Below the pieces are notes generated by a model. That model was not told where the DNA came from. It worked only from the letters and a program-made list of their open reading frames with translations, and searched no databases. 64,000 bases of DNA from contig JABHSO010000005.1 of assembly GCA_018669845.1 (NCBI GenBank), positions 1-64,000 on the forward strand, written 5' to 3'. The stretch is from Gammaproteobacteria bacterium. GTDB taxonomy: Bacteria; Pseudomonadota; Gammaproteobacteria; GCA-001735895. Of this stretch, positions 1 to 64,000 are shown one piece after another. The position numbers and the translations under genes are program-made. Numbering within the stretch: position 1 is the first letter of the stretch; each line of letters begins with the position of its first letter.

Positions 1-362
1 CCATTCAGGACATGATGCAGGAGATGAATGATTTTGGTGAAGATGCTGACCTGAAACAGGCTGTGACTGATCTTTCGATTGAATATGGTCTGGTCAGTAA
101 TTATACATCGATGGTTGTGGTACGTGATGAGGTTTTCGAGTCACTGGGTATAAAACGGTTCAATAAACAGAGAGTGGAAAATGAGAAGCAGACTCAGTCA
201 AAGCGTTCAACTCAGACTCCTGTAAGTCGTAGAGTTGATACACAGCAACCGATGTTTAATTCAACTCGAGCCAGCCATAGTGGAAGCGGTTCATTTGATT
301 CATGGATGTTTGTTTTACTTTTGCCCATGCTGGTTATTTCTCGCAGGTTTAGAAAATATTAA
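1..362 (+). CDS. C-terminal fragment of a VIT/von Willebrand A-type surface protein
   Basis: The reading frame is open from the first base, so this is only the end of a longer gene starting left of the window. The visible part contains a stretch (IEYGLVSNYTSMVVV, near residues 23-37 of the visible part) that resembles the region after the VWA domain in bacterial proteins with a vault/inter-alpha-trypsin (VIT) domain. A low-complexity Ser/Thr/Gln linker follows, then a short Gly/Ser segment, one hydrophobic helix and a basic end (RRFRKY). That tripartite tail looks like a GlyGly-CTERM or sortase-type sorting signal; no LPXTG motif is visible, so GlyGly-CTERM is the better guess. The family call rests on a short stretch and is moderate. 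Confidence 0.6.
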   Translation, partial: IQDMMQEMNDFGEDADLKQAVTDLSIEYGLVSNYTSMVVVRDEVFESLGIKRFNKQRVENEKQTQSKRSTQTPVSRRVDTQQPMFNSTRASHSGSGSFDSWMFVLLLPMLVISRRFRKY

Positions 363-384
363 GAACAAAGCAAAGTAAGGCATG

Positions 385-413
385 GATCAGGGCTTATGCC
401 CTGATCTTTTTTT
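385..413 (+). terminator. Rho-independent terminator after the VIT/VWA-type gene
   Basis: A perfect 9-bp stem (GATCAGGGC with GCCCTGATC, 4-base loop TTAT) is followed directly by seven T residues. It lies 22 bp after the stop codon and separates the first gene from the GGDEF-EAL gene. Confidence 0.9.
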
Positions 414-550
414 GTAAACCAGTAACTTAAGTTAGTGAATTTATAGATGTCAATTAAGCTCTTATCCTGTCAGGGCGAAATGAACAATTTCATCAGAAAA
501 ACTTCAATCTTGTCCTATACTTATGCAATTTATTTTTACATATTTTGAGC

Positions 551-2845
551 ATGGGTAGTATTTCAAAATCCAAATTAGTAGTAACTCAATCAAAACAGAC
601 TGATCAATTGTATCGTCGGCTTGGTTTGTCTGCTATTGGCTCAGCAATTGTTGCCATGGTTATGGTTTTCATTATCGGGCCTAAAGCTAATCACTTCACT
701 ATCTCTCTGGTCTGGTTGGCTGTGATCAGTTTGGTAAGTTTGTATCGCTGGATTTCGGCCAGAATTTATAATCGTCTTAAAGATAGAGAAAAAGCTCGGC
801 ATAACTGGAAATTTCGATTTGATATTGGTGCTTATATGGCCGCTATCTCCTGGTCGCTATCTGTCTGGTTGTTTTATCCTCTAGGTCATCCAGCCTATCA
901 GGTAATGATGATACTGGTGATGGCTGGAGTAGCCGGTGGTGCTATCTCAATATTATCCTATGATAAAAAAATTATTACTTATTACCTGCTCATCATATTG
1001 GTAGTAACCGATATACGTTTAATAATGTTAGGAGATGAACTTTCATTACAGTTAGCCTTGCTGAATACTTTATATTATTTATTCGTGTTGAAAGGCGGTC
1101 GAGATATTGCTAATGGCTTTTATGAACTTCTGGTTCTGAGGGAAGACACCGAAGAACATAACCTGACCCTGCTATCAGCCACTGAAAGTGTTGCACGCAT
1201 CGGGTATTGGCAGTGGGATATGCAATCAGCAAATATTGAACTCTCATCAAACCTGGTCACTATGTGCGGAGCTGATAGCAAATTTGTCGAGTTTAATTCC
1301 TGTCTCAAAAAAGTGCATGATGATGACCGGTTACGCGTTCAAATGGCGATTGATTCGGTTTTGAAATCGGGTGAGGAAAGCAGTGTAGAGTACCGCCTAC
1401 ATGCCAGAGAAGCTGATGACTGGATTATTATGAATCAGGTCATTAAACGTATTACTGATAGTTCTGATCAGTTATTTTTACTGGGTACGGTTCAGGATAT
1501 CTCAGTAATTAAGTCGGCTGAGCAAAAAATCTTTGATATGGCCTATTATGATGAACTGACGGGTCTGGCGAATAGGGGGCATTTTCGCGAACATCTTTTA
1601 GACCAGATCAAACATGTCTCTCGAAATAAAACACAACTGGCCGTATTATTCCTGGACCTCGATGGGTTTAAGGAAATTAATGACACTCTTGGCCATGATA
1701 TGGGTGATATGTATCTACAGGAAATTTCCAAACTGCTTAAAAGCAAAGTCAGAGATGAAGATTTTGTGGCCCGTTTAGGTGGTGATGAGTTCAGTATAGT
1801 GCTGGATAGTATTCAGGACGGCATGTTTGCCGCAGAAACAGCTGAACGATGCCTGGCCCTTAAACAACAGGCAATAAAGGTTGGAAATCAAAGTATCTTA
1901 CCCAGGATGAGTATCGGAATAGCAATATATCCGCAGGATGGTGAAGATGCAGACACTTTATTAAGATCCGCAGATGCAGCAATGTATTCAGCAAAGCAAA
2001 ACGGAAAACATAGTTTTGCTTTTTACGATGCTCAGATGACGGCAGATGCAGCAGAAAGGCTAGAGCTGGAATCTGACTTACGAAAAGCGCTTGAAAATAA
2101 TGAATTCAAACTGGTTTATCAGCCTAAAGTATCGGTGATTGATGAGCGGGTTGCCGGGGTTGAAGCTTTAATTCGCTGGATTCACCCTGTCAGAGGTTTT
2201 GTCTCACCCGATAATTTTATTGATACTGCAGAACGAATTGGTTTAATCAATGAAATTGGTGAATGGGTTATAGAAACGGCCAGTCTTCAACAACAGCAGT
2301 GGAAGGCTCAGGGGCTGCAACTTGAAATGGCAGTCAATGTTTCATCTTCACACTTTAGTTCTGATAACTTTGTTCAGTATGTGGAAAGTATACAACAGAG
2401 ATATGATATAAAAGATGGTGAGCTTGAGATCGAAATAACAGAGAGCATGAGTCGTGACACCGCTAAACATATAAATGTATGTAAAGAATTGCATCAAAAA
2501 GGTATCAAAGTAGCGATAGATGACTTTGGCACCGGCTACTCATCTTTATCTGTATTAAAACAATTACAAGTTAACACATTAAAAGTAGACAGATCTTTTA
2601 TTCAGCATTTACCGGATGATGAATCGTCGGCTTTAATGGTAAAGGCTATAGTAGCCATGGGTTTAGGGCTGGGTTTTGACATTGTTGCAGAAGGCGTTGA
2701 GACTGAAGCCCAGACATTATTTTTACGTCAGTTAGGTTCTCCTTATATTCAGGGATATTACTTTAGTCGTCCTGTAGAAGCAGAACAGATTCCTGAACTG
2801 GCCAAAACCAGGTTTCAAATTTCCCCTCCAAACCAACCGGTTTAG
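551..2845 (+). CDS. Membrane-anchored PAS-GGDEF-EAL protein (c-di-GMP synthesis/breakdown)
   Basis: About 764 residues. The N-terminal 190 residues hold five or six hydrophobic segments (MASE-like membrane sensor); a PAS-like fold follows (GYWQWD at about residue 220). The GGDEF domain has an intact GGDEF motif at about residue 410 and an RxxD inhibitory site (RDED) five residues before it. The EAL domain has an intact EAL near residue 538 and the conserved NVSS, EITES, DDFGTGYSSL and KVDRSF elements. Both cyclase and phosphodiesterase therefore look catalytically competent; the net direction cannot be read from sequence. The ATG at 551 is chosen; a TTG two codons upstream (545) is equally possible and neither has a clear Shine-Dalgarno. 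It is flanked by terminators or repeats and looks monocistronic. Confidence 0.9.
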   Translation: MGSISKSKLVVTQSKQTDQLYRRLGLSAIGSAIVAMVMVFIIGPKANHFTISLVWLAVISLVSLYRWISARIYNRLKDREKARHNWKFRFDIGAYMAAISWSLSVWLFYPLGHPAYQVMMILVMAGVAGGAISILSYDKKIITYYLLIILVVTDIRLIMLGDELSLQLALLNTLYYLFVLKGGRDIANGFYELLVLREDTEEHNLTLLSATESVARIGYWQWDMQSANIELSSNLVTMCGADSKFVEFNSCLKKVHDDDRLRVQMAIDSVLKSGEESSVEYRLHAREADDWIIMNQVIKRITDSSDQLFLLGTVQDISVIKSAEQKIFDMAYYDELTGLANRGHFREHLLDQIKHVSRNKTQLAVLFLDLDGFKEINDTLGHDMGDMYLQEISKLLKSKVRDEDFVARLGGDEFSIVLDSIQDGMFAAETAERCLALKQQAIKVGNQSILPRMSIGIAIYPQDGEDADTLLRSADAAMYSAKQNGKHSFAFYDAQMTADAAERLELESDLRKALENNEFKLVYQPKVSVIDERVAGVEALIRWIHPVRGFVSPDNFIDTAERIGLINEIGEWVIETASLQQQQWKAQGLQLEMAVNVSSSHFSSDNFVQYVESIQQRYDIKDGELEIEITESMSRDTAKHINVCKELHQKGIKVAIDDFGTGYSSLSVLKQLQVNTLKVDRSFIQHLPDDESSALMVKAIVAMGLGLGFDIVAEGVETEAQTLFLRQLGSPYIQGYYFSRPVEAEQIPELAKTRFQISPPNQPV

Positions 2846-2854
2846 TGTTTATGG

Positions 2855-2921
2855 GTAGGGTGTGCCGTGCGCACCATTGGATCCCAGAGTTTACGTCAAT
2901 GGTGCGCGCGGCACGCCCTAC
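2855..2921. repeat. Family A palindromic repeat, full copy
   Basis: An inverted repeat with about 25-bp arms (GTAGGGTGTGCCGTGCGCAC at the left, its near complement ending in GCCCTAC at 2921) and a 17-bp centre. Near-identical elements occur at 8202-8270 and 19462-19525, with half copies at 29370-29390 and 53257-53281. It lies just after the stop codon of the preceding GGDEF-EAL gene and could fold in RNA. Confidence 0.85.
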
Positions 2922-3079
2922 AAAGTGCTAATCAATGGAAAATGTTTTTCAGTTCATAGTGGGTGAGTGCCAGGTTCAGATAAAAGTTAAACTTTTGTGA
3001 TATTCCTGTGATCATCAGTGGATAAATTTAATTCATCATGAGTGCGTTGAATAATTAATCACTGACAAAGGAGTTCACA

Positions 3080-3769
3080 ATGAATAAAACTTTATTAGCG
3101 CTAGCTTTATCCGCTGCTTCCATTTCTTCTGCTTCGGCACTTGATGTAACTATCTCACTGACCAATCTTACTCATGGTAGTCATTTTACCCCACTGCTCA
3201 TAAGTGCCCATGTGGATGGTCAGCATTTATTTGAATTAGGCAGTGCTGCTTCTGCAAATTTACAGGCCATGGCTGAAGGAGGTGATACCTCTGGTTTAAA
3301 TACTGATCTTACCAATCAAAATGCTGATTCCCACAATGCAGCAGGTTTAACTACCCCTGGTGCTACAGAAAGCTTTAGTCTGATGACACAAATGAGCAAT
3401 ACACAGTTATCTGTGGTCGGCATGGTGCTTCCGTCAAATGACGGTTTTGTCGGACTGGATGCGATGACTATTCCTACTGAAGCAGGTACGTATACCTATT
3501 ACCTGAATGCTTATGATTCAGGCACAGAGGCTAATGATGAAATTATTAATGGTGCTGGGGCGCCTGGTGCTGCGGGTATACCTGCAGACCCTCTGGGCTC
3601 TGGTGGTACCGGTGCTAGCGGTGTTGCGGGAAGTGATAGTAATGCAATGATTCATATTCACCGTGGAGTGATTGGTGATACCGATGCAACCGGTGGAGCC
3701 AGTGATCTGGACAGTCGAGTGCACCGCTGGTTGAATCCTGTTGCTCGTCTGGTTATCGAAGTGAATTAG
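3080..3769 (+). CDS. Secreted spondin-domain protein
   Basis: A 229-residue protein with a signal peptide (cleavage probably after ASA near residue 20) and a Spondin_N-type domain: the ITNL-like start, the block ELGSAASANLQAMAEGGD, and the late YDSGTEANDE segment are typical of bacterial spondin-domain proteins. The C-terminal part has a Gly/Ala-rich loop before an HIHRG motif. Bacterial members are exported and poorly characterised. A good AAGGAG site precedes the ATG. It is followed after 9 bp by a second spondin gene, so the two are co-transcribed and probably arose by duplication. Confidence 0.85.
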   Translation: MNKTLLALALSAASISSASALDVTISLTNLTHGSHFTPLLISAHVDGQHLFELGSAASANLQAMAEGGDTSGLNTDLTNQNADSHNAAGLTTPGATESFSLMTQMSNTQLSVVGMVLPSNDGFVGLDAMTIPTEAGTYTYYLNAYDSGTEANDEIINGAGAPGAAGIPADPLGSGGTGASGVAGSDSNAMIHIHRGVIGDTDATGGASDLDSRVHRWLNPVARLVIEVN

Positions 3770-3778
3770 GAGAATCTG

Positions 3779-4471
3779 ATGAAAAAAATGATAGGTAAAA
3801 CTTTAATATTCAGTTCCCTGGTTATTGCACTGACGGCTTGTTCTGATAGAGATGATGATATGGATAGCATGGATAACCAGATGTATCGAATTAAAATTAC
3901 AAACTTAACCAATGCTCAACCACTTTCACCACCGGTGGCCATGTTACACAGCGAAAGTGTTAGCTTTTGGGAAATTGGAGAAGCAGCGAGCGTTGCACTG
4001 GAGACACTGGCTGAAGGAGGTGATGGTAGTGTTTTGTTATCCCTTAATGCTGCTAATCCTCAACATGCAGATACTGCTGCATTAGTACCAGGTGCGAGTA
4101 CTGAGTTCACTCTGGAAATGGAGCATAGTGCTGATAATCATTTGTCGGTTGCTGGCATGCTGGTAAATACTAATGATGCTTTTAGTGGAGTTAGTGCGGT
4201 TAATCTCGATGATCTGGGGTCGGGGCACAAGATGACTTTTTTCAGCTATGTGTATGATGCCGGCACAGAAATGAATACTGAATCAGTTGGCACAATACCG
4301 GGGCCAGTAGATGGCGGTGAAGGCTTTAATGCTGCGCGTGATGATGTTACCTCGGTGGTGACTTTTCATTCAGGTGTGGTGAGTGCTGATGATAACCATG
4401 CGGCTTCGACCTTAAGTGAAGCTGATAAGTTTGATAATCCAGCCTTACGTATTGAAGTGTTTGCACTGTAG
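3779..4471 (+). CDS. Spondin-domain lipoprotein
   Basis: A 230-residue paralogue of the upstream gene. It starts with a lipoprotein signal peptide ending in a lipobox (LTAC, Cys21), so it should be lipid-anchored, probably in the outer membrane. An acidic linker (DRDDDMDSMD) precedes the spondin domain, which shares the EIGEAASVALETLAEGGD block and a YDAGTEMN segment with the first protein. RBS AGGAG lies 6 bp before the ATG. The pair, one soluble and one anchored, sits directly upstream of a two-component system; a signalling or surface link is inferred only from position. Confidence 0.85.
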   Translation: MKKMIGKTLIFSSLVIALTACSDRDDDMDSMDNQMYRIKITNLTNAQPLSPPVAMLHSESVSFWEIGEAASVALETLAEGGDGSVLLSLNAANPQHADTAALVPGASTEFTLEMEHSADNHLSVAGMLVNTNDAFSGVSAVNLDDLGSGHKMTFFSYVYDAGTEMNTESVGTIPGPVDGGEGFNAARDDVTSVVTFHSGVVSADDNHAASTLSEADKFDNPALRIEVFAL

Positions 4472-4487
4472 AGCTATGAGCGATAAT

Positions 4488-4519
4488 CTGCCTTACAGTG
4501 ATAACTCACTGCAAGGCAG
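4488..4519. other. Inverted repeat between the spondin pair and the response regulator
   Basis: CTGCCTT-A-CAGTG at 4488-4500 faces CACTG-C-AAGGCAG at 4507-4519 around a 6-base loop. There is no T-run after it, so it is a poor intrinsic terminator; it could be a partial transcription barrier, an RNA-stability stem or an operator for the regulator that begins 11 bp later. Confidence 0.6.
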
Positions 4520-4529
4520 TAATTAAATC

Positions 4530-5243
4530 ATGCAAAATAAAAAAATCATATTAATTGAAGATAATAAAGATATCTCACAGCTGGTTAAACTGCATTTGAA
4601 TGACATAGGTTTAACAGTTGATGTTTTTATGGATGGTGCTGAGGGCTGGAAAAGTATTCAGCAAAACCCTTATGACCTGATCATTCTTGACATCATGTTG
4701 CCGGGTATGGATGGACTGGAAATACTTAAAAAAATTCGTCAGAGTATCAAGGCTTATTGCCCGATATTAATGTTAACGTCCAGATCATCTGAAATGGATA
4801 GAGTACTGGGTCTTGAACTGGGTGCCGATGACTATCTGACAAAACCTTTTAGTCTGATGGAATTAGTGGCAAGAGTGAAAGCATTGCTACGCCGGCAGGA
4901 TGCGATGAAAGCTTCAGAGCCTCAACATGAAAAATTAAGCTTTAGTGGTTTAACAATAAATACACAGACCAGGGAAGTGTTAAAGCAAAAGGAAAAACTT
5001 GAACTGACGGCAAAAGAGTTTGATCTGCTGCTTCATTTTGCGCGTCATCCGGGTCAGGTTTTTGGCCGTATGCAATTGCTTGATAAAGTCTGGGGTTATG
5101 GTCATGAAGGTTATGAACATACGGTTAACTCTCACATCAATCGATTGCGTGGAAAGCTGGAAACAGATCCGGCATCTCCTGAATTTATAAAAACTGTCTG
5201 GGGTGTTGGTTATCAGTTTAATGCAACAGTCGAGTCAGAATAG
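4530..5243 (+). CDS. OmpR/PhoB-family response regulator
   Basis: 237 residues: an N-terminal receiver domain with the acidic pair ED (residues 10-11), phospho-acceptor Asp54 in LIILDIMLPGMDG and the KP motif in DDYLTKPFS, then a C-terminal winged-helix DNA-binding domain ending in the usual TVWGVGYQF. The histidine kinase gene starts 3 bp after the stop. Targets are unknown; the spondin pair just upstream is the obvious candidate. Confidence 0.93.
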   Translation: MQNKKIILIEDNKDISQLVKLHLNDIGLTVDVFMDGAEGWKSIQQNPYDLIILDIMLPGMDGLEILKKIRQSIKAYCPILMLTSRSSEMDRVLGLELGADDYLTKPFSLMELVARVKALLRRQDAMKASEPQHEKLSFSGLTINTQTREVLKQKEKLELTAKEFDLLLHFARHPGQVFGRMQLLDKVWGYGHEGYEHTVNSHINRLRGKLETDPASPEFIKTVWGVGYQFNATVESE

Positions 5244-5246
5244 ATT

Positions 5247-6731
5247 ATGAAAAATTTATTTATTCATACTTTATATTTTAAATCTGCAGCAGGGCTTGCT
5301 GTCATACTTTTAATTGTGGGCCTTTCCTATACCATTTTTGCCAGTTACATGGCGAACAAAATTAATCAATCCAGTATCCAGCAAATCAACCGGAATCTGG
5401 CACTTAATCTGGTTCGTGATAATAAAATTGTGCATGACGGACATATCGATAAAAAGATGATGAAGGATACTTTCATGCAATACATGAAAATAAATCCCAG
5501 TATTGAAATATATCATCTTGATCTACAGGGCAGGATACTTGATTACTCTGCAGACCCTGGAAAAGTTAAACGTGAGGTTGTTAATTTAAATCCTATAAAA
5601 CAGCGGCTGGATGATAGTGATTTACTGGATATTCCCGGTGATGATCCTCGTTCTGAAACGGGTCAAAAGGCTTTTTCTGTAACACCAATACCCAACTTAC
5701 AAAATCCACAGGGTTATTTGTATGTCATGTTACAGGGTGAAGAATTAACCCGAGTTCTCGGCATGCGATCTCAACAATCTATAGTTTACTTAGGGGGCAT
5801 AGTGCTCGCAGGGAGTTTACTGGCAGGATTATTCATTGGATTATTTCTTTTCTATCGAATCAATAGAAGACTAAAGAGTTTACAGAATAAGGTAGAACAA
5901 TTTGTAGAAAGTGATTTTTCAAATTCATCATCCAATTTTGAGCAGCCGAAGTTATTATTAAATGATGAAATCAGTGAATTAGAAAATGATATTTCTCTGA
6001 TGGTTAATCATATTCAACAGCAATGGCTGGCACTGAAACAACAGGACACATTGCGTAGAGAAATGATTGCTAATATTTCTCATGACTTACGCACACCTCT
6101 GGCATCAGTGCAGGGTTATCTTGAAACTTTATCAGTTAAATTTGATTCATTATCAGATGAAGAGAAACAAAGTTATATCAGCACGGCGGTTAAACAATCG
6201 GCTGGTTTAAGAAAATTAATCGACAGTTTATTTGAACTGGCAAAACTGGATGCCGAGGAGCACAAACTGAAGCTAGAAAATTTTCCTTTATTGGAGCTTG
6301 TTTATGATGTTAAAGCCAAGTTTGATATTAAAGCTCAGCAAAAAAACATTCAGTTGCAGATTCAGACACAGGCTGAAAATACGTCGGTTTGTGCAGACCT
6401 CGGTTTGATTGAGCGTGTACTCGATAACCTGATTGATAATGCTATTTATTACAGCCATAAAAACAGTGAAATAAATATTACTATTGCTGAATCGGGTCAG
6501 GGACAACTCAGTGTGAAAGTAAGTGATTCAGGTTGTGGAATTCCTGAAAATCAACAGGCACTGGTTTTTGAACGTTTTCATCAGGCTCATACTCCTGAAC
6601 GAAAAGATGGCCATTCCGGTCTGGGTTTATGTATCGTGAAAAAAATTATCGAGTTGCATCAACAGCAACTGTGGGTTGAAAGCAAACTGGATAAAGGTTC
6701 ACAATTCAACTTTACTCTCAAATCAGCATAA
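5247..6731 (+). CDS. Sensor histidine kinase partner of the upstream regulator
   Basis: 494 residues. One transmembrane helix near residues 11-33, a periplasmic sensor region of about 140 residues, a second helix near 178-203, a HAMP-like linker, then a HisKA domain with the phospho-acceptor in NISHDLRTPL (His279). The ATPase domain shows the N-box (NLIDNAIYYS), G1 (DSGCGIPENQ) and G2 (GHSGLGLCIV). All catalytic motifs are present. The periplasmic sensor has no motif I recognise, so the signal is unknown. Co-transcribed with the response regulator. Confidence 0.92.
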   Translation: MKNLFIHTLYFKSAAGLAVILLIVGLSYTIFASYMANKINQSSIQQINRNLALNLVRDNKIVHDGHIDKKMMKDTFMQYMKINPSIEIYHLDLQGRILDYSADPGKVKREVVNLNPIKQRLDDSDLLDIPGDDPRSETGQKAFSVTPIPNLQNPQGYLYVMLQGEELTRVLGMRSQQSIVYLGGIVLAGSLLAGLFIGLFLFYRINRRLKSLQNKVEQFVESDFSNSSSNFEQPKLLLNDEISELENDISLMVNHIQQQWLALKQQDTLRREMIANISHDLRTPLASVQGYLETLSVKFDSLSDEEKQSYISTAVKQSAGLRKLIDSLFELAKLDAEEHKLKLENFPLLELVYDVKAKFDIKAQQKNIQLQIQTQAENTSVCADLGLIERVLDNLIDNAIYYSHKNSEINITIAESGQGQLSVKVSDSGCGIPENQQALVFERFHQAHTPERKDGHSGLGLCIVKKIIELHQQQLWVESKLDKGSQFNFTLKSA

Positions 6732-6901
6732 TCTCACATCATTCTAGATCATTGCTACACCTGAGATTTTAGTAAAAAGCAATATTATAATAAAGTAATA
6801 TAAGTATATAATGATAAAATCAGTAGTTAATTTATGTTGGTGCCTGGTTAAATTAATACTTCTATACTGCGCCGCTCAAAAAAATAGAAACGAGGAAATA
6901 C

Positions 6902-8113
6902 ATGAAATTAAGCGGTAAGAAATTGTTAGGAGCAGTTTGTATGACAAGCTCCCTACTATGGTCAGGTCTAACTTTAGCGGGTATGAATAAGTTTGAAAAT
7001 ATTCGTCACGTTTCATCCGAAGAATGTCAGGAATGTCATGAAGAAATCTATGACCAATGGAAAGGTTCGATGCATGCACAAAGCACAGCTTTAGAAGATC
7101 CAATACATGGTACTTTTTATAAAGCTGTAGTTGGTAAACCTACTCTTGAAGATGTCAGAACAAAATCTGGAAAATACCCTGTGTGTTTACAGTGTCATTC
7201 TCCAGCAGCTGCTAAAGATAAAAAGACAAAACTAGATGCTAAAGTTTCATACGGTGAAGGTGTTAACTGTATTAGTTGTCATACAATGACTAAATTCAAA
7301 GGAACTAAAAAACCGGGTGGCGGATTACGTTTAGGTATGCAGGCTTATGAGTTTTCTGATACTACCCTACAGGGTCCTAAAGGTTTTGATAGTGAACATA
7401 AAAAATTTGGTAAAAAAGCTTTTGATGCTCCCCAAATAGCTAATAATCCAGGGCTTTTCAGAACATCAGATGCGTGCATGGGTTGTCATGATCAACGTCC
7501 TAATTCCAAAAATGTGCCATTATGTGCAACTGGTGATGAAGTGATGGCAGCTGGTGGATCAACCACTTGTCAAACCTGTCATATGCCTTCTATCAACGGC
7601 GAATCAAATCACTCTATGATGGGTGGTCATTCACCTTCTGTTGTCAGTAAAGGTTTGGTGATGACTATGGATACGCATAAATCTGGTAACAATATTCAGG
7701 CCACAATAAACATCAGAAACTTACTGCCACATAATTTTCCGACTGGCGCACCTTTTAGAAATTTTTATGTAAAAACTAAAGCTTATGATAAAAATGGTGT
7801 AATTGTTTGGCAAAGCAGTAACAAACATCCGATGAAAGAAGATAAACTTGCCATGATGATGCTTAAACTGGGTGATAAGGGTAAACCTGCACCTCCACCA
7901 AAAGCGACTCATATCATTTCAGATACACGTTTGAAGCCTAATGAGACAAGAAAGCTGAATTATAAAATTCCAGCTAAAGGTGTGGTAAGAATTAAATCAG
8001 TGGGTTACTACGACTTACTGTTGCCACCGATTAAAGAAAAATTCGGCAAGTCTATTCCGAAAGAACTTTTACAACCTCAAAAAGTAGCAATAGTTGAAAA
8101 AACTATTTTGTAA
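6902..8113 (+). CDS. Periplasmic multihaem c-type cytochrome (c554-like, five CXXCH)
   Basis: 403 residues with a signal peptide (to about residue 27). Five CXXCH haem sites are visible: CQECH (residues 42-46), CLQCH, CISCH, CMGCH and CQTCH, all in the first 230 residues. The first, in an EECQECHEEIYDQWKGSMHA context, is typical of the cytochrome c554 family. The C-terminal 170 residues have no haem motif and look like a beta-rich domain. RBS GAGGAA precedes the ATG. The electron donor and acceptor cannot be deduced; there is no octahaem or hydroxylamine oxidoreductase gene nearby. It appears monocistronic, closed by a strong terminator. Confidence 0.87.
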   Translation: MKLSGKKLLGAVCMTSSLLWSGLTLAGMNKFENIRHVSSEECQECHEEIYDQWKGSMHAQSTALEDPIHGTFYKAVVGKPTLEDVRTKSGKYPVCLQCHSPAAAKDKKTKLDAKVSYGEGVNCISCHTMTKFKGTKKPGGGLRLGMQAYEFSDTTLQGPKGFDSEHKKFGKKAFDAPQIANNPGLFRTSDACMGCHDQRPNSKNVPLCATGDEVMAAGGSTTCQTCHMPSINGESNHSMMGGHSPSVVSKGLVMTMDTHKSGNNIQATINIRNLLPHNFPTGAPFRNFYVKTKAYDKNGVIVWQSSNKHPMKEDKLAMMMLKLGDKGKPAPPPKATHIISDTRLKPNETRKLNYKIPAKGVVRIKSVGYYDLLLPPIKEKFGKSIPKELLQPQKVAIVEKTIL

Positions 8114-8125
8114 GTAGTTAAGGTC

Positions 8126-8162
8126 AAGCCCCATCAACCTGACCGGGTTGATGGGGCTTTTA
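8126..8162 (+). terminator. Rho-independent terminator after the multihaem cytochrome
   Basis: A perfect 14-bp stem (AAGCCCCATCAACC with GGTTGATGGGGCTT, 6-base loop) runs into TTTA. It starts 12 bp after the stop codon. Confidence 0.93.
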
Positions 8163-8201
8163 TTGGTCATGACTATTCAAAACTATGAACTTTGAGTGCG
8201 G

Positions 8202-8270
8202 GTAGGGTGCGCCGCGCGCACCAGTTTTAAAATTATCAAATCATAAATTGGTGCGCACGGCGTACCCTAC
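8202..8270. repeat. Family A palindromic repeat, full copy
   Basis: Left arm GTAGGGTGCGCCGCGCGCAC, right arm ending GGCGTACCCTAC, AT-rich centre. It lies between the terminator of the cytochrome gene and the convergent end of the next leftward gene. Confidence 0.85.
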
Positions 8271-8285
8271 AAATCGATTACACTT

Positions 8286-8696
8286 TTAACGACTTTTATT
8301 CTTACACAATGGTTTTTCATCGTGCACTAAAGCCTGGGAAGACATATCGATGTGAATGCCACTGACTCTTAAGGCGACTAGAACAAGATTTTTCTGTTTG
8401 TTGTTCAGAACAATACTATAAGCTGCTTTTATTAAATTATGTTCATCCATGTAGAGTTGTTTTATGTCTGGCTGTTGACTAATACCCTGAAAAACCAGAT
8501 TGATGATTTCAGTGATAGACAGAGAGGGTGCGTCGACAAAATAAAGGGTTCTGTTACTTTGTCTAAAAAAAACTCTTCCTACACATAAACTGCAAAAAAT
8601 CTCCAGTTCGCTTTTCGGTTTAGTCAATCCACTTCTATACTCAGCTCGTTTGAGTAAATCACGATTATTTGTGCAGATGGGACCAATGCCTGCCAT
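8286..8696 (-). CDS. Hypothetical 136-residue protein with a CxxC motif
   Basis: I do not recognise this family. The protein has four cysteines: one in GPICTN near the N-terminus, the pair in FCSLCVGR, and one six residues from the C-terminus (CKNKSR). No signal peptide or membrane helix is seen. It starts 9 bp after the stop of the DUF364 gene and reads in the same direction, so it is probably the last gene of a three-gene operon. The cysteines could bind metal, which would fit a neighbour with a predicted metal-related domain, but this is inference. Confidence 0.65.
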   Translation of the reverse strand: MAGIGPICTNNRDLLKRAEYRSGLTKPKSELEIFCSLCVGRVFFRQSNRTLYFVDAPSLSITEIINLVFQGISQQPDIKQLYMDEHNLIKAAYSIVLNNKQKNLVLVALRVSGIHIDMSSQALVHDEKPLCKNKSR

Positions 8697-8705
8697 GCTG
8701 TAACT

Positions 8706-9542
8706 CTAATCCTTAATTTGTTTTAGTAGCTGAGAAATTCCCGGGTAGTTATCCGGTGTGAGCTGGTATTTTTTTCCAGCATGCCCCCAGGATTCCTGTT
8801 TTTGCAATGCATCGAGTAAGGCTGTTTGATCATTGACATAAAAGCCACCGACAGAATCAACACCATGTTGTAATAAAATATCTGGTAAACCACTGCCGCT
8901 CGGGCCAATCAGACTAAAGCTGGTCGATTGACTGCAGACATCAAGCAAACCGTCTAAAGTCCCGTTGATCAAGGTAGATGCAGTGCACAGTATCTGTTCA
9001 CAGTTTGCCAGATCAGCAGGGTTAGTGCTAAGTTTGATACCGTCCTGAATGTCGACACGGTCAGGATTTTTTTCCAGCACTAATACATTGACCTCCTGAG
9101 AAATCAATTTTTCTATCAGTGGCCTGAAAAAACCTACCATGCCAATGGTCTGACCAGCCTGTGGTTTGCTTAAACCCATATTGCCTGCTTCTGTGGGTAA
9201 GAAGCCTGCTCTACTCATTACATGCTGGCTAAGTGCGTTAAAGGTGCCCAGAGCTACTGCATTTAAAGCAGGGGAATCATCTGTGAGCTGTTCAATTAAA
9301 TCTAAAACATTACTTTCTATAACTATTCCTTCAGGGTAAAGCTGCCAAAGCTGTTGCAGAGTCTCGTTTAAACTGGTGTAAAAGGGACCGGCGCTTCCAT
9401 CCTGTAAAAATACAAAACCAAATTCGTCTGGTTTTTCTACATCATCCACAATAGCAGGTAAATGAATACTACTGACTTTGGGTATTTGAATGGATGTTGA
9501 AACTTGTCTTGCCAGTTCAATGTATTCATCAGGGAGAGTCAT
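8706..9542 (-). CDS. DUF364 family protein (putative heavy-metal chelation domain)
   Basis: 278 residues. The C-terminal half has the Rossmann-like pattern of DUF364: a glycine-rich strand (TIGMVGFFRPLIEKL), then VLEKNPDR, and a conserved stretch (CEQILCTASTLINGTLDGLL) followed by GPSGSGLPDILL. DUF364 is annotated as a putative heavy-metal chelation domain; the biochemical role of most members is unknown. Its start overlaps the stop of the upstream membrane gene by four bases (ATGA), indicating translational coupling. Cytoplasmic, no signal peptide. Confidence 0.8.
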   Translation of the reverse strand: MTLPDEYIELARQVSTSIQIPKVSSIHLPAIVDDVEKPDEFGFVFLQDGSAGPFYTSLNETLQQLWQLYPEGIVIESNVLDLIEQLTDDSPALNAVALGTFNALSQHVMSRAGFLPTEAGNMGLSKPQAGQTIGMVGFFRPLIEKLISQEVNVLVLEKNPDRVDIQDGIKLSTNPADLANCEQILCTASTLINGTLDGLLDVCSQSTSFSLIGPSGSGLPDILLQHGVDSVGGFYVNDQTALLDALQKQESWGHAGKKYQLTPDNYPGISQLLKQIKD

Positions 9543-9991
9543 TTTGGTTTGGTCTTGAATTGGTTATTTGAGCGGAGCCCCCATTTTTGCTGCAGGGTGA
9601 CCGGTAAGTAATTTTTATGTCGTAAACGCCTGGTGCTATGACTGACAAAAGAAGAAAATATGATGACAACTATCAGTAATAATGTCTGATTGTTTTCATT
9701 CACTACCGGAATGCACAGCAGCAGTAATATTTTAATCAGCACACTCACTCCTCTAATCTCGAACAGGGTATCAAAGCTTTCATACAGATCCAGCATAAAT
9801 AGACCCAGTCCCGTGGTCACTGTGGCAATAAGCCAGGGCGTTAGTAAATTTGGCTCTATATGAAAAAAAATGCCTCCGACCAGAATGCTGATGCTTAGTA
9901 AGTGAGCGGCGCGTAAAATATTTAAAATTAATCGTCGGTGCGGAACCTGACGATAATGTTGTGGAAACAAAAGGGAGCGAATAGTGGGCAT
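9539..9991 (-). CDS. Hypothetical four-helix membrane protein
   Basis: 150 residues with about four hydrophobic segments (roughly 30-45, 50-68, 84-97, 101-117), an Arg/Lys-rich N-terminus and a basic C-terminal tail. No catalytic motif is recognised. First gene of a leftward operon with the DUF364 protein (4-bp overlap) and the CxxC protein; a membrane partner for the DUF364 protein is plausible but unproven. Confidence 0.65.
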   Translation of the reverse strand: MPTIRSLLFPQHYRQVPHRRLILNILRAAHLLSISILVGGIFFHIEPNLLTPWLIATVTTGLGLFMLDLYESFDTLFEIRGVSVLIKILLLLCIPVVNENNQTLLLIVVIIFSSFVSHSTRRLRHKNYLPVTLQQKWGLRSNNQFKTKPK

Positions 9992-10078
9992 TCGAAGATT
10001 ATGTACAGATATCTGGCTAAACCAATGAGTTATATCAAAGCATAACAGTATTAGGATTGGTCTAAACTAAATATTTTT

Positions 10079-10111
10079 TCACCACAGAGGACACGGAGAG
10101 CACGAAGGAAA
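10079..10111. repeat. Family B repeat, single arm
   Basis: CACCACAGAGGACACGGAGA and the following bases match the left arm of the inverted-repeat elements at 41033-41182 and 55122-55282. No complementary right arm is seen within the next 100 bases, so this is a half copy. Confidence 0.75.
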
Positions 10112-10167
10112 ATCATTAAGTAATAATGAATCAAGTTTGAATTAGTAGATTAAATAAAAGTGTATTC

Positions 10168-10353
10168 TCATTTATCTACTTTGTTTTCTCCAATATGGGC
10201 AAACAATGCAATGACCCAAATGCAAAAAGCAATAAAACTGGCAAATGTGGCAAGGGGTAAGACATAGGCAAGGAATCGAGATGGACTGTCCATATCGGAG
10301 AAATACCAGGAGGGCATAGCAATTACAATAATGATCAGTAAACGGGTCAACAT
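10168..10353 (-). CDS. Small two-helix membrane protein
   Basis: 61 residues: an N-terminal hydrophobic segment (LLIIIVIAMPSWYF), a short polar loop and a second long hydrophobic segment, with a charged C-terminus. No recognised family. It stands alone on the minus strand, divergent from nifJ; the short size leaves some doubt that it is expressed. Confidence 0.5.
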   Translation of the reverse strand: MLTRLLIIIVIAMPSWYFSDMDSPSRFLAYVLPLATFASFIAFCIWVIALFAHIGENKVDK

Positions 10354-10437
10354 TTCTTTAGTCGATATTTATTAAAGGCTTATTTATTGTATGCCGATCA
10401 ACTGCTATTGTCATTAAAGGTGAAAGCGTAAAAAATT

Positions 10438-10479
10438 TTGATATAGATCATGCCTATTACATGATGATCTGCGTATAAA
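10438..10479 (+). promoter_or_regulatory. FNR/ANR box and -10 element of the nifJ promoter
   Basis: TTGAT-ATAG-ATCAT (10438-10451) matches the FNR consensus TTGAT-N4-ATCAA at nine of ten positions. A -10 hexamer TATAAA lies at 10474-10479, so the predicted start of transcription (about 10486) is 41.5 bp from the centre of the box, the spacing of a class II FNR-activated promoter. No good -35 is present, as expected for such promoters. Confidence 0.8.
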
Positions 10480-10512
10480 TAAGACATCTTATTTGGATGC
10501 AGGACTCATGCT

Positions 10513-13500
10513 GTGAATAAGCTAAAAAGTACCACAATAGATGGTAATCAGGCAGCCGCAACGATTGCCCATTTATGCAATGAAGTCATTGCTATTTATC
10601 CTATTACACCTGCTTCTCCGATGGGTGAATGGTCTGATGAATGGTCTTCTAGAGGGCAGAAAAATCTGTGGGGTACTGTTCCTGATGTTGTAGAAATGCA
10701 ATCTGAAGCCGGTGCCGCAGGAGCTATACACGGCGCATTGCAGACTGGAGCGCTCACCACCACCTTTACCGCATCTCAGGGTTTGCTATTAATGCTACCC
10801 AATATGTATAAGATTGCTGGTGAACTGACACCGACTGTTTTTCACATTTCTGCACGTTCACTAGCCTGCCAGGCGCTATCAATATTTGGGGATCACAGTG
10901 ACGTGATGTCCGCCAGGGCGACAGGGTTTGCACTGCTGGCATCAAATTCTCCGCAGGAAGTTCTGGATCTGGCACTGATTTCTCAGGCAGCAAGTCTGCA
11001 AAGTAAAATTCCTGTCCTGCATTTTTTCGATGGATTCAGAACTTCTCACGAATTATCCAAACTTGATCTTATAGATACTGAATCAGTTAGAGCGATGATC
11101 AGTGATGAGCTAATTGCTGACTTTCGTTCTAGAGCCATGACACCTGAAAATCCTGTGTTACGCGGTAGTTCTCAAAACCCGGATGTATATTTTCAGGCTC
11201 GTGAAACGGTTAACCCCTTCTATCAAAAGATGCCAGATATCGTGCAACAGGTGATGGATCAGTTTGCTAACCTGACCGGGCGACAGTACCAACTGTTTGA
11301 ATATGTTGGTCATCCAGAGGCTGAGAAAGTCATTATGCTGATGGGATCTGGCGCCGAAACCGCTCATGAAACAGTTGATTATTTGACCAAAAATGGTGAA
11401 AAAATCGGTATGATTAAAATTCGACTGTTTCGTCCTCTGGATGTAAAACGTCTGTTACAGGTTATACCTCTAACTGTTACAAGTATCGCTGTGCTGGATC
11501 GTACCAAGGAACCGGGTGCTGCCGGAGAACCGCTGTACAAGGATGTAGTGACTGCGTTTGCTGAACAACTATCAGATGAACAACCATTGTTTGAAAAAAT
11601 GCCAAAAATTGTCGGTGGACGTTATGGACTATCGTCCAAGGAATTTACTCCGGGCATGGTAAAAGCTATTTTTGATATGCTGGCAGAACAGCCGAAGAAT
11701 AATTTTACCATTGGTATTCATGATGATGTTTCATTCAGCAGTTTGTTGTGGGATGACAGCTATCGAACTGAGGCCAATAAAGAAAATTTCCAGGCTATGT
11801 TTTACGGACTGGGCAGTGATGGCACGGTGAGTGCTAATAAAAACAGTATTAAAATTATAGGTGAAAGTACCGATTTAAAAGCGCAGGGTTATTTTGTTTA
11901 TGACTCTAAAAAATCGGGTGCAGTGACTGTGTCCCATTTACGTTTTGGTCCCGAAGTCATTCGTTCAACCTATTTGATTGGAAATAATGATGCTAATTTT
12001 ATTGCCTGCCATCAATCGGGGTTTTTACAACGATTTAATATGCTGGATAACGCGGCTGATAATGCGGTGTTTTTATTAAATTCAACATTACCGGTTGATC
12101 AGGTATGGAATAGTTTGCCAGCAAAAATGCAGCAGCAATGTATCGACAAAAAAATTAAGCTGTATGTTATCGATGCCTACGCAGTGGCATTAAAAGCTGG
12201 CATGGGAAAACGCATCAATACCATTATGCAAACCTGTTTTTTTGCTATCTCAGGCGTATTACCGCAACAGCAGGCGATAGAGTCCATTAAGCAGGCTGTG
12301 GTCAAATCCTATGGAAGAAAAGGTCAGCGCATTGTTGATATGAATTTTAAGGCCATCGATGAAACACTGGCCTGCCTGCAACAGGTTGAGCTGGCTGAAT
12401 CGGTATCCAGTCAATTTGAAATTCGCCCCCCAGTGAGTCCCGATGCACCGGAATTTGTACAAAATGTAACGGCACATATTATTGCAGGTAAGGGTGATTC
12501 TTTACCCGTTAGTGCTTTACCCGTTGATGGTACCTACCCAACGGGAACAGCGGCTTATGAAAAGCGCAATCTGGCACTGGAAATACCGGTCTGGGAAAAT
12601 GATATCTGTTCCCAATGTGGTAAATGCCCGATGGTTTGCCCGCATGCTGCCATTCGTAGCAAAATATTTAATCAACAAGAACTGGATGATGCGCCGCAAA
12701 ACTTTAAATCGATGCCGATGAAAGGCAAAGGTTTTGCAGAAGGTTCTTTTATCAGTTATCAGGTAGCACCGGAGGATTGTACCGGTTGTGGTTTGTGTGT
12801 GGATATTTGTCCTATCAGGGATAAATCCAATGCCAGTCGCAAAGCATTGAATATGCGTCCCATAGAACCTTTACTGGAACAGGAAAAAGAAAACTGGACG
12901 TTTTATTTACAGATTCCGGAAACTGATCGTACCGAGTTAAAAATTAACACTATCAAAGGCGCCATGGCTCTGGAACCCTTGTTTGAATTTTCCGGTTCCT
13001 GTTCCGGGTGTGGTGAAACTCCGTATGTGAAACTGGCCTCGCAATTATTTGGTGATCGTATGCTGGTGGCCAATGCGACTGGTTGTTCTTCCATTTATGG
13101 TGGTAATTTGCCGACTACGCCGTGGACCACCAATAGTGATGGCCGTGGGCCTGCCTGGAATAATTCATTATTTGAAGATAACGCAGAGTTCGGTCTGGGA
13201 ATGCGTGTGGCGGCTGATAAACATAAACAGCAGGCTATAGAGTTATTGCTCGATTTAAAACCACAACTGGATTCCCAACTGGTCGATGAAATTATTGATG
13301 CTGATGAGTTATCCGAAGCGGGCATAAGTGAACAACGAGAGCGTGTAAAACATCTAAATGAAATGTTAGATCAGCTTGACTCAACCGAAGCTACTTTGCT
13401 GAAACAGTTAACCCGGTATTTATGCAGGCTGTCTGTGTGGATTATGGGTGGAGATGGATGGGCTTATGATATCGGTTATGGAGGGCTGGATCATGTTTTA

Positions 13501-14145
13501 GCCAGTGGTCGAAACGTGAATATACTGGTACTTGATACCGAAGTTTATTCCAATACCGGTGGACAGACGTCTAAAGCAACCCCACGGGGTGCAGTGGCCA
13601 AATTCTCTTCAGGAGGTAAAGCCACGGCTAAAAAAGATCTGGCCATGCTGGCGATGGATTATGAAAATGTGTATGTCGCTCACGTGGCCTATGGCGCTAA
13701 AGATGTACAGACTTTACGCACTTTTATTGAAGCCGAAGCCCACGATGGACCTTCTGTCATTATCGCTTATTCACCCTGCATTGCTCATGGTGTGGATTTA
13801 TCCAATAACCATCGACAGCAACAGTTAGCTGTTAACAGCGGGCACTGGCCATTATTCCGTTATGATCCGGTAAAAGCGAGTCAGGGTCAAAATCCGTTAC
13901 ACATGGATTCAAAAGAACCTTCCATTGCGTACCGGGATTATGTGATGAGTGAAACACGCTTTAATATGCTATGGCACACTCACCCGGAAGATGCAGAGAA
14001 GTTTGTGCAACAGGCTCAACAGGAAGTAAATCATCGTTATCATTATTACAAGCAGTTATCTGAGCTGGAGTGGGATGATCAGACGACCCTGAAATCCGCG
14101 CAAGCAAAACTGGCAGACTCTAAGAACATAAAGGGGGACTCTTGA
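10513..14145 (+). CDS. nifJ: Pyruvate:ferredoxin (flavodoxin) oxidoreductase
   Basis: 1210 residues, the full length of single-chain PFOR. It oxidises pyruvate and CoA to acetyl-CoA and CO2 and reduces ferredoxin or flavodoxin. Seen in order: N-terminal domain with IYPITPASPMGE, a beta-rich middle domain, two 4Fe-4S motifs (CSQCGKCPMVCP near residue 700 and CTGCGLCVDICP near 756), a proximal-cluster segment (SGSCSGCGETPY) and the thiamine diphosphate site GGDGWAYDIGYGG near 978. Start is GTG with AGGA 8 bp upstream; an ATG at 10508 opens a two-codon frame ATG-CTG-TGA that overlaps it. An FNR box precedes the gene, predicting low-oxygen induction. The dihydroorotate-dehydrogenase-like gene follows after 1 bp. 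Confidence 0.97.
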   Translation: MNKLKSTTIDGNQAAATIAHLCNEVIAIYPITPASPMGEWSDEWSSRGQKNLWGTVPDVVEMQSEAGAAGAIHGALQTGALTTTFTASQGLLLMLPNMYKIAGELTPTVFHISARSLACQALSIFGDHSDVMSARATGFALLASNSPQEVLDLALISQAASLQSKIPVLHFFDGFRTSHELSKLDLIDTESVRAMISDELIADFRSRAMTPENPVLRGSSQNPDVYFQARETVNPFYQKMPDIVQQVMDQFANLTGRQYQLFEYVGHPEAEKVIMLMGSGAETAHETVDYLTKNGEKIGMIKIRLFRPLDVKRLLQVIPLTVTSIAVLDRTKEPGAAGEPLYKDVVTAFAEQLSDEQPLFEKMPKIVGGRYGLSSKEFTPGMVKAIFDMLAEQPKNNFTIGIHDDVSFSSLLWDDSYRTEANKENFQAMFYGLGSDGTVSANKNSIKIIGESTDLKAQGYFVYDSKKSGAVTVSHLRFGPEVIRSTYLIGNNDANFIACHQSGFLQRFNMLDNAADNAVFLLNSTLPVDQVWNSLPAKMQQQCIDKKIKLYVIDAYAVALKAGMGKRINTIMQTCFFAISGVLPQQQAIESIKQAVVKSYGRKGQRIVDMNFKAIDETLACLQQVELAESVSSQFEIRPPVSPDAPEFVQNVTAHIIAGKGDSLPVSALPVDGTYPTGTAAYEKRNLALEIPVWENDICSQCGKCPMVCPHAAIRSKIFNQQELDDAPQNFKSMPMKGKGFAEGSFISYQVAPEDCTGCGLCVDICPIRDKSNASRKALNMRPIEPLLEQEKENWTFYLQIPETDRTELKINTIKGAMALEPLFEFSGSCSGCGETPYVKLASQLFGDRMLVANATGCSSIYGGNLPTTPWTTNSDGRGPAWNNSLFEDNAEFGLGMRVAADKHKQQAIELLLDLKPQLDSQLVDEIIDADELSEAGISEQRERVKHLNEMLDQLDSTEATLLKQLTRYLCRLSVWIMGGDGWAYDIGYGGLDHVLASGRNVNILVLDTEVYSNTGGQTSKATPRGAVAKFSSGGKATAKKDLAMLAMDYENVYVAHVAYGAKDVQTLRTFIEAEAHDGPSVIIAYSPCIAHGVDLSNNHRQQQLAVNSGHWPLFRYDPVKASQGQNPLHMDSKEPSIAYRDYVMSETRFNMLWHTHPEDAEKFVQQAQQEVNHRYHYYKQLSELEWDDQTTLKSAQAKLADSKNIKGDS

Positions 14146-14146
14146 T

Positions 14147-15157
14147 ATGGATTTATCCACTCAATACATGGGACTTGATTTAAAGAATCCAATTGTGGCG
14201 TCATCCAGTCCTTTAACCTGGGCACTGGAAAGTTCGCTGGCATTACAAAAAGCCGGAGCAGCAGCCATCATTATGCCGTCACTTTTTGAAGAGCAGATAG
14301 AGCATGAACAGGCACAGCTGGATCGCTTTATTCATCAGCAATCAATCGGGCATTCTGAAACTAATGGTTTCCATCCTCAATTGACGGACTACATGGATTA
14401 TCAGAATAAATACCTGAACCAGCTGGAACTGTTAAAGCGTGAACTGAGTATTCCCGTTATTGCCAGTTTGAATGGTATTAGTGAGGGAGGGTGGGTGCAA
14501 AATGCTCAGGATCTTGAACAGGCCGGTGCTGATGCTCTGGAGTTGAATATCTACTATGTTGCTGCAAATCCTGAAGAATCGAGTGCTCAGGTAGAGCAGC
14601 GATATTTGTCCGTTTTTGAGGCTGTTAAGCAATGCGTCAAAATACCTGTAGGGGTCAAGCTAACACATCAGTTCAGTGCCATTAGTAGTATGGTTAAACA
14701 ACTTGAACAGGCTGGAGCTGCTGGTATTTCCTTATTCAATCGCTTTTATCAACCTGATATCGATCTGGAGACTTTACACATAGAGCCAAAACTGGAATTA
14801 TCCAGTTCTTCTGAAGCTTTGTTACGTATTCGCTGGATAGCCATACTGCGTCATCAGTTATCATTATCTCTTGCGATAACAGGAGGTATGCATTCGTCAG
14901 AAGATGTTCTTAAAGGTTTGCTGGCGGGGGCTGATATTACCTGTATGTGTAGTGTTTTACTGGAAAAAGGACCTGAACACATAGGTCGAGTTCTGGAACA
15001 GATGTCCTTATGGATGATGGATAAAGAGTATGAATCGGTGAATCAGCTTAAGGGCAGTTTGAGTTATATTAATGCCGTTAATCCAGCTGCTTTCGAACGT
15101 GCGAATTATGTTGAAATTTTAAACAGTTATTCACCTGCTTCAGGTGTTCAGGTCTAA
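14147..15157 (+). CDS. Dihydroorotate dehydrogenase-like protein linked to nifJ
   Basis: 336 residues with the FMN-binding TIM-barrel pattern of the PyrD family: NPIVASSSPLTW at the start, a GADALELNIYY segment, IPVGVKLT, and a late AITGGMHSSEDVLKGLLAGAD phosphate-binding region. This is the divergent branch that commonly sits beside PFOR genes and is not the pyrimidine-biosynthesis enzyme proper; its substrate is not established. It begins one base after the nifJ stop with RBS AAGGGGGA inside the nifJ end, so the two are translated together. Confidence 0.88.
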   Translation: MDLSTQYMGLDLKNPIVASSSPLTWALESSLALQKAGAAAIIMPSLFEEQIEHEQAQLDRFIHQQSIGHSETNGFHPQLTDYMDYQNKYLNQLELLKRELSIPVIASLNGISEGGWVQNAQDLEQAGADALELNIYYVAANPEESSAQVEQRYLSVFEAVKQCVKIPVGVKLTHQFSAISSMVKQLEQAGAAGISLFNRFYQPDIDLETLHIEPKLELSSSSEALLRIRWIAILRHQLSLSLAITGGMHSSEDVLKGLLAGADITCMCSVLLEKGPEHIGRVLEQMSLWMMDKEYESVNQLKGSLSYINAVNPAAFERANYVEILNSYSPASGVQV

Positions 15158-15209
15158 ACCCAAATAGCCCTGAGCTTCAGACATTCATCTGCTCTGCTAT
15201 ACTATTTTT

Positions 15210-15812
15210 ATGTCTGATTTGAACCTCCTGAGCCTGCAGCAAATTCAACAATGTTTAACTCAAAACTCTGGAGTTACTCATGATTTACCTGGATATTATG
15301 CTGAAATTGAGTGCCAACAGGCTGCCGTGTTAATTCCGTTTGTGAAAATAAAGCAGCAGTGGCATCTGCTTTTTATTCGTCGGGCATTACATCAAAATGA
15401 TCAACACAGCGGACAGGTCGCTTTTGCCGGTGGAAAATTTGAAACATTTGATAATAACCTGCATAAGACTGCTTTACGTGAAGCTCAGGAGGAAATAGGA
15501 GTGTCTCCGAATGATGTGACTATTTTAGGAACACTCAACCATCATCACAGTATTAGCCGGTTTCAAATTACACCCGTGGTAGCGCATATACCCTGGCCCT
15601 ATGATTTGATGCCGGATAATCAGGAGGTTGCACGTATTTTTACCATTCCGTTAAGCTGGTTAGCCAATCCGGATCATTACAAAATAAAGCAGCACCAGCA
15701 TGCACGGAAGACAGCTTTTCCGGTAGTTTACTTTGATGAATTTGATGGTGAATTACTGTGGGGGGCTACAGCGAGAATGACTCTATCATTGATATCGTTG
15801 TTAAGTTGTTAA
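15210..15812 (+). CDS. Nudix hydrolase, CoA pyrophosphatase (NudL/YeaB) type
   Basis: 200 residues. The Nudix box is present as GGKFETFDNN followed by TALREAQEEIGV; the Asp in place of the first Glu is normal for the CoA-pyrophosphatase branch, which cleaves CoA to 4'-phosphopantetheine and 3',5'-ADP. There is no Shine-Dalgarno before the ATG. A TATACT hexamer at 15198-15203 would place transcription start at or next to the ATG, so this mRNA may be leaderless. CoA turnover would fit the upstream CoA-using PFOR, but this is only contextual. Confidence 0.87.
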   Translation: MSDLNLLSLQQIQQCLTQNSGVTHDLPGYYAEIECQQAAVLIPFVKIKQQWHLLFIRRALHQNDQHSGQVAFAGGKFETFDNNLHKTALREAQEEIGVSPNDVTILGTLNHHHSISRFQITPVVAHIPWPYDLMPDNQEVARIFTIPLSWLANPDHYKIKQHQHARKTAFPVVYFDEFDGELLWGATARMTLSLISLLSC

Positions 15813-15951
15813 ATGTCTATAAAATCCTGTTAATTAAGATATTCCTTCTATACTAGTTAATATGCTTTTATCCGGGGTTACCAGCATTTACCTGTAACTG
15901 CATAATTTCAATCAATAATGAAAGTCTGGATCATTTATATCGAAACAGAGA

Positions 15952-18900
15952 ATGTCATTAAATTCAAACAAATCGTCAGTTTATTCAAAGACTATCAGTC
16001 GTGATCGAGTTAAATTACTGGTCTCAATATTCTGTCTGTTAAGCATATATATAATCGGTAATTACTCCGGTTTATTAGAGGGCAAAGCCCTTAGCTGGTG
16101 GACTGACTTTTCCTGGACTATTGCCGCTCTATTAGCTGCCTGGCGAAGTTATGTCACTGCCAGATTACGTCCAGTAAAACATGAACGGAAAGCCTGGTAT
16201 TTATTTAGTCTGGCTGCTTTTTCCTGGTTTGTCGGCATGCTGATCTGGGATTACGACGAAATATTTGGTGGTGAACTTATCCCTTTTCCCAGTGTTGGAG
16301 ACTGGTTCTTCATGGGATACGCAGTATTTTTTATAGCGGCCCTTTTTTATTATCGTACTCGAACGCCTTCCCGCAAGAATAACCTGATTCAGTTTGCTAA
16401 TCTTGGGCTTATCATCAGTACTATTTTTGTACTCTGTTTATTGCTTTTTGCATCTGCTCTGGAGCAATCATCTAACCCGGTACATTATGAAATGTATGCG
16501 TTGTTTCATTCTGTATTGACAGTAATCGGCCTTGTTTTTGGTATTTACTGTTACTGGTTTTTTATCTGGTCTGAAAACAGGGCAAGTTTTCGATTGATGA
16601 TAGTGTCTATATTCATATTAGCGGTAACCGAGACTCTATACGGTTTTCAGCTATTAGGTCATGATTTTGATGCCAGTAGTTATTTAAATGTTTACTGGTT
16701 ACTGGCTTTTGCATTGCATTACTGGGCTGCTTTTGAACAGGATTTAGTAGTCGATTCACCTTCAGCAGCTATGGATCAGGATGAGGTGAATACTCATTCA
16801 GCCAAATATGAAGCGATATTACCAGCTTTGACCCTGTTCACTGTACTGTTTTCTCTGTATCTATTTAAAGATCAACTGGAAAATGTTTTTCCAATTTTAC
16901 TGGTGCCCGGCTTAGCCTTTGGATTGTTTCTTGCGCTTAGAGAATGGTCAACTCATAGCCTGGAATCCTCTTTTCTACAGAAGCTAAAAACCTCGAATAC
17001 TCGACTGCATGCCGTACAAAAAATGGCTCAAATTGGTCACTGGGAAAGAAATCTATCTACGGATAAAGTGACCTTTTCTACTGAAATTTTCAATATCTTT
17101 GGGATGGATCATCAAGATTCAAGCAAGTTTGATGATGTTTTTGTTGATATTCTTCATCCGGATGATAGAGACAAAATAAAACAGGCTGTAATAGATTGCC
17201 GTGCAAAACATAAACCTTACCAGCAACTGGAATATCGAATAATAAAACCTGATGGCAGTGAACATACTTTATTTAGCCAGTCTAAAATTGTGTATGGGGA
17301 TAAAGGAGAGGAAATTCGTCAGGAAGGGTTTGTTCAGGATATTACCCAGCAAAAAAAGAATGAAACTCAATACAAAAATCTATTGCATGATTCCCATGAA
17401 CGGGTAAAGGAATTGCAATGTATTCATGGTATTGCAGAAATCATTAAGTCTCACCGTAATCAGGAAGATATTTTTCGGGGTGTCGTCAAGCTCATTCCTC
17501 CGGGTTGGCAATTTCCAGAGATCACCAGAGCCAGAATTATTTTTAAAAACAGGGAGTATGTTTCTGAAAAATTTAAGGAAACTGAGTGGGTTCAAAAAAG
17601 TGAAATAGATATTCAGGGAAAAATAGAAGGAAGTATTCAGGTTTTCTATACTGATAAATGCCCAGAGCTGGATGAAGGGCCATTTTTAAAGGAAGAGCGG
17701 AACCTGATAGATACCATAGCGAAGAGCATCAGTGAGGCCATTGAGTTAAGTGTTGCAGAGAATGAACTCAGGAAGCTTTCCAGAGCTGTGGAATCCAGTT
17801 CATCAGCTGTCTATATTACGGATCTTAGCGGTACTATAGAATATGTGAACCCCAAGTTTAGTGAAATAACCGGCTATACAAGGGAAGAAGGTATTGGTCA
17901 AAATCCACGTTTTCTTAAATCGGGAGAAACTCCGGAAACGCTTTATGCCGACCTCTGGAGCACCATTACCTCTGGAGGTGAATGGAAGGGAGAAATACAT
18001 AACCGCAAAAAAGATGGTAGTTTTTACTGGGCTCATGATTCTATATCCGGGGTCAGAAATGCCTCTGGAGACATCACCCATTACATCTGTATCCAGGATG
18101 ATGTGACCCATGAATTCGAAATGACAGAAAAGCTGAGCTACCAGGCTTCTCATGATATCTTGACCGGCTTAATAAACCGCTATGAGTTTGAACGGCGAAT
18201 AGAAAGGTTGATTTCAACTTTACCTGATGGAAAAGATGAACATGCGCTGTTTTTTATGGACCTTGACCAGTTTAAAGTTATTAATGATACCTGTGGTCAT
18301 ACCGCCGGAGATGAACTGTTACGTCAGCTGGCCAGAGAAATGCTGGTTGTGGTCAGAAAACGTGACACGCTGGCTCGCCTTGGTGGTGATGAGTTTGGCG
18401 TGCTCATGGAGCATTGCTCACTGGAACAGGCTCATCGTGTCGCTGAAATGTTACTCAACTGTATTCAAAACTATCAATTTAGCTGGAACGGGCAGAACTT
18501 CCGGGTTGGTATTAGTATAGGACTGGTAGCTATAAAGAGTCAGTCATCGAATTTAACTGAATTACTTCAACAGGCTGATGCAGCCTGTTACATGGCCAAG
18601 GATTTAGGCAGGAATCGTATTCATGAGTTTCACCTTAATGATACTGAACTGGCACAGCGTCATGGTCAGATGCAATGGGTGGGGCGTATTAATGAAGCGC
18701 TGCAACAAGATCATTTCAGATTATTTGCCCAGCCTATAGTGCCCCTGAAAAATAGTTCGGGGGAACATTATGAGATTCTACTCAGGATGAAGGGTCGTGA
18801 TGGTGAAATTATTCCTCCGGGAGCATTTCTACCTGCAGCTGAACGGTTTGACCTAATTGAAAAAATAGATGACTGGGTGGTCAATCATACTTTTTCTTTG

Positions 18901-19422
18901 TTGGCTTCAAACCCTGAGTTTGTAGAAAAAATTCATTTTGTTTCGATTAATCTTTCCGGCCCGTCTCTGACCAATACTGATCTGATGGAAACCATTATGT
19001 CTCTGTTCAGAAAGACAGAAATACAGCCGGAAAAAATTTGCTTTGAAGTCACTGAGACCGTTGCGATTTCTAATTTGAATGCAGCAATCAGTTTTATGAC
19101 TATCTTAAAATCAATAGGTTGTCGTTTTGCTCTGGATGATTTTGGTAGCGGCTTATCATCATTTGCCTATTTAAAAAACCTGCCGGTCGATTACCTGAAA
19201 ATTGATGGAGTATTTGTTAAAGACATAGTGGATGACCCGATTGATTATGTGATGGTGAAATCGATTCATAATATTGGTCAGGTAATGGGCATGGAAACGA
19301 TTGCAGAGTTTGTAGAAAATGATGAAATTATTGACCTTTTAAATATTGTTGGTATTAACTATGCGCAGGGATATGGAGTAGGAAAGCCTCAATCATTTGA
19401 TGATTTACTTAAAGCAGATTAG
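15952..19422 (+). CDS. Large membrane PAS-GAF-PAS-GGDEF-EAL regulator
   Basis: 1156 residues. The first 330 residues contain eight or more hydrophobic segments (membrane sensor). Then a PAS domain near 350-470, a GAF-like region near 490-600, and a second PAS near 605-725 with PAC-type sequence. GGDEF is intact (LGGDEF near residue 810) with an RxxD inhibitory site (RKRD) five residues before. The phosphodiesterase domain has EIL instead of EAL at the signature, but the metal and catalytic residues (NLSG, EVTE, LDDFGSGLSS, KIDGVF, AEFVE) are retained, so activity is likely. Signal and output are unknown. Monocistronic; a family A repeat lies 40 bp after the stop. Confidence 0.9.
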   Translation: MSLNSNKSSVYSKTISRDRVKLLVSIFCLLSIYIIGNYSGLLEGKALSWWTDFSWTIAALLAAWRSYVTARLRPVKHERKAWYLFSLAAFSWFVGMLIWDYDEIFGGELIPFPSVGDWFFMGYAVFFIAALFYYRTRTPSRKNNLIQFANLGLIISTIFVLCLLLFASALEQSSNPVHYEMYALFHSVLTVIGLVFGIYCYWFFIWSENRASFRLMIVSIFILAVTETLYGFQLLGHDFDASSYLNVYWLLAFALHYWAAFEQDLVVDSPSAAMDQDEVNTHSAKYEAILPALTLFTVLFSLYLFKDQLENVFPILLVPGLAFGLFLALREWSTHSLESSFLQKLKTSNTRLHAVQKMAQIGHWERNLSTDKVTFSTEIFNIFGMDHQDSSKFDDVFVDILHPDDRDKIKQAVIDCRAKHKPYQQLEYRIIKPDGSEHTLFSQSKIVYGDKGEEIRQEGFVQDITQQKKNETQYKNLLHDSHERVKELQCIHGIAEIIKSHRNQEDIFRGVVKLIPPGWQFPEITRARIIFKNREYVSEKFKETEWVQKSEIDIQGKIEGSIQVFYTDKCPELDEGPFLKEERNLIDTIAKSISEAIELSVAENELRKLSRAVESSSSAVYITDLSGTIEYVNPKFSEITGYTREEGIGQNPRFLKSGETPETLYADLWSTITSGGEWKGEIHNRKKDGSFYWAHDSISGVRNASGDITHYICIQDDVTHEFEMTEKLSYQASHDILTGLINRYEFERRIERLISTLPDGKDEHALFFMDLDQFKVINDTCGHTAGDELLRQLAREMLVVVRKRDTLARLGGDEFGVLMEHCSLEQAHRVAEMLLNCIQNYQFSWNGQNFRVGISIGLVAIKSQSSNLTELLQQADAACYMAKDLGRNRIHEFHLNDTELAQRHGQMQWVGRINEALQQDHFRLFAQPIVPLKNSSGEHYEILLRMKGRDGEIIPPGAFLPAAERFDLIEKIDDWVVNHTFSLLASNPEFVEKIHFVSINLSGPSLTNTDLMETIMSLFRKTEIQPEKICFEVTETVAISNLNAAISFMTILKSIGCRFALDDFGSGLSSFAYLKNLPVDYLKIDGVFVKDIVDDPIDYVMVKSIHNIGQVMGMETIAEFVENDEIIDLLNIVGINYAQGYGVGKPQSFDDLLKAD

Positions 19423-19461
19423 TTCTGGAATTCATAGGATTATAAAGATTAATAGCTTTGA

Positions 19462-19525
19462 AGGGTGCGCCTTGCGCACCAATGAGTTTTAGTGCCAAAC
19501 CAATGGTGCGCACGGCGCACCCTAC
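19462..19525. repeat. Family A palindromic repeat, full copy
   Basis: AAGGGTGCGCCTTGCGCACC on the left and GGTGCGCACGGCGCACCCTAC on the right, around a 26-bp AT-rich centre. It sits between convergent genes and could act as a bidirectional RNA hairpin. Confidence 0.85.
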
Positions 19526-19563
19526 AAAATACTCACAAAAGTTATGCTCCAAATGATGGATTT

Positions 19564-20049
19564 TTAATCCATGTCGGGTTCTTCTCTAAGTTCTTCAGAA
19601 TAGTCTGAAAGTTGTTTCTCTTCTATATCCAGTAAATAAGCCAGATCAGATGTTCTATAACAAATTTGGGTTACCAGTTTATCGATATCTTCTTCTGAGT
19701 TCAGGCCTGATTCTAAACTGAGTAATATGGAGGCTTTAATACCTTTTCTAAAAGATGCTTCGGCATTTTTTGCTGTCACGATATCTTTAGCTGTCAGGTA
19801 TGAAGTTAATATATCCTGAGCAATATCCAGTGTTACACCTAGTTTTAGTGCTAATTCTTTGGCTCCCTTTTTTGCAGATACAATTTTCTCGATAGTATCT
19901 ATATCTTTGGGCATGTATTTATCAAACCGTTTATTTACGCCAAGGTGATCAGCATAATTTGCATAACTGTAAGCAAATGTTTCAGCTGCTAATAACTGTT
20001 TTTTAGACATTCTTTCGTATTTCATTTCTAATGCTCTTGATGTTTTCAA
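19564..20049 (-). CDS. Hypothetical 161-residue protein of the hypC transcription unit
   Basis: Largely helical, charged protein with no signal peptide or membrane helix and no family that I recognise. It follows the 135-residue membrane protein by 21 bp and hypC by two genes on the same strand, downstream of an FNR-type promoter, so it may be induced with the hydrogenase. An internal ATG (MKYERM) nine codons in is an alternative start. Confidence 0.6.
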   Translation of the reverse strand: MKTSRALEMKYERMSKKQLLAAETFAYSYANYADHLGVNKRFDKYMPKDIDTIEKIVSAKKGAKELALKLGVTLDIAQDILTSYLTAKDIVTAKNAEASFRKGIKASILLSLESGLNSEEDIDKLVTQICYRTSDLAYLLDIEEKQLSDYSEELREEPDMD

Positions 20050-20070
20050 GGTTTAAAATGTACTGCAGAT

Positions 20071-20478
20071 TCAGTCAGGAAAAGTTTCATCAATTGTTTT
20101 GAGTGACCTTAGAAATAAACCCAGGCCACCCACCGTAAGCACTAATATGGTGATTAAATCGAAAGCACTCATATGGCGGAAGGTAAATTGTAATGAAGAA
20201 ATAACACCGAAAATTAAAGCAACCAGCGAGCCCGATGCCAGCAACCAGCCTATAAAATTTTTACTGTTATAAAAAACCATTCCGGTGCCGATCATAAAAG
20301 GGATCAGAATCATTCCACTGGTAATGCCGTATCGCCCGAAACCATAAAGGCGCAACCCTAAGCCGAAGTGAGAGGTGACGGTAATGGCATTGAGCAAAAG
20401 ATATAAGCCACCACTTAACATGATAAAACCAATAAAAAATTGGCCAATACCACCTGATGTTCCACCTGCTCCTCGCAT
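20071..20478 (-). CDS. Hypothetical four-helix membrane protein downstream of hypC
   Basis: 135 residues beginning with a Gly-rich MRGAGGTSGG, then four hydrophobic helices (about 12-32, 50-68, 74-95, 107-124). The N-terminal pattern is distinctive, but I cannot name the family. It is 75 bp downstream of hypC on the same strand. Link to hydrogenase function is by position only. Confidence 0.65.
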   Translation of the reverse strand: MRGAGGTSGGIGQFFIGFIMLSGGLYLLLNAITVTSHFGLGLRLYGFGRYGITSGMILIPFMIGTGMVFYNSKNFIGWLLASGSLVALIFGVISSLQFTFRHMSAFDLITILVLTVGGLGLFLRSLKTIDETFPD

Positions 20479-20553
20479 ATATTATCTCCAGATTATTAAA
20501 TAGTAGGGAGAAATATTAACCTGAATTTACCGGTCTGGCTATGTTGAATAGCG

Positions 20554-20790
20554 TTAGTTATTTGAATCCAAAGTGGCAAACATTTCGTCGTACAGATCCC
20601 AGGCTATCTGGGCATCTTTTTTATCAATTTTCGAGATGATATTTCCCACGCTGATCATCACGTAATCACCAGTTTGCAAGTTATCTTCGAGCATTAATAA
20701 TAAGCTGGCTTTGCGTTTTATACCGCGGGCTTCACAGAGGGCACTGTAACCATTTATCTGTTTGATTTGCATGGGTATTCCCAGGCACAT
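20554..20790 (-). CDS. hypC: [NiFe] hydrogenase maturation chaperone HypC/HupF/HybG
   Basis: 78 residues from the chosen start, typical of HypC. It begins MCLGIPMQI; Cys2, exposed after Met removal, is the residue that carries the Fe(CN)2CO unit with HypD and contacts the large subunit precursor. An upstream in-frame ATG (20802) would bury the essential cysteine, so the start at 20790 is preferred although no strong RBS is visible. It is divergent from the hydrogenase operon and shares its FNR box. No other hyp genes are in the window, so the rest of the maturation set must lie elsewhere. Confidence 0.92.
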   Translation of the reverse strand: MCLGIPMQIKQINGYSALCEARGIKRKASLLLMLEDNLQTGDYVMISVGNIISKIDKKDAQIAWDLYDEMFATLDSNN

Positions 20791-20825
20791 GAGGGGATCC
20801 ATAATGGGTTATCAATATGTTTTAG

Positions 20826-20893
20826 ACTATAGCGCGTTTAATTTTAAAAGCGTTGATCTGGATCAAACCTGAAAAATCCACATAATCTATACT
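20826..20893. promoter_or_regulatory. Bidirectional FNR-type promoter of the hydrogenase locus
   Basis: TTGATCTGGATCAA (20853-20866) is a perfect FNR site. On the plus strand a -10 TATACT lies at 20888-20893 (predicted start about 20900). On the minus strand a -10 TATAGT is the complement of 20826-20831 (predicted start about 20819). Both starts are 40.5 bp from the centre of the single box, so one site is placed to activate hypC leftward and the hydrogenase operon rightward. Confidence 0.85.
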
Positions 20894-20926
20894 GCTTTTA
20901 TCATAATATTACTTTGTGGTGACCAG

Positions 20927-21412
20927 ATGAAAGAAATACGAACACTGGTACTAGGTATAGGTAATACACTATTGACCGATGAAGGTGTAGGCGTTCATGT
21001 GGTCAATCACCTGCAACAGCAAAAAATATCCCCCACTGTTTCCTCTGATGTCACCTTCATGGATGGTGGCACTCTCAGTTTTACACTTGCCGAGCCTATC
21101 GAGTCCTGTGACCAACTCATCGTTATTGATGCATCTGAAATAAAGACTCACCCAGGTGATGTTAAGGTATTTGAAAATGATGAAATGGATACGTTCATCA
21201 CCACTGGTAACAAAAAAAGTGTACACGAAGTAACCCTGGTGGATGTCATGTCTATCGCCATGTTATCCGGGAATTTACCAGAAAAACGAGCCTTAGTGGG
21301 TATCCAGCCAGATAACCTGGACTGGGGTAATGAACCTACAGAAGCGGTACAACAGGCAATTCCAGTTGCCTGCCAGCATGTTAATACTCTGTTGCAAAGG
21401 TGGCAGGTATGA
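20927..21412 (+). CDS. hynD: Hydrogenase maturation endopeptidase (HyaD/HybD/HynD family)
   Basis: 161 residues. Opens with VLGIGNTLLTDEGVGVHVV, the hallmark of the nickel-dependent protease family; the Glu in TDEG and later Asp/His residues bind nickel in the immature large subunit. It cleaves the C-terminal tail of the large subunit after the final His, and the large subunit encoded in this operon has such a tail. First gene of the hydrogenase operon, overlapping the next gene by four bases. The symbol hynD is given because the target here is the Isp-type HynL. Confidence 0.9.
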   Translation: MKEIRTLVLGIGNTLLTDEGVGVHVVNHLQQQKISPTVSSDVTFMDGGTLSFTLAEPIESCDQLIVIDASEIKTHPGDVKVFENDEMDTFITTGNKKSVHEVTLVDVMSIAMLSGNLPEKRALVGIQPDNLDWGNEPTEAVQQAIPVACQHVNTLLQRWQV

Positions 21413-21837
21413 ATCCCTCAAAGTTAGCCATTGAAATCCCTTTAGAAATCGCCGAGCCAACTACAGGCATGGTTCAGGCTGTTCTAAGAGAATTGCTTGA
21501 ACATGTTGAATTATTGATTAAGTCCGGTCAACAGCATGTTATCGATTTAACCAGTTTACCACTGAATGACAGTGATAAAAGAGAACTCAAAAATTTATTG
21601 GGGAAAGGTGAAGTATCGATCACTTTATCAACCCTTGGTGATAGCAAGATTTTTGAAACTGGTATTAATGGTATCTGGTGGATTAAACATTTCAATCCGA
21701 ATGAACAGTTACTTGCAGAGTTGATTGAAATAACCACCATTCCAGAAATTATTAAAAGTCATCCGGACGATATTGAACAGGCAGCCTTTGAATTAAAAAA
21801 GCTCATTGAAAATAATGAATCAGGAGAAGAGGTATGA
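21409..21837 (+). CDS. HupH/HyaF-type hydrogenase expression/formation protein
   Basis: 142 residues from the ATGA-overlap start; an ATG three codons upstream (21400) is in frame but less likely. The sequence INGIWWIKHFNPNEQLLAELIEITTIPEII matches the C-terminal domain of HupH/HyaF proteins, where ...WW...  and the ...EITxxPEI block are conserved. These are accessory proteins of uptake [NiFe] hydrogenases, thought to assist maturation of the small subunit. It is shorter than standard HupH, which also has an N-terminal domain. It overlaps the small-subunit gene by four bases. Confidence 0.78.
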   Translation: MNPSKLAIEIPLEIAEPTTGMVQAVLRELLEHVELLIKSGQQHVIDLTSLPLNDSDKRELKNLLGKGEVSITLSTLGDSKIFETGINGIWWIKHFNPNEQLLAELIEITTIPEIIKSHPDDIEQAAFELKKLIENNESGEEV

Positions 21838-22931
21838 GTGATAACAGACAACAGTTAGCTGGTGAATTGCAGCGTCACGGCATCAGCAGGCGAACGTTTT
21901 TGAAATTCTGTACCAGTATGGCATCGGCCATGGCATTAACACCTGCCGCCGCTGCAGAAATGGCCGAGAAACTGGTCAAAATCAAACGTCAGTCGGTCAT
22001 CTGGTTATCGTTTCAGGAATGTACCGGCTGTACAGAATCCATTACACGCGCTGATAAACCCAGTCTGGAGAGTTTGATTTTTGACTTCATCTCACTTGAT
22101 TATCATCATACTTTACAGGCGGCATCGGGTGATGCTGCTGAACTGGCTCGTGAACAGGCCATGCATGATAACGCAGGAAAATATATCCTGGTCGTCGATG
22201 GCTCAATACCTCTTAAAGATGGAGGGGTTTATTCCACCATTGCCGGCATGACCAACCTGGATATGCTGAAACAGGTAGCCAAAGGTGCTGCAGCCATCGT
22301 GGCCATTGGTAGTTGTGCAGCTTTTGGGGGTTTACCCAAGGCTTCTCCTAACCCCACCGGAGCGGTTTCAGTTTCCGATATTATTCATGACAAACCGATT
22401 ATAAATATTCCAGGCTGTCCCCCAATTCCTGTGGTAATGACCGGGGTGCTGGCTCATGTACTGACTTTTGGTATCCCTGAACTTGATGACATGGGACGTC
22501 CCAAAGCATTTTATGGCGATACTATTCATGATCGCTGCTATCGCAGACCTTTTTATGATCGTGGGGAATTTGCAAAAAGTTTTGATGATGATGGTGCTCG
22601 AAAAGGCTGGTGCCTGTATGAGCTGGGCTGTAAAGGACCCACCACTCACAACGCCTGCGCCACTGTAAAATGGAATAACGGTACCTCATTTCCAATTCAA
22701 TCCGGTCATGGTTGTCTGGGTTGTTCTGAACCGGATTTCTGGGATGCAGGTGGATTTTATAAAGCGATTTCAACCGGTATCGGCAAACCCGGCCAATGGG
22801 CGACCGGCGCTTTAGCGGCGGGTGCGGCGGCAGGTTTGGCTTCAGCCTACTTGAATAAGGTGACTAAGTCGAAAGCCGAGAAAGATCACCAGGAAGTAAC
22901 CCTTGAAGATATGGGAGGCAAACATGAATGA
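21834..22931 (+). CDS. hynS: Isp-type [NiFe] hydrogenase small subunit (group 1, probably 1e)
   Basis: 365 residues. A twin-arginine signal (SRRTFLK, residues 18-24) exports the folded enzyme to the periplasm. The proximal 4Fe-4S site starts at ECTGCTES (Cys63, Cys66); the Gly between the cysteines shows the standard four-cysteine form and not the six-cysteine oxygen-tolerant form (CTCC). Later cysteines in GSCAAFGG and IPGCPP complete it; the distal site (DRCYRRPF, WCLYELGC) and medial site (NACATVKWN, GCLGCSEP) follow. Passes electrons from the large subunit toward Isp1/Isp2. Operon order S-isp1-isp2-L is diagnostic of the Isp type. Confidence 0.95.
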   Translation: MSDNRQQLAGELQRHGISRRTFLKFCTSMASAMALTPAAAAEMAEKLVKIKRQSVIWLSFQECTGCTESITRADKPSLESLIFDFISLDYHHTLQAASGDAAELAREQAMHDNAGKYILVVDGSIPLKDGGVYSTIAGMTNLDMLKQVAKGAAAIVAIGSCAAFGGLPKASPNPTGAVSVSDIIHDKPIINIPGCPPIPVVMTGVLAHVLTFGIPELDDMGRPKAFYGDTIHDRCYRRPFYDRGEFAKSFDDDGARKGWCLYELGCKGPTTHNACATVKWNNGTSFPIQSGHGCLGCSEPDFWDAGGFYKAISTGIGKPGQWATGALAAGAAAGLASAYLNKVTKSKAEKDHQEVTLEDMGGKHE

Positions 22932-23571
22932 AATTGAACTGTTGAACTGGGCTCGAGGTCCAGGTCTGGCGTATGCCACTATTATTATGGTTTTTGGTTT
23001 GACATTAAGGGTATTTGAGATTCTTTCTCTTGGTCGAGCTGAGGAACTGGCTGAGGTTAGAGGTTCTGGAGTGTCCGATGGATGGAAAATGATTTTTAAA
23101 CGTTCATTGCCTGAACCGAGACATTGGAAGCTTATTACAGCATCTTATATTTTTCATGTTGGGCTGCTTGTAATTATTTTCTTTTTTATTCCGCATACCC
23201 AGTTTTTCAGGGATGTATTTGGCGTGTTCTGGAGTGGCTGGCCAAATTATGTTATCGACTTTTTCACGGTGCTGAGTATTGCTGCCATGATGTATACGCT
23301 TGTTTCCAGGTTTGTTGATCCTACTCGACGTATTCTGAGTAAGATGTCCGATTATTTTGCCTGGGTCGTTACTTTTTTACCGTTAGTAACCGGTTACATG
23401 GCTTTTCATCGACTGGGTATGGATTACACCACGATGTTAGCAGTGCATATTCTCTCAGTGGAGTTATTAATGATATCTCTGCCGATCAGTAAATTAACCC
23501 ATGCAATTACTTTCACTATGGCACGTTACTACACAGGATCGAGTAATGGTCGCAGGGGGATTCAGTCATGA
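22924..23571 (+). CDS. isp1: Isp1: membrane cytochrome b-like subunit of the hydrogenase
   Basis: 215 residues from the ATG at 22924 (RBS GGGAGG at 22913-22918, overlapping the end of hynS by 8 bp). Five hydrophobic segments with histidines suited to haem b ligation (YIFHVGLL, YMAFHRLG, LAVHILS) resemble the NarI/DsrM/HdrE cytochrome b type. In Isp hydrogenases this subunit links the periplasmic HynSL heterodimer to the quinone pool or to Isp2. Its stop overlaps the isp2 start (ATGA). Confidence 0.92.
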   Translation: MNEIELLNWARGPGLAYATIIMVFGLTLRVFEILSLGRAEELAEVRGSGVSDGWKMIFKRSLPEPRHWKLITASYIFHVGLLVIIFFFIPHTQFFRDVFGVFWSGWPNYVIDFFTVLSIAAMMYTLVSRFVDPTRRILSKMSDYFAWVVTFLPLVTGYMAFHRLGMDYTTMLAVHILSVELLMISLPISKLTHAITFTMARYYTGSSNGRRGIQS

Positions 23572-24836
23572 GTACTTCATTTGAACAAGGTATAAACACT
23601 TTAAAACAAGTGATTGATGCACCCATAGCTGCATATTTCTCCAGCTGTACAAATTGTGGATTATGCTCCAGAGCCTGTATTTTTTATACAGAAACTGAAA
23701 ATCCAAAATACACCCCGATTAGACGTGTTGAGCCAATGCGCAGAATATGGGAGCAGGAATTTACGCTGGTAGGTAAAGCTAAAAAAGCACTGGGTCTTTC
23801 TAAAGAAGTTACCGAACAGGACTTAAAGGACTGTGTAGAGCTGGCCTTTGAAAGCTGCACAACCTGTGGTCGTTGTAGCATGGTTTGTCCGGTTGGTAAT
23901 GATATTGTTTATATGATTCGTCGCATGCGTGAAGGTTTGACTGCTGCGGGACTGGCTCCAAAATCCCTGCAAGATGCAGCCGTAAGAACTATGGAGAAAG
24001 GCAGCGTCATGGGTTTTCCAATGAAAACTCTTGAAGCAATGGTGAAAGCTGCAGAAAAAGAAACCGGTATTGAAATAAATATTGATAAACCGGATGTTGA
24101 TTATCTGTTGCTATTATCTTCTGCTGAAGTTATGCAGTTTAATGAAATAATTGCCTCTCTGGCACAAATATTTAAAGAAGCTGGTGTTAGCTGGACTTTT
24201 AGTTCCATTGCACATGAAGCGGGTAACCCAGGTATGCATATGGGAGCTTCTGAAATTGAAGCACAGATGATAAATAGAATTGTTCAGGCAGCTGAAGAGT
24301 TGAATATTAAAAATGTCATCAGCCCTGAATGTGGCCATGCTTATATGGCTATTCGCTGGGAAGGCCCGAATGTCATTGGTCGCCCATATCCTTTCAAGGT
24401 TTATCATATTATTGAAGTACTGGATAAACTCAGGGAGCAGGGCAAGCTAAAAACAACCGGCTGTGAATTAGAAAGAATTACTTTCCATGATCCCTGTCAG
24501 GCTGCACGTCGAGGAGGTGTCAATCAACCTCAACGTAACCTACTGAATATGGTGTCATCAAATTTTATTGAAATGAAAGATAGTCAGGCATGCAACTGGT
24601 GCTGTGGAGGTGGAGGCGGTGTGAACACCATTGAAAAAGCTGAACCACTGATGAAGAAAGTGTTCAATCGCAAAAGAAACCAGATAGAAGAGCTGGATGT
24701 TACAACCGTCGTTACCATGTGTGCGACCTGTCGTAATACACTCGAAGAAGGTATCGAAAACAACAACATGAATGTTCAGGTACTTGGCCTGACCGAACTG
24801 GTTGCCAATCACCTGTTGAAGGAGAAAAAATCATGA
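23568..24836 (+). CDS. isp2: Isp2: HdrD/DsrK-like iron-sulfur subunit of the hydrogenase
   Basis: 422 residues. Two 4Fe-4S binding motifs at the N-terminus (CTNCGLCSRAC, Cys27-37; CTTCGRCSMVC near 97-107), then two cysteine-rich CCG-type regions typical of heterodisulfide reductase HdrB/HdrD: HDPC near 311, NWCCGGGGG near 345, and TMCATC near 384. This is the DsrK/HdrD-like subunit that, with Isp1, accepts electrons at the cytoplasmic face. A thiol/disulfide or sulfur-linked substrate is suggested by homology, but not known for Isp2. Four-base overlaps on both sides show tight coupling. Confidence 0.93.
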   Translation: MSTSFEQGINTLKQVIDAPIAAYFSSCTNCGLCSRACIFYTETENPKYTPIRRVEPMRRIWEQEFTLVGKAKKALGLSKEVTEQDLKDCVELAFESCTTCGRCSMVCPVGNDIVYMIRRMREGLTAAGLAPKSLQDAAVRTMEKGSVMGFPMKTLEAMVKAAEKETGIEINIDKPDVDYLLLLSSAEVMQFNEIIASLAQIFKEAGVSWTFSSIAHEAGNPGMHMGASEIEAQMINRIVQAAEELNIKNVISPECGHAYMAIRWEGPNVIGRPYPFKVYHIIEVLDKLREQGKLKTTGCELERITFHDPCQAARRGGVNQPQRNLLNMVSSNFIEMKDSQACNWCCGGGGGVNTIEKAEPLMKKVFNRKRNQIEELDVTTVVTMCATCRNTLEEGIENNNMNVQVLGLTELVANHLLKEKKS

Positions 24837-26569
24837 GCGAACGTGTAGTCGTTGACCCTATCACGCGAATTGAAGGGCATTTACGTATCGAAGCTGAAAC
24901 TGATGCCAGTGGCAACATCATTGGTGCCTCCAGTGCTGGCACCATGGTTCGTGGCATTGAGTTAATTTTGAAAGGTCGTGATCCGCGTGATGCCTGGGCA
25001 TATGCACAACGTATCTGTGGTGTTTGCACTTTGGTGCATGGTATTGCGTCGGTACGAAGTGTTGAAAATGCACTCAATTATCAAATTCCAGCTAATGCTC
25101 AACTGATCAGGAATTTGATGATAGCCGCTCAATATGTGCATGACCATGTGATGCATTTTTATCACTTACATGCACTCGACTGGGTCGATGTAGTGTCTGC
25201 TTTAAAAGCAGATCCTAAAGCGACTTCGGCTCTGGCACAGTCGTTGTCTAAATGGCCAAAATCATCCCCCGGTTACTTTTCTGATGTGCAAAAGAAGATT
25301 AAGGATTTTGTAGAATCAGGTCAGCTAGGAATTTTCACTAATGGTTACTGGGGACACCCAGCTTATAAATTACCACCTGAAGCTAATTTAATGGCTGTGG
25401 CTCATTATCTGGAAGCTTTATCCTGGCAGCGTGAAGTAGTGAAAATTCATACTATTTTTGGAGGTAAAAATCCGCACCCTAATTTTCTTGTGGGTGGAGC
25501 ACCTTCACCCATCAGTGGAGTCTCTGGTGATATGGGAGCGACTGCACTGAATATTCTGGGACTACAGGAAGTAAGCAACACGATTACTAAAATGATGGAC
25601 TTTGTCGATAATGTGTACGTTCCGGATACTATTGCAATAGCGGGATTCTACAAAGACTGGTTCAAGCGAGGAGCAGGAGTGCGCAATTTCATGACCTTTG
25701 GTGATATGCCTGAAACAAGCATGGATGATCCTTCGAGCTATTTCATTCCAGGTGGTGTCATACTCGATCGTAATTTGAGTAAAATCCATCCGTTGGATTT
25801 AAATGATCCAGAGCAGGTTAAAGAATTTATTGCGCACTCCTATTATGATTATTCTGCGGGTAAAGAGGCTGGTCTACACCCTTATGATGGCGAAACAAAC
25901 CTGAATTACACGGGTCCTAAACCTCCTTATGATTTTCTCGATATTGAAAATAGTTACTCCTGGATGAAGTCACCACGCTGGAAAGGTCAGCCGATGGAAG
26001 TAGGGCCACTGGCGCGTGTTTTGATGTTATATGCCAGCGGTCATGAGCCTACACAAAATTTAACCAATAGTGTTTTAAAGAAACTGGATGTGCCCATTGA
26101 TGCATTGTATTCAACGCTGGGTAGAACAGCAGCTCGAACACTGGAAACCAAGCTAATCGGCGATAAAATGCAGAGCTGGCTGGGTAAATTAATTGGTAAT
26201 ATTAAAGCGGGTGATTTGAGTGTGCACAACACTGAGTTTTGGGAACCTTCTAGCTGGCCTTCAGAAGCTAGAGGTGTGGGCTTTATGGAAGCTCCCCGTG
26301 GCGCACTGGCGCACTGGATAGTCATTAAGGATGAGAAAATAGCCAACTATCAGGCAGTTGTACCGTCAACCTGGAATGCTGGACCTCGAGATGTCGATGG
26401 ACAGGATGGTCCTTACGAAGCAGCGTTAACAGATAATCATCAACTGCATGATCCTAAACAGCCGATTGAAATTCTGCGTACCATTCACAGTTTTGACCCC
26501 TGTATTGCCTGTGCAGTGCATGTCACTGACCCTGAAGGAGATGAACTGGTTAAGGTAAAAGTAAGGTGA
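24833..26569 (+). CDS. hynL: Isp-type [NiFe] hydrogenase large subunit
   Basis: 578 residues. Nickel ligands: RICGVC (Cys62, Cys65) and DPCIACAVH (Cys557, Cys560). After His563 there is a 15-residue tail (VTDPEGDELVKVKVR) to be removed by the maturation protease. It carries the active site that interconverts H2 with protons and electrons; in Thiocapsa-type Isp enzymes the reaction is reversible in vivo. It lacks its own Tat signal and is exported with HynS. Full length; no defects seen. The operon ends here; the 214 bp to the next gene show no clear terminator. Confidence 0.96.
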   Translation: MSERVVVDPITRIEGHLRIEAETDASGNIIGASSAGTMVRGIELILKGRDPRDAWAYAQRICGVCTLVHGIASVRSVENALNYQIPANAQLIRNLMIAAQYVHDHVMHFYHLHALDWVDVVSALKADPKATSALAQSLSKWPKSSPGYFSDVQKKIKDFVESGQLGIFTNGYWGHPAYKLPPEANLMAVAHYLEALSWQREVVKIHTIFGGKNPHPNFLVGGAPSPISGVSGDMGATALNILGLQEVSNTITKMMDFVDNVYVPDTIAIAGFYKDWFKRGAGVRNFMTFGDMPETSMDDPSSYFIPGGVILDRNLSKIHPLDLNDPEQVKEFIAHSYYDYSAGKEAGLHPYDGETNLNYTGPKPPYDFLDIENSYSWMKSPRWKGQPMEVGPLARVLMLYASGHEPTQNLTNSVLKKLDVPIDALYSTLGRTAARTLETKLIGDKMQSWLGKLIGNIKAGDLSVHNTEFWEPSSWPSEARGVGFMEAPRGALAHWIVIKDEKIANYQAVVPSTWNAGPRDVDGQDGPYEAALTDNHQLHDPKQPIEILRTIHSFDPCIACAVHVTDPEGDELVKVKVR

Positions 26570-26783
26570 TTATCGGGTGACCAGTTGGTTGTTAACAATA
26601 TTTACTGGAGAAGTGTATTGATACTAAACTGATAATAAGTATTGATGGATATTAATTATATTTCTCACAAAAGGACAGAATTATCTGTTAGCTGTTTTCT
26701 GTCAACTATAATTGATTTTACCAGTTGAATTTTCCTGAGGACGATATCCTATTTTTCTTTACAGGCAGTTTTTAGTTAGGTTA

Positions 26784-28568
26784 GTGAGAAATTATTTTGT
26801 CTTATTTAGCCTGTTAATTACTTTTCCAACACTGGGAAATGCTACTGTTTCTATTGCTGAAGTAAATCAGGCTACCCGACATCTGGATTTAACCCCCCAT
26901 ATACAAGTGTTTATTGATAATGAACATGCTTATAGCATTGAAGATATTATAAATAACGAAAAGCTGGAATTTATTGATTTAACAGAATCAGGCAATAGTT
27001 TTGGCTTTAGTAAATCAGTTTACTGGATAAAATTTTCTATTATTGTAGCTGAGCCTTTGCAGAAAGCTTTACTCTTGGAATATAAATATCCCTTGCTTGA
27101 TAAGCTAACCTTCTTTTTTCCGGATAGTTCTGGAAATTTAAAAAAAACTACTACGGGTGATAGCTTACCGTTTATAAAAAGAGAACTTGATTACAGAAGT
27201 TATCTGTTCCATTTATACCCTGTCACCGGGCAGCAGCAAACCTATTATATGCGCCTGGAAACAGAAGGTTCAATGCAGATACCTGTTTCTTTGTGGGTAG
27301 CTTCTGACTTTATTGAGCATGTTGATTTCGTCAATATTTCAATCGGAATTTACTATGGAATTATGATGTTACTGATCTTTGTAGCATTTGTTGCCTTTTT
27401 ATTTTTACGAAATGTTTTATACCTCTATTACTCGCTCTATCTATTAAGTTTTTTGATGTTTCAATTTTCAGTAGATGGTTTTAGTTATCAGTATCTTTGG
27501 CCTGACTTACCTCAATGGACTAGTCGAGCAACCGTTTTTTTCATTGGCACGAGTGTTTTCTTCGCAATGTTATTTACTGGTAGCTTTCTTCGAATATGGA
27601 ATTATCATCAGTATATTAAATGGTTATTTTTTCTGACAATGGGCCTGGCCATAGTCAGTATGTTTTTGAGTGTGTTTGGTAATTATGCTTTTGCAGTAAA
27701 ACTAGCTGCTTTTACAGGTGTATTAATACCCCCTGTTATATTACTAGGATCTTTTAGTTCAATTAAAAAAGGTTACAAACCGGCACTGATTTTACTTTCT
27801 GGCTGGAGTATCTATCTAATCGGTGTATATATTTCCGGGCTCGTTTACTTAGGGTTGATTGAAAGTTATTTCTTTACTCGTAACTCTGTTCAATTGGCTT
27901 CAGTAGTTGAGGTTTTATTATTAGGTTATGCTTTGATAGAACAGGTTAGAGTATTAAACAGGGATAAAGAGTCTGCCACAGTTTCTGCAAATAAATATTT
28001 ACGGCAATTAAATGAAGGGCTTGAATCTCAGGTGGCAGAACGTACCAGAGAATTAAAAGAAAAAAATGATCTACTCAGTGATCTGGCTTTGCATGATAGT
28101 ATGACTGGTCTGCTGAATCATAATGCTTCCATTAAACAGCTCAAAATAATGACTTCAACTGCTCTTCGTTATGAACGTGATTTAGCTGTTGTAATGATTG
28201 ATATTGATCACTTTAAGCAAATTAATGATCAATACGGTCATCCTGCCGGTGATACCGTGATTGTAGCAATTGCAAATATTCTTAAGAATTCATTGAGAGA
28301 ATCAGATGGTTGTGGCCGTTATGGAGGAGAAGAGTTTATATTGCTTTTACCGGAAACACAGGGTGAATATGCACTTGAGCTTGCAGAGAGTATTCGATTG
28401 AAAATAATGGAAATTAAAATTGATGAAGTTGATGAGAAACAGTTATCTGCCAGCTTTGGAATAGCTGCATTTGATAGGGAAAATTCAACAGCTGATATAA
28501 TTTGTGATGCAGACAAAGCACTTTATAAAGCAAAGGAAAATGGTCGCAACCAGGTTGTCCTGTTATAA
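26784..28568 (+). CDS. 7TM-DISM diguanylate cyclase
   Basis: 594 residues. Signal peptide (to about residue 20), a periplasmic 7TMR-DISM extracellular domain (about 25-170), seven transmembrane helices (about 185-395), a coiled-coil linker (LNEGLESQVAERTRELKEKN) and a GGDEF domain with an active GGEEF motif near residue 514. The I-site RxxD (RESD) is present five residues upstream. It should make c-di-GMP in response to a periplasmic, perhaps carbohydrate-like, ligand. Start is a GTG with a weak RBS; the signal peptide supports it. Confidence 0.88.
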   Translation: MRNYFVLFSLLITFPTLGNATVSIAEVNQATRHLDLTPHIQVFIDNEHAYSIEDIINNEKLEFIDLTESGNSFGFSKSVYWIKFSIIVAEPLQKALLLEYKYPLLDKLTFFFPDSSGNLKKTTTGDSLPFIKRELDYRSYLFHLYPVTGQQQTYYMRLETEGSMQIPVSLWVASDFIEHVDFVNISIGIYYGIMMLLIFVAFVAFLFLRNVLYLYYSLYLLSFLMFQFSVDGFSYQYLWPDLPQWTSRATVFFIGTSVFFAMLFTGSFLRIWNYHQYIKWLFFLTMGLAIVSMFLSVFGNYAFAVKLAAFTGVLIPPVILLGSFSSIKKGYKPALILLSGWSIYLIGVYISGLVYLGLIESYFFTRNSVQLASVVEVLLLGYALIEQVRVLNRDKESATVSANKYLRQLNEGLESQVAERTRELKEKNDLLSDLALHDSMTGLLNHNASIKQLKIMTSTALRYERDLAVVMIDIDHFKQINDQYGHPAGDTVIVAIANILKNSLRESDGCGRYGGEEFILLLPETQGEYALELAESIRLKIMEIKIDEVDEKQLSASFGIAAFDRENSTADIICDADKALYKAKENGRNQVVLL

Positions 28569-28575
28569 CCTGAAA

Positions 28576-29334
28576 TTAAAAATAAAATGCAGCAGCACTG
28601 CCGCATAAAGTCATGATAAAAAGGAACCACTTTAAAGTTTCAGCTTTCGCTTTTATGGCAAGCTTTACGCCGTGATGTGCGCCTAACATCATGGTCGATG
28701 CCAGTATCAACCCGGGAATCCAGGCGACCTGATCGCGTAAAATAAATACAAACAATGCAATGCTGGTAAAGCCTAACGTACACACCAGTTTCAGAGCGTT
28801 TGATTTAATCAGATCATATCTTAAGGTGCCGGCTAAAGCGATAATTAGTACAAATCCGACGCCTGCCTGTACAAAGCTACCATACAGACCGGACAAAAAT
28901 AACATCATCCAGGAAGAGGGGGTCTGACTAACTCTATTTGGAATGGTGCCAGGCTCAGGCATGACGATGGAAGGTCTAATCAGAATTATTAAAGACAAAC
29001 TGATCATGGTTGTTAGCAGTATGGGTTTAAGATAGGTAACAGGTGCATAGGAAGCAGCCAGAGCACCTATGATGCCGCCAACTGTTAATGGGATGAAAAT
29101 ACCTTTGATATCAGTTAAAGGCAGTTCTCCGTGACCGTGAAATGCCTTAGCTCCCCAGATTGCCTGTAGGAAAACCCCCACTCTATTAGTCGCATTTGCA
29201 ACATCGGCGGGTAAACCCAAAATCATTAATGCAGGTAAAGTCAGGTTTGAGCCACCTCCGGCCAGTGTATTAATAATGCCGGCAATATAACCCAGAATTA
29301 ATAAAACTGTGATTTGAAAAAATTCAAATTCCAT
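28576..29334 (-). CDS. TauE/SafE family anion permease (TSUP)
   Basis: 252 residues, about seven or eight hydrophobic helices, with the family pattern GYIAGIINTLAGGGSNLTLP at the N-terminus and a repeated GLYGSFVQAGVGF in the second half. Members export sulfite, sulfoacetate or other sulfur-containing organic anions, or import such compounds; the substrate here is unknown. Convergent with the upstream cyclase gene, only 7 bp apart, and followed in its own upstream region by a half copy of the family A repeat. Confidence 0.88.
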   Translation of the reverse strand: MEFEFFQITVLLILGYIAGIINTLAGGGSNLTLPALMILGLPADVANATNRVGVFLQAIWGAKAFHGHGELPLTDIKGIFIPLTVGGIIGALAASYAPVTYLKPILLTTMISLSLIILIRPSIVMPEPGTIPNRVSQTPSSWMMLFLSGLYGSFVQAGVGFVLIIALAGTLRYDLIKSNALKLVCTLGFTSIALFVFILRDQVAWIPGLILASTMMLGAHHGVKLAIKAKAETLKWFLFIMTLCGSAAAFYF

Positions 29335-29369
29335 TGTTAATCAATCGTTGTGTCCAATATTTAACGTTG

Positions 29370-29390
29370 GGTGTGCACGGCACACTCTAC
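29370..29390. repeat. Family A repeat, degenerate half copy
   Basis: GGTGTGCACGGCACACTCTAC corresponds to the right arm of the full elements (GGTGCGCACGGCGCACCCTAC). No left arm is recognisable. It lies between the TauE/SafE gene and the HDOD-GAF gene. Confidence 0.65.
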
Positions 29391-29411
29391 AAGTTGCTGG
29401 TAAGCAGTCTC

Positions 29412-30917
29412 TTATCTTTTAGCAATAATTGTCAATGCTTTACCGGTTAAAGAAACTAATTGTTTAAATTGAAGAAAGGTATTTTCATCGATTGGCGTGG
29501 TAGATTGGCTACGATCGGCATAAATAATACCGATTGGCTTTTCAGCTATAAAAAGTGACATAGCCAGAAAATCTGATGTCATTATGTTGGCCAATAAACT
29601 TTTTGGAATGATGTGTTCATATTTTTTAAAATTACTTTTATTAATCCATATAGCCTGAGGTTTATTAAGTAAAATTTTGAGTAAACCTGCTTTTGATACT
29701 TCTATCTGATATTGTCTAAAAGGAGCTTCTTTCTCCAGGCCAACAGACATTCTGTTGAGTAATTTTTGTTTGTTTTTGGCAAGCAGTAACAAGCTAACCT
29801 TACTCAGGGAAAAGTCTTTATGTATGCCATTCAGGCAGCAGTTTAAGATAGTAGACTGAGATGTACTGTGCTGTTTTACAAGTTGCTTCATGCGGTTGAA
29901 AATATCGTCTTCTTTTACCGTTTTTTTCGCTGGTTTATCTTTGATAGAAATTTGATCTGGTTTTATTTGGTCAGATTGAACAGGTTTTTTATCTATTGCC
30001 GGTTTTACGCTTGTTGTTTGTTTAAGGGCTGCAGGGAAATCTTCCGGTGGAGGTGTCCAGGCTTTATCCTGTATTAAGATGAGACGACTTGCTGCTTGCC
30101 ATGCATCTGGAATAATAGATTTTCTTGCTTCCATGATGGAGATTTGATGGAATTTTGCAGTAACCATATCGACAGGTTGCTGTAAAAAATCTGCAAATTG
30201 CTGGAAGCTTTCCTGTTGATTTTTTGTGTACCATCCGTGTTCACTCTGATGACAGAGTTTTGCGATAAAATACAGCAGCTTTTCTTTTTGATCATTACTG
30301 TTTTTATGCGGTTGAGAGTTAATAATGATTTCTGGCAGATTTAACTGCTGGCATAAAACTTCAGTTAATTGCGGGAAACTGAAACCAAAATGTTTTGCTT
30401 CATCCCCATATGAACTACCTGAACAGACATAATTTAAATAGTGATCAAAGTCGTAAACACAACACAGTGCTTCACCTGCATAAGTTAATAATGCGCATGC
30501 TGTTAATTGATCAATATTCGGATAACCATTTTCACTAGCCCATTCGGCTACCTGTACTTCATTGTGGTAACTGCGGCTCATGATCTGACGAAAAAGAAAT
30601 AACTGGTGAGGTTTGTCCAGTATGTTTTTGGCTACGCTAAACTCTTTCAATAGAGTATGGGTTACCTGGTCTCCTAATAGCGCAATCCCTGATTTTGTCG
30701 ATGAGACAATCTCCCTGCCAGTGTTACCACCTCGATTGGCATTAACCTTTTTCAGAATTGCCAGTGATAATCCGGGGTCGGTTGCGGTAAAAGAAACTAT
30801 ATCCTGAGATCTATTTTCCTGTTCCAGTAACTCAATAATTTCATGATGAGTATGATTGATTGCAGGGATGGTGTCAGAGTGGTTTTGTAGCCAGTTTTGT
30901 GCCTTTGAAATTGACAT
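29412..30917 (-). CDS. HDOD domain protein with C-terminal GAF-like domain
   Basis: 501 residues. The N-terminal half is an HDOD domain (TDPGLSLAILKKVNA, STKSGIALLG, and an ALLTYAGEALCCVY segment in the place of the usual HD-like helix). A charged Lys/Asp/Gln linker (about 285-340) follows, and the last 160 residues look like a GAF-type sensor ending in LIAEKPIGIIYADRSQ. HDOD proteins act in signalling but are not phosphodiesterases. The gene precedes PilZ in the opposite order of transcription (it is downstream of PilZ by 21 bp), so it ends the pomA-pomB-pilZ unit. Confidence 0.8.
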   Translation of the reverse strand: MSISKAQNWLQNHSDTIPAINHTHHEIIELLEQENRSQDIVSFTATDPGLSLAILKKVNANRGGNTGREIVSSTKSGIALLGDQVTHTLLKEFSVAKNILDKPHQLFLFRQIMSRSYHNEVQVAEWASENGYPNIDQLTACALLTYAGEALCCVYDFDHYLNYVCSGSSYGDEAKHFGFSFPQLTEVLCQQLNLPEIIINSQPHKNSNDQKEKLLYFIAKLCHQSEHGWYTKNQQESFQQFADFLQQPVDMVTAKFHQISIMEARKSIIPDAWQAASRLILIQDKAWTPPPEDFPAALKQTTSVKPAIDKKPVQSDQIKPDQISIKDKPAKKTVKEDDIFNRMKQLVKQHSTSQSTILNCCLNGIHKDFSLSKVSLLLLAKNKQKLLNRMSVGLEKEAPFRQYQIEVSKAGLLKILLNKPQAIWINKSNFKKYEHIIPKSLLANIMTSDFLAMSLFIAEKPIGIIYADRSQSTTPIDENTFLQFKQLVSLTGKALTIIAKR

Positions 30918-30938
30918 ATGACTATTAGCTATTCTGGC

Positions 30939-31514
30939 TTAGGTGTTTTCTTCAAATCTGGCTGCACCCAGTGACTTCAACTGTTTTCGGTGCACATGTT
31001 TTACCAGTAGCTCGCGATCAGCTTCGTGAATGTGTTCGAAATCCAGAGAAATTGTATATTTATCCTGATTGTTGTCCTGGTGGTTGCACTCGATGACTTT
31101 GGCAAAAGTTACTATTTTTTGCTGACTGGGTAAAAGGAGTAAATTTAACTCAACAATATCGCCCACATTGACCTGTTCATCAGAAATAAAAGATATGCCC
31201 TGCGCACTGATGTTTACAGGTATTTCTCTAGTGGAAAAGTTATCTTCATCGGTTAAAATTTTATCTGTTAACAGGTCTAGTTGTTCCTGTAATACTGATA
31301 AATAACGCCCTAATTCAGGCATTTTATTTTTTATGTGCTGTAGGTCTGCCTGGTGCTGTTCGAGTTTGAAGTTGAACTCATTTCTCAGAGAAAACTGGTG
31401 CTGATCATTCCAGAAGCTCTCCAGTCTTTGTTCAAGCTCCTGCTTTTCTATAACCTGAGATTTAAGACCTACTATGTCTTCTATTCTAAAAAAACGTCGA
31501 CGCTCGTCGCTCAT
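30939..31514 (-). CDS. PilZ domain protein encoded with the flagellar stators
   Basis: 191 residues. The PilZ c-di-GMP-binding signature is divided between an N-terminal RRRFFR (residues 5-10) and a later NISAQGISF near residue 100; a coiled-coil-like region lies between. The gene begins 2 bp after the pomB stop. PilZ proteins such as YcgR brake flagella by acting at the motor; co-transcription with pomAB suggests a motility role for this one, but direct binding to the stator is inference. Confidence 0.85.
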   Translation of the reverse strand: MSDERRRFFRIEDIVGLKSQVIEKQELEQRLESFWNDQHQFSLRNEFNFKLEQHQADLQHIKNKMPELGRYLSVLQEQLDLLTDKILTDEDNFSTREIPVNISAQGISFISDEQVNVGDIVELNLLLLPSQQKIVTFAKVIECNHQDNNQDKYTISLDFEHIHEADRELLVKHVHRKQLKSLGAARFEENT

Positions 31515-31516
31515 AA

Positions 31517-32416
31517 TTATTGTTCCTGTACAAAATCTACGTTATTAGCAGGTGAATCCATCATGATAGATTCTGTATTACCATGTAATACGCTGATTTC
31601 TACTCTGCGGTTTTGTGCCCTGTTTTCCCAGCTATCGTTAGGAACCAGTGGCTGGTTGTCTGAGTGAGCTCTAATTTCCATACGTTCAGGGTCTATATCA
31701 CCTTGCTGTATAAAAAAATGTACCACAGTGGCTGCGCGTTTAGCAGAAAGATCCCAGTTGGATCGAAACTGTTTAGTTTCTATAGGAATATCGTCAGTAT
31801 GACCTGAGATTATGAATAGACCATCACGTTGATTTAATACGGCAGCTATTTGTTTGAGTATAGGTTCAAATTCGGATTTAAGACTCGCTTTACCTGAACC
31901 AAATGAGCCCTTTTCCCTGATCCGAATTAATACTCTATCTGCAAAGGCTTCGATTTCAAGCAGTCCGTCGCCAATGGCTTCTGCCAGCTCTTTCTGTAAT
32001 TCTTCGGCTTCTTCTTTTGCCATTTGTTCGGCATGTTGAGCGGCTATGGCTTCAGCTTCTGCTAGTGATTGATCATTACGGCTGGTGGAATCGGTGTAGT
32101 CCAGGTTTGTTTTAGTATCATCTGTGGTTTTTTCCCGCATAATTTCTAGCGGTGTAATTTCAATCGGTTTTCCTGGGCTGTATTGCTGGGCTATTACACT
32201 GGTACCTTTGGGTATCTCTGTGGCTTTGACATCACGCTGCACACCAAATGCATTTTTCATTGCACCGGCGACCTGTTTGTACTTCAGTACGTCCATCTCG
32301 GCAAAAGATAATAACAGTACAAAAAAGCACATTAACAGTGACATTAAATCTGCGAAGGTGGCAAGCCAGGGTGGCAGACCTTCTTCACAGACTGGACATT
32401 CGCATTCTTCACTCAT
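31517..32416 (-). CDS. pomB: Sodium-type flagellar stator protein PomB (MotB family)
   Basis: 299 residues. A short N-terminus with three cysteines (CECPVC) precedes the single transmembrane helix, which has the ion-binding Asp23 in TFADLMSLLMCFFVLLLSFA, a pattern close to Vibrio PomB. A long periplasmic linker leads to an OmpA-like peptidoglycan-binding domain (NWDLSAKRAATVVHFF, NRRVEISV). It anchors the stator to the wall. Downstream of pomA by 14 bp. Confidence 0.93.
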   Translation of the reverse strand: MSEECECPVCEEGLPPWLATFADLMSLLMCFFVLLLSFAEMDVLKYKQVAGAMKNAFGVQRDVKATEIPKGTSVIAQQYSPGKPIEITPLEIMREKTTDDTKTNLDYTDSTSRNDQSLAEAEAIAAQHAEQMAKEEAEELQKELAEAIGDGLLEIEAFADRVLIRIREKGSFGSGKASLKSEFEPILKQIAAVLNQRDGLFIISGHTDDIPIETKQFRSNWDLSAKRAATVVHFFIQQGDIDPERMEIRAHSDNQPLVPNDSWENRAQNRRVEISVLHGNTESIMMDSPANNVDFVQEQ

Positions 32417-32430
32417 GATTTATCTTCCGA

Positions 32431-33186
32431 TCAATCATCTGTTGGACGTTTGTTTTCGGGTAGGAACGCATTCAGTAATTGCTGCATAACACGTGGATTG
32501 GTTCCGTCCTGAATAGAGGATATAGATTCCAGTATCAGTGACTTGTTAAGTTTTTCCGATTCTGCGATTAGAATTAGTTTTTCAGAGAGTGGAGAAGCAA
32601 AAGCATTCGCAATGACTGCACCGTATAAAGTCGTTAAAAGAGCAACGGCCATAGCGGGACCAATGGCAGCAGGGTCGCTCATATTGGCTAACATTTGAAC
32701 TAGACCGATGAGTGTACCAATCATACCCATTGCTGGAGCATATACCGCCATGGCTTTAAACATATCGGCACCCTTGGCATGTCGTTGAATGGTCAGGTTG
32801 ATATCTTTGGACAGTAAATTGTTAACAATTTCAGGGGAATGGCCATCGATGCACAGGCCAATGCCTTTTTCCAGAAAGCTATTACTTATTTCACGACCTT
32901 CCAGAGCGAGCAGGCCTTCTTTTCGGGCTATATTAGCCATTTCAACAGCTTCTTCGATGAGTGTGGCAGGGTTATCCATTTTATACATGAATCCTTTCAT
33001 GCCGACTTTAAACGAACCTAAAAAGTCAGCCAGAGTCACTCTCATCAATGTTGCACCCAATGTACCACCTACAACAACTAAAATAGAAGGTACGTTTACA
33101 AAAATGATGAATGGGCCTCCCATCATAATGGAAGAGGCAATGATACCGAAGGCGAGGATAATACCGACCAGACTTGCTATATCCAC
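32431..33186 (-). CDS. pomA: Sodium-type flagellar stator protein PomA (MotA family)
   Basis: 251 residues with four transmembrane helices and a cytoplasmic loop between helices 2 and 3 that carries charged residues for torque generation. APAMGMIGTLIGLVQML and GPAMAVALLTTLYGAV are the conserved third and fourth helix segments; length and sequence resemble Vibrio PomA. Start is a GTG with AGGAG ten bases upstream. First gene of the pomA-pomB-pilZ-HDOD unit, divergent from hemN. Sodium dependence is inferred from resemblance and not shown. Confidence 0.93.
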   Translation of the reverse strand: MDIASLVGIILAFGIIASSIMMGGPFIIFVNVPSILVVVGGTLGATLMRVTLADFLGSFKVGMKGFMYKMDNPATLIEEAVEMANIARKEGLLALEGREISNSFLEKGIGLCIDGHSPEIVNNLLSKDINLTIQRHAKGADMFKAMAVYAPAMGMIGTLIGLVQMLANMSDPAAIGPAMAVALLTTLYGAVIANAFASPLSEKLILIAESEKLNKSLILESISSIQDGTNPRVMQQLLNAFLPENKRPTDD

Positions 33187-33395
33187 TTTTTAGAAGCTCC
33201 TGAATAGAAATTTGTTTTTTTAGATTGTAGTAGATTTTTTGAGGGAATTGGAATTATTCTTGCTACTTAGGTTTATTTTTTCTGACTTAGCTCATGGAGG
33301 GAACTAAATTAGTTATTTTGGTCTATATTTTTAGTTTTATTAAATTTGATCGTTAGTTTTAATAGTTTGATAGATGTTTACGAAGCCGGTTAATT

Positions 33396-33436
33396 TTGAC
33401 TTAAGTCATTTTTCATTGAGCATTATCTCCTACAAT
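33396..33436 (+). promoter_or_regulatory. FNR/ANR-type box and -10 element of the hemN promoter
   Basis: TTGAC-TTAA-GTCAT (33396-33409) contains a perfect 12-bp palindrome TGACTTAAGTCA and fits the ANR/FixK-type consensus TTGAT-N4-GTCAA at eight of ten. A -10 TACAAT lies at 33431-33436, giving a predicted start near 33443, 40.5 bp from the box centre. The rest of the 292-bp pomA-hemN spacer shows no other clear element. Confidence 0.7.
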
Positions 33437-33478
33437 AACTTGCTTTAATTACCGCTAAATTCAGGAAAATACATCATT

Positions 33479-34858
33479 ATGGTGCATAAGTTAGATTTTG
33501 ATCCGGGTCTGATCAAGAAATATGATAAATCAGGGCCGCGTTATACTTCTTATCCAACTGCACCTCAGTTTTCTACTGAGTACACTGCCGATACATTAAA
33601 AAGCTGTATCGAACGGAGTAATAGAGAAATTATTCCAGCTCCGTTATCGCTGTATATCCATATTCCTTACTGTGACACGATTTGCTATTACTGTGCATGT
33701 AACAAAATTATCACCAAAAATCATACAGTAAGTAACGAATACCTTGATTTGCTTGAAGCTGAAATGCAAATGATTTCACCCTTGTTCGACAAGGATAGAG
33801 AGCTTGAGCAATTGCACCTCGGTGGGGGCACGCCAACATTCCTAAATGATGAGGAATTGATGGATTTGATTCGTCGTATTGAAGATAATTTCACGTTTGC
33901 AAAAGATTGTGAAATGTCGATCGAGATTGATCCACGTAAGGTATCCAATGAAACTCTGGAGTTACTGACCAATATCGGTTTTAACCGGATAAGTCTGGGT
34001 GTGCAGGATTTTGATGAGAAGGTTCAGCTAGCTGTAAACCGGGTTCAAAGTTATGAATTAGTGCGTGATCGACTGGAAACTTGCAGAAGGTTAAATATTA
34101 AATCTATTAATATGGATTTGATTTATGGCTTACCTTTTCAGTCAGTTGAAACTTTTGAGCGAACGCTTGATAAAGTAATTGAACTAAGGCCTGACCGGCT
34201 GTCAATTTTTAATTATGCTCATTTACCTGAACGTTTTAAACCGCAGAGAAGAATCAATGATGAAGATTTACCTACTCCTGCAGAGAAGTTAAAAATCTTT
34301 GAACTAACCATGAATAAGCTGCAGGAAGCAGGTTATGTTTATATTGGCATGGATCATTTTGCTCTGGAGGATGATTCAATGGTGAAAGCTCAGCAGGAAG
34401 GCTCTTTGCAGAGAAATTTTCAGGGGTATTCAACACATGCGCATACTGACCTGGTAGCCATAGGCGTGAGTTCCATCGGTTCTATATTCGATAGTTACAG
34501 TCAGAATAGTAGTAATATTGATGATTACCGGGAAATGGTATTGGCTGGTAAATTACCGATTGTTCGAGGGCTCGTGATGAATAATGATGATTTGTTACGA
34601 AAGCAGGTAATCAATCAGTTGATCTGTCATTTCGATCTGGAGATTACGAAATTTGAAGAGCAATGGAATATAGACTTTAAAGAGTATTTTAAATCAGAAA
34701 TGAAGCAACTGGATCTGATGGTAGAAGATGGACTGGTAAAGGTTGATGAAAAGTCTATCAAGGTTGAAACAAGAGGGCGCTTGTTAATTAGAAATATCTG
34801 TATGGTATTTGATAATTACCTTAAAGATAATGTGGTTAAGTTTTCCAAAGTTATATAG
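33479..34858 (+). CDS. hemN: Oxygen-independent coproporphyrinogen III oxidase
   Basis: 459 residues, typical HemN length. Radical SAM cluster motif CDTICYYCAC (Cys65, Cys69, Cys72; Cys74 is the extra conserved cysteine of HemN). Conserved LHLGGGTPT and the C-terminal HemN domain are present. It converts coproporphyrinogen III to protoporphyrinogen IX using S-adenosylmethionine without oxygen. RBS AGGAAA precedes the ATG. Location beside fnr and cco genes, with its own FNR-type box, is typical of microaerobic haem supply. Confidence 0.96.
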   Translation: MVHKLDFDPGLIKKYDKSGPRYTSYPTAPQFSTEYTADTLKSCIERSNREIIPAPLSLYIHIPYCDTICYYCACNKIITKNHTVSNEYLDLLEAEMQMISPLFDKDRELEQLHLGGGTPTFLNDEELMDLIRRIEDNFTFAKDCEMSIEIDPRKVSNETLELLTNIGFNRISLGVQDFDEKVQLAVNRVQSYELVRDRLETCRRLNIKSINMDLIYGLPFQSVETFERTLDKVIELRPDRLSIFNYAHLPERFKPQRRINDEDLPTPAEKLKIFELTMNKLQEAGYVYIGMDHFALEDDSMVKAQQEGSLQRNFQGYSTHAHTDLVAIGVSSIGSIFDSYSQNSSNIDDYREMVLAGKLPIVRGLVMNNDDLLRKQVINQLICHFDLEITKFEEQWNIDFKEYFKSEMKQLDLMVEDGLVKVDEKSIKVETRGRLLIRNICMVFDNYLKDNVVKFSKVI

Positions 34859-34919
34859 ATTTTATTTTGCGCAGAAAACTATAACTGCGCATTTTAGCTA
34901 AAGATCTGGTGTGGAAAAA

Positions 34920-35672
34920 CTAGGGTTGGCCAGAATCTTCGCAGTTAGCAACCATCTCATTTAGTTTGTCAATATCAATGATATCAACCTGTTTACGGTT
35001 GATTTTCACCACTCCCTTTTCCTGAAAAGACTTAAACAAGCGACTGACGGTTTCCACTGCAATACCCAGATAGCCTGCAATGTCATGACGTGACATGGGT
35101 AGCATAAAGCTGGTAGCTGAAAAGCCACGGCGTTTAAATCGACTAGAGATGCTTAATAAAAAGGTGGCGAGACGTTCATGAGCCGTTTGCTGACCCAGTA
35201 ATAGCAAATGCGCATGATCACAGTTCATTTCATGGCCTAATAAATGACAAACCTGATGACGCAGTTCCGGCATTTCTGCACATAGCTGGTCTAACTGGTC
35301 ATAGGGTAAAACACAATAGGAAGTGTTTTCCATGGTTGTGGCATAACAACGTTGTTTGGAATTTTCCAGACCATCAAGACCAAAGACTTCTCCTGGAAGG
35401 TGAAAACCTAGAATTTGCTGCTCACCTGTTTTTTTGGTTAGATAAGTTTTAACTCCGCCGGAACGAACAGCGTAAAAACCTACAAATTTATCACCTGGTT
35501 GGTATATTTGAACGTTATGAGCAAGATTTCTCGGGCGCTCAATGTAATCATCCAATACATCCATTTCTTTAGCATTCAGACCCCTTGGCAAGCACAATTC
35601 TGACAGGCTGCAGGATTCACAGCTTACTTTGAGTTGCTTGGTAAGCTGAACTTGGTTCATGAGTTTTTGCAT
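34920..35672 (-). CDS. fnr: FNR/ANR-family oxygen-sensing transcription regulator
   Basis: 250 residues. The N-terminal cluster ligands CESCSLSELC (Cys18, Cys21, Cys27) have the exact FNR spacing; the fourth ligand is the Cys in TSYCVLPYDQL. A cAMP-receptor-like beta roll, dimer helix and C-terminal helix-turn-helix follow, with the recognition residues ETVSR (E..SR as in E. coli FNR), predicting binding to TTGAT-N4-ATCAA. It loses its 4Fe-4S cluster on exposure to oxygen. It is divergent from ccoN and convergent with hemN. Matching sites occur upstream of several genes in this window. Confidence 0.95.
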   Translation of the reverse strand: MQKLMNQVQLTKQLKVSCESCSLSELCLPRGLNAKEMDVLDDYIERPRNLAHNVQIYQPGDKFVGFYAVRSGGVKTYLTKKTGEQQILGFHLPGEVFGLDGLENSKQRCYATTMENTSYCVLPYDQLDQLCAEMPELRHQVCHLLGHEMNCDHAHLLLLGQQTAHERLATFLLSISSRFKRRGFSATSFMLPMSRHDIAGYLGIAVETVSRLFKSFQEKGVVKINRKQVDIIDIDKLNEMVANCEDSGQP

Positions 35673-35781
35673 AATGGGTCAATTAAATATCTGGCCAAAG
35701 TTTTAACAACTGAAACGCTTTTTTGCTTCAGTAAACGTGTATTAAGGTTTGATTATATACGACTTATAAAAAATATGTCAC

Positions 35782-35795
35782 TTGATCCATGTCAT
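35782..35795 (+). promoter_or_regulatory. FNR/ANR-type box upstream of ccoN
   Basis: TTGAT-CCAT-GTCAT matches the ANR/FixK-type consensus TTGAT-N4-GTCAA at nine of ten positions. A class II start would fall near 35830, with only a poor -10 (CACACT, 35818-35823), so the promoter call is weaker than for nifJ, hemN and the hydrogenase. It lies in the 191-bp fnr-ccoN spacer and might also serve fnr. Confidence 0.6.
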
Positions 35796-35863
35796 TTTAT
35801 CAGATGCGACAAAACGTCACACTCTTTTCCGCTTAAATTTCAATTCTAACATGAGGCCATTTA

Positions 35864-37273
35864 ATGGAAACCTATAATTATAAAGTCGTCAGGCAGTTTG
35901 CCATTATGACGGTAGTTTGGGGTATCGTAGGCATGACAGTTGGAGTCTTCATTGCAGCAGAGTTAATCTGGCCGCAATTAAGTCTCGACCTGCCATGGTT
36001 AGCTTACGGTCGTTTGAGAGCATTACACACCAATGCAGTTGTATTTGCATTTGGCGGTTCTGCTTTATTTGCTACATCTTATTACGTTGTTCAGCGCACA
36101 TGTCACACGCGTTTGTTTAGTGATGGATTAGCTGCGTTCACCTTCTGGGGCTGGACACTGGTTATTTTGCTTGCAGCAATAACTTTACCGCTGGGTATCA
36201 CCAGTAGTAAGGAATATGCTGAACTGGAATGGCCAATTGATATTCTGATTACACTGGTCTGGGTTTCTTACGCAGTTGTGTTTTTTGGTACAATAATGAA
36301 ACGTAAGATTAAACATATTTATGTGGCTAACTGGTTTTATGGTGCATTTATTCTGACTATTGCTGTTTTGCATCTGTTTAATAGTGCTGCTTTACCAGTT
36401 ACTTTAACCAAGTCTTACTCTGTTTATCACGGTGCTATCGATGCGATGGTTCAGTGGTGGTATGGACATAACGCGGTAGGTTTCTTCCTGACTGCGGGTT
36501 TCCTCGGCATGATGTATTACTTCATTCCCAAGGTTTCACAACGTCCTGTATTTTCTTATCGATTATCGGTAGTGCATTTCTGGGCACTGATCTCTACTTA
36601 TATGTGGGCAGGTCCTCACCATTTGCATTACACAGCATTACCTGACTGGACTCAGTCTGTTGGAATGGTGTTCTCGCTGATTCTGTTAGCGCCTAGCTGG
36701 GGTGGAATGATCAACGGTATCATGACCTTATCAGGTGCATGGCACAAACTTCGTACAGACCCTGTTCTGAAATTCCTGGTTGTTTCATTATCTTTCTACG
36801 GTATGTCTACTTTCGAAGGACCTATGATGGCGATCAAAACTGTAAATGCCTTATCTCATTACACAGACTGGACTGTAGGTCACGTTCACTCTGGCGCATT
36901 AGGCTGGGTTGCTCTGGTTAGTATCGGTTCTATGTATGCCCTGATTCCCTGGGTATTCAATAAAGACGGTATGTACAGTACCAAGCTGGTTGATACCCAT
37001 TTCTGGATTGCGACTATCGGTGTTGTTTTATACATCACAGCAATGTGGATATCGGGTGTTATGCAAGGTTTGATGTGGCGTGCAGTAAATGCTGACGGAA
37101 CACTGACTTACAGTTTCATCGAGTCACTGGAAGCTACGTATCCGTTCTACTTTGTACGTCTACTGGGTGGCCTACTGTTTCTGAGTGGCATGTTCCTCAT
37201 GGCTTATAACGTGTACAAGACTGTTGCCGGTTCTACAATTACCGACACTGAAGTCGCACAGCCCGCACACTAG
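35864..37273 (+). CDS. ccoN: cbb3-type cytochrome c oxidase subunit I
   Basis: 469 residues, about twelve transmembrane helices. Haem and copper ligands are visible in [35 protein letters not shown] and [11 protein letters not shown]. It is the catalytic subunit that reduces oxygen at the high-spin haem b3/CuB site with high affinity and pumps protons. RBS GAGG lies 8 bp before the ATG. First gene of ccoNOQP. Confidence 0.97.
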
Positions 37274-37283
37274 GAGAATTATC

Positions 37284-37889
37284 ATGAGTCATGAAGTAGT
37301 AGAAAAAAATATTGGTCTGATGGTGGTTCTTGTAATTATTGTCATCAGTTTCGGTGGACTGGCTGAGATTGTGCCTCTTTATTTTATGAAGGATACAACT
37401 CAACCTGTAAAAGGGCTTAAACCTTACACTGCTATGCAGCTGGAAGGACGTGATATTTATATCCGTGAAGCCTGTAATGCCTGTCATTCGCAAATGATTC
37501 GCCCATTCCGTGCGGAAACTGAGCGATATGGTCATTATTCTGTAGCCGGTGAATTTGTTTATGATCATCCTTTCCTTTGGGGTTCTAAGCGAACTGGTCC
37601 TGATCTAGCGCGTGTTGGCGGTCGTTATTCTGATGACTGGCATGAAGCACATCTGATCAATCCACGTGATGTTGTTCCTGAATCTAATATGCCTACTTTT
37701 GGTTTTCTTGCTAAAAGTGAGTTAACCGGTGAAGTAACTGGTAGAAAGATGGAAGTACTGAGAACACTGGGTGTTCCTTACACTGATGCAGATATTGCTG
37801 GTGCAGCAGAAGCGGTCAAAGGTAAAACTGAAATGGCTGCTCTGATTGAATACCTGCAACATCTCGGCACTGCTGTAAGCATTCGATAG
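37284..37889 (+). CDS. ccoO: cbb3-type cytochrome c oxidase subunit II (monohaem)
   Basis: 201 residues from the ATG at 37284 with RBS TAGGAG; a longer in-frame extension into ccoN lacks support. One N-terminal transmembrane helix, then a c-type haem site [12 protein letters not shown] (Cys64, Cys67, His68) and a distal Met in ESNMPTFGF as axial ligand. It passes electrons from CcoP to CcoN. Confidence 0.96.
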
Positions 37890-37899
37890 GTGACCTGAT

Positions 37900-38073
37900 A
37901 TGAGTGAGTTAAGTGTAACTATTCACGGTATCTGGACATTAGTTCTAATGATTACCGTTATCGGCATCTATGCCTGGGCCTGGAGTTCAAAGAGGGAGGC
38001 TGATTTTAGTGAAGCAGCCATGCTCGCAGTGGACATCAGTAATAATAATCCAGAAAAGAAGGAAATATCATGA
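37900..38073 (+). CDS. ccoQ: cbb3-type oxidase small subunit CcoQ
   Basis: 57 residues with one transmembrane helix (IWTLVLMITVIGIYAWAW) followed by a charged cytoplasmic tail, the usual form of CcoQ. It starts 10 bp after ccoO and its TGA overlaps the ccoP start (ATGA). It stabilises the oxidase complex. It is easily missed because it is so short. Confidence 0.88.
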   Translation: MSELSVTIHGIWTLVLMITVIGIYAWAWSSKREADFSEAAMLAVDISNNNPEKKEIS

Positions 38074-38951
38074 TAAGTAGCTTTTTTAACTGGTGGGTAA
38101 TCGTAATTACCCTGGTCAATATCTTTGCCTGTTACTGGCTAATTAAATGGACGATGAAAAGCCGTCCTGATGAAAGTGCAGTAGGTGAAGCAACGGGTCA
38201 TAAATGGGATGGTCTTGAAGAGTTAAATAATCCACTACCTAAATGGTGGTTATGGATGTTTTACTTCACCATCGTGTTCAGTCTGGTTTACCTGGTTCTT
38301 TACCCTGGTCTGGGTAACTTTAAAGGTACTTTAGGTTGGACGTCTCATAATCAATATGATGGTGAAATAGCTGATTCAGATGCCAAATATGGTCCTATCT
38401 TTGCTGCTTTCTCAGCCAAGTCAATACCAGACCTGGCTAAAGATCCGGCAGCTATTAAGGCAGGTGAAAGCTTGTTCAGCAGTTACTGTTCTCAGTGTCA
38501 TGGGTCAGATGCCAAGGGTACAACTGGCTATCCTAACCTGAGTGATAACGACTGGTTATACGGTGGTGAGCCTGCGCAAATCAAGCAGAGTATTTTGATG
38601 GGGCGTAACGGTGTAATGCCGGCTCTTGGTTTGAGTGCAGAAAATGTAGAAAATGTTGCCGCTTATGTTCAATCTTTAAGTGGGCGTAACGTTGATGCAG
38701 CTTCTGCAGAAGCAGGTAAAGCACAGTTTCAAATCATGTGTGTTGCCTGTCACGGTGCAGATGCTAAAGGTAACTATTTGTTAGGTGCTCCTAATCTGAC
38801 TGATACTACCTGGTTGCATGGAAGTACCGCAGGGGCTATTAAGAAAACTATTGCTGAAGGCCGTATAAGTAAAATGCCGGCTCATCAGGAATTTCTTGGT
38901 GAAGATAAAGCCCATGTATTAGCTGGATATATTTATAGCTTGTCAAACTAA
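38070..38951 (+). CDS. ccoP: cbb3-type cytochrome c oxidase subunit III (dihaem)
   Basis: 293 residues. N-terminal transmembrane helices (one near residue 5-25, one near 55-75), then two class I cytochrome c domains with haem sites CSQCHG (near residue 139) and CVACHG (near 223). It receives electrons from soluble cytochromes or the bc1 complex. The gene is followed by a strong terminator and no ccoGHIS assembly genes are seen, so these must be elsewhere. Confidence 0.97.
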   Translation: MISSFFNWWVIVITLVNIFACYWLIKWTMKSRPDESAVGEATGHKWDGLEELNNPLPKWWLWMFYFTIVFSLVYLVLYPGLGNFKGTLGWTSHNQYDGEIADSDAKYGPIFAAFSAKSIPDLAKDPAAIKAGESLFSSYCSQCHGSDAKGTTGYPNLSDNDWLYGGEPAQIKQSILMGRNGVMPALGLSAENVENVAAYVQSLSGRNVDAASAEAGKAQFQIMCVACHGADAKGNYLLGAPNLTDTTWLHGSTAGAIKKTIAEGRISKMPAHQEFLGEDKAHVLAGYIYSLSN

Positions 38952-38976
38952 AAACTATCAGAAGAGTTAACTCCCT

Positions 38977-39038
38977 TGCCGGGAAAGAAGCAAAAACTAT
39001 CTCCCCCGATGTGTGCTTCTTCTCCCGGCATTTTTTTT
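38977..39038 (+). terminator. Rho-independent terminator of the ccoNOQP operon
   Basis: A 16-bp stem with a single bulge (TGCCGGGAAAGAAGCA at 38977-38992 with TGCTTCTT and TCCCGGCA at 39014-39030) is followed by eight T residues. It begins 26 bp after ccoP. Confidence 0.92.
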
Positions 39039-39383
39039 GGTCGAAAATTGCTCCTGCATTTTCGACACTTCCGCCATCCCTGGCGGTCGCACGAGGATGT
39101 GCTTATGCTGCGAGCCCAAGGATGGGCAGGAGCAGTATTCTCACCGAAGGCAATAAACACCTGAAATAAATCGTATCCGTTGTTCTATGATGGAATTGTT
39201 CCTGCATTCAAATATTGGTTCCCGCAATTCTATTTGTAGAGCTGATTTTTCAATAACTTGACTGGATTGTGTAAAAGGAGTCTCCATTCTTCCCATTTGA
39301 TTAACAACCTTCTTTGGATTTATTAAATTGCTTTTTTACGATATGCTGTTTTTAACATCAACTAAATCAGGATATATTCATTA
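39039..39383. other. Intergenic stretch with a hairpin-rich element
   Basis: This 345-bp stretch has no credible gene. At 39049-39134 there is an imperfect palindromic element: ends TGCTCCTGC and GCAGGAGCA face each other and an inner hairpin CCGCCA-TCCC-TGGCGG lies at 39071-39086. It resembles the REP-like or palindromic elements found in many gammaproteobacteria, but no second copy is seen in the window. The remainder (39140-39383) is AT-rich and includes the promoter region of the rhodanese gene. Confidence 0.5.
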
Positions 39384-39818
39384 ATGGAAAAAAAGTTAAG
39401 TTATCTCATTTTAATAATCAGTTTGCTATATGGGTCTTCTGTATGGGCTGAAGGATCCAAATGGCAGTCTCCAGAAACGGTTGAAGGTAGCGTGACGGTC
39501 AGCCTGGAGCAGGCTAAGGTTATGCATGCTAACGGGGTTAAGTTTGTTGATGTCAGGTCTATTCGTCAATATAAAAAACGTCATATCCAAAGTGCAATTC
39601 ACCTTTATATTAATGATGCCTTTACTGAGAAAAACCTGCTGAATCATATTAAAAAAGATGAACCCTTTGTTATTTACTGTAATGGAGCACATTGCAGTTT
39701 AAGTTATAAAGCAGCAGAAAAGGCGGTAGCCTGGGGTTTTACCGGGATTAAATACTTTAGGGATGGCTTTCGTTCCTGGCGTCTTGATGGAAATCCTCTG
39801 GAATACGGTGCTCAATAG
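39384..39818 (+). CDS. Periplasmic rhodanese-like protein
   Basis: 144 residues with a signal peptide (cleavage after VWA near residue 22) and a single rhodanese domain; the active loop is CNGAHCS with Cys99 as the likely catalytic residue. FVDVRSIRQYKKRHIQSAIH is the conserved entry strand. The protein is expected in the periplasm and may transfer sulfane sulfur or act as a redox thiol protein; the six-residue CNGxxC loop is shared with the rhodanese at 50607. It is monocistronic with a terminator downstream. Confidence 0.87.
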   Translation: MEKKLSYLILIISLLYGSSVWAEGSKWQSPETVEGSVTVSLEQAKVMHANGVKFVDVRSIRQYKKRHIQSAIHLYINDAFTEKNLLNHIKKDEPFVIYCNGAHCSLSYKAAEKAVAWGFTGIKYFRDGFRSWRLDGNPLEYGAQ

Positions 39819-39855
39819 CTATTTTCAACTGAACTGAAATTAATTTTTAAATTAA

Positions 39856-39890
39856 ACAAAAGCGCTTTATATAAGCGCTTTTGTTGTTTT
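39856..39890 (+). terminator. Rho-independent terminator after the rhodanese gene
   Basis: A 12-bp perfect stem (ACAAAAGCGCTT with AAGCGCTTTTGT, loop TATAT) runs into TGTTTT. 37 bp after the stop codon. Confidence 0.9.
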
Positions 39891-40043
39891 AGGGGTAAAA
39901 AAACTAAAAAAAATTTTGATTTAAGTTACTCGCTGTGTTATTAAATACAAATCGTATGTAAATTGCATTCTATTTATCGATAAATTATAAGAATAATGAC
40001 AGTTTATATATCCACACCCAATACCAAATGAGGATAGTAGAAT

Positions 40044-41021
40044 ATGAAATATTTAAAAATAGCTTCTATAGCCGGCTTAACATTAGTGAGCAGTCTTTGC
40101 CTGACATCTGTTAATGCTGCGACTAAATGGGATATGCCGACACCTTATGGTGATGGTGTGCATCACACTAAAAATGTCAGGTTCTTTGCAGAAGACGTTA
40201 AAAGAGCGACTGATAATGAACTGAATATTGTTGTTCATTCCGGTGCTTCTTTATACAAACATCCTGAAATTCATCGTGCAGTCAGAAGTGGTCAGGTTAG
40301 TATTGGTGAAATGTTTATGGGGCTGCTGGGTAATGGTAACCCAATTTTCAAGGCTGATAATATTCCATTCCTGGCCAGTGATTTTGATACTGCGCATAAA
40401 CTATGGGAAGCTAGTCGCAGTCATATTGAGAAGGCGCTAAAGAAAGATGGACTGAAACTGTTATTTGCAGTGCCATGGCCTCCTCAGGGTTTTTATACTA
40501 AAACAGCTATAAATTCAGGTGCTGATATTAAAGGCATGAAACTACGTGCATATAGCCCTGCAACCTCTCGTCTTGCTGTATTGCTTGGGGCTTCTCCAAC
40601 GACCGTTCAGACACCAGAAATTCCTCAGGCATTCAGTACCGGTCTTATTGATGCCATGGTGACTTCTCCTTCTACAGGAGTTAGTTCTCAATCATGGGAT
40701 TACGTGAGTAATTACACCGATACACAGGCATGGATTCCAAAGAATATGGTTATTGTCAATGCCCGTGCTTTCAAGCGTTTATCTAAAGAAAATCAAAAAG
40801 CAGTGATGGATGCTGCTGCAAAAGCTGAGAGTAGAGGCTGGGATTTGGCGATGTCTGAAACCAAATCTAAAACTAAAATGCTGGCTGATAAAGGTATGAA
40901 TGTATCTAAGCCTTCAGCACAACTGAAAGCAGATTTGCAGGCAGTGGGTGCGACAATGTCTCAGGAATGGGCTAAAGAAGCCGGTTCAGCTGGTCAGGAT
41001 ATCCTGAACGGTATGAAGTAA
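40044..41021 (+). CDS. dctP: TRAP transporter solute-binding protein (DctP family)
   Basis: 325 residues with a signal peptide (to about residue 25, ending VNA). The DctP fold is recognised by IPFLASDFDTAHKLW, GLKLLFAVPWPPQGFYT, GADIKGMKLRAYSP and the SPSTGVSSQSWDYVSNYTDT segment. It captures an organic anion in the periplasm for the DctQM permease. The following 5-oxoprolinase-like enzyme suggests a lactam or hydantoin-type ligand; this is inference from context. A 150-bp inverted repeat element separates it from dctQ. Confidence 0.92.
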   Translation: MKYLKIASIAGLTLVSSLCLTSVNAATKWDMPTPYGDGVHHTKNVRFFAEDVKRATDNELNIVVHSGASLYKHPEIHRAVRSGQVSIGEMFMGLLGNGNPIFKADNIPFLASDFDTAHKLWEASRSHIEKALKKDGLKLLFAVPWPPQGFYTKTAINSGADIKGMKLRAYSPATSRLAVLLGASPTTVQTPEIPQAFSTGLIDAMVTSPSTGVSSQSWDYVSNYTDTQAWIPKNMVIVNARAFKRLSKENQKAVMDAAAKAESRGWDLAMSETKSKTKMLADKGMNVSKPSAQLKADLQAVGATMSQEWAKEAGSAGQDILNGMK

Positions 41022-41032
41022 AAGAAATTTAA

Positions 41033-41182
41033 CCACAGAGGACACAGAGGAACACAGAGAATTAAAAGTTAGTACTTAATTTTATCTGTGCGCTTCTGTA
41101 AATATTGAAGGTAGTTGCTGAAATGTCTTAGAGTTTCAGCAATACCTATAAACCTCTGTGTTCCTCTGTGTCCTCCGTGGTG
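41033..41182. repeat. Family B inverted-repeat element, full copy
   Basis: Left arm CCACAGAGGACACAGAGGAA with following ACACAGAG at 41033-41060; right arm at 41153-41182 is its near-perfect inverse (CCTCTGTGTTCCTCTGTGTC then CTCCGTGGTG). About 90 bp lie between the arms. Placed between dctP and dctQ, where it could lower readthrough and so give more binding protein than permease. Confidence 0.88.
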
Positions 41183-41200
41183 AAAAAAGGGGTTTTAATA

Positions 41201-41716
41201 ATGCGAAAGTTTCTTGATAATATTTATCTTTCAGCCGCTATTGCGGCGGGTTCCAGCCTGGTCATCATGACTTTGTTGATGTTGACTCAGATAGTGGGGC
41301 GCTGGTTTGACATCATCGTTCCTTCCACAGAAGATTTTTCCGGCTTTCTATTAGCTGCAGCCAGCTTTCTTGCATTGCCCTATGCTTTGCGAAGCGGCTC
41401 TCATATTAGGGTATCTCTGTTTCTTTCTTTTTTTCCTGCACAACTTCGCAAAGCCGTTGAGTTTCTCGTACTGGTTCTGGTATTAGTTCTGGTCAGTTAC
41501 ATTGCCTGGTCTGTTTCACTGATGGTGATTGAAACCTGGGAATTTGAAGAACTGACACAGGGCTATGTTGCGATACCTCTATGGATACCTCAAGTATCAC
41601 TACCCATTGGTTTAGCATTATTTGTGCTGGCTTTATTCGATGAGTTGGTCAGTTTAATTTTGACTGGTGAAACGAGTTACCTGAGACACGAAGACGAACA
41701 ACAAAACGAAGAATAA
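41201..41716 (+). CDS. dctQ: TRAP transporter small permease (DctQ family)
   Basis: 171 residues, four transmembrane helices, with the conserved VPSTEDFSGFLLAAASFLALPYALRSG region of DctQ. The ATG at 41201 has RBS AAAGGGG; the open frame extends 11 codons further left only through the repeat element, so that extension is rejected. The RBS lies right at the edge of the repeat. Confidence 0.9.
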   Translation: MRKFLDNIYLSAAIAAGSSLVIMTLLMLTQIVGRWFDIIVPSTEDFSGFLLAAASFLALPYALRSGSHIRVSLFLSFFPAQLRKAVEFLVLVLVLVLVSYIAWSVSLMVIETWEFEELTQGYVAIPLWIPQVSLPIGLALFVLALFDELVSLILTGETSYLRHEDEQQNEE

Positions 41717-41749
41717 TTCAGCCAATTAACACTTAGAGAGGGGAATATT

Positions 41750-43054
41750 ATGGATCAGGGTTTAATGATGATTCTATTGACGGTATTGATGTTTGGCATT
41801 CTTTCACTGGGTGTCTGGGTTGGTGCTGCATTATTTATTGTCGGTTTTGCCGCATTGATGCTGAATGAAAGTTCAAATCTTGGCATGATCATGGCGACCA
41901 CAACCTGGGGTAGTACGTCGACCTGGACTTTAACAGCTTTACCACTGTTTGTGTGGATGGGTGAAATTCTATTTCGTACACGATTATCCAAAGATTTATT
42001 CAGCGGTCTTTCACCCTGGTTGAATCATGTGCCAGGTCGCTTATTACACGTTAATATTCTAGGTTGTGGAATTTTCGCAGCAGTATCCGGTTCATCGGCA
42101 GCCACGGTGGCGACGATAGGAAAAATGACAGCTCCTGAACTGGAGAAAAGAGGTTATCCGGAAAGTATGGTATTAGGGACACTGGCTGGCTCTGGAACCT
42201 TAGGTCTATTGATTCCACCTTCGATTATTTTAATTGTGTATGGTGTTTCTGCAGAAGTGTCGATATCCCGTCTTTTTATAGCCGGGGCATTACCAGGCAT
42301 GATGCTGGTCGCTCTCTTCATGGGGTACACCATGATCTGGTCGAGTATAAATAAAAATAAGTTACCTCCAGCCGATGCTCATATTTCGCTTACTGAAAAA
42401 TTCAGAGCTTCCTGGAAATTGATTCCAGTTGTTTCGTTGATTTTATTTGTACTTGGGTCGATTTATGCCGGTTTTGCAACGGCGACTGAAGCGGCTGTCA
42501 TAGGTGTGGTGGGTTCTCTTGTTTTATCCTGGCTTGGCAAGGATATGACCTGGTTAACTTTTAAAGATAGCTTGATGGGTGCTACAAAAACGTCTTGCAT
42601 GATTATGTTTATTTTGGCTGGAGCCGCTTTTCTGACGATAGCCATGGGTTTTACCGGTATCCCCCGTGCTCTTGCTGAGAATATATCCAGCATGAACCTT
42701 TCTCCTGGCTGGCTACTTTTTGCTTTAACCATTTTCTTTATCATCATGGGCTGTTTTCTGGATGGTATCTCGGTGGTTGTTCTCACCACTTCGGTTGTTT
42801 TGCCGATGGTTGAACAGGCAGGAATCAACTTGATGTGGTTTGGTATATTTTTAGTGATGGTGGTGGAAATGGCTCAGGTAACTCCGCCGGTTGGTTTTAA
42901 TTTATTTGTGTTGCAGGGACTAACGGGGAAAAATATTTTACTGATTGCTAAATACGCCATGCCATTTTTCTTTTTATTGATGTTGGCTGCATTGTTGATT
43001 TCTGTTTTTCCAGAAATTGTAACCTGGTTACCACAAAAAATGACTGAGAAATAA
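41750..43054 (+). CDS. dctM: TRAP transporter large permease (DctM family)
   Basis: 434 residues with about twelve hydrophobic helices. Typical DctM blocks: CGIFAAVSGSSAATVATIGK, GTLGLLIPPSIILIVYG, and near the end VEMAQVTPPVGFNLFVLQG. It forms the ion-coupled translocation channel with DctQ. RBS GAGAGGGG. The oxoprolinase gene begins 2 bp after its stop. Confidence 0.94.
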   Translation: MDQGLMMILLTVLMFGILSLGVWVGAALFIVGFAALMLNESSNLGMIMATTTWGSTSTWTLTALPLFVWMGEILFRTRLSKDLFSGLSPWLNHVPGRLLHVNILGCGIFAAVSGSSAATVATIGKMTAPELEKRGYPESMVLGTLAGSGTLGLLIPPSIILIVYGVSAEVSISRLFIAGALPGMMLVALFMGYTMIWSSINKNKLPPADAHISLTEKFRASWKLIPVVSLILFVLGSIYAGFATATEAAVIGVVGSLVLSWLGKDMTWLTFKDSLMGATKTSCMIMFILAGAAFLTIAMGFTGIPRALAENISSMNLSPGWLLFALTIFFIIMGCFLDGISVVVLTTSVVLPMVEQAGINLMWFGIFLVMVVEMAQVTPPVGFNLFVLQGLTGKNILLIAKYAMPFFFLLMLAALLISVFPEIVTWLPQKMTEK

Positions 43055-43056
43055 CA

Positions 43057-46000
43057 ATGGATGCAAATACAAAAGCAGGTAACTGGCAGTTCTGGGTAGA
43101 CCGTGGTGGTACCTTTACAGATATTGTTGCTCTGTCTCCTGAAGGAGAAATAAGTACCGATAAGCTGCTGTCTGAAAACCCAGATGTTTATAACGATGCC
43201 GCCATTGAAGGTATTCGCCGTTTTGTCAGTGCCAATGAACATGCAGAAGATAAGCAGCCTTTTTTAATAAAAATGGGTACAACAGTTGCAACCAATGCCT
43301 TGCTTGAGCGAAAGGGTGATCCCACTCTGTTAGTCATTACAGAAGGTTTTGCAGATGCTTTACGCATTGGTTATCAATATAGGCCTGAACTATTTTCACT
43401 GCAGATTCAGTTGCCCGATATGTTGTATTCATCAGTGCTCGAAGTTGAAGAGCGATTAACAGCTGATGGAAAAATATTAAAGGCTATTCAGCAAGAAGAT
43501 GTAAGACAGGGTTTGCAAAAAGCTTTTGATGAAGGAATTCGTTCAGTTGCTATCGTATTTATGCATGGTTATAGATTTGATGACCATGAAAAAAAGGTGG
43601 CGGAGTTAGCTCAACAAATCGGTTTTGATCAAATATCGACCAGCCATCAGGTCAGTCCATTAATGAAATTGGTGTCACGTGGTGATACTACAGTGGTGGA
43701 TGCCTATCTGTCGCCTATTCTAAGGCGTTATGTAAACCAGGTGGCAGATGAGCTCAAACTTATTAACCCTGCTGATAACCGCCTGCAATTTATGCAATCC
43801 AGTGGAGGCTTAACCGAAGCCCATCGATTTGCCGGTAAAGATGCCATTTTATCCGGCCCTGCTGGAGGTGTAGTCGGGATGGTTGAAACAGCCACTGCAG
43901 CAGGATTTAAAAAGCTGATTGGTTTTGATATGGGCGGCACATCTACCGATGTATGTCATTATGCCGGAGAATTTGAACGTGCGTTTGAAACGGAAGTAGC
44001 GGGTGTTCGAATGCGCGCTCCGATGATGCGCATTCACACCGTGGCAGCCGGTGGTGGCTCGATACTTCAATTTGATGGTTCACGCTATCGGGTAGGCCCT
44101 GAGTCTGCTGGTGCGAATCCAGGTCCTGCTAGTTATGGTAATAATGGTCCATTAAGTGTGACCGACTGTAATGTCATGTTAGGAAAAATTCAGCCGGAAT
44201 ATTTTCCAAAAGTATTTGGGGCTGATGCAAATCAGGCTTTGGATCTGGAAGTTGTTAAAGAAAAGTTTACGCAGATGGCTTTGGAAATAAAACAATCCAC
44301 CGGTAAAGAGCTTAGCGAACAGAAAATTGCTTCCGGGTTTCTATCCATAGCCATTGAAAATATGGCTAACGCAATAAAGCAGATTTCGGTGCAACGAGGT
44401 TATGATGTTGCTGAATATACACTGTGTTGCTTCGGTGGAGCAGGTGGACAGCATGCCTGTCTGGTTGCTGATTCTCTGGCGATTAAAAGTATTTTCCTAC
44501 ACCCATTTTCAGGTGTGCTTTCGGCTTATGGAATGGGGCTTGCTGATTTACGCCAGATTCATGAATCCAGTGTGGAGCAAACCCTAGACCCTATATTAAT
44601 TGAGTCTCTGCAAAAAATTAAACACAAGTTAGAAGGTTTAGGAAGAGATGATTTATTACAGCAGGGAGCGACAACGAGTCAGTTAAAAACAATAACCAAA
44701 CTTCATTGCCACTATGCAGGTTCAGATACAAATCTTCCGGTAGAATTTTCCAACTTTGAAGCTGTAGTCAGTGATTTTGAAACTGTACATATGCAATCTT
44801 TTGGTTTTATTTCCAAGCATAAAAATTTGATTGTTCAATCTATCGAAGTGGAAGTAATTGCCAGTAATCCTCCTCCAGTTGTCACAAGCCGAAAAAATTC
44901 AAATATCAATTTATGTTCTCTGGATAGTCAAAAAGTTGTTATGGCTGACACTGAAAGTTCTACACCTTTCTATGCGAGAGAAGATTTACCTGCTGATGTC
45001 TGGATTAACGGGCCATCAGTCATTATTGAGCACACTGGAACCATTGTTATTGAACCCGGTTGGCGTGGACAATTAACTGTAGATAATAATATTGTGCTGG
45101 AACGTTACCAGCAGCTTCCCCGACAGGTTGCGATTGGAACCGATGTTGACCCTGTTATGCTGGAAATTTTTAATAACCTGTTTATGTCAATTGCCGAACA
45201 AATGGGGTCAGTGCTGGAAAATACAGCGGTATCGGTAAATATTAAAGAAAGACTCGATTTCTCCTGTGCAGTTTTTGATGAAGAAGGGGATTTAATTGCC
45301 AATGCACCTCACATGCCGGTTCACCTGGGCTCGATGAGTGAAAGTATTAAAACAGTTATTCGGGAACGCAAGGGCAGTATGTTGAAAGGTGATGCTTATG
45401 TTTTGAATGCTCCCTATAACGGTGGTACGCATTTACCCGATGTGACGATTATCAAACCTGTATTTGATCCGACGGGTACTAAGGTTATTTTTTATGTGGC
45501 ATCACGAGGGCATCATGCCGATATCGGTGGAATCACTCCGGGATCGATGCCATCGAATTCAACTTCGGTTATTGAAGAAGGTATTCTGCTTGATAATTTG
45601 AAAATTGTTGATGCAGGAAGTTTTCAGGATGAAAGCATGAGGCAGGTTCTTAGCATCGGGGAATGGCCGGCCAGAAATATAGATACAAATATTGCTGACT
45701 TCAAAGCGCAATTGGCAGCCTGTGAAAAAGGCATGCAGGAACTGTTGAAAATGGTGGGTCACTATACGTTGCCTGTTGTACATGCGTATATGAAACATGT
45801 ACAAAATAATGCAGAGGAATCGGTGCGACGAGTACTGGATGTATTAAGTGATGGCTCTTTCAGTTATGACATGGATGATGGTGCGAAGATACAAGTCAGT
45901 ATTACACTGGATAAACAACAACGTCAGGCGACTATCGATTTCACTGGAACCAGTCCACAACATGCAGCTAATTTTAATGCGCCTTCTGCCATTACTCGTG

Positions 46001-46728
46001 CAGCAGTGCTGTATGTTTTTCGCTGTCTGGTAGATGATCAGATACCACTCAATGAAGGTTGCCTGAAACCGCTAACAATCGTATTACCAGAAAAAAGTAT
46101 GATCAACCCGGTTTATCCGGCAGCAGTGGTGGCAGGCAATGTAGAAGTATCTCAGGCTATTGTTGATACCTTACTTGGTGCACTGGGATGTGTGGCTGCG
46201 TCGCAGGGAACAATGAATAATGTGACCTGGGGTAATGAGCAATACCAGTATTATGAAACCCTGTGTGGTGGAGAAGGTGCGAGTGAAGGGCATGATGGTT
46301 GCAGTGCTGTGCACACACACATGACCAATTCACGCCTGACTGACCCGGAAGTGCTTGAATGGCGCTTTCCTGTGATGCTTGAATCATTTTCCATTCGTCA
46401 TGGTTCGGGTGGAGCAGGTCAGTTTAATGGAGGCAATGGTGTTGAAAGAAAAGTCAGGTTTAATGAAGCCATGTCTGTTAGCTTATTAACGGGGCATCGA
46501 CGTGTTGCGCCTTATCCGGTTAATGGTGGTGAGCAAGGTCAAACAGGTCAGAATATGATTGAAAAATCTGATGGTCAGTTGATATCGCTGGGTTCTACAG
46601 ATAGTGTTAATGTAAATGCTGGTGATGCGATTATTATTAAAACGCCTGGTGGTGGTGGTTTTGGAACAAAATCAAAAGGCATTCACTACGAAGGCGCGAA
46701 GAACACGAAGAAAAAGCAGGTTAGTTAA
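43057..46728 (+). CDS. Fused HyuA-HyuB type 5-oxoprolinase/hydantoinase
   Basis: 1223 residues, the size of single-chain ATP-dependent 5-oxoprolinases. N-terminal HyuA part (about 1-690) has DRGGTFTDIVAL, GTTVATNALLERKG, FDMGGTSTDV and AAGGGSILQF; C-terminal HyuB part (about 700-1210) starts at DPVMLEIFNNLFMSIAEQMG and contains GDAYVLNAPYNGGTHLPDV, ASRGHHADIGG and GSGGAGQFNGGNG. It probably opens a lactam or hydantoin ring such as 5-oxoproline at the cost of ATP; exact substrate unknown. It is coupled to the TRAP genes. The last 20 or so residues (from KGIHYEGAK on) are encoded by a family B repeat arm, so the natural C-terminus near GGGGFG has been extended. Confidence 0.9.
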   Translation: MDANTKAGNWQFWVDRGGTFTDIVALSPEGEISTDKLLSENPDVYNDAAIEGIRRFVSANEHAEDKQPFLIKMGTTVATNALLERKGDPTLLVITEGFADALRIGYQYRPELFSLQIQLPDMLYSSVLEVEERLTADGKILKAIQQEDVRQGLQKAFDEGIRSVAIVFMHGYRFDDHEKKVAELAQQIGFDQISTSHQVSPLMKLVSRGDTTVVDAYLSPILRRYVNQVADELKLINPADNRLQFMQSSGGLTEAHRFAGKDAILSGPAGGVVGMVETATAAGFKKLIGFDMGGTSTDVCHYAGEFERAFETEVAGVRMRAPMMRIHTVAAGGGSILQFDGSRYRVGPESAGANPGPASYGNNGPLSVTDCNVMLGKIQPEYFPKVFGADANQALDLEVVKEKFTQMALEIKQSTGKELSEQKIASGFLSIAIENMANAIKQISVQRGYDVAEYTLCCFGGAGGQHACLVADSLAIKSIFLHPFSGVLSAYGMGLADLRQIHESSVEQTLDPILIESLQKIKHKLEGLGRDDLLQQGATTSQLKTITKLHCHYAGSDTNLPVEFSNFEAVVSDFETVHMQSFGFISKHKNLIVQSIEVEVIASNPPPVVTSRKNSNINLCSLDSQKVVMADTESSTPFYAREDLPADVWINGPSVIIEHTGTIVIEPGWRGQLTVDNNIVLERYQQLPRQVAIGTDVDPVMLEIFNNLFMSIAEQMGSVLENTAVSVNIKERLDFSCAVFDEEGDLIANAPHMPVHLGSMSESIKTVIRERKGSMLKGDAYVLNAPYNGGTHLPDVTIIKPVFDPTGTKVIFYVASRGHHADIGGITPGSMPSNSTSVIEEGILLDNLKIVDAGSFQDESMRQVLSIGEWPARNIDTNIADFKAQLAACEKGMQELLKMVGHYTLPVVHAYMKHVQNNAEESVRRVLDVLSDGSFSYDMDDGAKIQVSITLDKQQRQATIDFTGTSPQHAANFNAPSAITRAAVLYVFRCLVDDQIPLNEGCLKPLTIVLPEKSMINPVYPAAVVAGNVEVSQAIVDTLLGALGCVAASQGTMNNVTWGNEQYQYYETLCGGEGASEGHDGCSAVHTHMTNSRLTDPEVLEWRFPVMLESFSIRHGSGGAGQFNGGNGVERKVRFNEAMSVSLLTGHRRVAPYPVNGGEQGQTGQNMIEKSDGQLISLGSTDSVNVNAGDAIIIKTPGGGGFGTKSKGIHYEGAKNTKKKQVS

Positions 46729-46792
46729 TTTATTATTGTTTTAACAAATTTAATACTTCGTGCTCTTCGTGCCTTCGTGGTGAACAAGGTTT
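46682..46792. repeat. Family B-like inverted repeat overlapping the oxoprolinase stop
   Basis: Left arm CACTACGAAGGCGCGAAGAA plus CACGAAGAAA lies inside the coding region; right arm (about 46757-46785, CTTCGTGCTCTTCGTGCC then TTCGTGGTG) is its inverse. About 40 bp of AT-rich DNA lie between. It is a CGAAG-type variant of the CAGAG-type element at 41033. Confidence 0.8.
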
Positions 46793-46845
46793 TTAACACC
46801 TCACAGCTTAATTGAATGACTGGAATAATAACTAGATGAATATTT

Positions 46846-47361
46846 ATGATAGATAAAACCAGGCAACCGATTGTTTCATCCTCGCATTTAATCAGTGAGC
46901 AAAGTTCGGAGTTGAGTGAACTGGAGTATGGTTTAATTATTGCAAATCATGCCTTTCAGCGTTGGACTGTTCGATGTACTAATGCCTGCGGAATTTCAGA
47001 TTTAAGCCCGCTGGATATTCTTATTCTGCATAATGTTAATCACCGTGATCGTGAAAAAAAAGTAGCAACTATCTGCTTTAACCTGAATATAGAAGATACA
47101 CATACAGCCAGTTATTCGTTACGAAAATTATCTAAGCTAGGACTGGTCATGAGTCGAAAGCAGGGTAAGGAGACCATGTTCAATACCACTAAAAAAGGCA
47201 TTGATTTATGTAAAGCATATCGTGACGTTCGAGAAGAATGCCTGATTGAGCTATTAGGAACCTTAGGTACTGACAATGAAAAAATTGGTGAAATAGCCCG
47301 TGTTTTACGTTCACTCTCCGGATTGTACGATGAAGCTGCCAGAGCAGCAGCTTCTTTATGA
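46846..47361 (+). CDS. MarR-like winged-helix transcription regulator
   Basis: 171 residues. A winged-helix domain (LSPLDILILHNVNHRDREKK, NIEDTHTASYSLRKLSKLGLV, SRKQGKETMFNTTKKG) in MarR-like arrangement, flanked by helices for dimerisation. It follows the TRAP-oxoprolinase genes by 117 bp and the two may form one locus: regulators of this type are often found beside such catabolic genes. Ligand and operator are unknown. Confidence 0.82.
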   Translation: MIDKTRQPIVSSSHLISEQSSELSELEYGLIIANHAFQRWTVRCTNACGISDLSPLDILILHNVNHRDREKKVATICFNLNIEDTHTASYSLRKLSKLGLVMSRKQGKETMFNTTKKGIDLCKAYRDVREECLIELLGTLGTDNEKIGEIARVLRSLSGLYDEAARAAASL

Positions 47362-47463
47362 TTCTCAAGAAAAAATGCTAACTCTGTGATATATATACAG
47401 TAAGGATTAAATTCCTTGGATTTTGTACTGTTTCATAATTAATATCATAAAGAGAGCGTAATA

Positions 47464-48243
47464 ATGGGTCAAAGTTTACTTCGATTATTTATATTTGGGA
47501 TTCTATCCACTTTTTGCCTGCAGGCTCAGGCAGAAATTACTTCACTTTCTTCTGCCATTAACAAGTCCGGGCGTCAGCGCATGTTAAGTCAGCGCATTTT
47601 GAAAACCTACAGTATGATCGGTATCGATGTAAATGCGATGACAGCTCAGAAACAGTTAGGTGATGCTGTTAAGCTTTTCGATCAGCAACTGGCTGAATTA
47701 ATTGCTTATGCTCCAAACAAAAGCATTAAAAAGGGGCTCGATAAAGTCACACGACTTTGGGCACCTTACAAGGCTACCGTCAATCAAACGGTAGATAAAA
47801 CCAAAGCACTGGAATTGCTTGATGCCAGTGGTGAACTCCTGTCTGCCTGCCATAAGGTTGTGTTGTTACTTACCGATCTGAGCCCTACTAATGCTGGCCA
47901 TCTGGTCAATATTTCTGGACGTCAGCGAATGTTAAGTCAGCGTATGAGCATGTTGTACATGTACAAGAGCTGGGGTTTTGATAACTCTTTAATTCGTAGT
48001 CAAATGTCGCAGGATAAAAATGAATTCAAAGGGGCGTTGGCTGAGTTAACAGAAGCCAATGAAAATACTGATACATTGCAAAAACAGTTACGAAAAGCTA
48101 AATCCGAATGGAAACTTTTCAAACATGGGCTGGATGGTATTGAGAAGAATCCTATTCCATTTATCGTCAACCTGGCAGGTGACAAGTTGCTGAAAAGAAT
48201 GAATGATGTTACTGCTCTATATACCAATCTGAGCAGTAAATAA
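47464..48243 (+). CDS. Periplasmic protein with tandem PilJ N-terminal (type IV pili MCP-like) domains
   Basis: 259 residues with a signal peptide (to about residue 24, QAQA). Two copies of the PilJ_N signature occur: INKSGRQRMLSQRILKTYSM and VNISGRQRMLSQRMSMLYMY, each followed by a long helix. The domain resembles the nitrate-sensor helical bundle (P-box like) of NarX-type proteins. There is no transmembrane helix or signalling domain after it, so it would be a free periplasmic binding or scaffold protein. Function unknown; no partner gene is obvious next to it. Confidence 0.8.
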   Translation: MGQSLLRLFIFGILSTFCLQAQAEITSLSSAINKSGRQRMLSQRILKTYSMIGIDVNAMTAQKQLGDAVKLFDQQLAELIAYAPNKSIKKGLDKVTRLWAPYKATVNQTVDKTKALELLDASGELLSACHKVVLLLTDLSPTNAGHLVNISGRQRMLSQRMSMLYMYKSWGFDNSLIRSQMSQDKNEFKGALAELTEANENTDTLQKQLRKAKSEWKLFKHGLDGIEKNPIPFIVNLAGDKLLKRMNDVTALYTNLSSK

Positions 48244-48423
48244 ATTATCTGAGTTGATTTATGTTAATCTAAGTTAAGTCGTAGTTACTAATAATTATGA
48301 TCAAAGGGTTCAATCTATACCTTTAATTACTCTTACAGAATATCAGAAAAGAATTGATTCTTGAGGTAATTAGTTTTAAATTGCAACTAATGTTCCTTCT
48401 TTGTATGAAAACAGGTTAATCAA

Positions 48424-49071
48424 ATGTCAAATGTCTATTCCACCAACTATTCAGTTGGTGAAGAAATAGCCCATACCATTACTCATGGCATTGGTGCTTT
48501 ATTAAGTGTTGCGGGTCTTGCTGTTCTGGTTTCATTTGCAAGCCTGAATGGAGATGCCTGGCATATTGTCAGCAGTAGTATTTACGGTGCGACCCTGATT
48601 ATTCTATATAGTGCTTCTTCGTTGTATCACGGTATTTCACATCCAAAAGCTAAAGCTTTACTTCAACAATTTGATCATGCAGCTATATACCTGTTGATTG
48701 CAGGAACCTATACCCCATTTTTATTGGTGAGTCTGCGCGGTGTCTGGGGCTGGTCTTTATTTGGGGTTATCTGGAGTATTGCCATTGTTGGCATGATCTT
48801 CGAGTTTGTTGATGCAAAACGATTTAAAAAACTATCATTGTGGCTATACCTGGGACTGGGCTGGATAGTTGTTTTAGCCATCAAACCCATGCTGGCTCAG
48901 GTTGAGATGGGCGGTTTAATATTATTGTTGCTGGGTGGTTTAAGTTATTCGCTGGGTGTTATTTTCTATGTGCGTGAGCAAATGGCTTATCACCATGCGA
49001 TCTGGCATTTGTTTGTATTAGCAGGAAGTGTATTTCATTTTTTCTCTGTGCTGTTTTACGTAATTCCTTAA
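48424..49071 (+). CDS. Hemolysin III family (PAQR-type) membrane protein
   Basis: 215 residues with seven hydrophobic helices. Family marks: EEIAHTITHGIGALLS at the start, SSLYHGISHPKAKALLQQFDHAAIYLLIAGTYTP in the middle and HAIWHLFVLAGSVFHFF near the end; the conserved His/Asp residues are metal-ligand candidates. Members are widespread; the physiological role in bacteria is not clear despite the name. Confidence 0.9.
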   Translation: MSNVYSTNYSVGEEIAHTITHGIGALLSVAGLAVLVSFASLNGDAWHIVSSSIYGATLIILYSASSLYHGISHPKAKALLQQFDHAAIYLLIAGTYTPFLLVSLRGVWGWSLFGVIWSIAIVGMIFEFVDAKRFKKLSLWLYLGLGWIVVLAIKPMLAQVEMGGLILLLLGGLSYSLGVIFYVREQMAYHHAIWHLFVLAGSVFHFFSVLFYVIP

Positions 49072-49086
49072 TTGAAAACTGAAAAG

Positions 49087-49122
49087 CTTACCCCTTCCGC
49101 CAGACTCTGGCGTAGGAGTAAG
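49087..49122. terminator. Hairpin between convergent genes (likely bidirectional terminator)
   Basis: CTTACCCCTTCCGCCA faces TGGCGTAGGAGTAAG around GACTC. It lies between the HlyIII gene (plus) and the DUF302 gene (minus), with short T-rich tracts on both sides (TTCATTTT to the right; GCTTTTC on the complement to the left). Confidence 0.6.
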
Positions 49123-49157
49123 TTCATTTTCTGAAGTCAACTTTCACAAATATAAAT

Positions 49158-49607
49158 CTATTTTGCTGCTGCACCAGTCAATTTTGATAAGGCAGCGGAA
49201 ACCTTCGCCAGAACCTTATCGCAGCCCTGAATATTATGGCGTTGCTTTAAATAAGCAGGGTCATTGTATGAAATCCATACCTTTTGCTTCTCATCCTGCC
49301 AGATAACTGCTTTCTGAGGTAGATCAATTGCTACTGTAGGAGCACATTTCATTAAGGGTGCTCCAACCTTTGGATTACCAAAAATGATCAGCTCTGTTGG
49401 ATTGATATTGATTCCCACGGTTTTAGCACCATCAGAATGTTTAACCCGCTGAAAAATCTTCATGCCTTTGGATAATAAGACTTTCTCCAGTTTGTTTGCT
49501 GTTTGTTCAACCGAGTGTTTGCTTGCTATGTTGATTACTCCTTCTGCAGCAAATAGTGAGAAAGATAGTGATAGCAGTGCAAGTATTAATAGAGTTTTCT
49601 TTATCAT
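49158..49607 (-). CDS. Periplasmic DUF302 family protein
   Basis: 149 residues with a signal peptide (to about residue 21, LFAAE). The DUF302 domain pattern is seen: SVEQTANKLEKVLLSKGMKIF, TELIIFGNPKVGAPLMKCAP, IDLPQKAVIWQD and WISYNDPAYL. The family is common near sulfur and metal metabolism genes, but its function is unknown. It is the downstream member of a leftward group with a membrane protein and the HExxH/rhodanese genes. Confidence 0.87.
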   Translation of the reverse strand: MIKKTLLILALLSLSFSLFAAEGVINIASKHSVEQTANKLEKVLLSKGMKIFQRVKHSDGAKTVGININPTELIIFGNPKVGAPLMKCAPTVAIDLPQKAVIWQDEKQKVWISYNDPAYLKQRHNIQGCDKVLAKVSAALSKLTGAAAK

Positions 49608-49677
49608 AGTGTCATCCTTTTTATGATTTAGTAAATGTAGCCATGGCCTGCATACATAACCAGTCCAGTTAATGTGA

Positions 49678-50085
49678 CTATGATTTATTGTTTTGGTTCA
49701 TCCAGCGGGCAATCATTCCTGAGAACAGGCTCAAAACAATCAAACTTCCACCCACCAGCGGCATTTGTTCGATAATGTTATTTTGCTGTGTACCTTCCCA
49801 GCTGGCTGTTTGAGTCATTAAGGCAACGATAATGAGTGATTGAATTATGCCAATGATCAAACCGTGTAGTATGGGCTGATTGTCGGCAGTCCGGGCTGCC
49901 ACATAGGGGGGCAGTGCCAGAGAAATTATGCTGATGACTTTTAATGTCGGGTATAGCAAGTCTGCTGGCACATGGTTAGCTATAAAAACAAGTGCAGCGA
50001 TAATAATCGCCATATTCACTACGAAAACAAAGAATATGCTAATAAACCCGGATAGCAGGGCATCTAATTTTAATTGAGAAAACAT
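49678..50085 (-). CDS. Hypothetical four-helix membrane protein
   Basis: 135 residues with four hydrophobic segments (about 11-37, 47-62, 73-93, 109-127). No recognised family. It lies 33 bp downstream of the HExxH gene and 70 bp upstream of DUF302 on the same strand. Confidence 0.65.
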   Translation of the reverse strand: MFSQLKLDALLSGFISIFFVFVVNMAIIIAALVFIANHVPADLLYPTLKVISIISLALPPYVAARTADNQPILHGLIIGIIQSLIIVALMTQTASWEGTQQNNIIEQMPLVGGSLIVLSLFSGMIARWMNQNNKS

Positions 50086-50118
50086 AGTGATGGCGTTGAA
50101 TTAGGAAGTTAACTAATT

Positions 50119-50607
50119 TTACTGCCTTAACTGAAAGTTGGGTTTGTTTTGAGTCAAGAGATGGTGCTTTTTTAACCAGTTGAAAGCATCTTCTGCATCC
50201 TGTTCGAACCATTTTTGAGTCGAACCCAGGCGAAAGGTATAACCCCAGCTATCCATGTCTGTCATCATGCGGCCCTGTAGCATTTCAGGAATATCATTAG
50301 CCAGTAAAATTTGCAGATAACACACACCGTTCTCTTCGTCATAATCACCTTCTGCATTGGTATCCAACTTTGCTCTGCGCTGATTATCCATGCAAATGTA
50401 GTGACAACTTTCATGCATGATGGAGTGAATGGGCGTGTCTAATCTTGCATATAGCTTATTACCGATCAGGCCTGCTTCTGCATCACCCCAATAGCTACCG
50501 GGAATATTTTCATCATGTACGATGACCAGTTTGAGCTGGTATTTATTCAGAAGGTTGTTAAGTCTGCTGCTATCGATATCGCTTAATTTGAGTACAGTAT
50601 CAGGCAT
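50119..50607 (-). CDS. Putative zinc metalloprotease-like protein (HExxH)
   Basis: 162 residues, no signal peptide. HSIMHESCHYICMD contains an HExxH zinc-binding motif (His65, Glu66, His69), with an acidic DYDEENGVCYLQ segment (residues 88-99) that may supply the third ligand, a gluzincin-like order. I do not recognise the family by name; similar proteins occur as uncharacterised ORFs. Start overlaps the stop of the rhodanese gene by one base (TAATG), so the two are translationally coupled. Confidence 0.7.
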   Translation of the reverse strand: MPDTVLKLSDIDSSRLNNLLNKYQLKLVIVHDENIPGSYWGDAEAGLIGNKLYARLDTPIHSIMHESCHYICMDNQRRAKLDTNAEGDYDEENGVCYLQILLANDIPEMLQGRMMTDMDSWGYTFRLGSTQKWFEQDAEDAFNWLKKHHLLTQNKPNFQLRQ

Positions 50608-51278
50608 TATTTTTCAGCTTTTATAGTTGTTAATCCCAGTGATTCCCAGGCTTGCATGCCGCCACGATAATATTTCAGTTTATGTGCCGGATAACCGAGT
50701 TTGAGCAGAGATTTGATATTGGTTGGTGCTTGTCCACACCACAGCCCGTTGCAAAATAAAACCAGTGTTTTTGCATAGGTGAAATTGAGCAGGCTATCTC
50801 CACGAGTGACACCAAATTCATCTTCCAGAATATCGGTTATGTTTTCTTCTGTGTTTTTAGACAATGTCTTAAATGGAATATTGATGGTTCCAGGAATAGT
50901 GCCACGCACCACCCATGGACGTGATCGTGAGTCAATGACCAGAACATTGTCATTGCCACTGGATACCTGCTGTAAATACTCAAGCATTTTCCGCTCTCCA
51001 ATAGTTTCAACTCCCGGAGCCAGAATTAATGGCTGGATACAAAAGGGAGGGCATTTTCGAGAGGTTTTAGCGAAAGCAGGATTGATTAAGTTTTTTGTAT
51101 TCTGGTTTCGTTGAATTGATATAGTCTTTCCTTCATGTTTGATATCCACAGTTTCAATCTGGCGGGTTATTTTTACCTTTAAACCTTCAGTCTTTCCACT
51201 GCTTTCTTCGTCACCGAAAGAGGTAGTGCTATAACTTAACATTAATAAAGATAATGCACTTAGGATGGTTTTTAGCAT
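50607..51278 (-). CDS. Exported rhodanese-like sulfurtransferase with an extra CxxxC motif
   Basis: 223 residues from the ATG at 51278, which gives a signal peptide (MLKTILSALSLLMLSYSTTS); the open frame extends upstream by 61 codons without support. A CPPFC segment (near residue 75) is followed by the block QPLILAPGVETIGERKMLEYL, then a rhodanese domain with LVIDSRSRPWVVRGTIPGT and the active loop LFCNGLWCGQ. The loop type (CNGxxC) matches the rhodanese at 39384. It probably handles sulfur or thiols in the periplasm. The TetR gene upstream may control it. Confidence 0.85.
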   Translation of the reverse strand: MLKTILSALSLLMLSYSTTSFGDEESSGKTEGLKVKITRQIETVDIKHEGKTISIQRNQNTKNLINPAFAKTSRKCPPFCIQPLILAPGVETIGERKMLEYLQQVSSGNDNVLVIDSRSRPWVVRGTIPGTINIPFKTLSKNTEENITDILEDEFGVTRGDSLLNFTYAKTLVLFCNGLWCGQAPTNIKSLLKLGYPAHKLKYYRGGMQAWESLGLTTIKAEK

Positions 51279-51306
51279 ATTGAGATACTCTTGAAATAGG
51301 TTGTTA

Positions 51307-51900
51307 TTATTGTTTGCCGGTCTGGCAGGTGAGTAGACTGCTGATGGTTTGTTCCAGGCGCCACCACTCTTCTTTTTCATATTCGGAATGACTATGTCGG
51401 GTACGGATGACCAGATAATTAATAGCTGCACCAAAAATGCCCAGTATGCCGCCCACATCAATATTCGGCTGGTTAAAATGTAATCGTACCTTTTTAAATA
51501 ACAGCATGCCCTGCTCGGTTCTAGTTTTATTCAAGGCCAGTGTTAACGGGTTACTGTCGGACATTTCCCAGGCCATAATTTCCTGAGTAAGAGGTCGTTG
51601 TTGAACTGCTTTGATGTGGCGTTTAAGTAATAAATCGAGGAACTGAGGCAGGGAAAACTGAGAGATTTCATCCATGTTTTCCTGAACAATTTCATCAACC
51701 GTCCACCACAGGTCACTTTCCTCAGCAAAACGCTCAAGTAAGCCATTGAGACCGCCAAAATATCGGTAGATTAAAACTTTATCGCAGCCGGCTTCACGCG
51801 ATATGGCATTGATACCGACATCCGGAAAACCTTTATTAAGTAACAGGCTTTTTACCGCATCCAGTATTCTTTGTTCGGTATTAATTCGACTTTTTTGCAT
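51307..51900 (-). CDS. TetR-family transcription regulator
   Basis: 197 residues from the ATG at 51900 (a TTG three codons upstream is possible). The N-terminal helix-turn-helix (INAISREAGCDKVLIYRYFG) is typical; the C-terminal half is a ligand-binding helical bundle ending in YLVIRTRHSHSEYEKEEWW. It lies 28 bp upstream of the rhodanese gene on the same strand and may regulate this leftward group (rhodanese, HExxH, membrane protein, DUF302). Confidence 0.87.
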   Translation of the reverse strand: MQKSRINTEQRILDAVKSLLLNKGFPDVGINAISREAGCDKVLIYRYFGGLNGLLERFAEESDLWWTVDEIVQENMDEISQFSLPQFLDLLLKRHIKAVQQRPLTQEIMAWEMSDSNPLTLALNKTRTEQGMLLFKKVRLHFNQPNIDVGGILGIFGAAINYLVIRTRHSHSEYEKEEWWRLEQTISSLLTCQTGKQ

Positions 51901-51936
51901 AGTCAGCAATATTACCCGAGACTGATTATTTTGTCT

Positions 51937-52716
51937 CTATCCAGTGACTGATTTGCTTTGCTGCCAGAAAGTTTCCATCTGCTCGAGTTGTGATGGGCTG
52001 AACGCTATTCCAGCTTTTTCCATTTGTTTAACTACAAAATCAAAGCGACGTATAAATTTTTCATTAGTCTGGCGTAATGCAGCTTCGGCATCAACATCGA
52101 TATGTCGTGCCAGGTTGGTGCAGGCAAACAGGATATCACCCATTTCATCCTGGATATGATCTTTATTACCGGAGTTCATGGCTTCACGCAGTTCTGCTAT
52201 TTCTTCCTCAATTTTATCCAGTACCGGGTTTACCTCAGGCCAGTCAAAATAATATTCTGCAGCTGCATCCTGGAGTTTTTGTGCACGTATCAGAGCAGGA
52301 AATTTATGCCCAATATTATCCAGTATCCTGCTGGATGAGAATTTTTCATTTTGTTTGAGTTGTTTCCACTGGTTCTTTAACTCTTTTTCACTGAGCTGGT
52401 TATCTCTGTCTTTCTCGAATACATGAGGGTGGCGTCGGGTCATTTTATCTACAATATTTTTAACAACATCATTAATATCAAACTTATTTTGCTCATTAGC
52501 AATTTGTGCATGAAAAACGATATGAAACAAAAGATCACCTAATTCCTCTTTCAGATTTTCAATATCGTCACTTTGAATTGCATGAAGTAATTCGTAGGTT
52601 TCTTCCAGCGTATAACTGGATATACTTTTACTGGTTTGTTTTATGTCCCAGGGGCATCCGCTTTGTGGGTCGCGTAGGGCAGCCATAAGTTCAGTGAGTT
52701 TTGATAGAGAAGTCAT
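51937..52716 (-). CDS. mazG: Nucleoside triphosphate pyrophosphohydrolase MazG
   Basis: 259 residues, close to E. coli MazG (263). Two MazG domains: the first has GCPWDIKQTSKSISSYTLEE and EELGDLLFHIVFHAQ, the second EEEIAELREAMNS and EMGDILFACTNLAR; the acidic EE-x2-E / E-x2-D residues bind magnesium. It hydrolyses NTPs to NMP and pyrophosphate and affects (p)ppGpp and nucleotide pools. It lies 36 bp upstream of the TetR gene. Confidence 0.95.
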   Translation of the reverse strand: MTSLSKLTELMAALRDPQSGCPWDIKQTSKSISSYTLEETYELLHAIQSDDIENLKEELGDLLFHIVFHAQIANEQNKFDINDVVKNIVDKMTRRHPHVFEKDRDNQLSEKELKNQWKQLKQNEKFSSSRILDNIGHKFPALIRAQKLQDAAAEYYFDWPEVNPVLDKIEEEIAELREAMNSGNKDHIQDEMGDILFACTNLARHIDVDAEAALRQTNEKFIRRFDFVVKQMEKAGIAFSPSQLEQMETFWQQSKSVTG

Positions 52717-52809
52717 TGACGGTATAATTTATGGATGATTGAATTTTCAATTTTAGGAAATGACTATCATAACGCTATAATTAAATAAAAATTGTGTTGA
52801 TTAAATTTT

Positions 52810-53235
52810 ATGAGTGAATACTTGCAAAAATACCGTGGTTTTCATGGCGGCGTGATGAAATGGCATGACCTGACAAATCTGTGGGTGCGTATTCGTGAAC
52901 AACAGCAGGCAAACTGGTTTATTTATGCTGTTGGTGAAGCCGTTCCAGACTCAACTGCAACATCAGAGCAATTGCTTCAGTTTATTGATTCTATCGATGA
53001 GCTATTACATAAAGAACATGATGAAGATTATTGCGGCATAGTGTATGTAGATAATGCCGAGAATCCTACGTTTGTGAAAATTTATGATCCTAATAATCTG
53101 GGTGTTGTATGTGGTTTTAGTGATAACCCGCCTTTACCGGGTTGGGTGATGAGTCAGATCCAGCCAGAAGACCTGGAGTTAGCTTTTCCACCACCTGCCA
53201 GTCGTAAGCGTTGGTGGAAGAAGATATTCTCCTGA
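52810..53235 (+). CDS. Hypothetical 141-residue cytoplasmic protein
   Basis: Acidic protein with aromatic-rich ends (KWHDLTNLWVRIREQQQANW; RKRWWKKIFS at the C-terminus). It has DYCGIVYVDNAENPTFVKIYDP and SDNPPLPGWVMSQIQP blocks suggesting a compact alpha/beta fold. No signal peptide. I do not recognise the family; proteins of this kind appear conserved in gammaproteobacteria but are uncharacterised. Divergent from mazG (93 bp apart). Confidence 0.7.
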   Translation: MSEYLQKYRGFHGGVMKWHDLTNLWVRIREQQQANWFIYAVGEAVPDSTATSEQLLQFIDSIDELLHKEHDEDYCGIVYVDNAENPTFVKIYDPNNLGVVCGFSDNPPLPGWVMSQIQPEDLELAFPPPASRKRWWKKIFS

Positions 53236-53256
53236 TATTTCATCTATTCAGGGAAT

Positions 53257-53281
53257 GGTAGGGTGCGCCGTGCGCACCAAT
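53257..53281. repeat. Family A repeat, half copy
   Basis: GGTAGGGTGCGCCGTGCGCACC equals the left arm of the full elements; no right arm is found downstream. It lies 22 bp after the 52810-53235 gene. Confidence 0.75.
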
Positions 53282-53314
53282 ATTTGAGTTAATAAAGTAA
53301 GAAATTTTTCAAGC

Positions 53315-53400
53315 AAAAAAAAAACCGCCTGACATGCATGCGGTTAAACTAAACTCAGGGACTATTCCGAGTTTAGGTACAGGTTCTGTTGCTTTGGTTT
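53315..53400 (-). ncRNA. Candidate small RNA with two hairpins and a terminator (minus strand)
   Basis: On the minus strand an 8-bp stem (CTAAACTC/GAGTTTAG, 53349-53376) is followed by a second stem (AACCGC/GCGGTT, 53323-53345) and then ten U residues (53324-53315), a good intrinsic terminator. No minus-strand gene lies upstream before the divergent pyk gene, so the terminator must close a short untranslated transcript or be vestigial. A weak promoter (TTCATA, 18 bp, TATAGC on the minus strand) would start the RNA near 53398. No known sRNA family is recognised. The rest of the 395-bp spacer to pyk (53401-53630) shows only a -10-like TACAAT at 53549-53554 on the plus strand. Confidence 0.45.
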
Positions 53401-53630
53401 TTAGCTATAAATAATAATCTTGTGATGTATGAATACTGTTTTTAATTAATATGACGGTGAGTGTAGTCCTGAATTGATTCTAAAGTGTGAAGCTATTCAC
53501 AGCCCGGTTCCAGGGGGAATAAATCATGTTTAATTGTGTGAACCGGTCTACAATTGTTACTGATAATCAGCTCTGATAGAAACGTTGCTTCTAAAGGAAG
53601 TCAGAAGAAACCAATACCAATATTTCAAAC

Positions 53631-55070
53631 ATGATCAATACAATCGATAAAGAGATAAACAGGAAAACTCGCATTATAGCGACGCTTGGACCGGCAACCA
53701 GTGACCTTGAAACTATTACCAAACTGTTGCAGGCCGGGGTGAATATTATTCGTTTGAATATGTCTCATGGCAGCCATGGGCACCATAAAAAAAGTTTTAA
53801 GCTGGTTAAAAAAGCTGCTGCAAAAATGAAAATTCAAGTTGCTATTTTTTGTGACCTTTGCGGGCCAAAAATTAGAGTGGGTTTGCTCAAAAATGGAGAG
53901 ATGCCATTAAAATCCCGCTCAATTGTTACAATTACTACTCGGCAGTTAATTGGTGAAAATAATATCATTCCCTGTCAGTACCGGAATTTACATAAAGATG
54001 TAAAAACTGGTGACAGAATATTGCTGGATGACGGGAAAATGGAATTAAAAGTGCTTGAAGTGGTTAAGCGAGATATTCAATGCCGTGTTATTTATAGCGG
54101 TTTGCTGAAAGATAAAAAAGGCATTAATTTACCAGATACTCAAATATCGTCTTCATCACTGACTGTAAATGATAAAAAGGATGTGTTATTTGCTCAGCAA
54201 ATAGGTGCTGATTTTGTGGCACTCAGTTTTGTTCGTCATGCTGAAGATATCATCAAGTTAAAAAGTTATATGAAACGACATGGTGAAGTTTTGCCTGTTA
54301 TTTCGAAAATTGAAAAGCCGGAGGCGCTTGATAATTTTGATGAAATACTGCGTGAATCTTATGCCATTATGGTAGCACGTGGTGATCTGGGTATTGAGAT
54401 TGATGCAGCCCAGGTGCCGATGGTTCAAAAAGATTTGATAAGCCGTTCCCGAACTGCCTGTCGTCCGGTGATTGTAGCAACCCATATGATGGAATCCATG
54501 ATTACCAGTTCACGTCCTACCCGAGCAGAAGTAGGTGATGTTTCTAATGCCGCTTTAAATGGAGCCGATGCAGTTATGCTGTCTGGCGAAACCTCGGTTG
54601 GACGTTATCCTGTTCAGGCTGTTAAACAAATGGATCATATTCTACGTGAAATGGAGCAGTGGAAGCGTGATAACCCGGACGTTGAAAATCAAGTAGACAT
54701 GAGAGTGACTTGCTCTCCCAAGAGAGCCTTAACCCATGCTGCTGTTGGAATAGCTAAGGATCTGAAATTGCTGGGTCTATTTGTACCCACCTCCAGCGGT
54801 GCCACAGCAGGAGTAGTCGCAGCTTTTAGACCTTCGGCTCCCATTATTGGTATTTGCCTGGATGAAAAAACAGCAAGAATATTAATGCTGCACTGGGGTG
54901 TTATGCCATTGGTGCTACCACAACAGCATACTCAGGACTGGTATACGATGAGTCGAATTATTGCCCGTAAGTTTAAATTTAAACTGGCCAAACGCTCTGT
55001 GGCTGTTTTATCAGGTTTTGGTCGGCAGCCTGATAACTACCATCCGGTGTTAAAAATACTTAATTTCTAG
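53631..55070 (+). CDS. pyk: Pyruvate kinase
   Basis: 479 residues, full-length. It shows the family blocks TRIIATLGPATSDLE, NIIRLNMSHGSHGHH, the catalytic ISKIEKPEALDNFDEIL loop with metal-binding MVARGDLGIEI, and QKDLISRSRTACRPVIVATHMMESM. It makes pyruvate and ATP from phosphoenolpyruvate. Pyruvate is a substrate of the PFOR in this window. The C-terminal domain (about 360-479) is shortened or divergent compared with E. coli PykF but complete. Monocistronic, followed by a family B element. Confidence 0.93.
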   Translation: MINTIDKEINRKTRIIATLGPATSDLETITKLLQAGVNIIRLNMSHGSHGHHKKSFKLVKKAAAKMKIQVAIFCDLCGPKIRVGLLKNGEMPLKSRSIVTITTRQLIGENNIIPCQYRNLHKDVKTGDRILLDDGKMELKVLEVVKRDIQCRVIYSGLLKDKKGINLPDTQISSSSLTVNDKKDVLFAQQIGADFVALSFVRHAEDIIKLKSYMKRHGEVLPVISKIEKPEALDNFDEILRESYAIMVARGDLGIEIDAAQVPMVQKDLISRSRTACRPVIVATHMMESMITSSRPTRAEVGDVSNAALNGADAVMLSGETSVGRYPVQAVKQMDHILREMEQWKRDNPDVENQVDMRVTCSPKRALTHAAVGIAKDLKLLGLFVPTSSGATAGVVAAFRPSAPIIGICLDEKTARILMLHWGVMPLVLPQQHTQDWYTMSRIIARKFKFKLAKRSVAVLSGFGRQPDNYHPVLKILNF

Positions 55071-55121
55071 TAATTACTTAGCAAATCAATGAAACCTATC
55101 CGTTATGTATTAAAAAAATCT

Positions 55122-55282
55122 CACCGCAGAGGACGCAGAGATTCTCAGAGTTTTTAATGTAGCTGCTTTTTTACGCACCACTTAATTACTCTACAATGAT
55201 TAATCTTTGATAAATTGACCGAACTTAAGACAAATAGGTAAAAACATTTTATTTCTCTGCGTACCTTTGCGTCCTCTGCAGT
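55122..55282. repeat. Family B inverted-repeat element, full copy
   Basis: Left arm CACCGCAGAGGACGCAGAGA (55122 on) and right arm (55254-55282, TCTCTGCGTACCTTTGCGTC then CTCTGCAGT) are near-inverse, about 100 bp apart. It occupies most of the 279-bp pyk-pdxH spacer between convergent genes. Confidence 0.85.
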
Positions 55283-55349
55283 TAAATGCTTTTCCTGGTA
55301 TAGCTTGGCTTAAGTTAAGTGATAATCGGATAATTTTTAAGTGACCAAA

Positions 55350-55988
55350 TTAAGGTGCAAGACGGCTTATTTTCCAGTCGTTTTCTTGTTGTCGACTGTA
55401 CAGGAAGCGATCGTGTAAACGATCTGGCTGACCCTGCCAGAATTCAATGGAACTAGGTTTTACCCGGTAGCCACCCCAGAACTCTGGTAATGAAACATCA
55501 CCGTCAGCGAAGCGATTCTTTATTTCTTCCAGTTTACTCATTAATAATATTCTGGAACTGATGATAGAACTCTGTTGAGAAACCCAGGCTCCCAGTTGGC
55601 TACCCCGGGGGCGTGAGAGAAAATATTTTAAAGATTCTTTGGTTGAAATTCTGCTGGCCTGCCCTACAATTTTTACCTGTCTATCCTGATCTAACCAGGG
55701 GAAGAGCAGGGCTACATTGGGGTTTTCAGCAATATGCTGAGATTTGGCTGATTCATAATTGGTGAAAAAAACAAATCCCTGTTGATCATAAATCTTTAAT
55801 AAAACAGTTCGTAATGAGACTTCACCCTGTTTGTTTGCAGTTGCCAGGCTCATGGCGCTGGGGTCTTTTATGTCAGTTTTTAGCGCTTCATTGAACCACT
55901 GTTCAAACTGAATTATGGGGTCTGGATTTAGTGTATCGCGCGATAATCCGGTCTGGTCATAGACCCGCCTAATATTTCCTAAATCCAT
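55350..55988 (-). CDS. pdxH: Pyridoxine/pyridoxamine 5'-phosphate oxidase
   Basis: 212 residues from the ATG at 55988, which fits the N-terminus of the family; an ATG 11 codons upstream (56021) is possible. The substrate- and FMN-binding stretches are conserved: RTVLLKIYDQQGFVFFTNY, ALLFPWLDQDRQVKI, SRPRGSQLGAWVSQQS, and the C-terminal SIEFWQGQPDRLHDRFLY. It oxidises PNP and PMP to pyridoxal 5'-phosphate with oxygen. Stands alone. Confidence 0.95.
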   Translation of the reverse strand: MDLGNIRRVYDQTGLSRDTLNPDPIIQFEQWFNEALKTDIKDPSAMSLATANKQGEVSLRTVLLKIYDQQGFVFFTNYESAKSQHIAENPNVALLFPWLDQDRQVKIVGQASRISTKESLKYFLSRPRGSQLGAWVSQQSSIISSRILLMSKLEEIKNRFADGDVSLPEFWGGYRVKPSSIEFWQGQPDRLHDRFLYSRQQENDWKISRLAP

Positions 55989-56178
55989 AATTTGATGACT
56001 ACTCTGAAAAAGCGCAAGCATACTTTTTGTTTAGAAATGTATCAACCAGCCTGCTGATGATTGGACAAATTATTTTGGTTTAATAAATCAGCATGGCACT
56101 GTAGAAAATCATGTAGATTAATAAATATCTGAAACTATGTCATTCTGGTAGTTTTTTTAGCCGGAATCATCTGTTTAA

Positions 56179-56673
56179 TTAGTGCGGTTCAGAGACTTTG
56201 ATATGAGCTTCTGGATGGTGTTGCAAAATACTCTCAGAAATTCTCTCTACATCTGCTTTGGCAAGATCGACCATGAGTAATATCTCTCCATGTTCAATTT
56301 CATATTTAAAATCATCCAGTTGATGGTTATGTTCATGGCCTTTCATCAGCCCTAACATGGCAGCACCTACACCGGCCCCTGCAGCGGCTCCTATTAACAG
56401 GGCTCCTCCGCCTAAAATAATTCCTCCAGGAGGAAAGGCAACTGTTAGTAACCCTCCCAGTAGACCAGCTGTACCTCCAATACCCGTACCCCATTCGAGT
56501 CCGTGGGCAAGTTCAGTGCGTTGCCAGATATTCGCTTCAGGCAAGCCATCTAGAGGTTGGTCCATGCTTGCAACTACGTGTAAATGAGTGTGGGGTACAC
56601 CTTGCTCTTCAAGTTCAGTGATTATTGTTTCAGTGAGAGGTCGATTGGGTATAAGAAAGTAGATTCGTCGCAT
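56179..56673 (-). CDS. Glycine-zipper membrane-associated protein
   Basis: 164 residues. An N-terminal cytoplasmic ferredoxin-like segment (MRRIYFLIPNRPLTETIITE), a Gly-rich helix pair typical of a glycine zipper (GTGIGGTAGLLGGLL, GGALLIGAAAGAGVG), and a C-terminal domain with two His-rich segments (KGHEHNHQL). Resembles DUF1269-like stress proteins; role unknown. Confidence 0.7.
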   Translation of the reverse strand: MRRIYFLIPNRPLTETIITELEEQGVPHTHLHVVASMDQPLDGLPEANIWQRTELAHGLEWGTGIGGTAGLLGGLLTVAFPPGGIILGGGALLIGAAAGAGVGAAMLGLMKGHEHNHQLDDFKYEIEHGEILLMVDLAKADVERISESILQHHPEAHIKVSEPH

Positions 56674-56991
56674 GTCTTTTCATCCTGTTGCAAATTATTG
56701 GGTAGCGAACCCGTTAACTGAGCCATTTCAGCAGCTATCGTACTACGTCCCTGTCCAGCAATTCTTATTGGTCTGAGAATTACATGCTGTAACGAATAAT
56801 GTAAAAGATTCACTTTAAGGTTGAATTGATTTAGCGCAAAAATATTTAAAATAATGACTGTTTTACCTTTTTAATCTGGGTTATTGAGCTCAATCAAATT
56901 TTCTTTGTGAATTTATTGGCTTATTAGTTGTTTTTAACCCAGTTTATAAAATTTTCAACTATATTCAGTTTACTCTAATTATATTTTAAAA
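56674..56991. other. Intergenic stretch with a possible FNR-type operator
   Basis: 318 bp without a convincing gene. A short minus-strand open frame (56622-56813) overlaps the glycine-zipper gene in another frame and has no support. The region holds a palindrome ATTGAGCTCAAT (56883-56894), which together with flanking bases matches an FNR box, and an AT-rich stretch before the HDOD gene. Confidence 0.5.
56884..56927 (+). promoter_or_regulatory. Possible FNR-type site upstream of the HDOD gene
   Basis: TTGAG-CTCA-ATCAA (56884-56897) matches TTGAT-N4-ATCAA at nine of ten. A weak -10 (TATTAG, 56922-56927) would put the start near 56934, 43.5 bp from the centre. Less convincing than the hydrogenase, nifJ and hemN sites. 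Confidence 0.4.
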
Positions 56992-57879
56992 ATGGCTACT
57001 CAAAAAAGAATAGAAATTATGGATTTCGGGGGGCTCAGCAATATTGATCTTCTCGTGAGTGAAGTGGATAAACTGGTTAGTTTACCCGATGTATATTATC
57101 GCCTTGAAGCTCTCATTGAACATCCTACGTCAACGATTACCGATTTTTCGGGTGTTTTAGCCAGTGATCCTGATTTATGTGCTCGTCTATTGAGTTTGGC
57201 TAATAGTGCGTTTTATAGTTTTCCTGCCAGCATAGAAACTGTGGATAAAGCGGTTCAGATAATTGGTGTTCGTCAGGTCCGTGAACTCGTGCTGGCAACC
57301 AGTATTATCAAAGTGTTTGATAAGATGCCGCTAGGCATGATTAATATGAAATCATTCTGGGAGCACTCTGTTGCGGTAGGTGTTTTAGCAAAATCGATAG
57401 GACAGTATTGTAATATTAGTCAGCCAGAACGGTTTTATGTTGCGGGTCTTTTACATGATATTGGCAGACTGGTTTTTTATATCAAGATGCCGGGGCTGAT
57501 GCATGAGCTTTTAATACAACGTGAAGCTAAAGAAGAGTGCCTGTATCTGCTTGAGCTGGAAAGTCTGGGTTATTCACATGCTGAAGCGGGTGGTCGCCTA
57601 CTGGAAAACTGGCGTGTACCAGTATCTATACATGAACCTGTGAACTTTCACCATAAACCAGAACAGTCACTAGACTTTACTCAGGTTACAGCAGCCGTGC
57701 ATATTGCTGATGTGTGGGTAAATAAAAATCAGGTTGGTACCACTGGAGAGCGATTTGCATTACCAATTGACAACTTTGCATTAGAGCAGTTAAATTTACA
57801 GAATTATGAACTGGATGAAATTTGGATTTTGGCTGAAGAAGCAATGAAAGATGTTATGAAGCAGTTTCTGGTTCAGTAA
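56992..57879 (+). CDS. HDOD domain protein
   Basis: 295 residues. A full HDOD domain with SLPDVYYRLEALIEHPTSTI, ASDPDLCARLLSLANSAF, AVQIIGVRQVRELVLATSI and FYVAGLLHDIGRLVF (the HD-like helix retains HD), then YSHAEAGGRLLENWRVP and NFHHKPEQS. HDOD proteins regulate two-component or c-di-GMP pathways; target unknown. It has no output domain. Confidence 0.85.
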   Translation: MATQKRIEIMDFGGLSNIDLLVSEVDKLVSLPDVYYRLEALIEHPTSTITDFSGVLASDPDLCARLLSLANSAFYSFPASIETVDKAVQIIGVRQVRELVLATSIIKVFDKMPLGMINMKSFWEHSVAVGVLAKSIGQYCNISQPERFYVAGLLHDIGRLVFYIKMPGLMHELLIQREAKEECLYLLELESLGYSHAEAGGRLLENWRVPVSIHEPVNFHHKPEQSLDFTQVTAAVHIADVWVNKNQVGTTGERFALPIDNFALEQLNLQNYELDEIWILAEEAMKDVMKQFLVQ

Positions 57880-57955
57880 TAATCACTAATGGCTGTTTAT
57901 TTTTTCCATTCAATCTTTACACCAAAAAAAACAGTGTTTTAAGTACTTATTGAGG

Positions 57956-58225
57956 TTACTCCTCTTCATCGAAGCGGTTATTGAAGTGGGTGGTAATAGC
58001 ATCAACACATTGGGTTTCATCTTCCCCGTCAATTTCAAGCTTTAATACAGTTCCCTTGCTGGCTGCCAGCATCATGACACCCATAATACTTTTAGCGTTC
58101 ACTCTATTACCCTTATTATCAAGATATATTGAGCAGCCAAATTGAGAACATAAATTAACCAGCTTTGAAGCGGCCCGGGCATGCAGTCCGAGTTTGTTAA
58201 TGATAGTGATGTCCTGGGTTATCAT
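57956..58225 (-). CDS. ptsH: Phosphocarrier protein HPr (NPr-type)
   Basis: 89 residues. The phospho-acceptor His15 is in LGLHARAASKLV and Ser46 in NAKSIMGVMML is the site for HPr kinase. As kinase and Ser46 are both encoded here, the HprK-dependent regulation is possible. It starts 4 bp after the EIIA gene and ends the ptsN-hprK-rapZ-EIIA-ptsH unit. Confidence 0.94.
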   Translation of the reverse strand: MITQDITIINKLGLHARAASKLVNLCSQFGCSIYLDNKGNRVNAKSIMGVMMLAASKGTVLKLEIDGEDETQCVDAITTHFNNRFDEEE

Positions 58226-58229
58226 AGGA

Positions 58230-58628
58230 TTAAATGCCGATTTCTTTTGTGATGCCTTTGTTGGCGCCGACTATACCGATTTTTGCTAACAACTCTAGTG
58301 GCTGATCAGCATAATTGAGTATCCGTATTAGCATGGGTAAGTTCAGGCCCGCCAGAATTTTTACATTGTGACTGCTGGCAAAGTAATGAACCAGGTTGCT
58401 TGGTGTAGCACCGAGGATATCAGTTAAGATCAAAACGCCATCGCCTTTTTCCAGAAATTCAATATCAGACTTAATCTGATCTGCATACAAACCTAGTCCA
58501 TCAGATTTTAAGTTGCCAGGTATCGAAATTGTTTTTACTGACGGAATACATTTACCCACGATAATCTCTGCGCTTTTTAAAATTTCAACGCCAATTTTAT
58601 TGTGAGTCACTATTAAAATGTTAACCAT
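58230..58628 (-). CDS. PTS EIIA component, mannose-type (ManX-like)
   Basis: 132 residues with the EIIA-Man fold: VNILIVTHNKIG (active His9), LILTDILGATPSNL and NLPMLIRIL. It is phosphorylated by HPr. No EIIB or permease genes are near, so it is likely a regulatory EIIA as in other rpoN-linked PTS blocks. The stop of rapZ overlaps its start by one base. Confidence 0.88.
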   Translation of the reverse strand: MVNILIVTHNKIGVEILKSAEIIVGKCIPSVKTISIPGNLKSDGLGLYADQIKSDIEFLEKGDGVLILTDILGATPSNLVHYFASSHNVKILAGLNLPMLIRILNYADQPLELLAKIGIVGANKGITKEIGI

Positions 58629-59485
58629 TAGTCACATTCTCTGTGACGCAGTGAAACATTGCTTCGAGTTTTCTTTAGTTCCGCAGAGATTTTTTGGGCC
58701 AGGTATACCGATCGATGCTGACCCCCGGTACAACCTATGGACAGGGTCATGTAACTGCGGCCTTCTTTTTCAAAGCAGGGTATCCATTGCTGCATAAAAT
58801 CAAGTATCGATTTTTCCATATTTGCTACAGCTGGAAAGCTTTCAAGGTATTCTATAACAGGTGTATCTTTTCCACTGAAGGGTCTTAAATGACCTTCCCA
58901 GTGAGGGTTGGGTAAACAGCGAACATCAAACATGAAGTCGGTATCGGCCGGCAAACCATGTTTAAAACCAAACGATTGAACCAGTATGGCCATGGTTTCG
59001 CTATCTTCTTGTAAAATTCGATTATTGATGATGTTGCGAAGTTCATGCACATTAAGATCGGAAGTGTCTATTGTAAGATCTGCATTGGAAGAAATATTTT
59101 TGAGCACACTGCGTTCAAGATGAATGGCTTCAACTAATGGCAGGCCTTTACGTGACAAGGGGTGTCTTCGTCGAGTTTCATTAAACCGGGTTAGTAATTT
59201 TTCAACTTTAGAAGTCAGAAAAAGAATTTCAACCTCGACATCCAGACCTTTTATTTCAGTGATGATACTTTCAAAATGAGCTATGTCCTGGATGTTACAG
59301 CGGGCATCAATTGCTACAGAAATCAGATCATATAGAGCAGGTTTGTTTTTTTTCATGGAGTGAACAAAATCACTCAATAAACAAACCGGCAAATTATCGA
59401 CACAAAAATAACCAGCATCTTCTAACGTGTGTAAAGCGATGGTTTTTCCTGAGCCGGACAGGCCGCTGACGATGACAAGTTTCAT
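58628..59485 (-). CDS. rapZ: RNase adapter protein RapZ (YvcJ family)
   Basis: 285 residues. Walker A GLSGSGKT (residues 8-15), a Walker B-like SVAIDARCN, and the C-terminal TLSIGCTGGQHRSVYLAQ typical of the RapZ C-domain. In enterics it delivers GlmZ sRNA to RNase E and binds glucosamine-6-phosphate; in other bacteria the same protein has a GTPase/ATPase role. Next to hprK and ptsN, as usual. Confidence 0.95.
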   Translation of the reverse strand: MKLVIVSGLSGSGKTIALHTLEDAGYFCVDNLPVCLLSDFVHSMKKNKPALYDLISVAIDARCNIQDIAHFESIITEIKGLDVEVEILFLTSKVEKLLTRFNETRRRHPLSRKGLPLVEAIHLERSVLKNISSNADLTIDTSDLNVHELRNIINNRILQEDSETMAILVQSFGFKHGLPADTDFMFDVRCLPNPHWEGHLRPFSGKDTPVIEYLESFPAVANMEKSILDFMQQWIPCFEKEGRSYMTLSIGCTGGQHRSVYLAQKISAELKKTRSNVSLRHRECD

Positions 59486-59500
59486 TTTTTTAGTTTACTG

Positions 59501-60451
59501 TTATTCTTTTGAATTGGCTAATATGGCAAGCCTTTGCCTTTCAATAAAATCTTCCGCTGCATTATAACCGTTAATATGCATTAAGTGATTACGCGCAGCT
59601 GCTTCAACCAGTATGGCAAGATTTCTTCCCGGAGCAACTGGAAGTGTCATTTCAGGAATATCTATACCTAATACAGATCGGGTTTGCTGGATATTTCCAA
59701 GTCGGTCAAACTGATGGCTGTTTTTCATGGTGAAAGGAATCATATTAACGATCATGCGTAGAGTTTTATTTCTTCTTAAAGCATTACTTCCAAACATTGC
59801 TCTGATATTTAAGATACCAACGCCCCTGACTTCCATAAATTCATTGGATAAGCCGGGGTGAATACCATCAATGACTCCTGGAGCCATGCTGGAGAATTCA
59901 ACGATATCATCGGCAATGAGTCGATGGCCACGAGAGATTAAAGATAAAGCTAGCTCACTTTTACCGACACCACTTTCCCCAATAATAAAAGTGCCAATGC
60001 TGTGAACTTCAACAAATACTCCATGTTTTGTTATGGTTTGAGTGAGAGCCTGGTTTAGAAAATACCTTGAATGACGTAATAGTGAGTTGTCATCAAGCTG
60101 TGATTTAAATACTGCGATTGATTCATTTGTGCAATATCTTATGATGGTATCCAGTGAAGGTGCATCGCGACTTAAAATAATTGTACTGAGAGACTGGTGG
60201 CAGAATTTTCCAAAGATATCCTGATGTTGTTCAGGACTAAGTGATTTTAAAAAATTTGCTTCCTGTATACCTATGATAACCACGCTTGACGGGCGAATAA
60301 TGTTTAAATAATCAACCGTTACATAATCTGTGTTATCACCAGACTCCAACTGGATTTCACGATCTAGTCCAACCTGACCAGAGGCGAAAGATAACTTAAG
60401 TCTTTTTTGAAAGCGTTTATGAAATTCTCGAATTGTCAGGGTGGTGGACAT
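59501..60451 (-). CDS. hprK: HPr kinase/phosphorylase
   Basis: 316 residues. Catalytic His143 in KHGVFVEVHSIG, P-loop GESGVGKS (residues 158-165) and the HprK signature EVRGVGILNIRAMFG. It phosphorylates Ser46 of HPr and reverses it. In gammaproteobacteria outside the enterics it often lies in this rpoN cluster. It is 15 bp upstream of rapZ. Confidence 0.95.
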   Translation of the reverse strand: MSTTLTIREFHKRFQKRLKLSFASGQVGLDREIQLESGDNTDYVTVDYLNIIRPSSVVIIGIQEANFLKSLSPEQHQDIFGKFCHQSLSTIILSRDAPSLDTIIRYCTNESIAVFKSQLDDNSLLRHSRYFLNQALTQTITKHGVFVEVHSIGTFIIGESGVGKSELALSLISRGHRLIADDIVEFSSMAPGVIDGIHPGLSNEFMEVRGVGILNIRAMFGSNALRRNKTLRMIVNMIPFTMKNSHQFDRLGNIQQTRSVLGIDIPEMTLPVAPGRNLAILVEAAARNHLMHINGYNAAEDFIERQRLAILANSKE

Positions 60452-60481
60452 GATTTCTACGCTAACATATCAATTGGGTTT

Positions 60482-60946
60482 TCAGGGTTGTGATTCTTTT
60501 TCAGCTTGTGTTATGACCTGAATAATATCATCAGCAGACTGGCTTAGACGAATTTTTTCAGTGACAGGTTTTTGACTAAAAATTTTTGCTAGAGAAGCCA
60601 GTATTTGCAGATGTTCATCGGTGGATTCTTCGGGGATAAATAGAACAAATATTAAATCAACTTTCTGTCTATCTATCGCATCATAATTGATGGGCGTATT
60701 TAGTTTAATGAAGTAGGCATGAGCATCTTTGATATTGCCAAGCCTTGCATGGGGTACAGCAATACCTTTGCCCAATCCGGTACTTCCCAGACGTTCACGT
60801 TCTAAAAGTTTATTGTAGATAGTGTTTTGAGGGAGAGATATCTCTTCTGCTACCTTTTCTGAAATTAGTTCAAGCAAACGTTTTTTGCTACTTATTTCGG
60901 AATTTATAAAGATTCGATTTGTCGCTAAAAGCGATGATATGGACAT
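60482..60946 (-). CDS. ptsN: Nitrogen PTS EIIA (EIIA-Ntr)
   Basis: 154 residues. The active site His66 is in GIAVPHARLGNI, and LIFVLFIPEESTDEHLQILA is the typical EIIA-Fru/Ntr segment. It takes part in the PtsP-NPr-PtsN chain that controls potassium and nitrogen/carbon balance. First gene after the hpf terminator; presumably it has its own promoter in 60947-61035. Confidence 0.95.
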   Translation of the reverse strand: MSISSLLATNRIFINSEISSKKRLLELISEKVAEEISLPQNTIYNKLLERERLGSTGLGKGIAVPHARLGNIKDAHAYFIKLNTPINYDAIDRQKVDLIFVLFIPEESTDEHLQILASLAKIFSQKPVTEKIRLSQSADDIIQVITQAEKESQP

Positions 60947-61035
60947 AATCGTATAACGTATTAATTTTGATTGATTTACTTACACAAAAAACAGTATATT
61001 CGCTTGGTAGCGAAATACAATTACCTTGCAAGGTA

Positions 61036-61066
61036 AAAAACAGGGAGGTTTAAGCTCCCTGTTTTT
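61036..61066 (-). terminator. Terminator downstream of hpf (minus strand)
   Basis: AAAAACAGGGAG (61036-61047) pairs with CTCCCTGTTTTT (61055-61066), an 8-base loop; on the minus strand a T-run (complement of AAAAAA at 61035-61040) follows the stem. It ends 5 bp after the hpf stop and separates hpf from ptsN. The symmetry may let it work in both directions. Confidence 0.88.
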
Positions 61067-61071
61067 ATTGG

Positions 61072-61389
61072 TTAGGCCATTTCCGGGATTGCACCCTTAT
61101 TTCGATGGCTTTTAACTTTTTCTTTATGCTTTTTACCCTGACGATCTAATTTATCGACCATTCCATCAATCGCTGCATACATATCTTCCTGTTCATCATC
61201 GGCGTGCATATTGGCGCCACTTACATGCATAGTTGCTTCAGCTTTATGTCTGAGTTTCTCTACCGTTAGTACAACATGAATATCGAGAGCCTGGTCAAAA
61301 TGTCTGTCCAGACGTTCTATTTTTTCATTCACGTAATTTCTAAGAGAATCAGTTATCTCGACATGATGACCGCTTAAACTTACTTGCAT
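61072..61389 (-). CDS. hpf: Short ribosome hibernation promoting factor
   Basis: 105 residues, with the HPF/YfiA fold and the conserved LSGHHVEITDSLRNYVNEKI, HIDV-type strand LDIHVVLTVEKLRHKAE and ISGA-type segment. The short form (no C-terminal dimerisation domain) gives 100S ribosome dimers in gammaproteobacteria. Downstream of rpoN, as usual. Confidence 0.95.
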   Translation of the reverse strand: MQVSLSGHHVEITDSLRNYVNEKIERLDRHFDQALDIHVVLTVEKLRHKAEATMHVSGANMHADDEQEDMYAAIDGMVDKLDRQGKKHKEKVKSHRNKGAIPEMA

Positions 61390-61527
61390 AGGATAATACC
61401 TCCTGAAGGTTACAAATTACTCATCACCTGGATGAGTGGTTTAACACTGCCATCATTGATGACAGTTGTTTGACTGCTTGTTCAATACTCGTCATGAACA
61501 AACAGTCCTATTCACATAAAAGTGATT

Positions 61528-63015
61528 TCAAAACAAGCGTTTACGTTCATTGGATGGTGGAATGTTCATAGCTTCACGATATTTCGCAATAGTGCGTCTG
61601 GCTACGTTTATTCCCTGGTCATCCAGCAAATTTGCAATTTTGTTATCACTTAACGGTTTGTTCGGTTTTTCCGCCGCGATCAGTTTTTTAATAATTGCCC
61701 TGATTGCAGTAGCGGAACATTCGCCACCATCGGCCGTACCGACATGGCTGGAAAAAAAGTATTTGAATTCGAGTACGCCTCTGGGTGTGTGCATGAACTT
61801 CATGGTAGTAACACGTGAGATAGTAGATTCATGCATTTCAAGTTCTTCAGCAATATCACGTAAAACCATGGGTTTCATGGCTTCGTCACCATAATCCAGA
61901 TAATCATGCTGACGTTGCACGATAGAAGTGGCCACCCGTAGCAAAGTATCATTTCGACTTTGCAGACTTTTTATGAACCATTTGGCTTCCTGAACATTAT
62001 TTCGCAGATAATTATTTTGTTCGCTGTTATCGCCTCTTTTGATCAATTTGGAGTATGTTTCATTGACCTTTAATCGAGGTGCGTTATCCTGGTTTATTTT
62101 CACACACCATTCACCTTTCACTTTGGATACATATACATCGGGTTTGATGTATTCAGCGTGCGCTGTACTGATGAGTTGTCCGGGGTGTGGATTGGTTGTT
62201 TGAATAAGCTTAATGATGTCTGCCAGCTCGGCATCATTTGCCTGTAACCGACGTTTTAATACAGCGATATCATTTTTTGCTAGATAATCGAGGTAATGAT
62301 CGACCAGCGCGATAGCTTTTTTCAGGTGTGGAGTGGAAGAGTCATATTGCTGTAACTGAATCTTCATGCATTCTGAAGGTGTGCGTGAACCCACTGCAAG
62401 AGGATCAAAGTGCTGGATTAAATGCAGCATGGCCTCAATTTCATCCATCTCGATATCGGGATGTTGTGTTACCAATCCCTGGTGGATATCTTCAAGGGAC
62501 TCTGTCAGATAACCTCTATCATCGATACCATCAATGAGAGCAAGCCCAATATCTTTGTCGGTCTCGGTTAAATGGCTACAGTCTAGTTGCCAGATAAGAT
62601 GATCATATAGTTCATCTGTTGATTTTGCCTGGTTTTCAAAAAGGTCTCTGAAATCTTCCCCGTTTCCTGCACTGGTTTGAGAGATAGATGCGGTGGGGGT
62701 AGGGTCATAGATATCATCCCAGCCTGTATCTAAAGCAAGTTCATCGGGAAGTGTTTGTTGTGAGCGGTCTTCACTTAAAGAGTCGGCCGATGTTTTTATT
62801 TCAGTGATATCTTCTTTATCAGAGTCAGGCTGTTTATCCTGAAGTTGAACTTCAGAGAGATTATCTTCCTGTTCGAGTAGTGGGTTAGAATCTAGTGTTT
62901 CCTGTATTTCCACCTGTAATTCGATGGAAGATAACTGTAGCAGCTTGATGGCTTGCTGCAGTTGAGGGGTCATGGTCAGGCTTTGACCTATCTTCAGCTG
63001 TAAACTTTGCTTCAT
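61528..63015 (-). CDS. rpoN: RNA polymerase sigma-54 factor
   Basis: 495 residues. Region I is the Gln/Leu-rich N-terminus (LKIGQSLTMTPQLQQAIKLL), an acidic region II follows (about 60-120), and the C-terminal DNA-binding domain ends with the RpoN box ARRTIAKYREAMNIP. It directs transcription from -24/-12 promoters with enhancer-binding activators. 51 bp upstream lies lptB. Confidence 0.97.
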   Translation of the reverse strand: MKQSLQLKIGQSLTMTPQLQQAIKLLQLSSIELQVEIQETLDSNPLLEQEDNLSEVQLQDKQPDSDKEDITEIKTSADSLSEDRSQQTLPDELALDTGWDDIYDPTPTASISQTSAGNGEDFRDLFENQAKSTDELYDHLIWQLDCSHLTETDKDIGLALIDGIDDRGYLTESLEDIHQGLVTQHPDIEMDEIEAMLHLIQHFDPLAVGSRTPSECMKIQLQQYDSSTPHLKKAIALVDHYLDYLAKNDIAVLKRRLQANDAELADIIKLIQTTNPHPGQLISTAHAEYIKPDVYVSKVKGEWCVKINQDNAPRLKVNETYSKLIKRGDNSEQNNYLRNNVQEAKWFIKSLQSRNDTLLRVATSIVQRQHDYLDYGDEAMKPMVLRDIAEELEMHESTISRVTTMKFMHTPRGVLEFKYFFSSHVGTADGGECSATAIRAIIKKLIAAEKPNKPLSDNKIANLLDDQGINVARRTIAKYREAMNIPPSNERKRLF

Positions 63016-63066
63016 CTGAAGGTGTTGGCCTTTTGAGCTAGTATTATTGTTGTTCTCATAATTACT

Positions 63067-63801
63067 TTATAGCTTAAAATCCTTTCCTAAGTAAATCTTT
63101 CTTACTATTTTATCAGCAAGAACATGATCAGGGTCACCTTCTGCAAGCACTGTTCCTTCACCCATAACATAGGCTCTATCGCATACACCAAGGGTTTCAC
63201 GCACATTGTGATCAGTAATTAATATGCCAATGCCACGTTGTGCCAGTTGTCGGATAATTGATTGAATATCGATGACTGAGATCGGGTCGACGCCGGCAAA
63301 AGGTTCATCCAGTAAAATGAACTGAGGTTCGTTGGCGAGAGCTCGTGCAATTTCCACCCGGCGCCTTTCTCCTCCAGACAATGAGATACCGAGGTTGTCT
63401 CGAATATGTTGAACCTGGAAATCTTCCAGTAATTGCTCTAACAGTTCATCCTGTTGAGCTGCATTTAAATCTTGCCGCATTTGCAAAATGGCACGAATAT
63501 TATCCTGTACCGATAAGCCCCTGAATATTGAAGCTTCCTGGGGCAGGTAGCCTATGCCCTGCTGAGCTCGTTTATGCATAGGCAAGTGGGAGATAGGCTG
63601 GCCATTTAACTCAATTGAACCGCTATCGATATTGATGAGGCCAACTATCATGTAAAAGCAGGTAGTTTTGCCGGCTCCATTTGGTCCTAACAGTCCGATA
63701 ATCTGGCCGCTTTGAACACTCAGGCTGACTGATTTTACAACTTCCCGGCCTTTATAACTTTTAGCCAGATTAGTTGCCTTGAGTTCGTTTTCTGAGTCCA
63801 T
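63067..63801 (-). CDS. lptB: LPS export ABC transporter ATPase LptB
   Basis: 244 residues. Walker A GPNGAGKT (residues about 35-42), signature [15 protein letters not shown], Walker [14 protein letters not shown] and switch His in ITDHNVRET. It powers removal of lipopolysaccharide from the inner membrane with LptFG/LptC. Its start overlaps the lptA stop by one base (TAATG). Confidence 0.97.
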
Positions 63802-64000
63802 TATTTAATGGTTTTATCACTGGTTGGAGTATTTTTCGGCTGAATAATCATGCGAACACGATTTTCGCCTTTTTTACTGCCAGCTTTAAGTGCATCTGTG
63901 TTGGTATTGATAGTGATCCATTCCCCATCGATGGTGTCTGCTTCACTTTGAAAACGGGCATCCCCCATTAATTTAAGTAATAGCTGGTTTTCGGTATAGA
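63801..64000 (-). CDS. lptA: LPS transport periplasmic protein LptA, C-terminal part (runs off the window)
   Basis: The gene enters from the right edge. The 66 or so visible C-terminal residues include [28 protein letters not shown] and a polar tail, matching the end of LptA/OstA proteins that form the beta-jellyroll bridge for lipopolysaccharide across the periplasm. The stop TAA overlaps the lptB start. The start and signal peptide lie outside. Confidence 0.88.

Follow-up and report, generated by a model that had tools for sequence, protein, structure and literature searches.

A candidate FNR-family site shared by two predicted divergent class II promoters at a gammaproteobacterial hydrogenase locus

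The gap between hypC and hynD in the 64-kb stretch of gammaproteobacterial DNA analyzed here (hereafter, the window) contains a single FNR box with a TATAAT-like hexamer at the same distance on each strand. We consider it likely that the two hexamers belong to divergent class II promoters sharing this one FNR-family site, and that the enzyme operon and HypC would be co-induced under anaerobic conditions.

The hydrogenase locus and the hypC-hynD gap

The rightward genes hynD-hupH-hynS-isp1-isp2-hynL very likely form one operon, because all of their ends overlap. The order hynS-isp1-isp2-hynL, together with the maturation genes recognized in Pfam and NCBIfam, identified the locus as that of an Isp-type [NiFe] uptake hydrogenase (Table 1); the names isp1 and isp2 are based on gene order and on TmcC/DsrK-like matches below the curated cut-offs. 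The original prediction described the rightward operon as structural genes, which has to be corrected, since it begins with a maturation protease gene and a chaperone gene.

Table 1. Features of the hypC-hynD region and the candidate regulator gene (window coordinates)
Feature	Position	Strand	Basis or remark
Second protein behind hypC, 22 bp after the preceding gene	19564..20049	-	No homologue in the relatives searched
Small membrane-like protein, 76 bp after hypC	20071..20478	-	Homologue only in the closest sister, L023/L064
hypC, [NiFe]-hydrogenase maturation chaperone	20554..20790	-	PF01455 (E=1.6e-20), TIGR00074
-10 hexamer TATAGT, predicted hypC promoter	20826..20831	-	Predicted start ~20819; conserved in 7/8 species
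FNR box TTGATCTGGATCAA	20853..20866	.	Perfect core match; kept in 8/8 species compared
-10 hexamer TATACT, predicted hynD promoter	20888..20893	+	Predicted start ~20900; relatives keep a hexamer at offset 35/36 (weak in L027)
hynD/hyaD-type hydrogenase maturation protease, first gene of the rightward operon	20927..21412	+	PF01750, TIGR00140/TIGR00072
hupH-type hydrogenase chaperone	21400..21837	+	PF04809 (E=2.1e-31)
hynS, hydrogenase small subunit	21834..22931	+	Tat-like SRRTFLKF signal; PF14720, PF01058, TIGR00391
isp1-like membrane cytochrome b subunit	22921..23571	+	Start approximate; TmcC/HmcE-like, below curated cut-off; name from gene order
isp2-like Fe-S/CCG-domain subunit	23568..24836	+	PF02754, DsrK/HmcF-like
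hynL, hydrogenase large subunit	24833..26569	+	PF00374 (E=1e-232)
fnr, candidate regulator	34920..35672	-	CX2CX5C and fourth cysteine, VETVSR reading head; NCBIfam PRK11161

The start of hypC was set at the ATG at 20790 (MCLGIP...), because HypC proteins need an MC... start; the first ATG of the listed open reading frame (20802) is 12 bp too early. With this start, the gap measures 136 bp, and the box is separated from hypC by 62 bp and from hynD by 60 bp, which places it midway between the two, as had been proposed. The two proteins encoded behind hypC (19564-20478) had no significant match in Pfam or NCBIfam. Only hypC can be regarded as a steady leftward partner, because these two genes are restricted to the window genome, one of them also occurring in the sister L023. 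Thus, from the maturation set that was originally predicted to be coupled to the enzyme, namely hypC and two unknown genes, hypC was retained, but the other two are not conserved in relatives. Two nearly identical hairpins (GGTGCGC...GCGCACC; 19464-19521), one on each strand, were also observed between the convergent ends of the left-hand operon and a GGDEF/EAL-type gene encoding 1156 aa.

The genome carries three copies of hypC. The other two are located on contig C94 together with the only hypD, which represents the rest of the Hyp machinery, and that contig is free of perfect boxes, of which the genome has 30. A second hydrogenase small subunit, 52% identical, is also encoded there.

The box TTGATCTGGATCAA, described as perfect in the original prediction, is centered at 20859.5, and its perfect palindromic core, TTGAT-N4-ATCAA, occurs only once in the window. 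Shuffles of the window gave an expectation of 0.25 perfect boxes, and at least one was found in 22 of 100 shuffles; the single perfect box, taken alone, is therefore weak to modest evidence of function. A reading as a CRP site was rejected, as the half-site is TTGAT and not TGTGA.

The starts predicted from the -10 positions are mirror images of each other, each 40.5 bp from the center of the box and 81 bp apart. The hexamers TATACT and TATAGT thus agree with the proposed class II spacing on both strands, and one site lies within activating distance of two predicted divergent promoters. At a predicted -40.5, FNR is at a normal activating position: promoters activated by FNR in E. coli have their sites at -41.5 ± 4, including -40.5 at focA-pflB, nikA, and yfiD (PMC3688515), and activation by CRP from -40.5 is known as well (PMC12825309). 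When 63,860 positions of the window were scanned for -10 scores of ≥5.2 at offsets 35/36 to the left and to the right, one position passed, which was the hypC-hynD box; no other perfect box in the genome, which has 30, is flanked by strong -10 hexamers in both directions. A consensus scan of the gap found no other sigma-70 match facing hypC.

Conservation of the box and the -10 hexamers

The gap was compared with those of seven further species whose hydrogenases are the most similar (L023/L064, L024/L066, L065, L025, L027/L069, L067, and L068), all listed in the same genus except L025. The box was kept in all eight species with at most one mismatch; its core was perfect in five of the relatives, and the other two (L067 and L068) carried TTGAT-N4-GTCAA. 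On the right side, the hexamers at offset 35/36 were TATACT in the window and TATACT, TATTAT (L066), TATCAT, TAATAT, TATAAT, and TATAAT (L067 and L068) in the relatives, with one weak hexamer in L027. On the left side, seven of the eight species had a hexamer at this offset, namely TATAGT in the window and TATAGT, TAGATT, TATGTT, TAGATT, TAGATT, and TATAGT in the relatives. The exception was L067, with no hexamer at the exact spacing, TACACT one base further, and TATAAT 7-8 bases nearer.

The mean -10 scores at offsets 35/36 were 5.1 on the right and 3.8 on the left, whereas the shuffles averaged -0.2 and -0.3. None of the 5000 shuffles reached either mean, and the combined score of the box and the two hexamers gave z values of 4.8-7.8 in all eight species, which is the floor of 400 shuffles; these shuffle values are not true probabilities, because the eight species are related and the shuffles ignore their kinship. 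Compared in register, the surrounding bases were mostly 14-53% identical, with 64-78% in the closest pair (window and L064). Since the identity of the flanks is near random, the comparison argues that constraint, and not recent ancestry, holds the positions of the box and the hexamers.

Beyond the genus, the divergent hypC/hynD order is more widespread than the box and is box-free in Thiobacillus, Magnetovibrio, and other loci. A strong module was absent from 22 of the 25 outside-genus hypC-hynD gaps, and the idea that the box is conserved wherever hypC faces hynD was therefore rejected. The 79%-identical L026 has no box, and many hyn loci found by the class search have no good one. In L074, L134, and L137, hypC was not detected beside hynD, and an FNR-like box is located upstream of hynD alone.

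The two-sided module was found in three of the 25 gaps (L047, L078, and L075). In the hypC-hynD gap of L047 (about 4808-5060; 61% G+C), TACCAT stands at offset 35 to the left and to the right of TTGATTTATGTCAA, which is, to judge from these predicted elements, the same symmetric design in a distant G+C-rich relative outside the genus. The boxes outside the genus were the best per gap and were compared with shuffles making the same choice, and the three modules are treated here as leads. The nearest listed relatives of L075 and L078 mostly had no hydrogenase or had a one-way box.

Candidate regulators and use of the motif in the genome

The organism encodes an FNR with the Fe-S cysteines and a matching reading head. 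The gene is located 14 kb from the box in the same window, between hemN-like and ccoN-like genes. Its product scored 242 bits against NCBIfam PRK11161 (cut-off 228), aligned nearly end to end with the solved FNR 5cvr, and possessed all four cluster cysteines (residues 20, 23, 29, and 122 of the open frame). A wider HTH search revealed 13 Crp-family genes above the cut-off in the genome; among the 12 proteins whose sequences were read, only FNR had the CX2CX5C cysteines. Contig C215 encodes two members of the Crp family whose reading head is PETFSR; we take both to be of the DNR type, and one of them has a perfect box upstream. DNR and FNR recognize nearly the same sequence, and these two regulators could share the hypC-hynD box with FNR.

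The genome contains 30 perfect boxes, against 4 matches to a reversed control pattern, which indicates that the motif is in use. Some of the perfect boxes precede cytochrome d1, multihaem cytochrome, and DNR-type genes. Contig C215 (genome G000; L101-L104, L141, L143) has four of them, a cytochrome-d1-type gene, and the two DNR-type regulators. Within the window, a near-perfect FNR box, TTGATATAGATCAT (10438-10451), with TATAAA at offset 36, stands upstream of a pyruvate:ferredoxin oxidoreductase gene (10513) and probably marks another class II FNR promoter. In addition, TTGATCCATGTCAT (35782-35795; 2 mismatches) is located between fnr (-) and the cbb3-oxidase-like ccoN (+), possibly for FNR autoregulation or repression.

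Proposed mechanism, alternatives, and comparison with known systems

The hypC-hynD gap would contain two back-to-back sigma-70 promoters without good -35 boxes and with a common FNR-family site. In the absence of oxygen, the Fe-S FNR dimer would bind the symmetric box; either subunit could serve as the promoter-proximal one, the same surface being offered to both sides. RNA polymerase would be recruited either rightward, to hynD-hupH-hynS-isp1-isp2-hynL, or leftward, to hypC and, in this genome, the two lineage-specific genes. The enzyme, its dedicated protease, the chaperones, and the HypC copy would thereby be induced together. The footprint of polymerase at a class II promoter extends from about -55 to +20. 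Because the predicted starts are 81 bp apart, the two footprints would overlap across the box, at about 20845-20874, and the initiations would be expected to take turns and not to coincide. The original proposal that one dimer serves both directions is upheld in part: the conservation of the box, spacing, and hexamers and the presence of FNR in the window strongly favor its core, whereas the geometry suggests alternating rather than simultaneous firing. More tentatively, a single FNR dimer may act as a two-faced class II activator, with alternating initiations that fix the ratio of HypC to its client hydrogenase, a design kept under selection in the genus and recurring in at least three other lineages (L047, L075, and L078); we put this forward with considerable doubt.

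The left and right sides of the gap differ in strength, which bears on whether there are two promoters at all. Within the genus, the right -10 outscores the left one and varies less, L067 deviates on the left side, and in three loci an FNR-like box precedes hynD alone. Such observations would fit a one-way class II promoter for hynD, with the left TATAGT as a chance match or a weak upstream antisense start and hypC transcribed from elsewhere. We regard this as quite improbable, as the left hexamer is conserved at offset 35/36 in seven of the eight species with a score that no shuffle equals, and hypC needs a promoter in the gap, where TATAGT marks the only sigma-70 match that faces it in the consensus scan. 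The identity of the main binder is a separate matter. A NO-sensing regulator of the DNR type, which would make the locus answer to denitrification, is brought into consideration by the two PETFSR proteins, by the box upstream of one of them, by the near-identical recognition sequences, and by the GTCAA variants in L067 and L068. It seems unlikely, however, in view of the FNR encoded in the same window, the generic regulator of TTGAT-N4-ATCAA, and of the known FNR-type control of hydrogenase maturation genes in Rhizobium leguminosarum hypBFCDEX (PMC3534401).

Even with FNR bound, the two transcripts could be opposed instead of coupled, if FNR represses at least one promoter or if polymerase recruited to one side silences the opposite promoter. 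Bidirectional promoters of E. coli often show repression of one transcript when its partner is strongly activated, also by CRP at -40.5; there, however, the two starts share a single -10 (PMC12825309), whereas the starts predicted here are separated by 81 bp, and each has a -10 of its own within activating distance. It would also make little biological sense for a chaperone and its client to be expressed in opposition, and we give this possibility a low probability. A chance arrangement without regulatory meaning is hardly credible: perfect boxes do arise in window shuffles at the frequency given above, but box, spacing, and hexamers are conserved in eight species despite diverged flanks, and the two-sided -10 pattern is unique among the positions scanned.

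The two-promoter reading has several known counterparts. El-Robh and Busby reportedly described how CRP activates divergent promoters from one site (Biochem J 368:835-843, 2002; cited in PMC5434802). There, too, one Crp-family dimer at a single target has two divergent promoters within activating distance; that work was reportedly a systematic study of CRP in E. coli, whereas the present case, as predicted from the sequence, is a natural FNR-type site with mirror spacing, found genus-wide at a hydrogenase locus. Because a report on CRP acting in this way exists, the principle is counted as already known; a natural FNR example at a hydrogenase, both conserved and symmetric, would be a new member. 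Control by FnrT is known for hynSL of Thiocapsa roseopersicina. Both this system and R. leguminosarum hypBFCDEX resemble the proposed one in that an FNR-type regulator activates hydrogenase or Hyp genes at low oxygen, but they are known only with single-direction promoters and are not known to have a site shared between hypC and the hyn operon. The class II FNR promoters of E. coli nrf, narG, dmsA, and nirB have the site about 41.5 bp upstream of the start, in the place of the -35 (PMC3688515, PMC5434802); they have been described as one-way, in contrast to the class II distance predicted here on both strands. In E. coli flgA/flgB, one FlhD4C2 site serves two divergent operons of one functional system (PMC12781870), although the activator family is unrelated and the geometry differs. 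Divergent transcription with a possible clash of polymerases is also a trait of bidirectional promoters whose two starts share one symmetric -10 (PMC12825309). The hypC-hynD gap was not assigned to this class, as it has two separate -10 hexamers, no shared one, and predicted starts 81 bp apart.

In conclusion, the hypC-hynD gap presents one FNR-family site with two predicted class II promoters in a natural and conserved form that is unusually symmetric. It may serve as a compact test case for whether shared activator sites set expression ratios. In a setting of chaperone and client enzyme, fixed co-induction would make sense, and the arrangement ties the Isp-type enzyme to a dedicated HypC copy, separate from the two other hypC copies and the only hypD on another contig.
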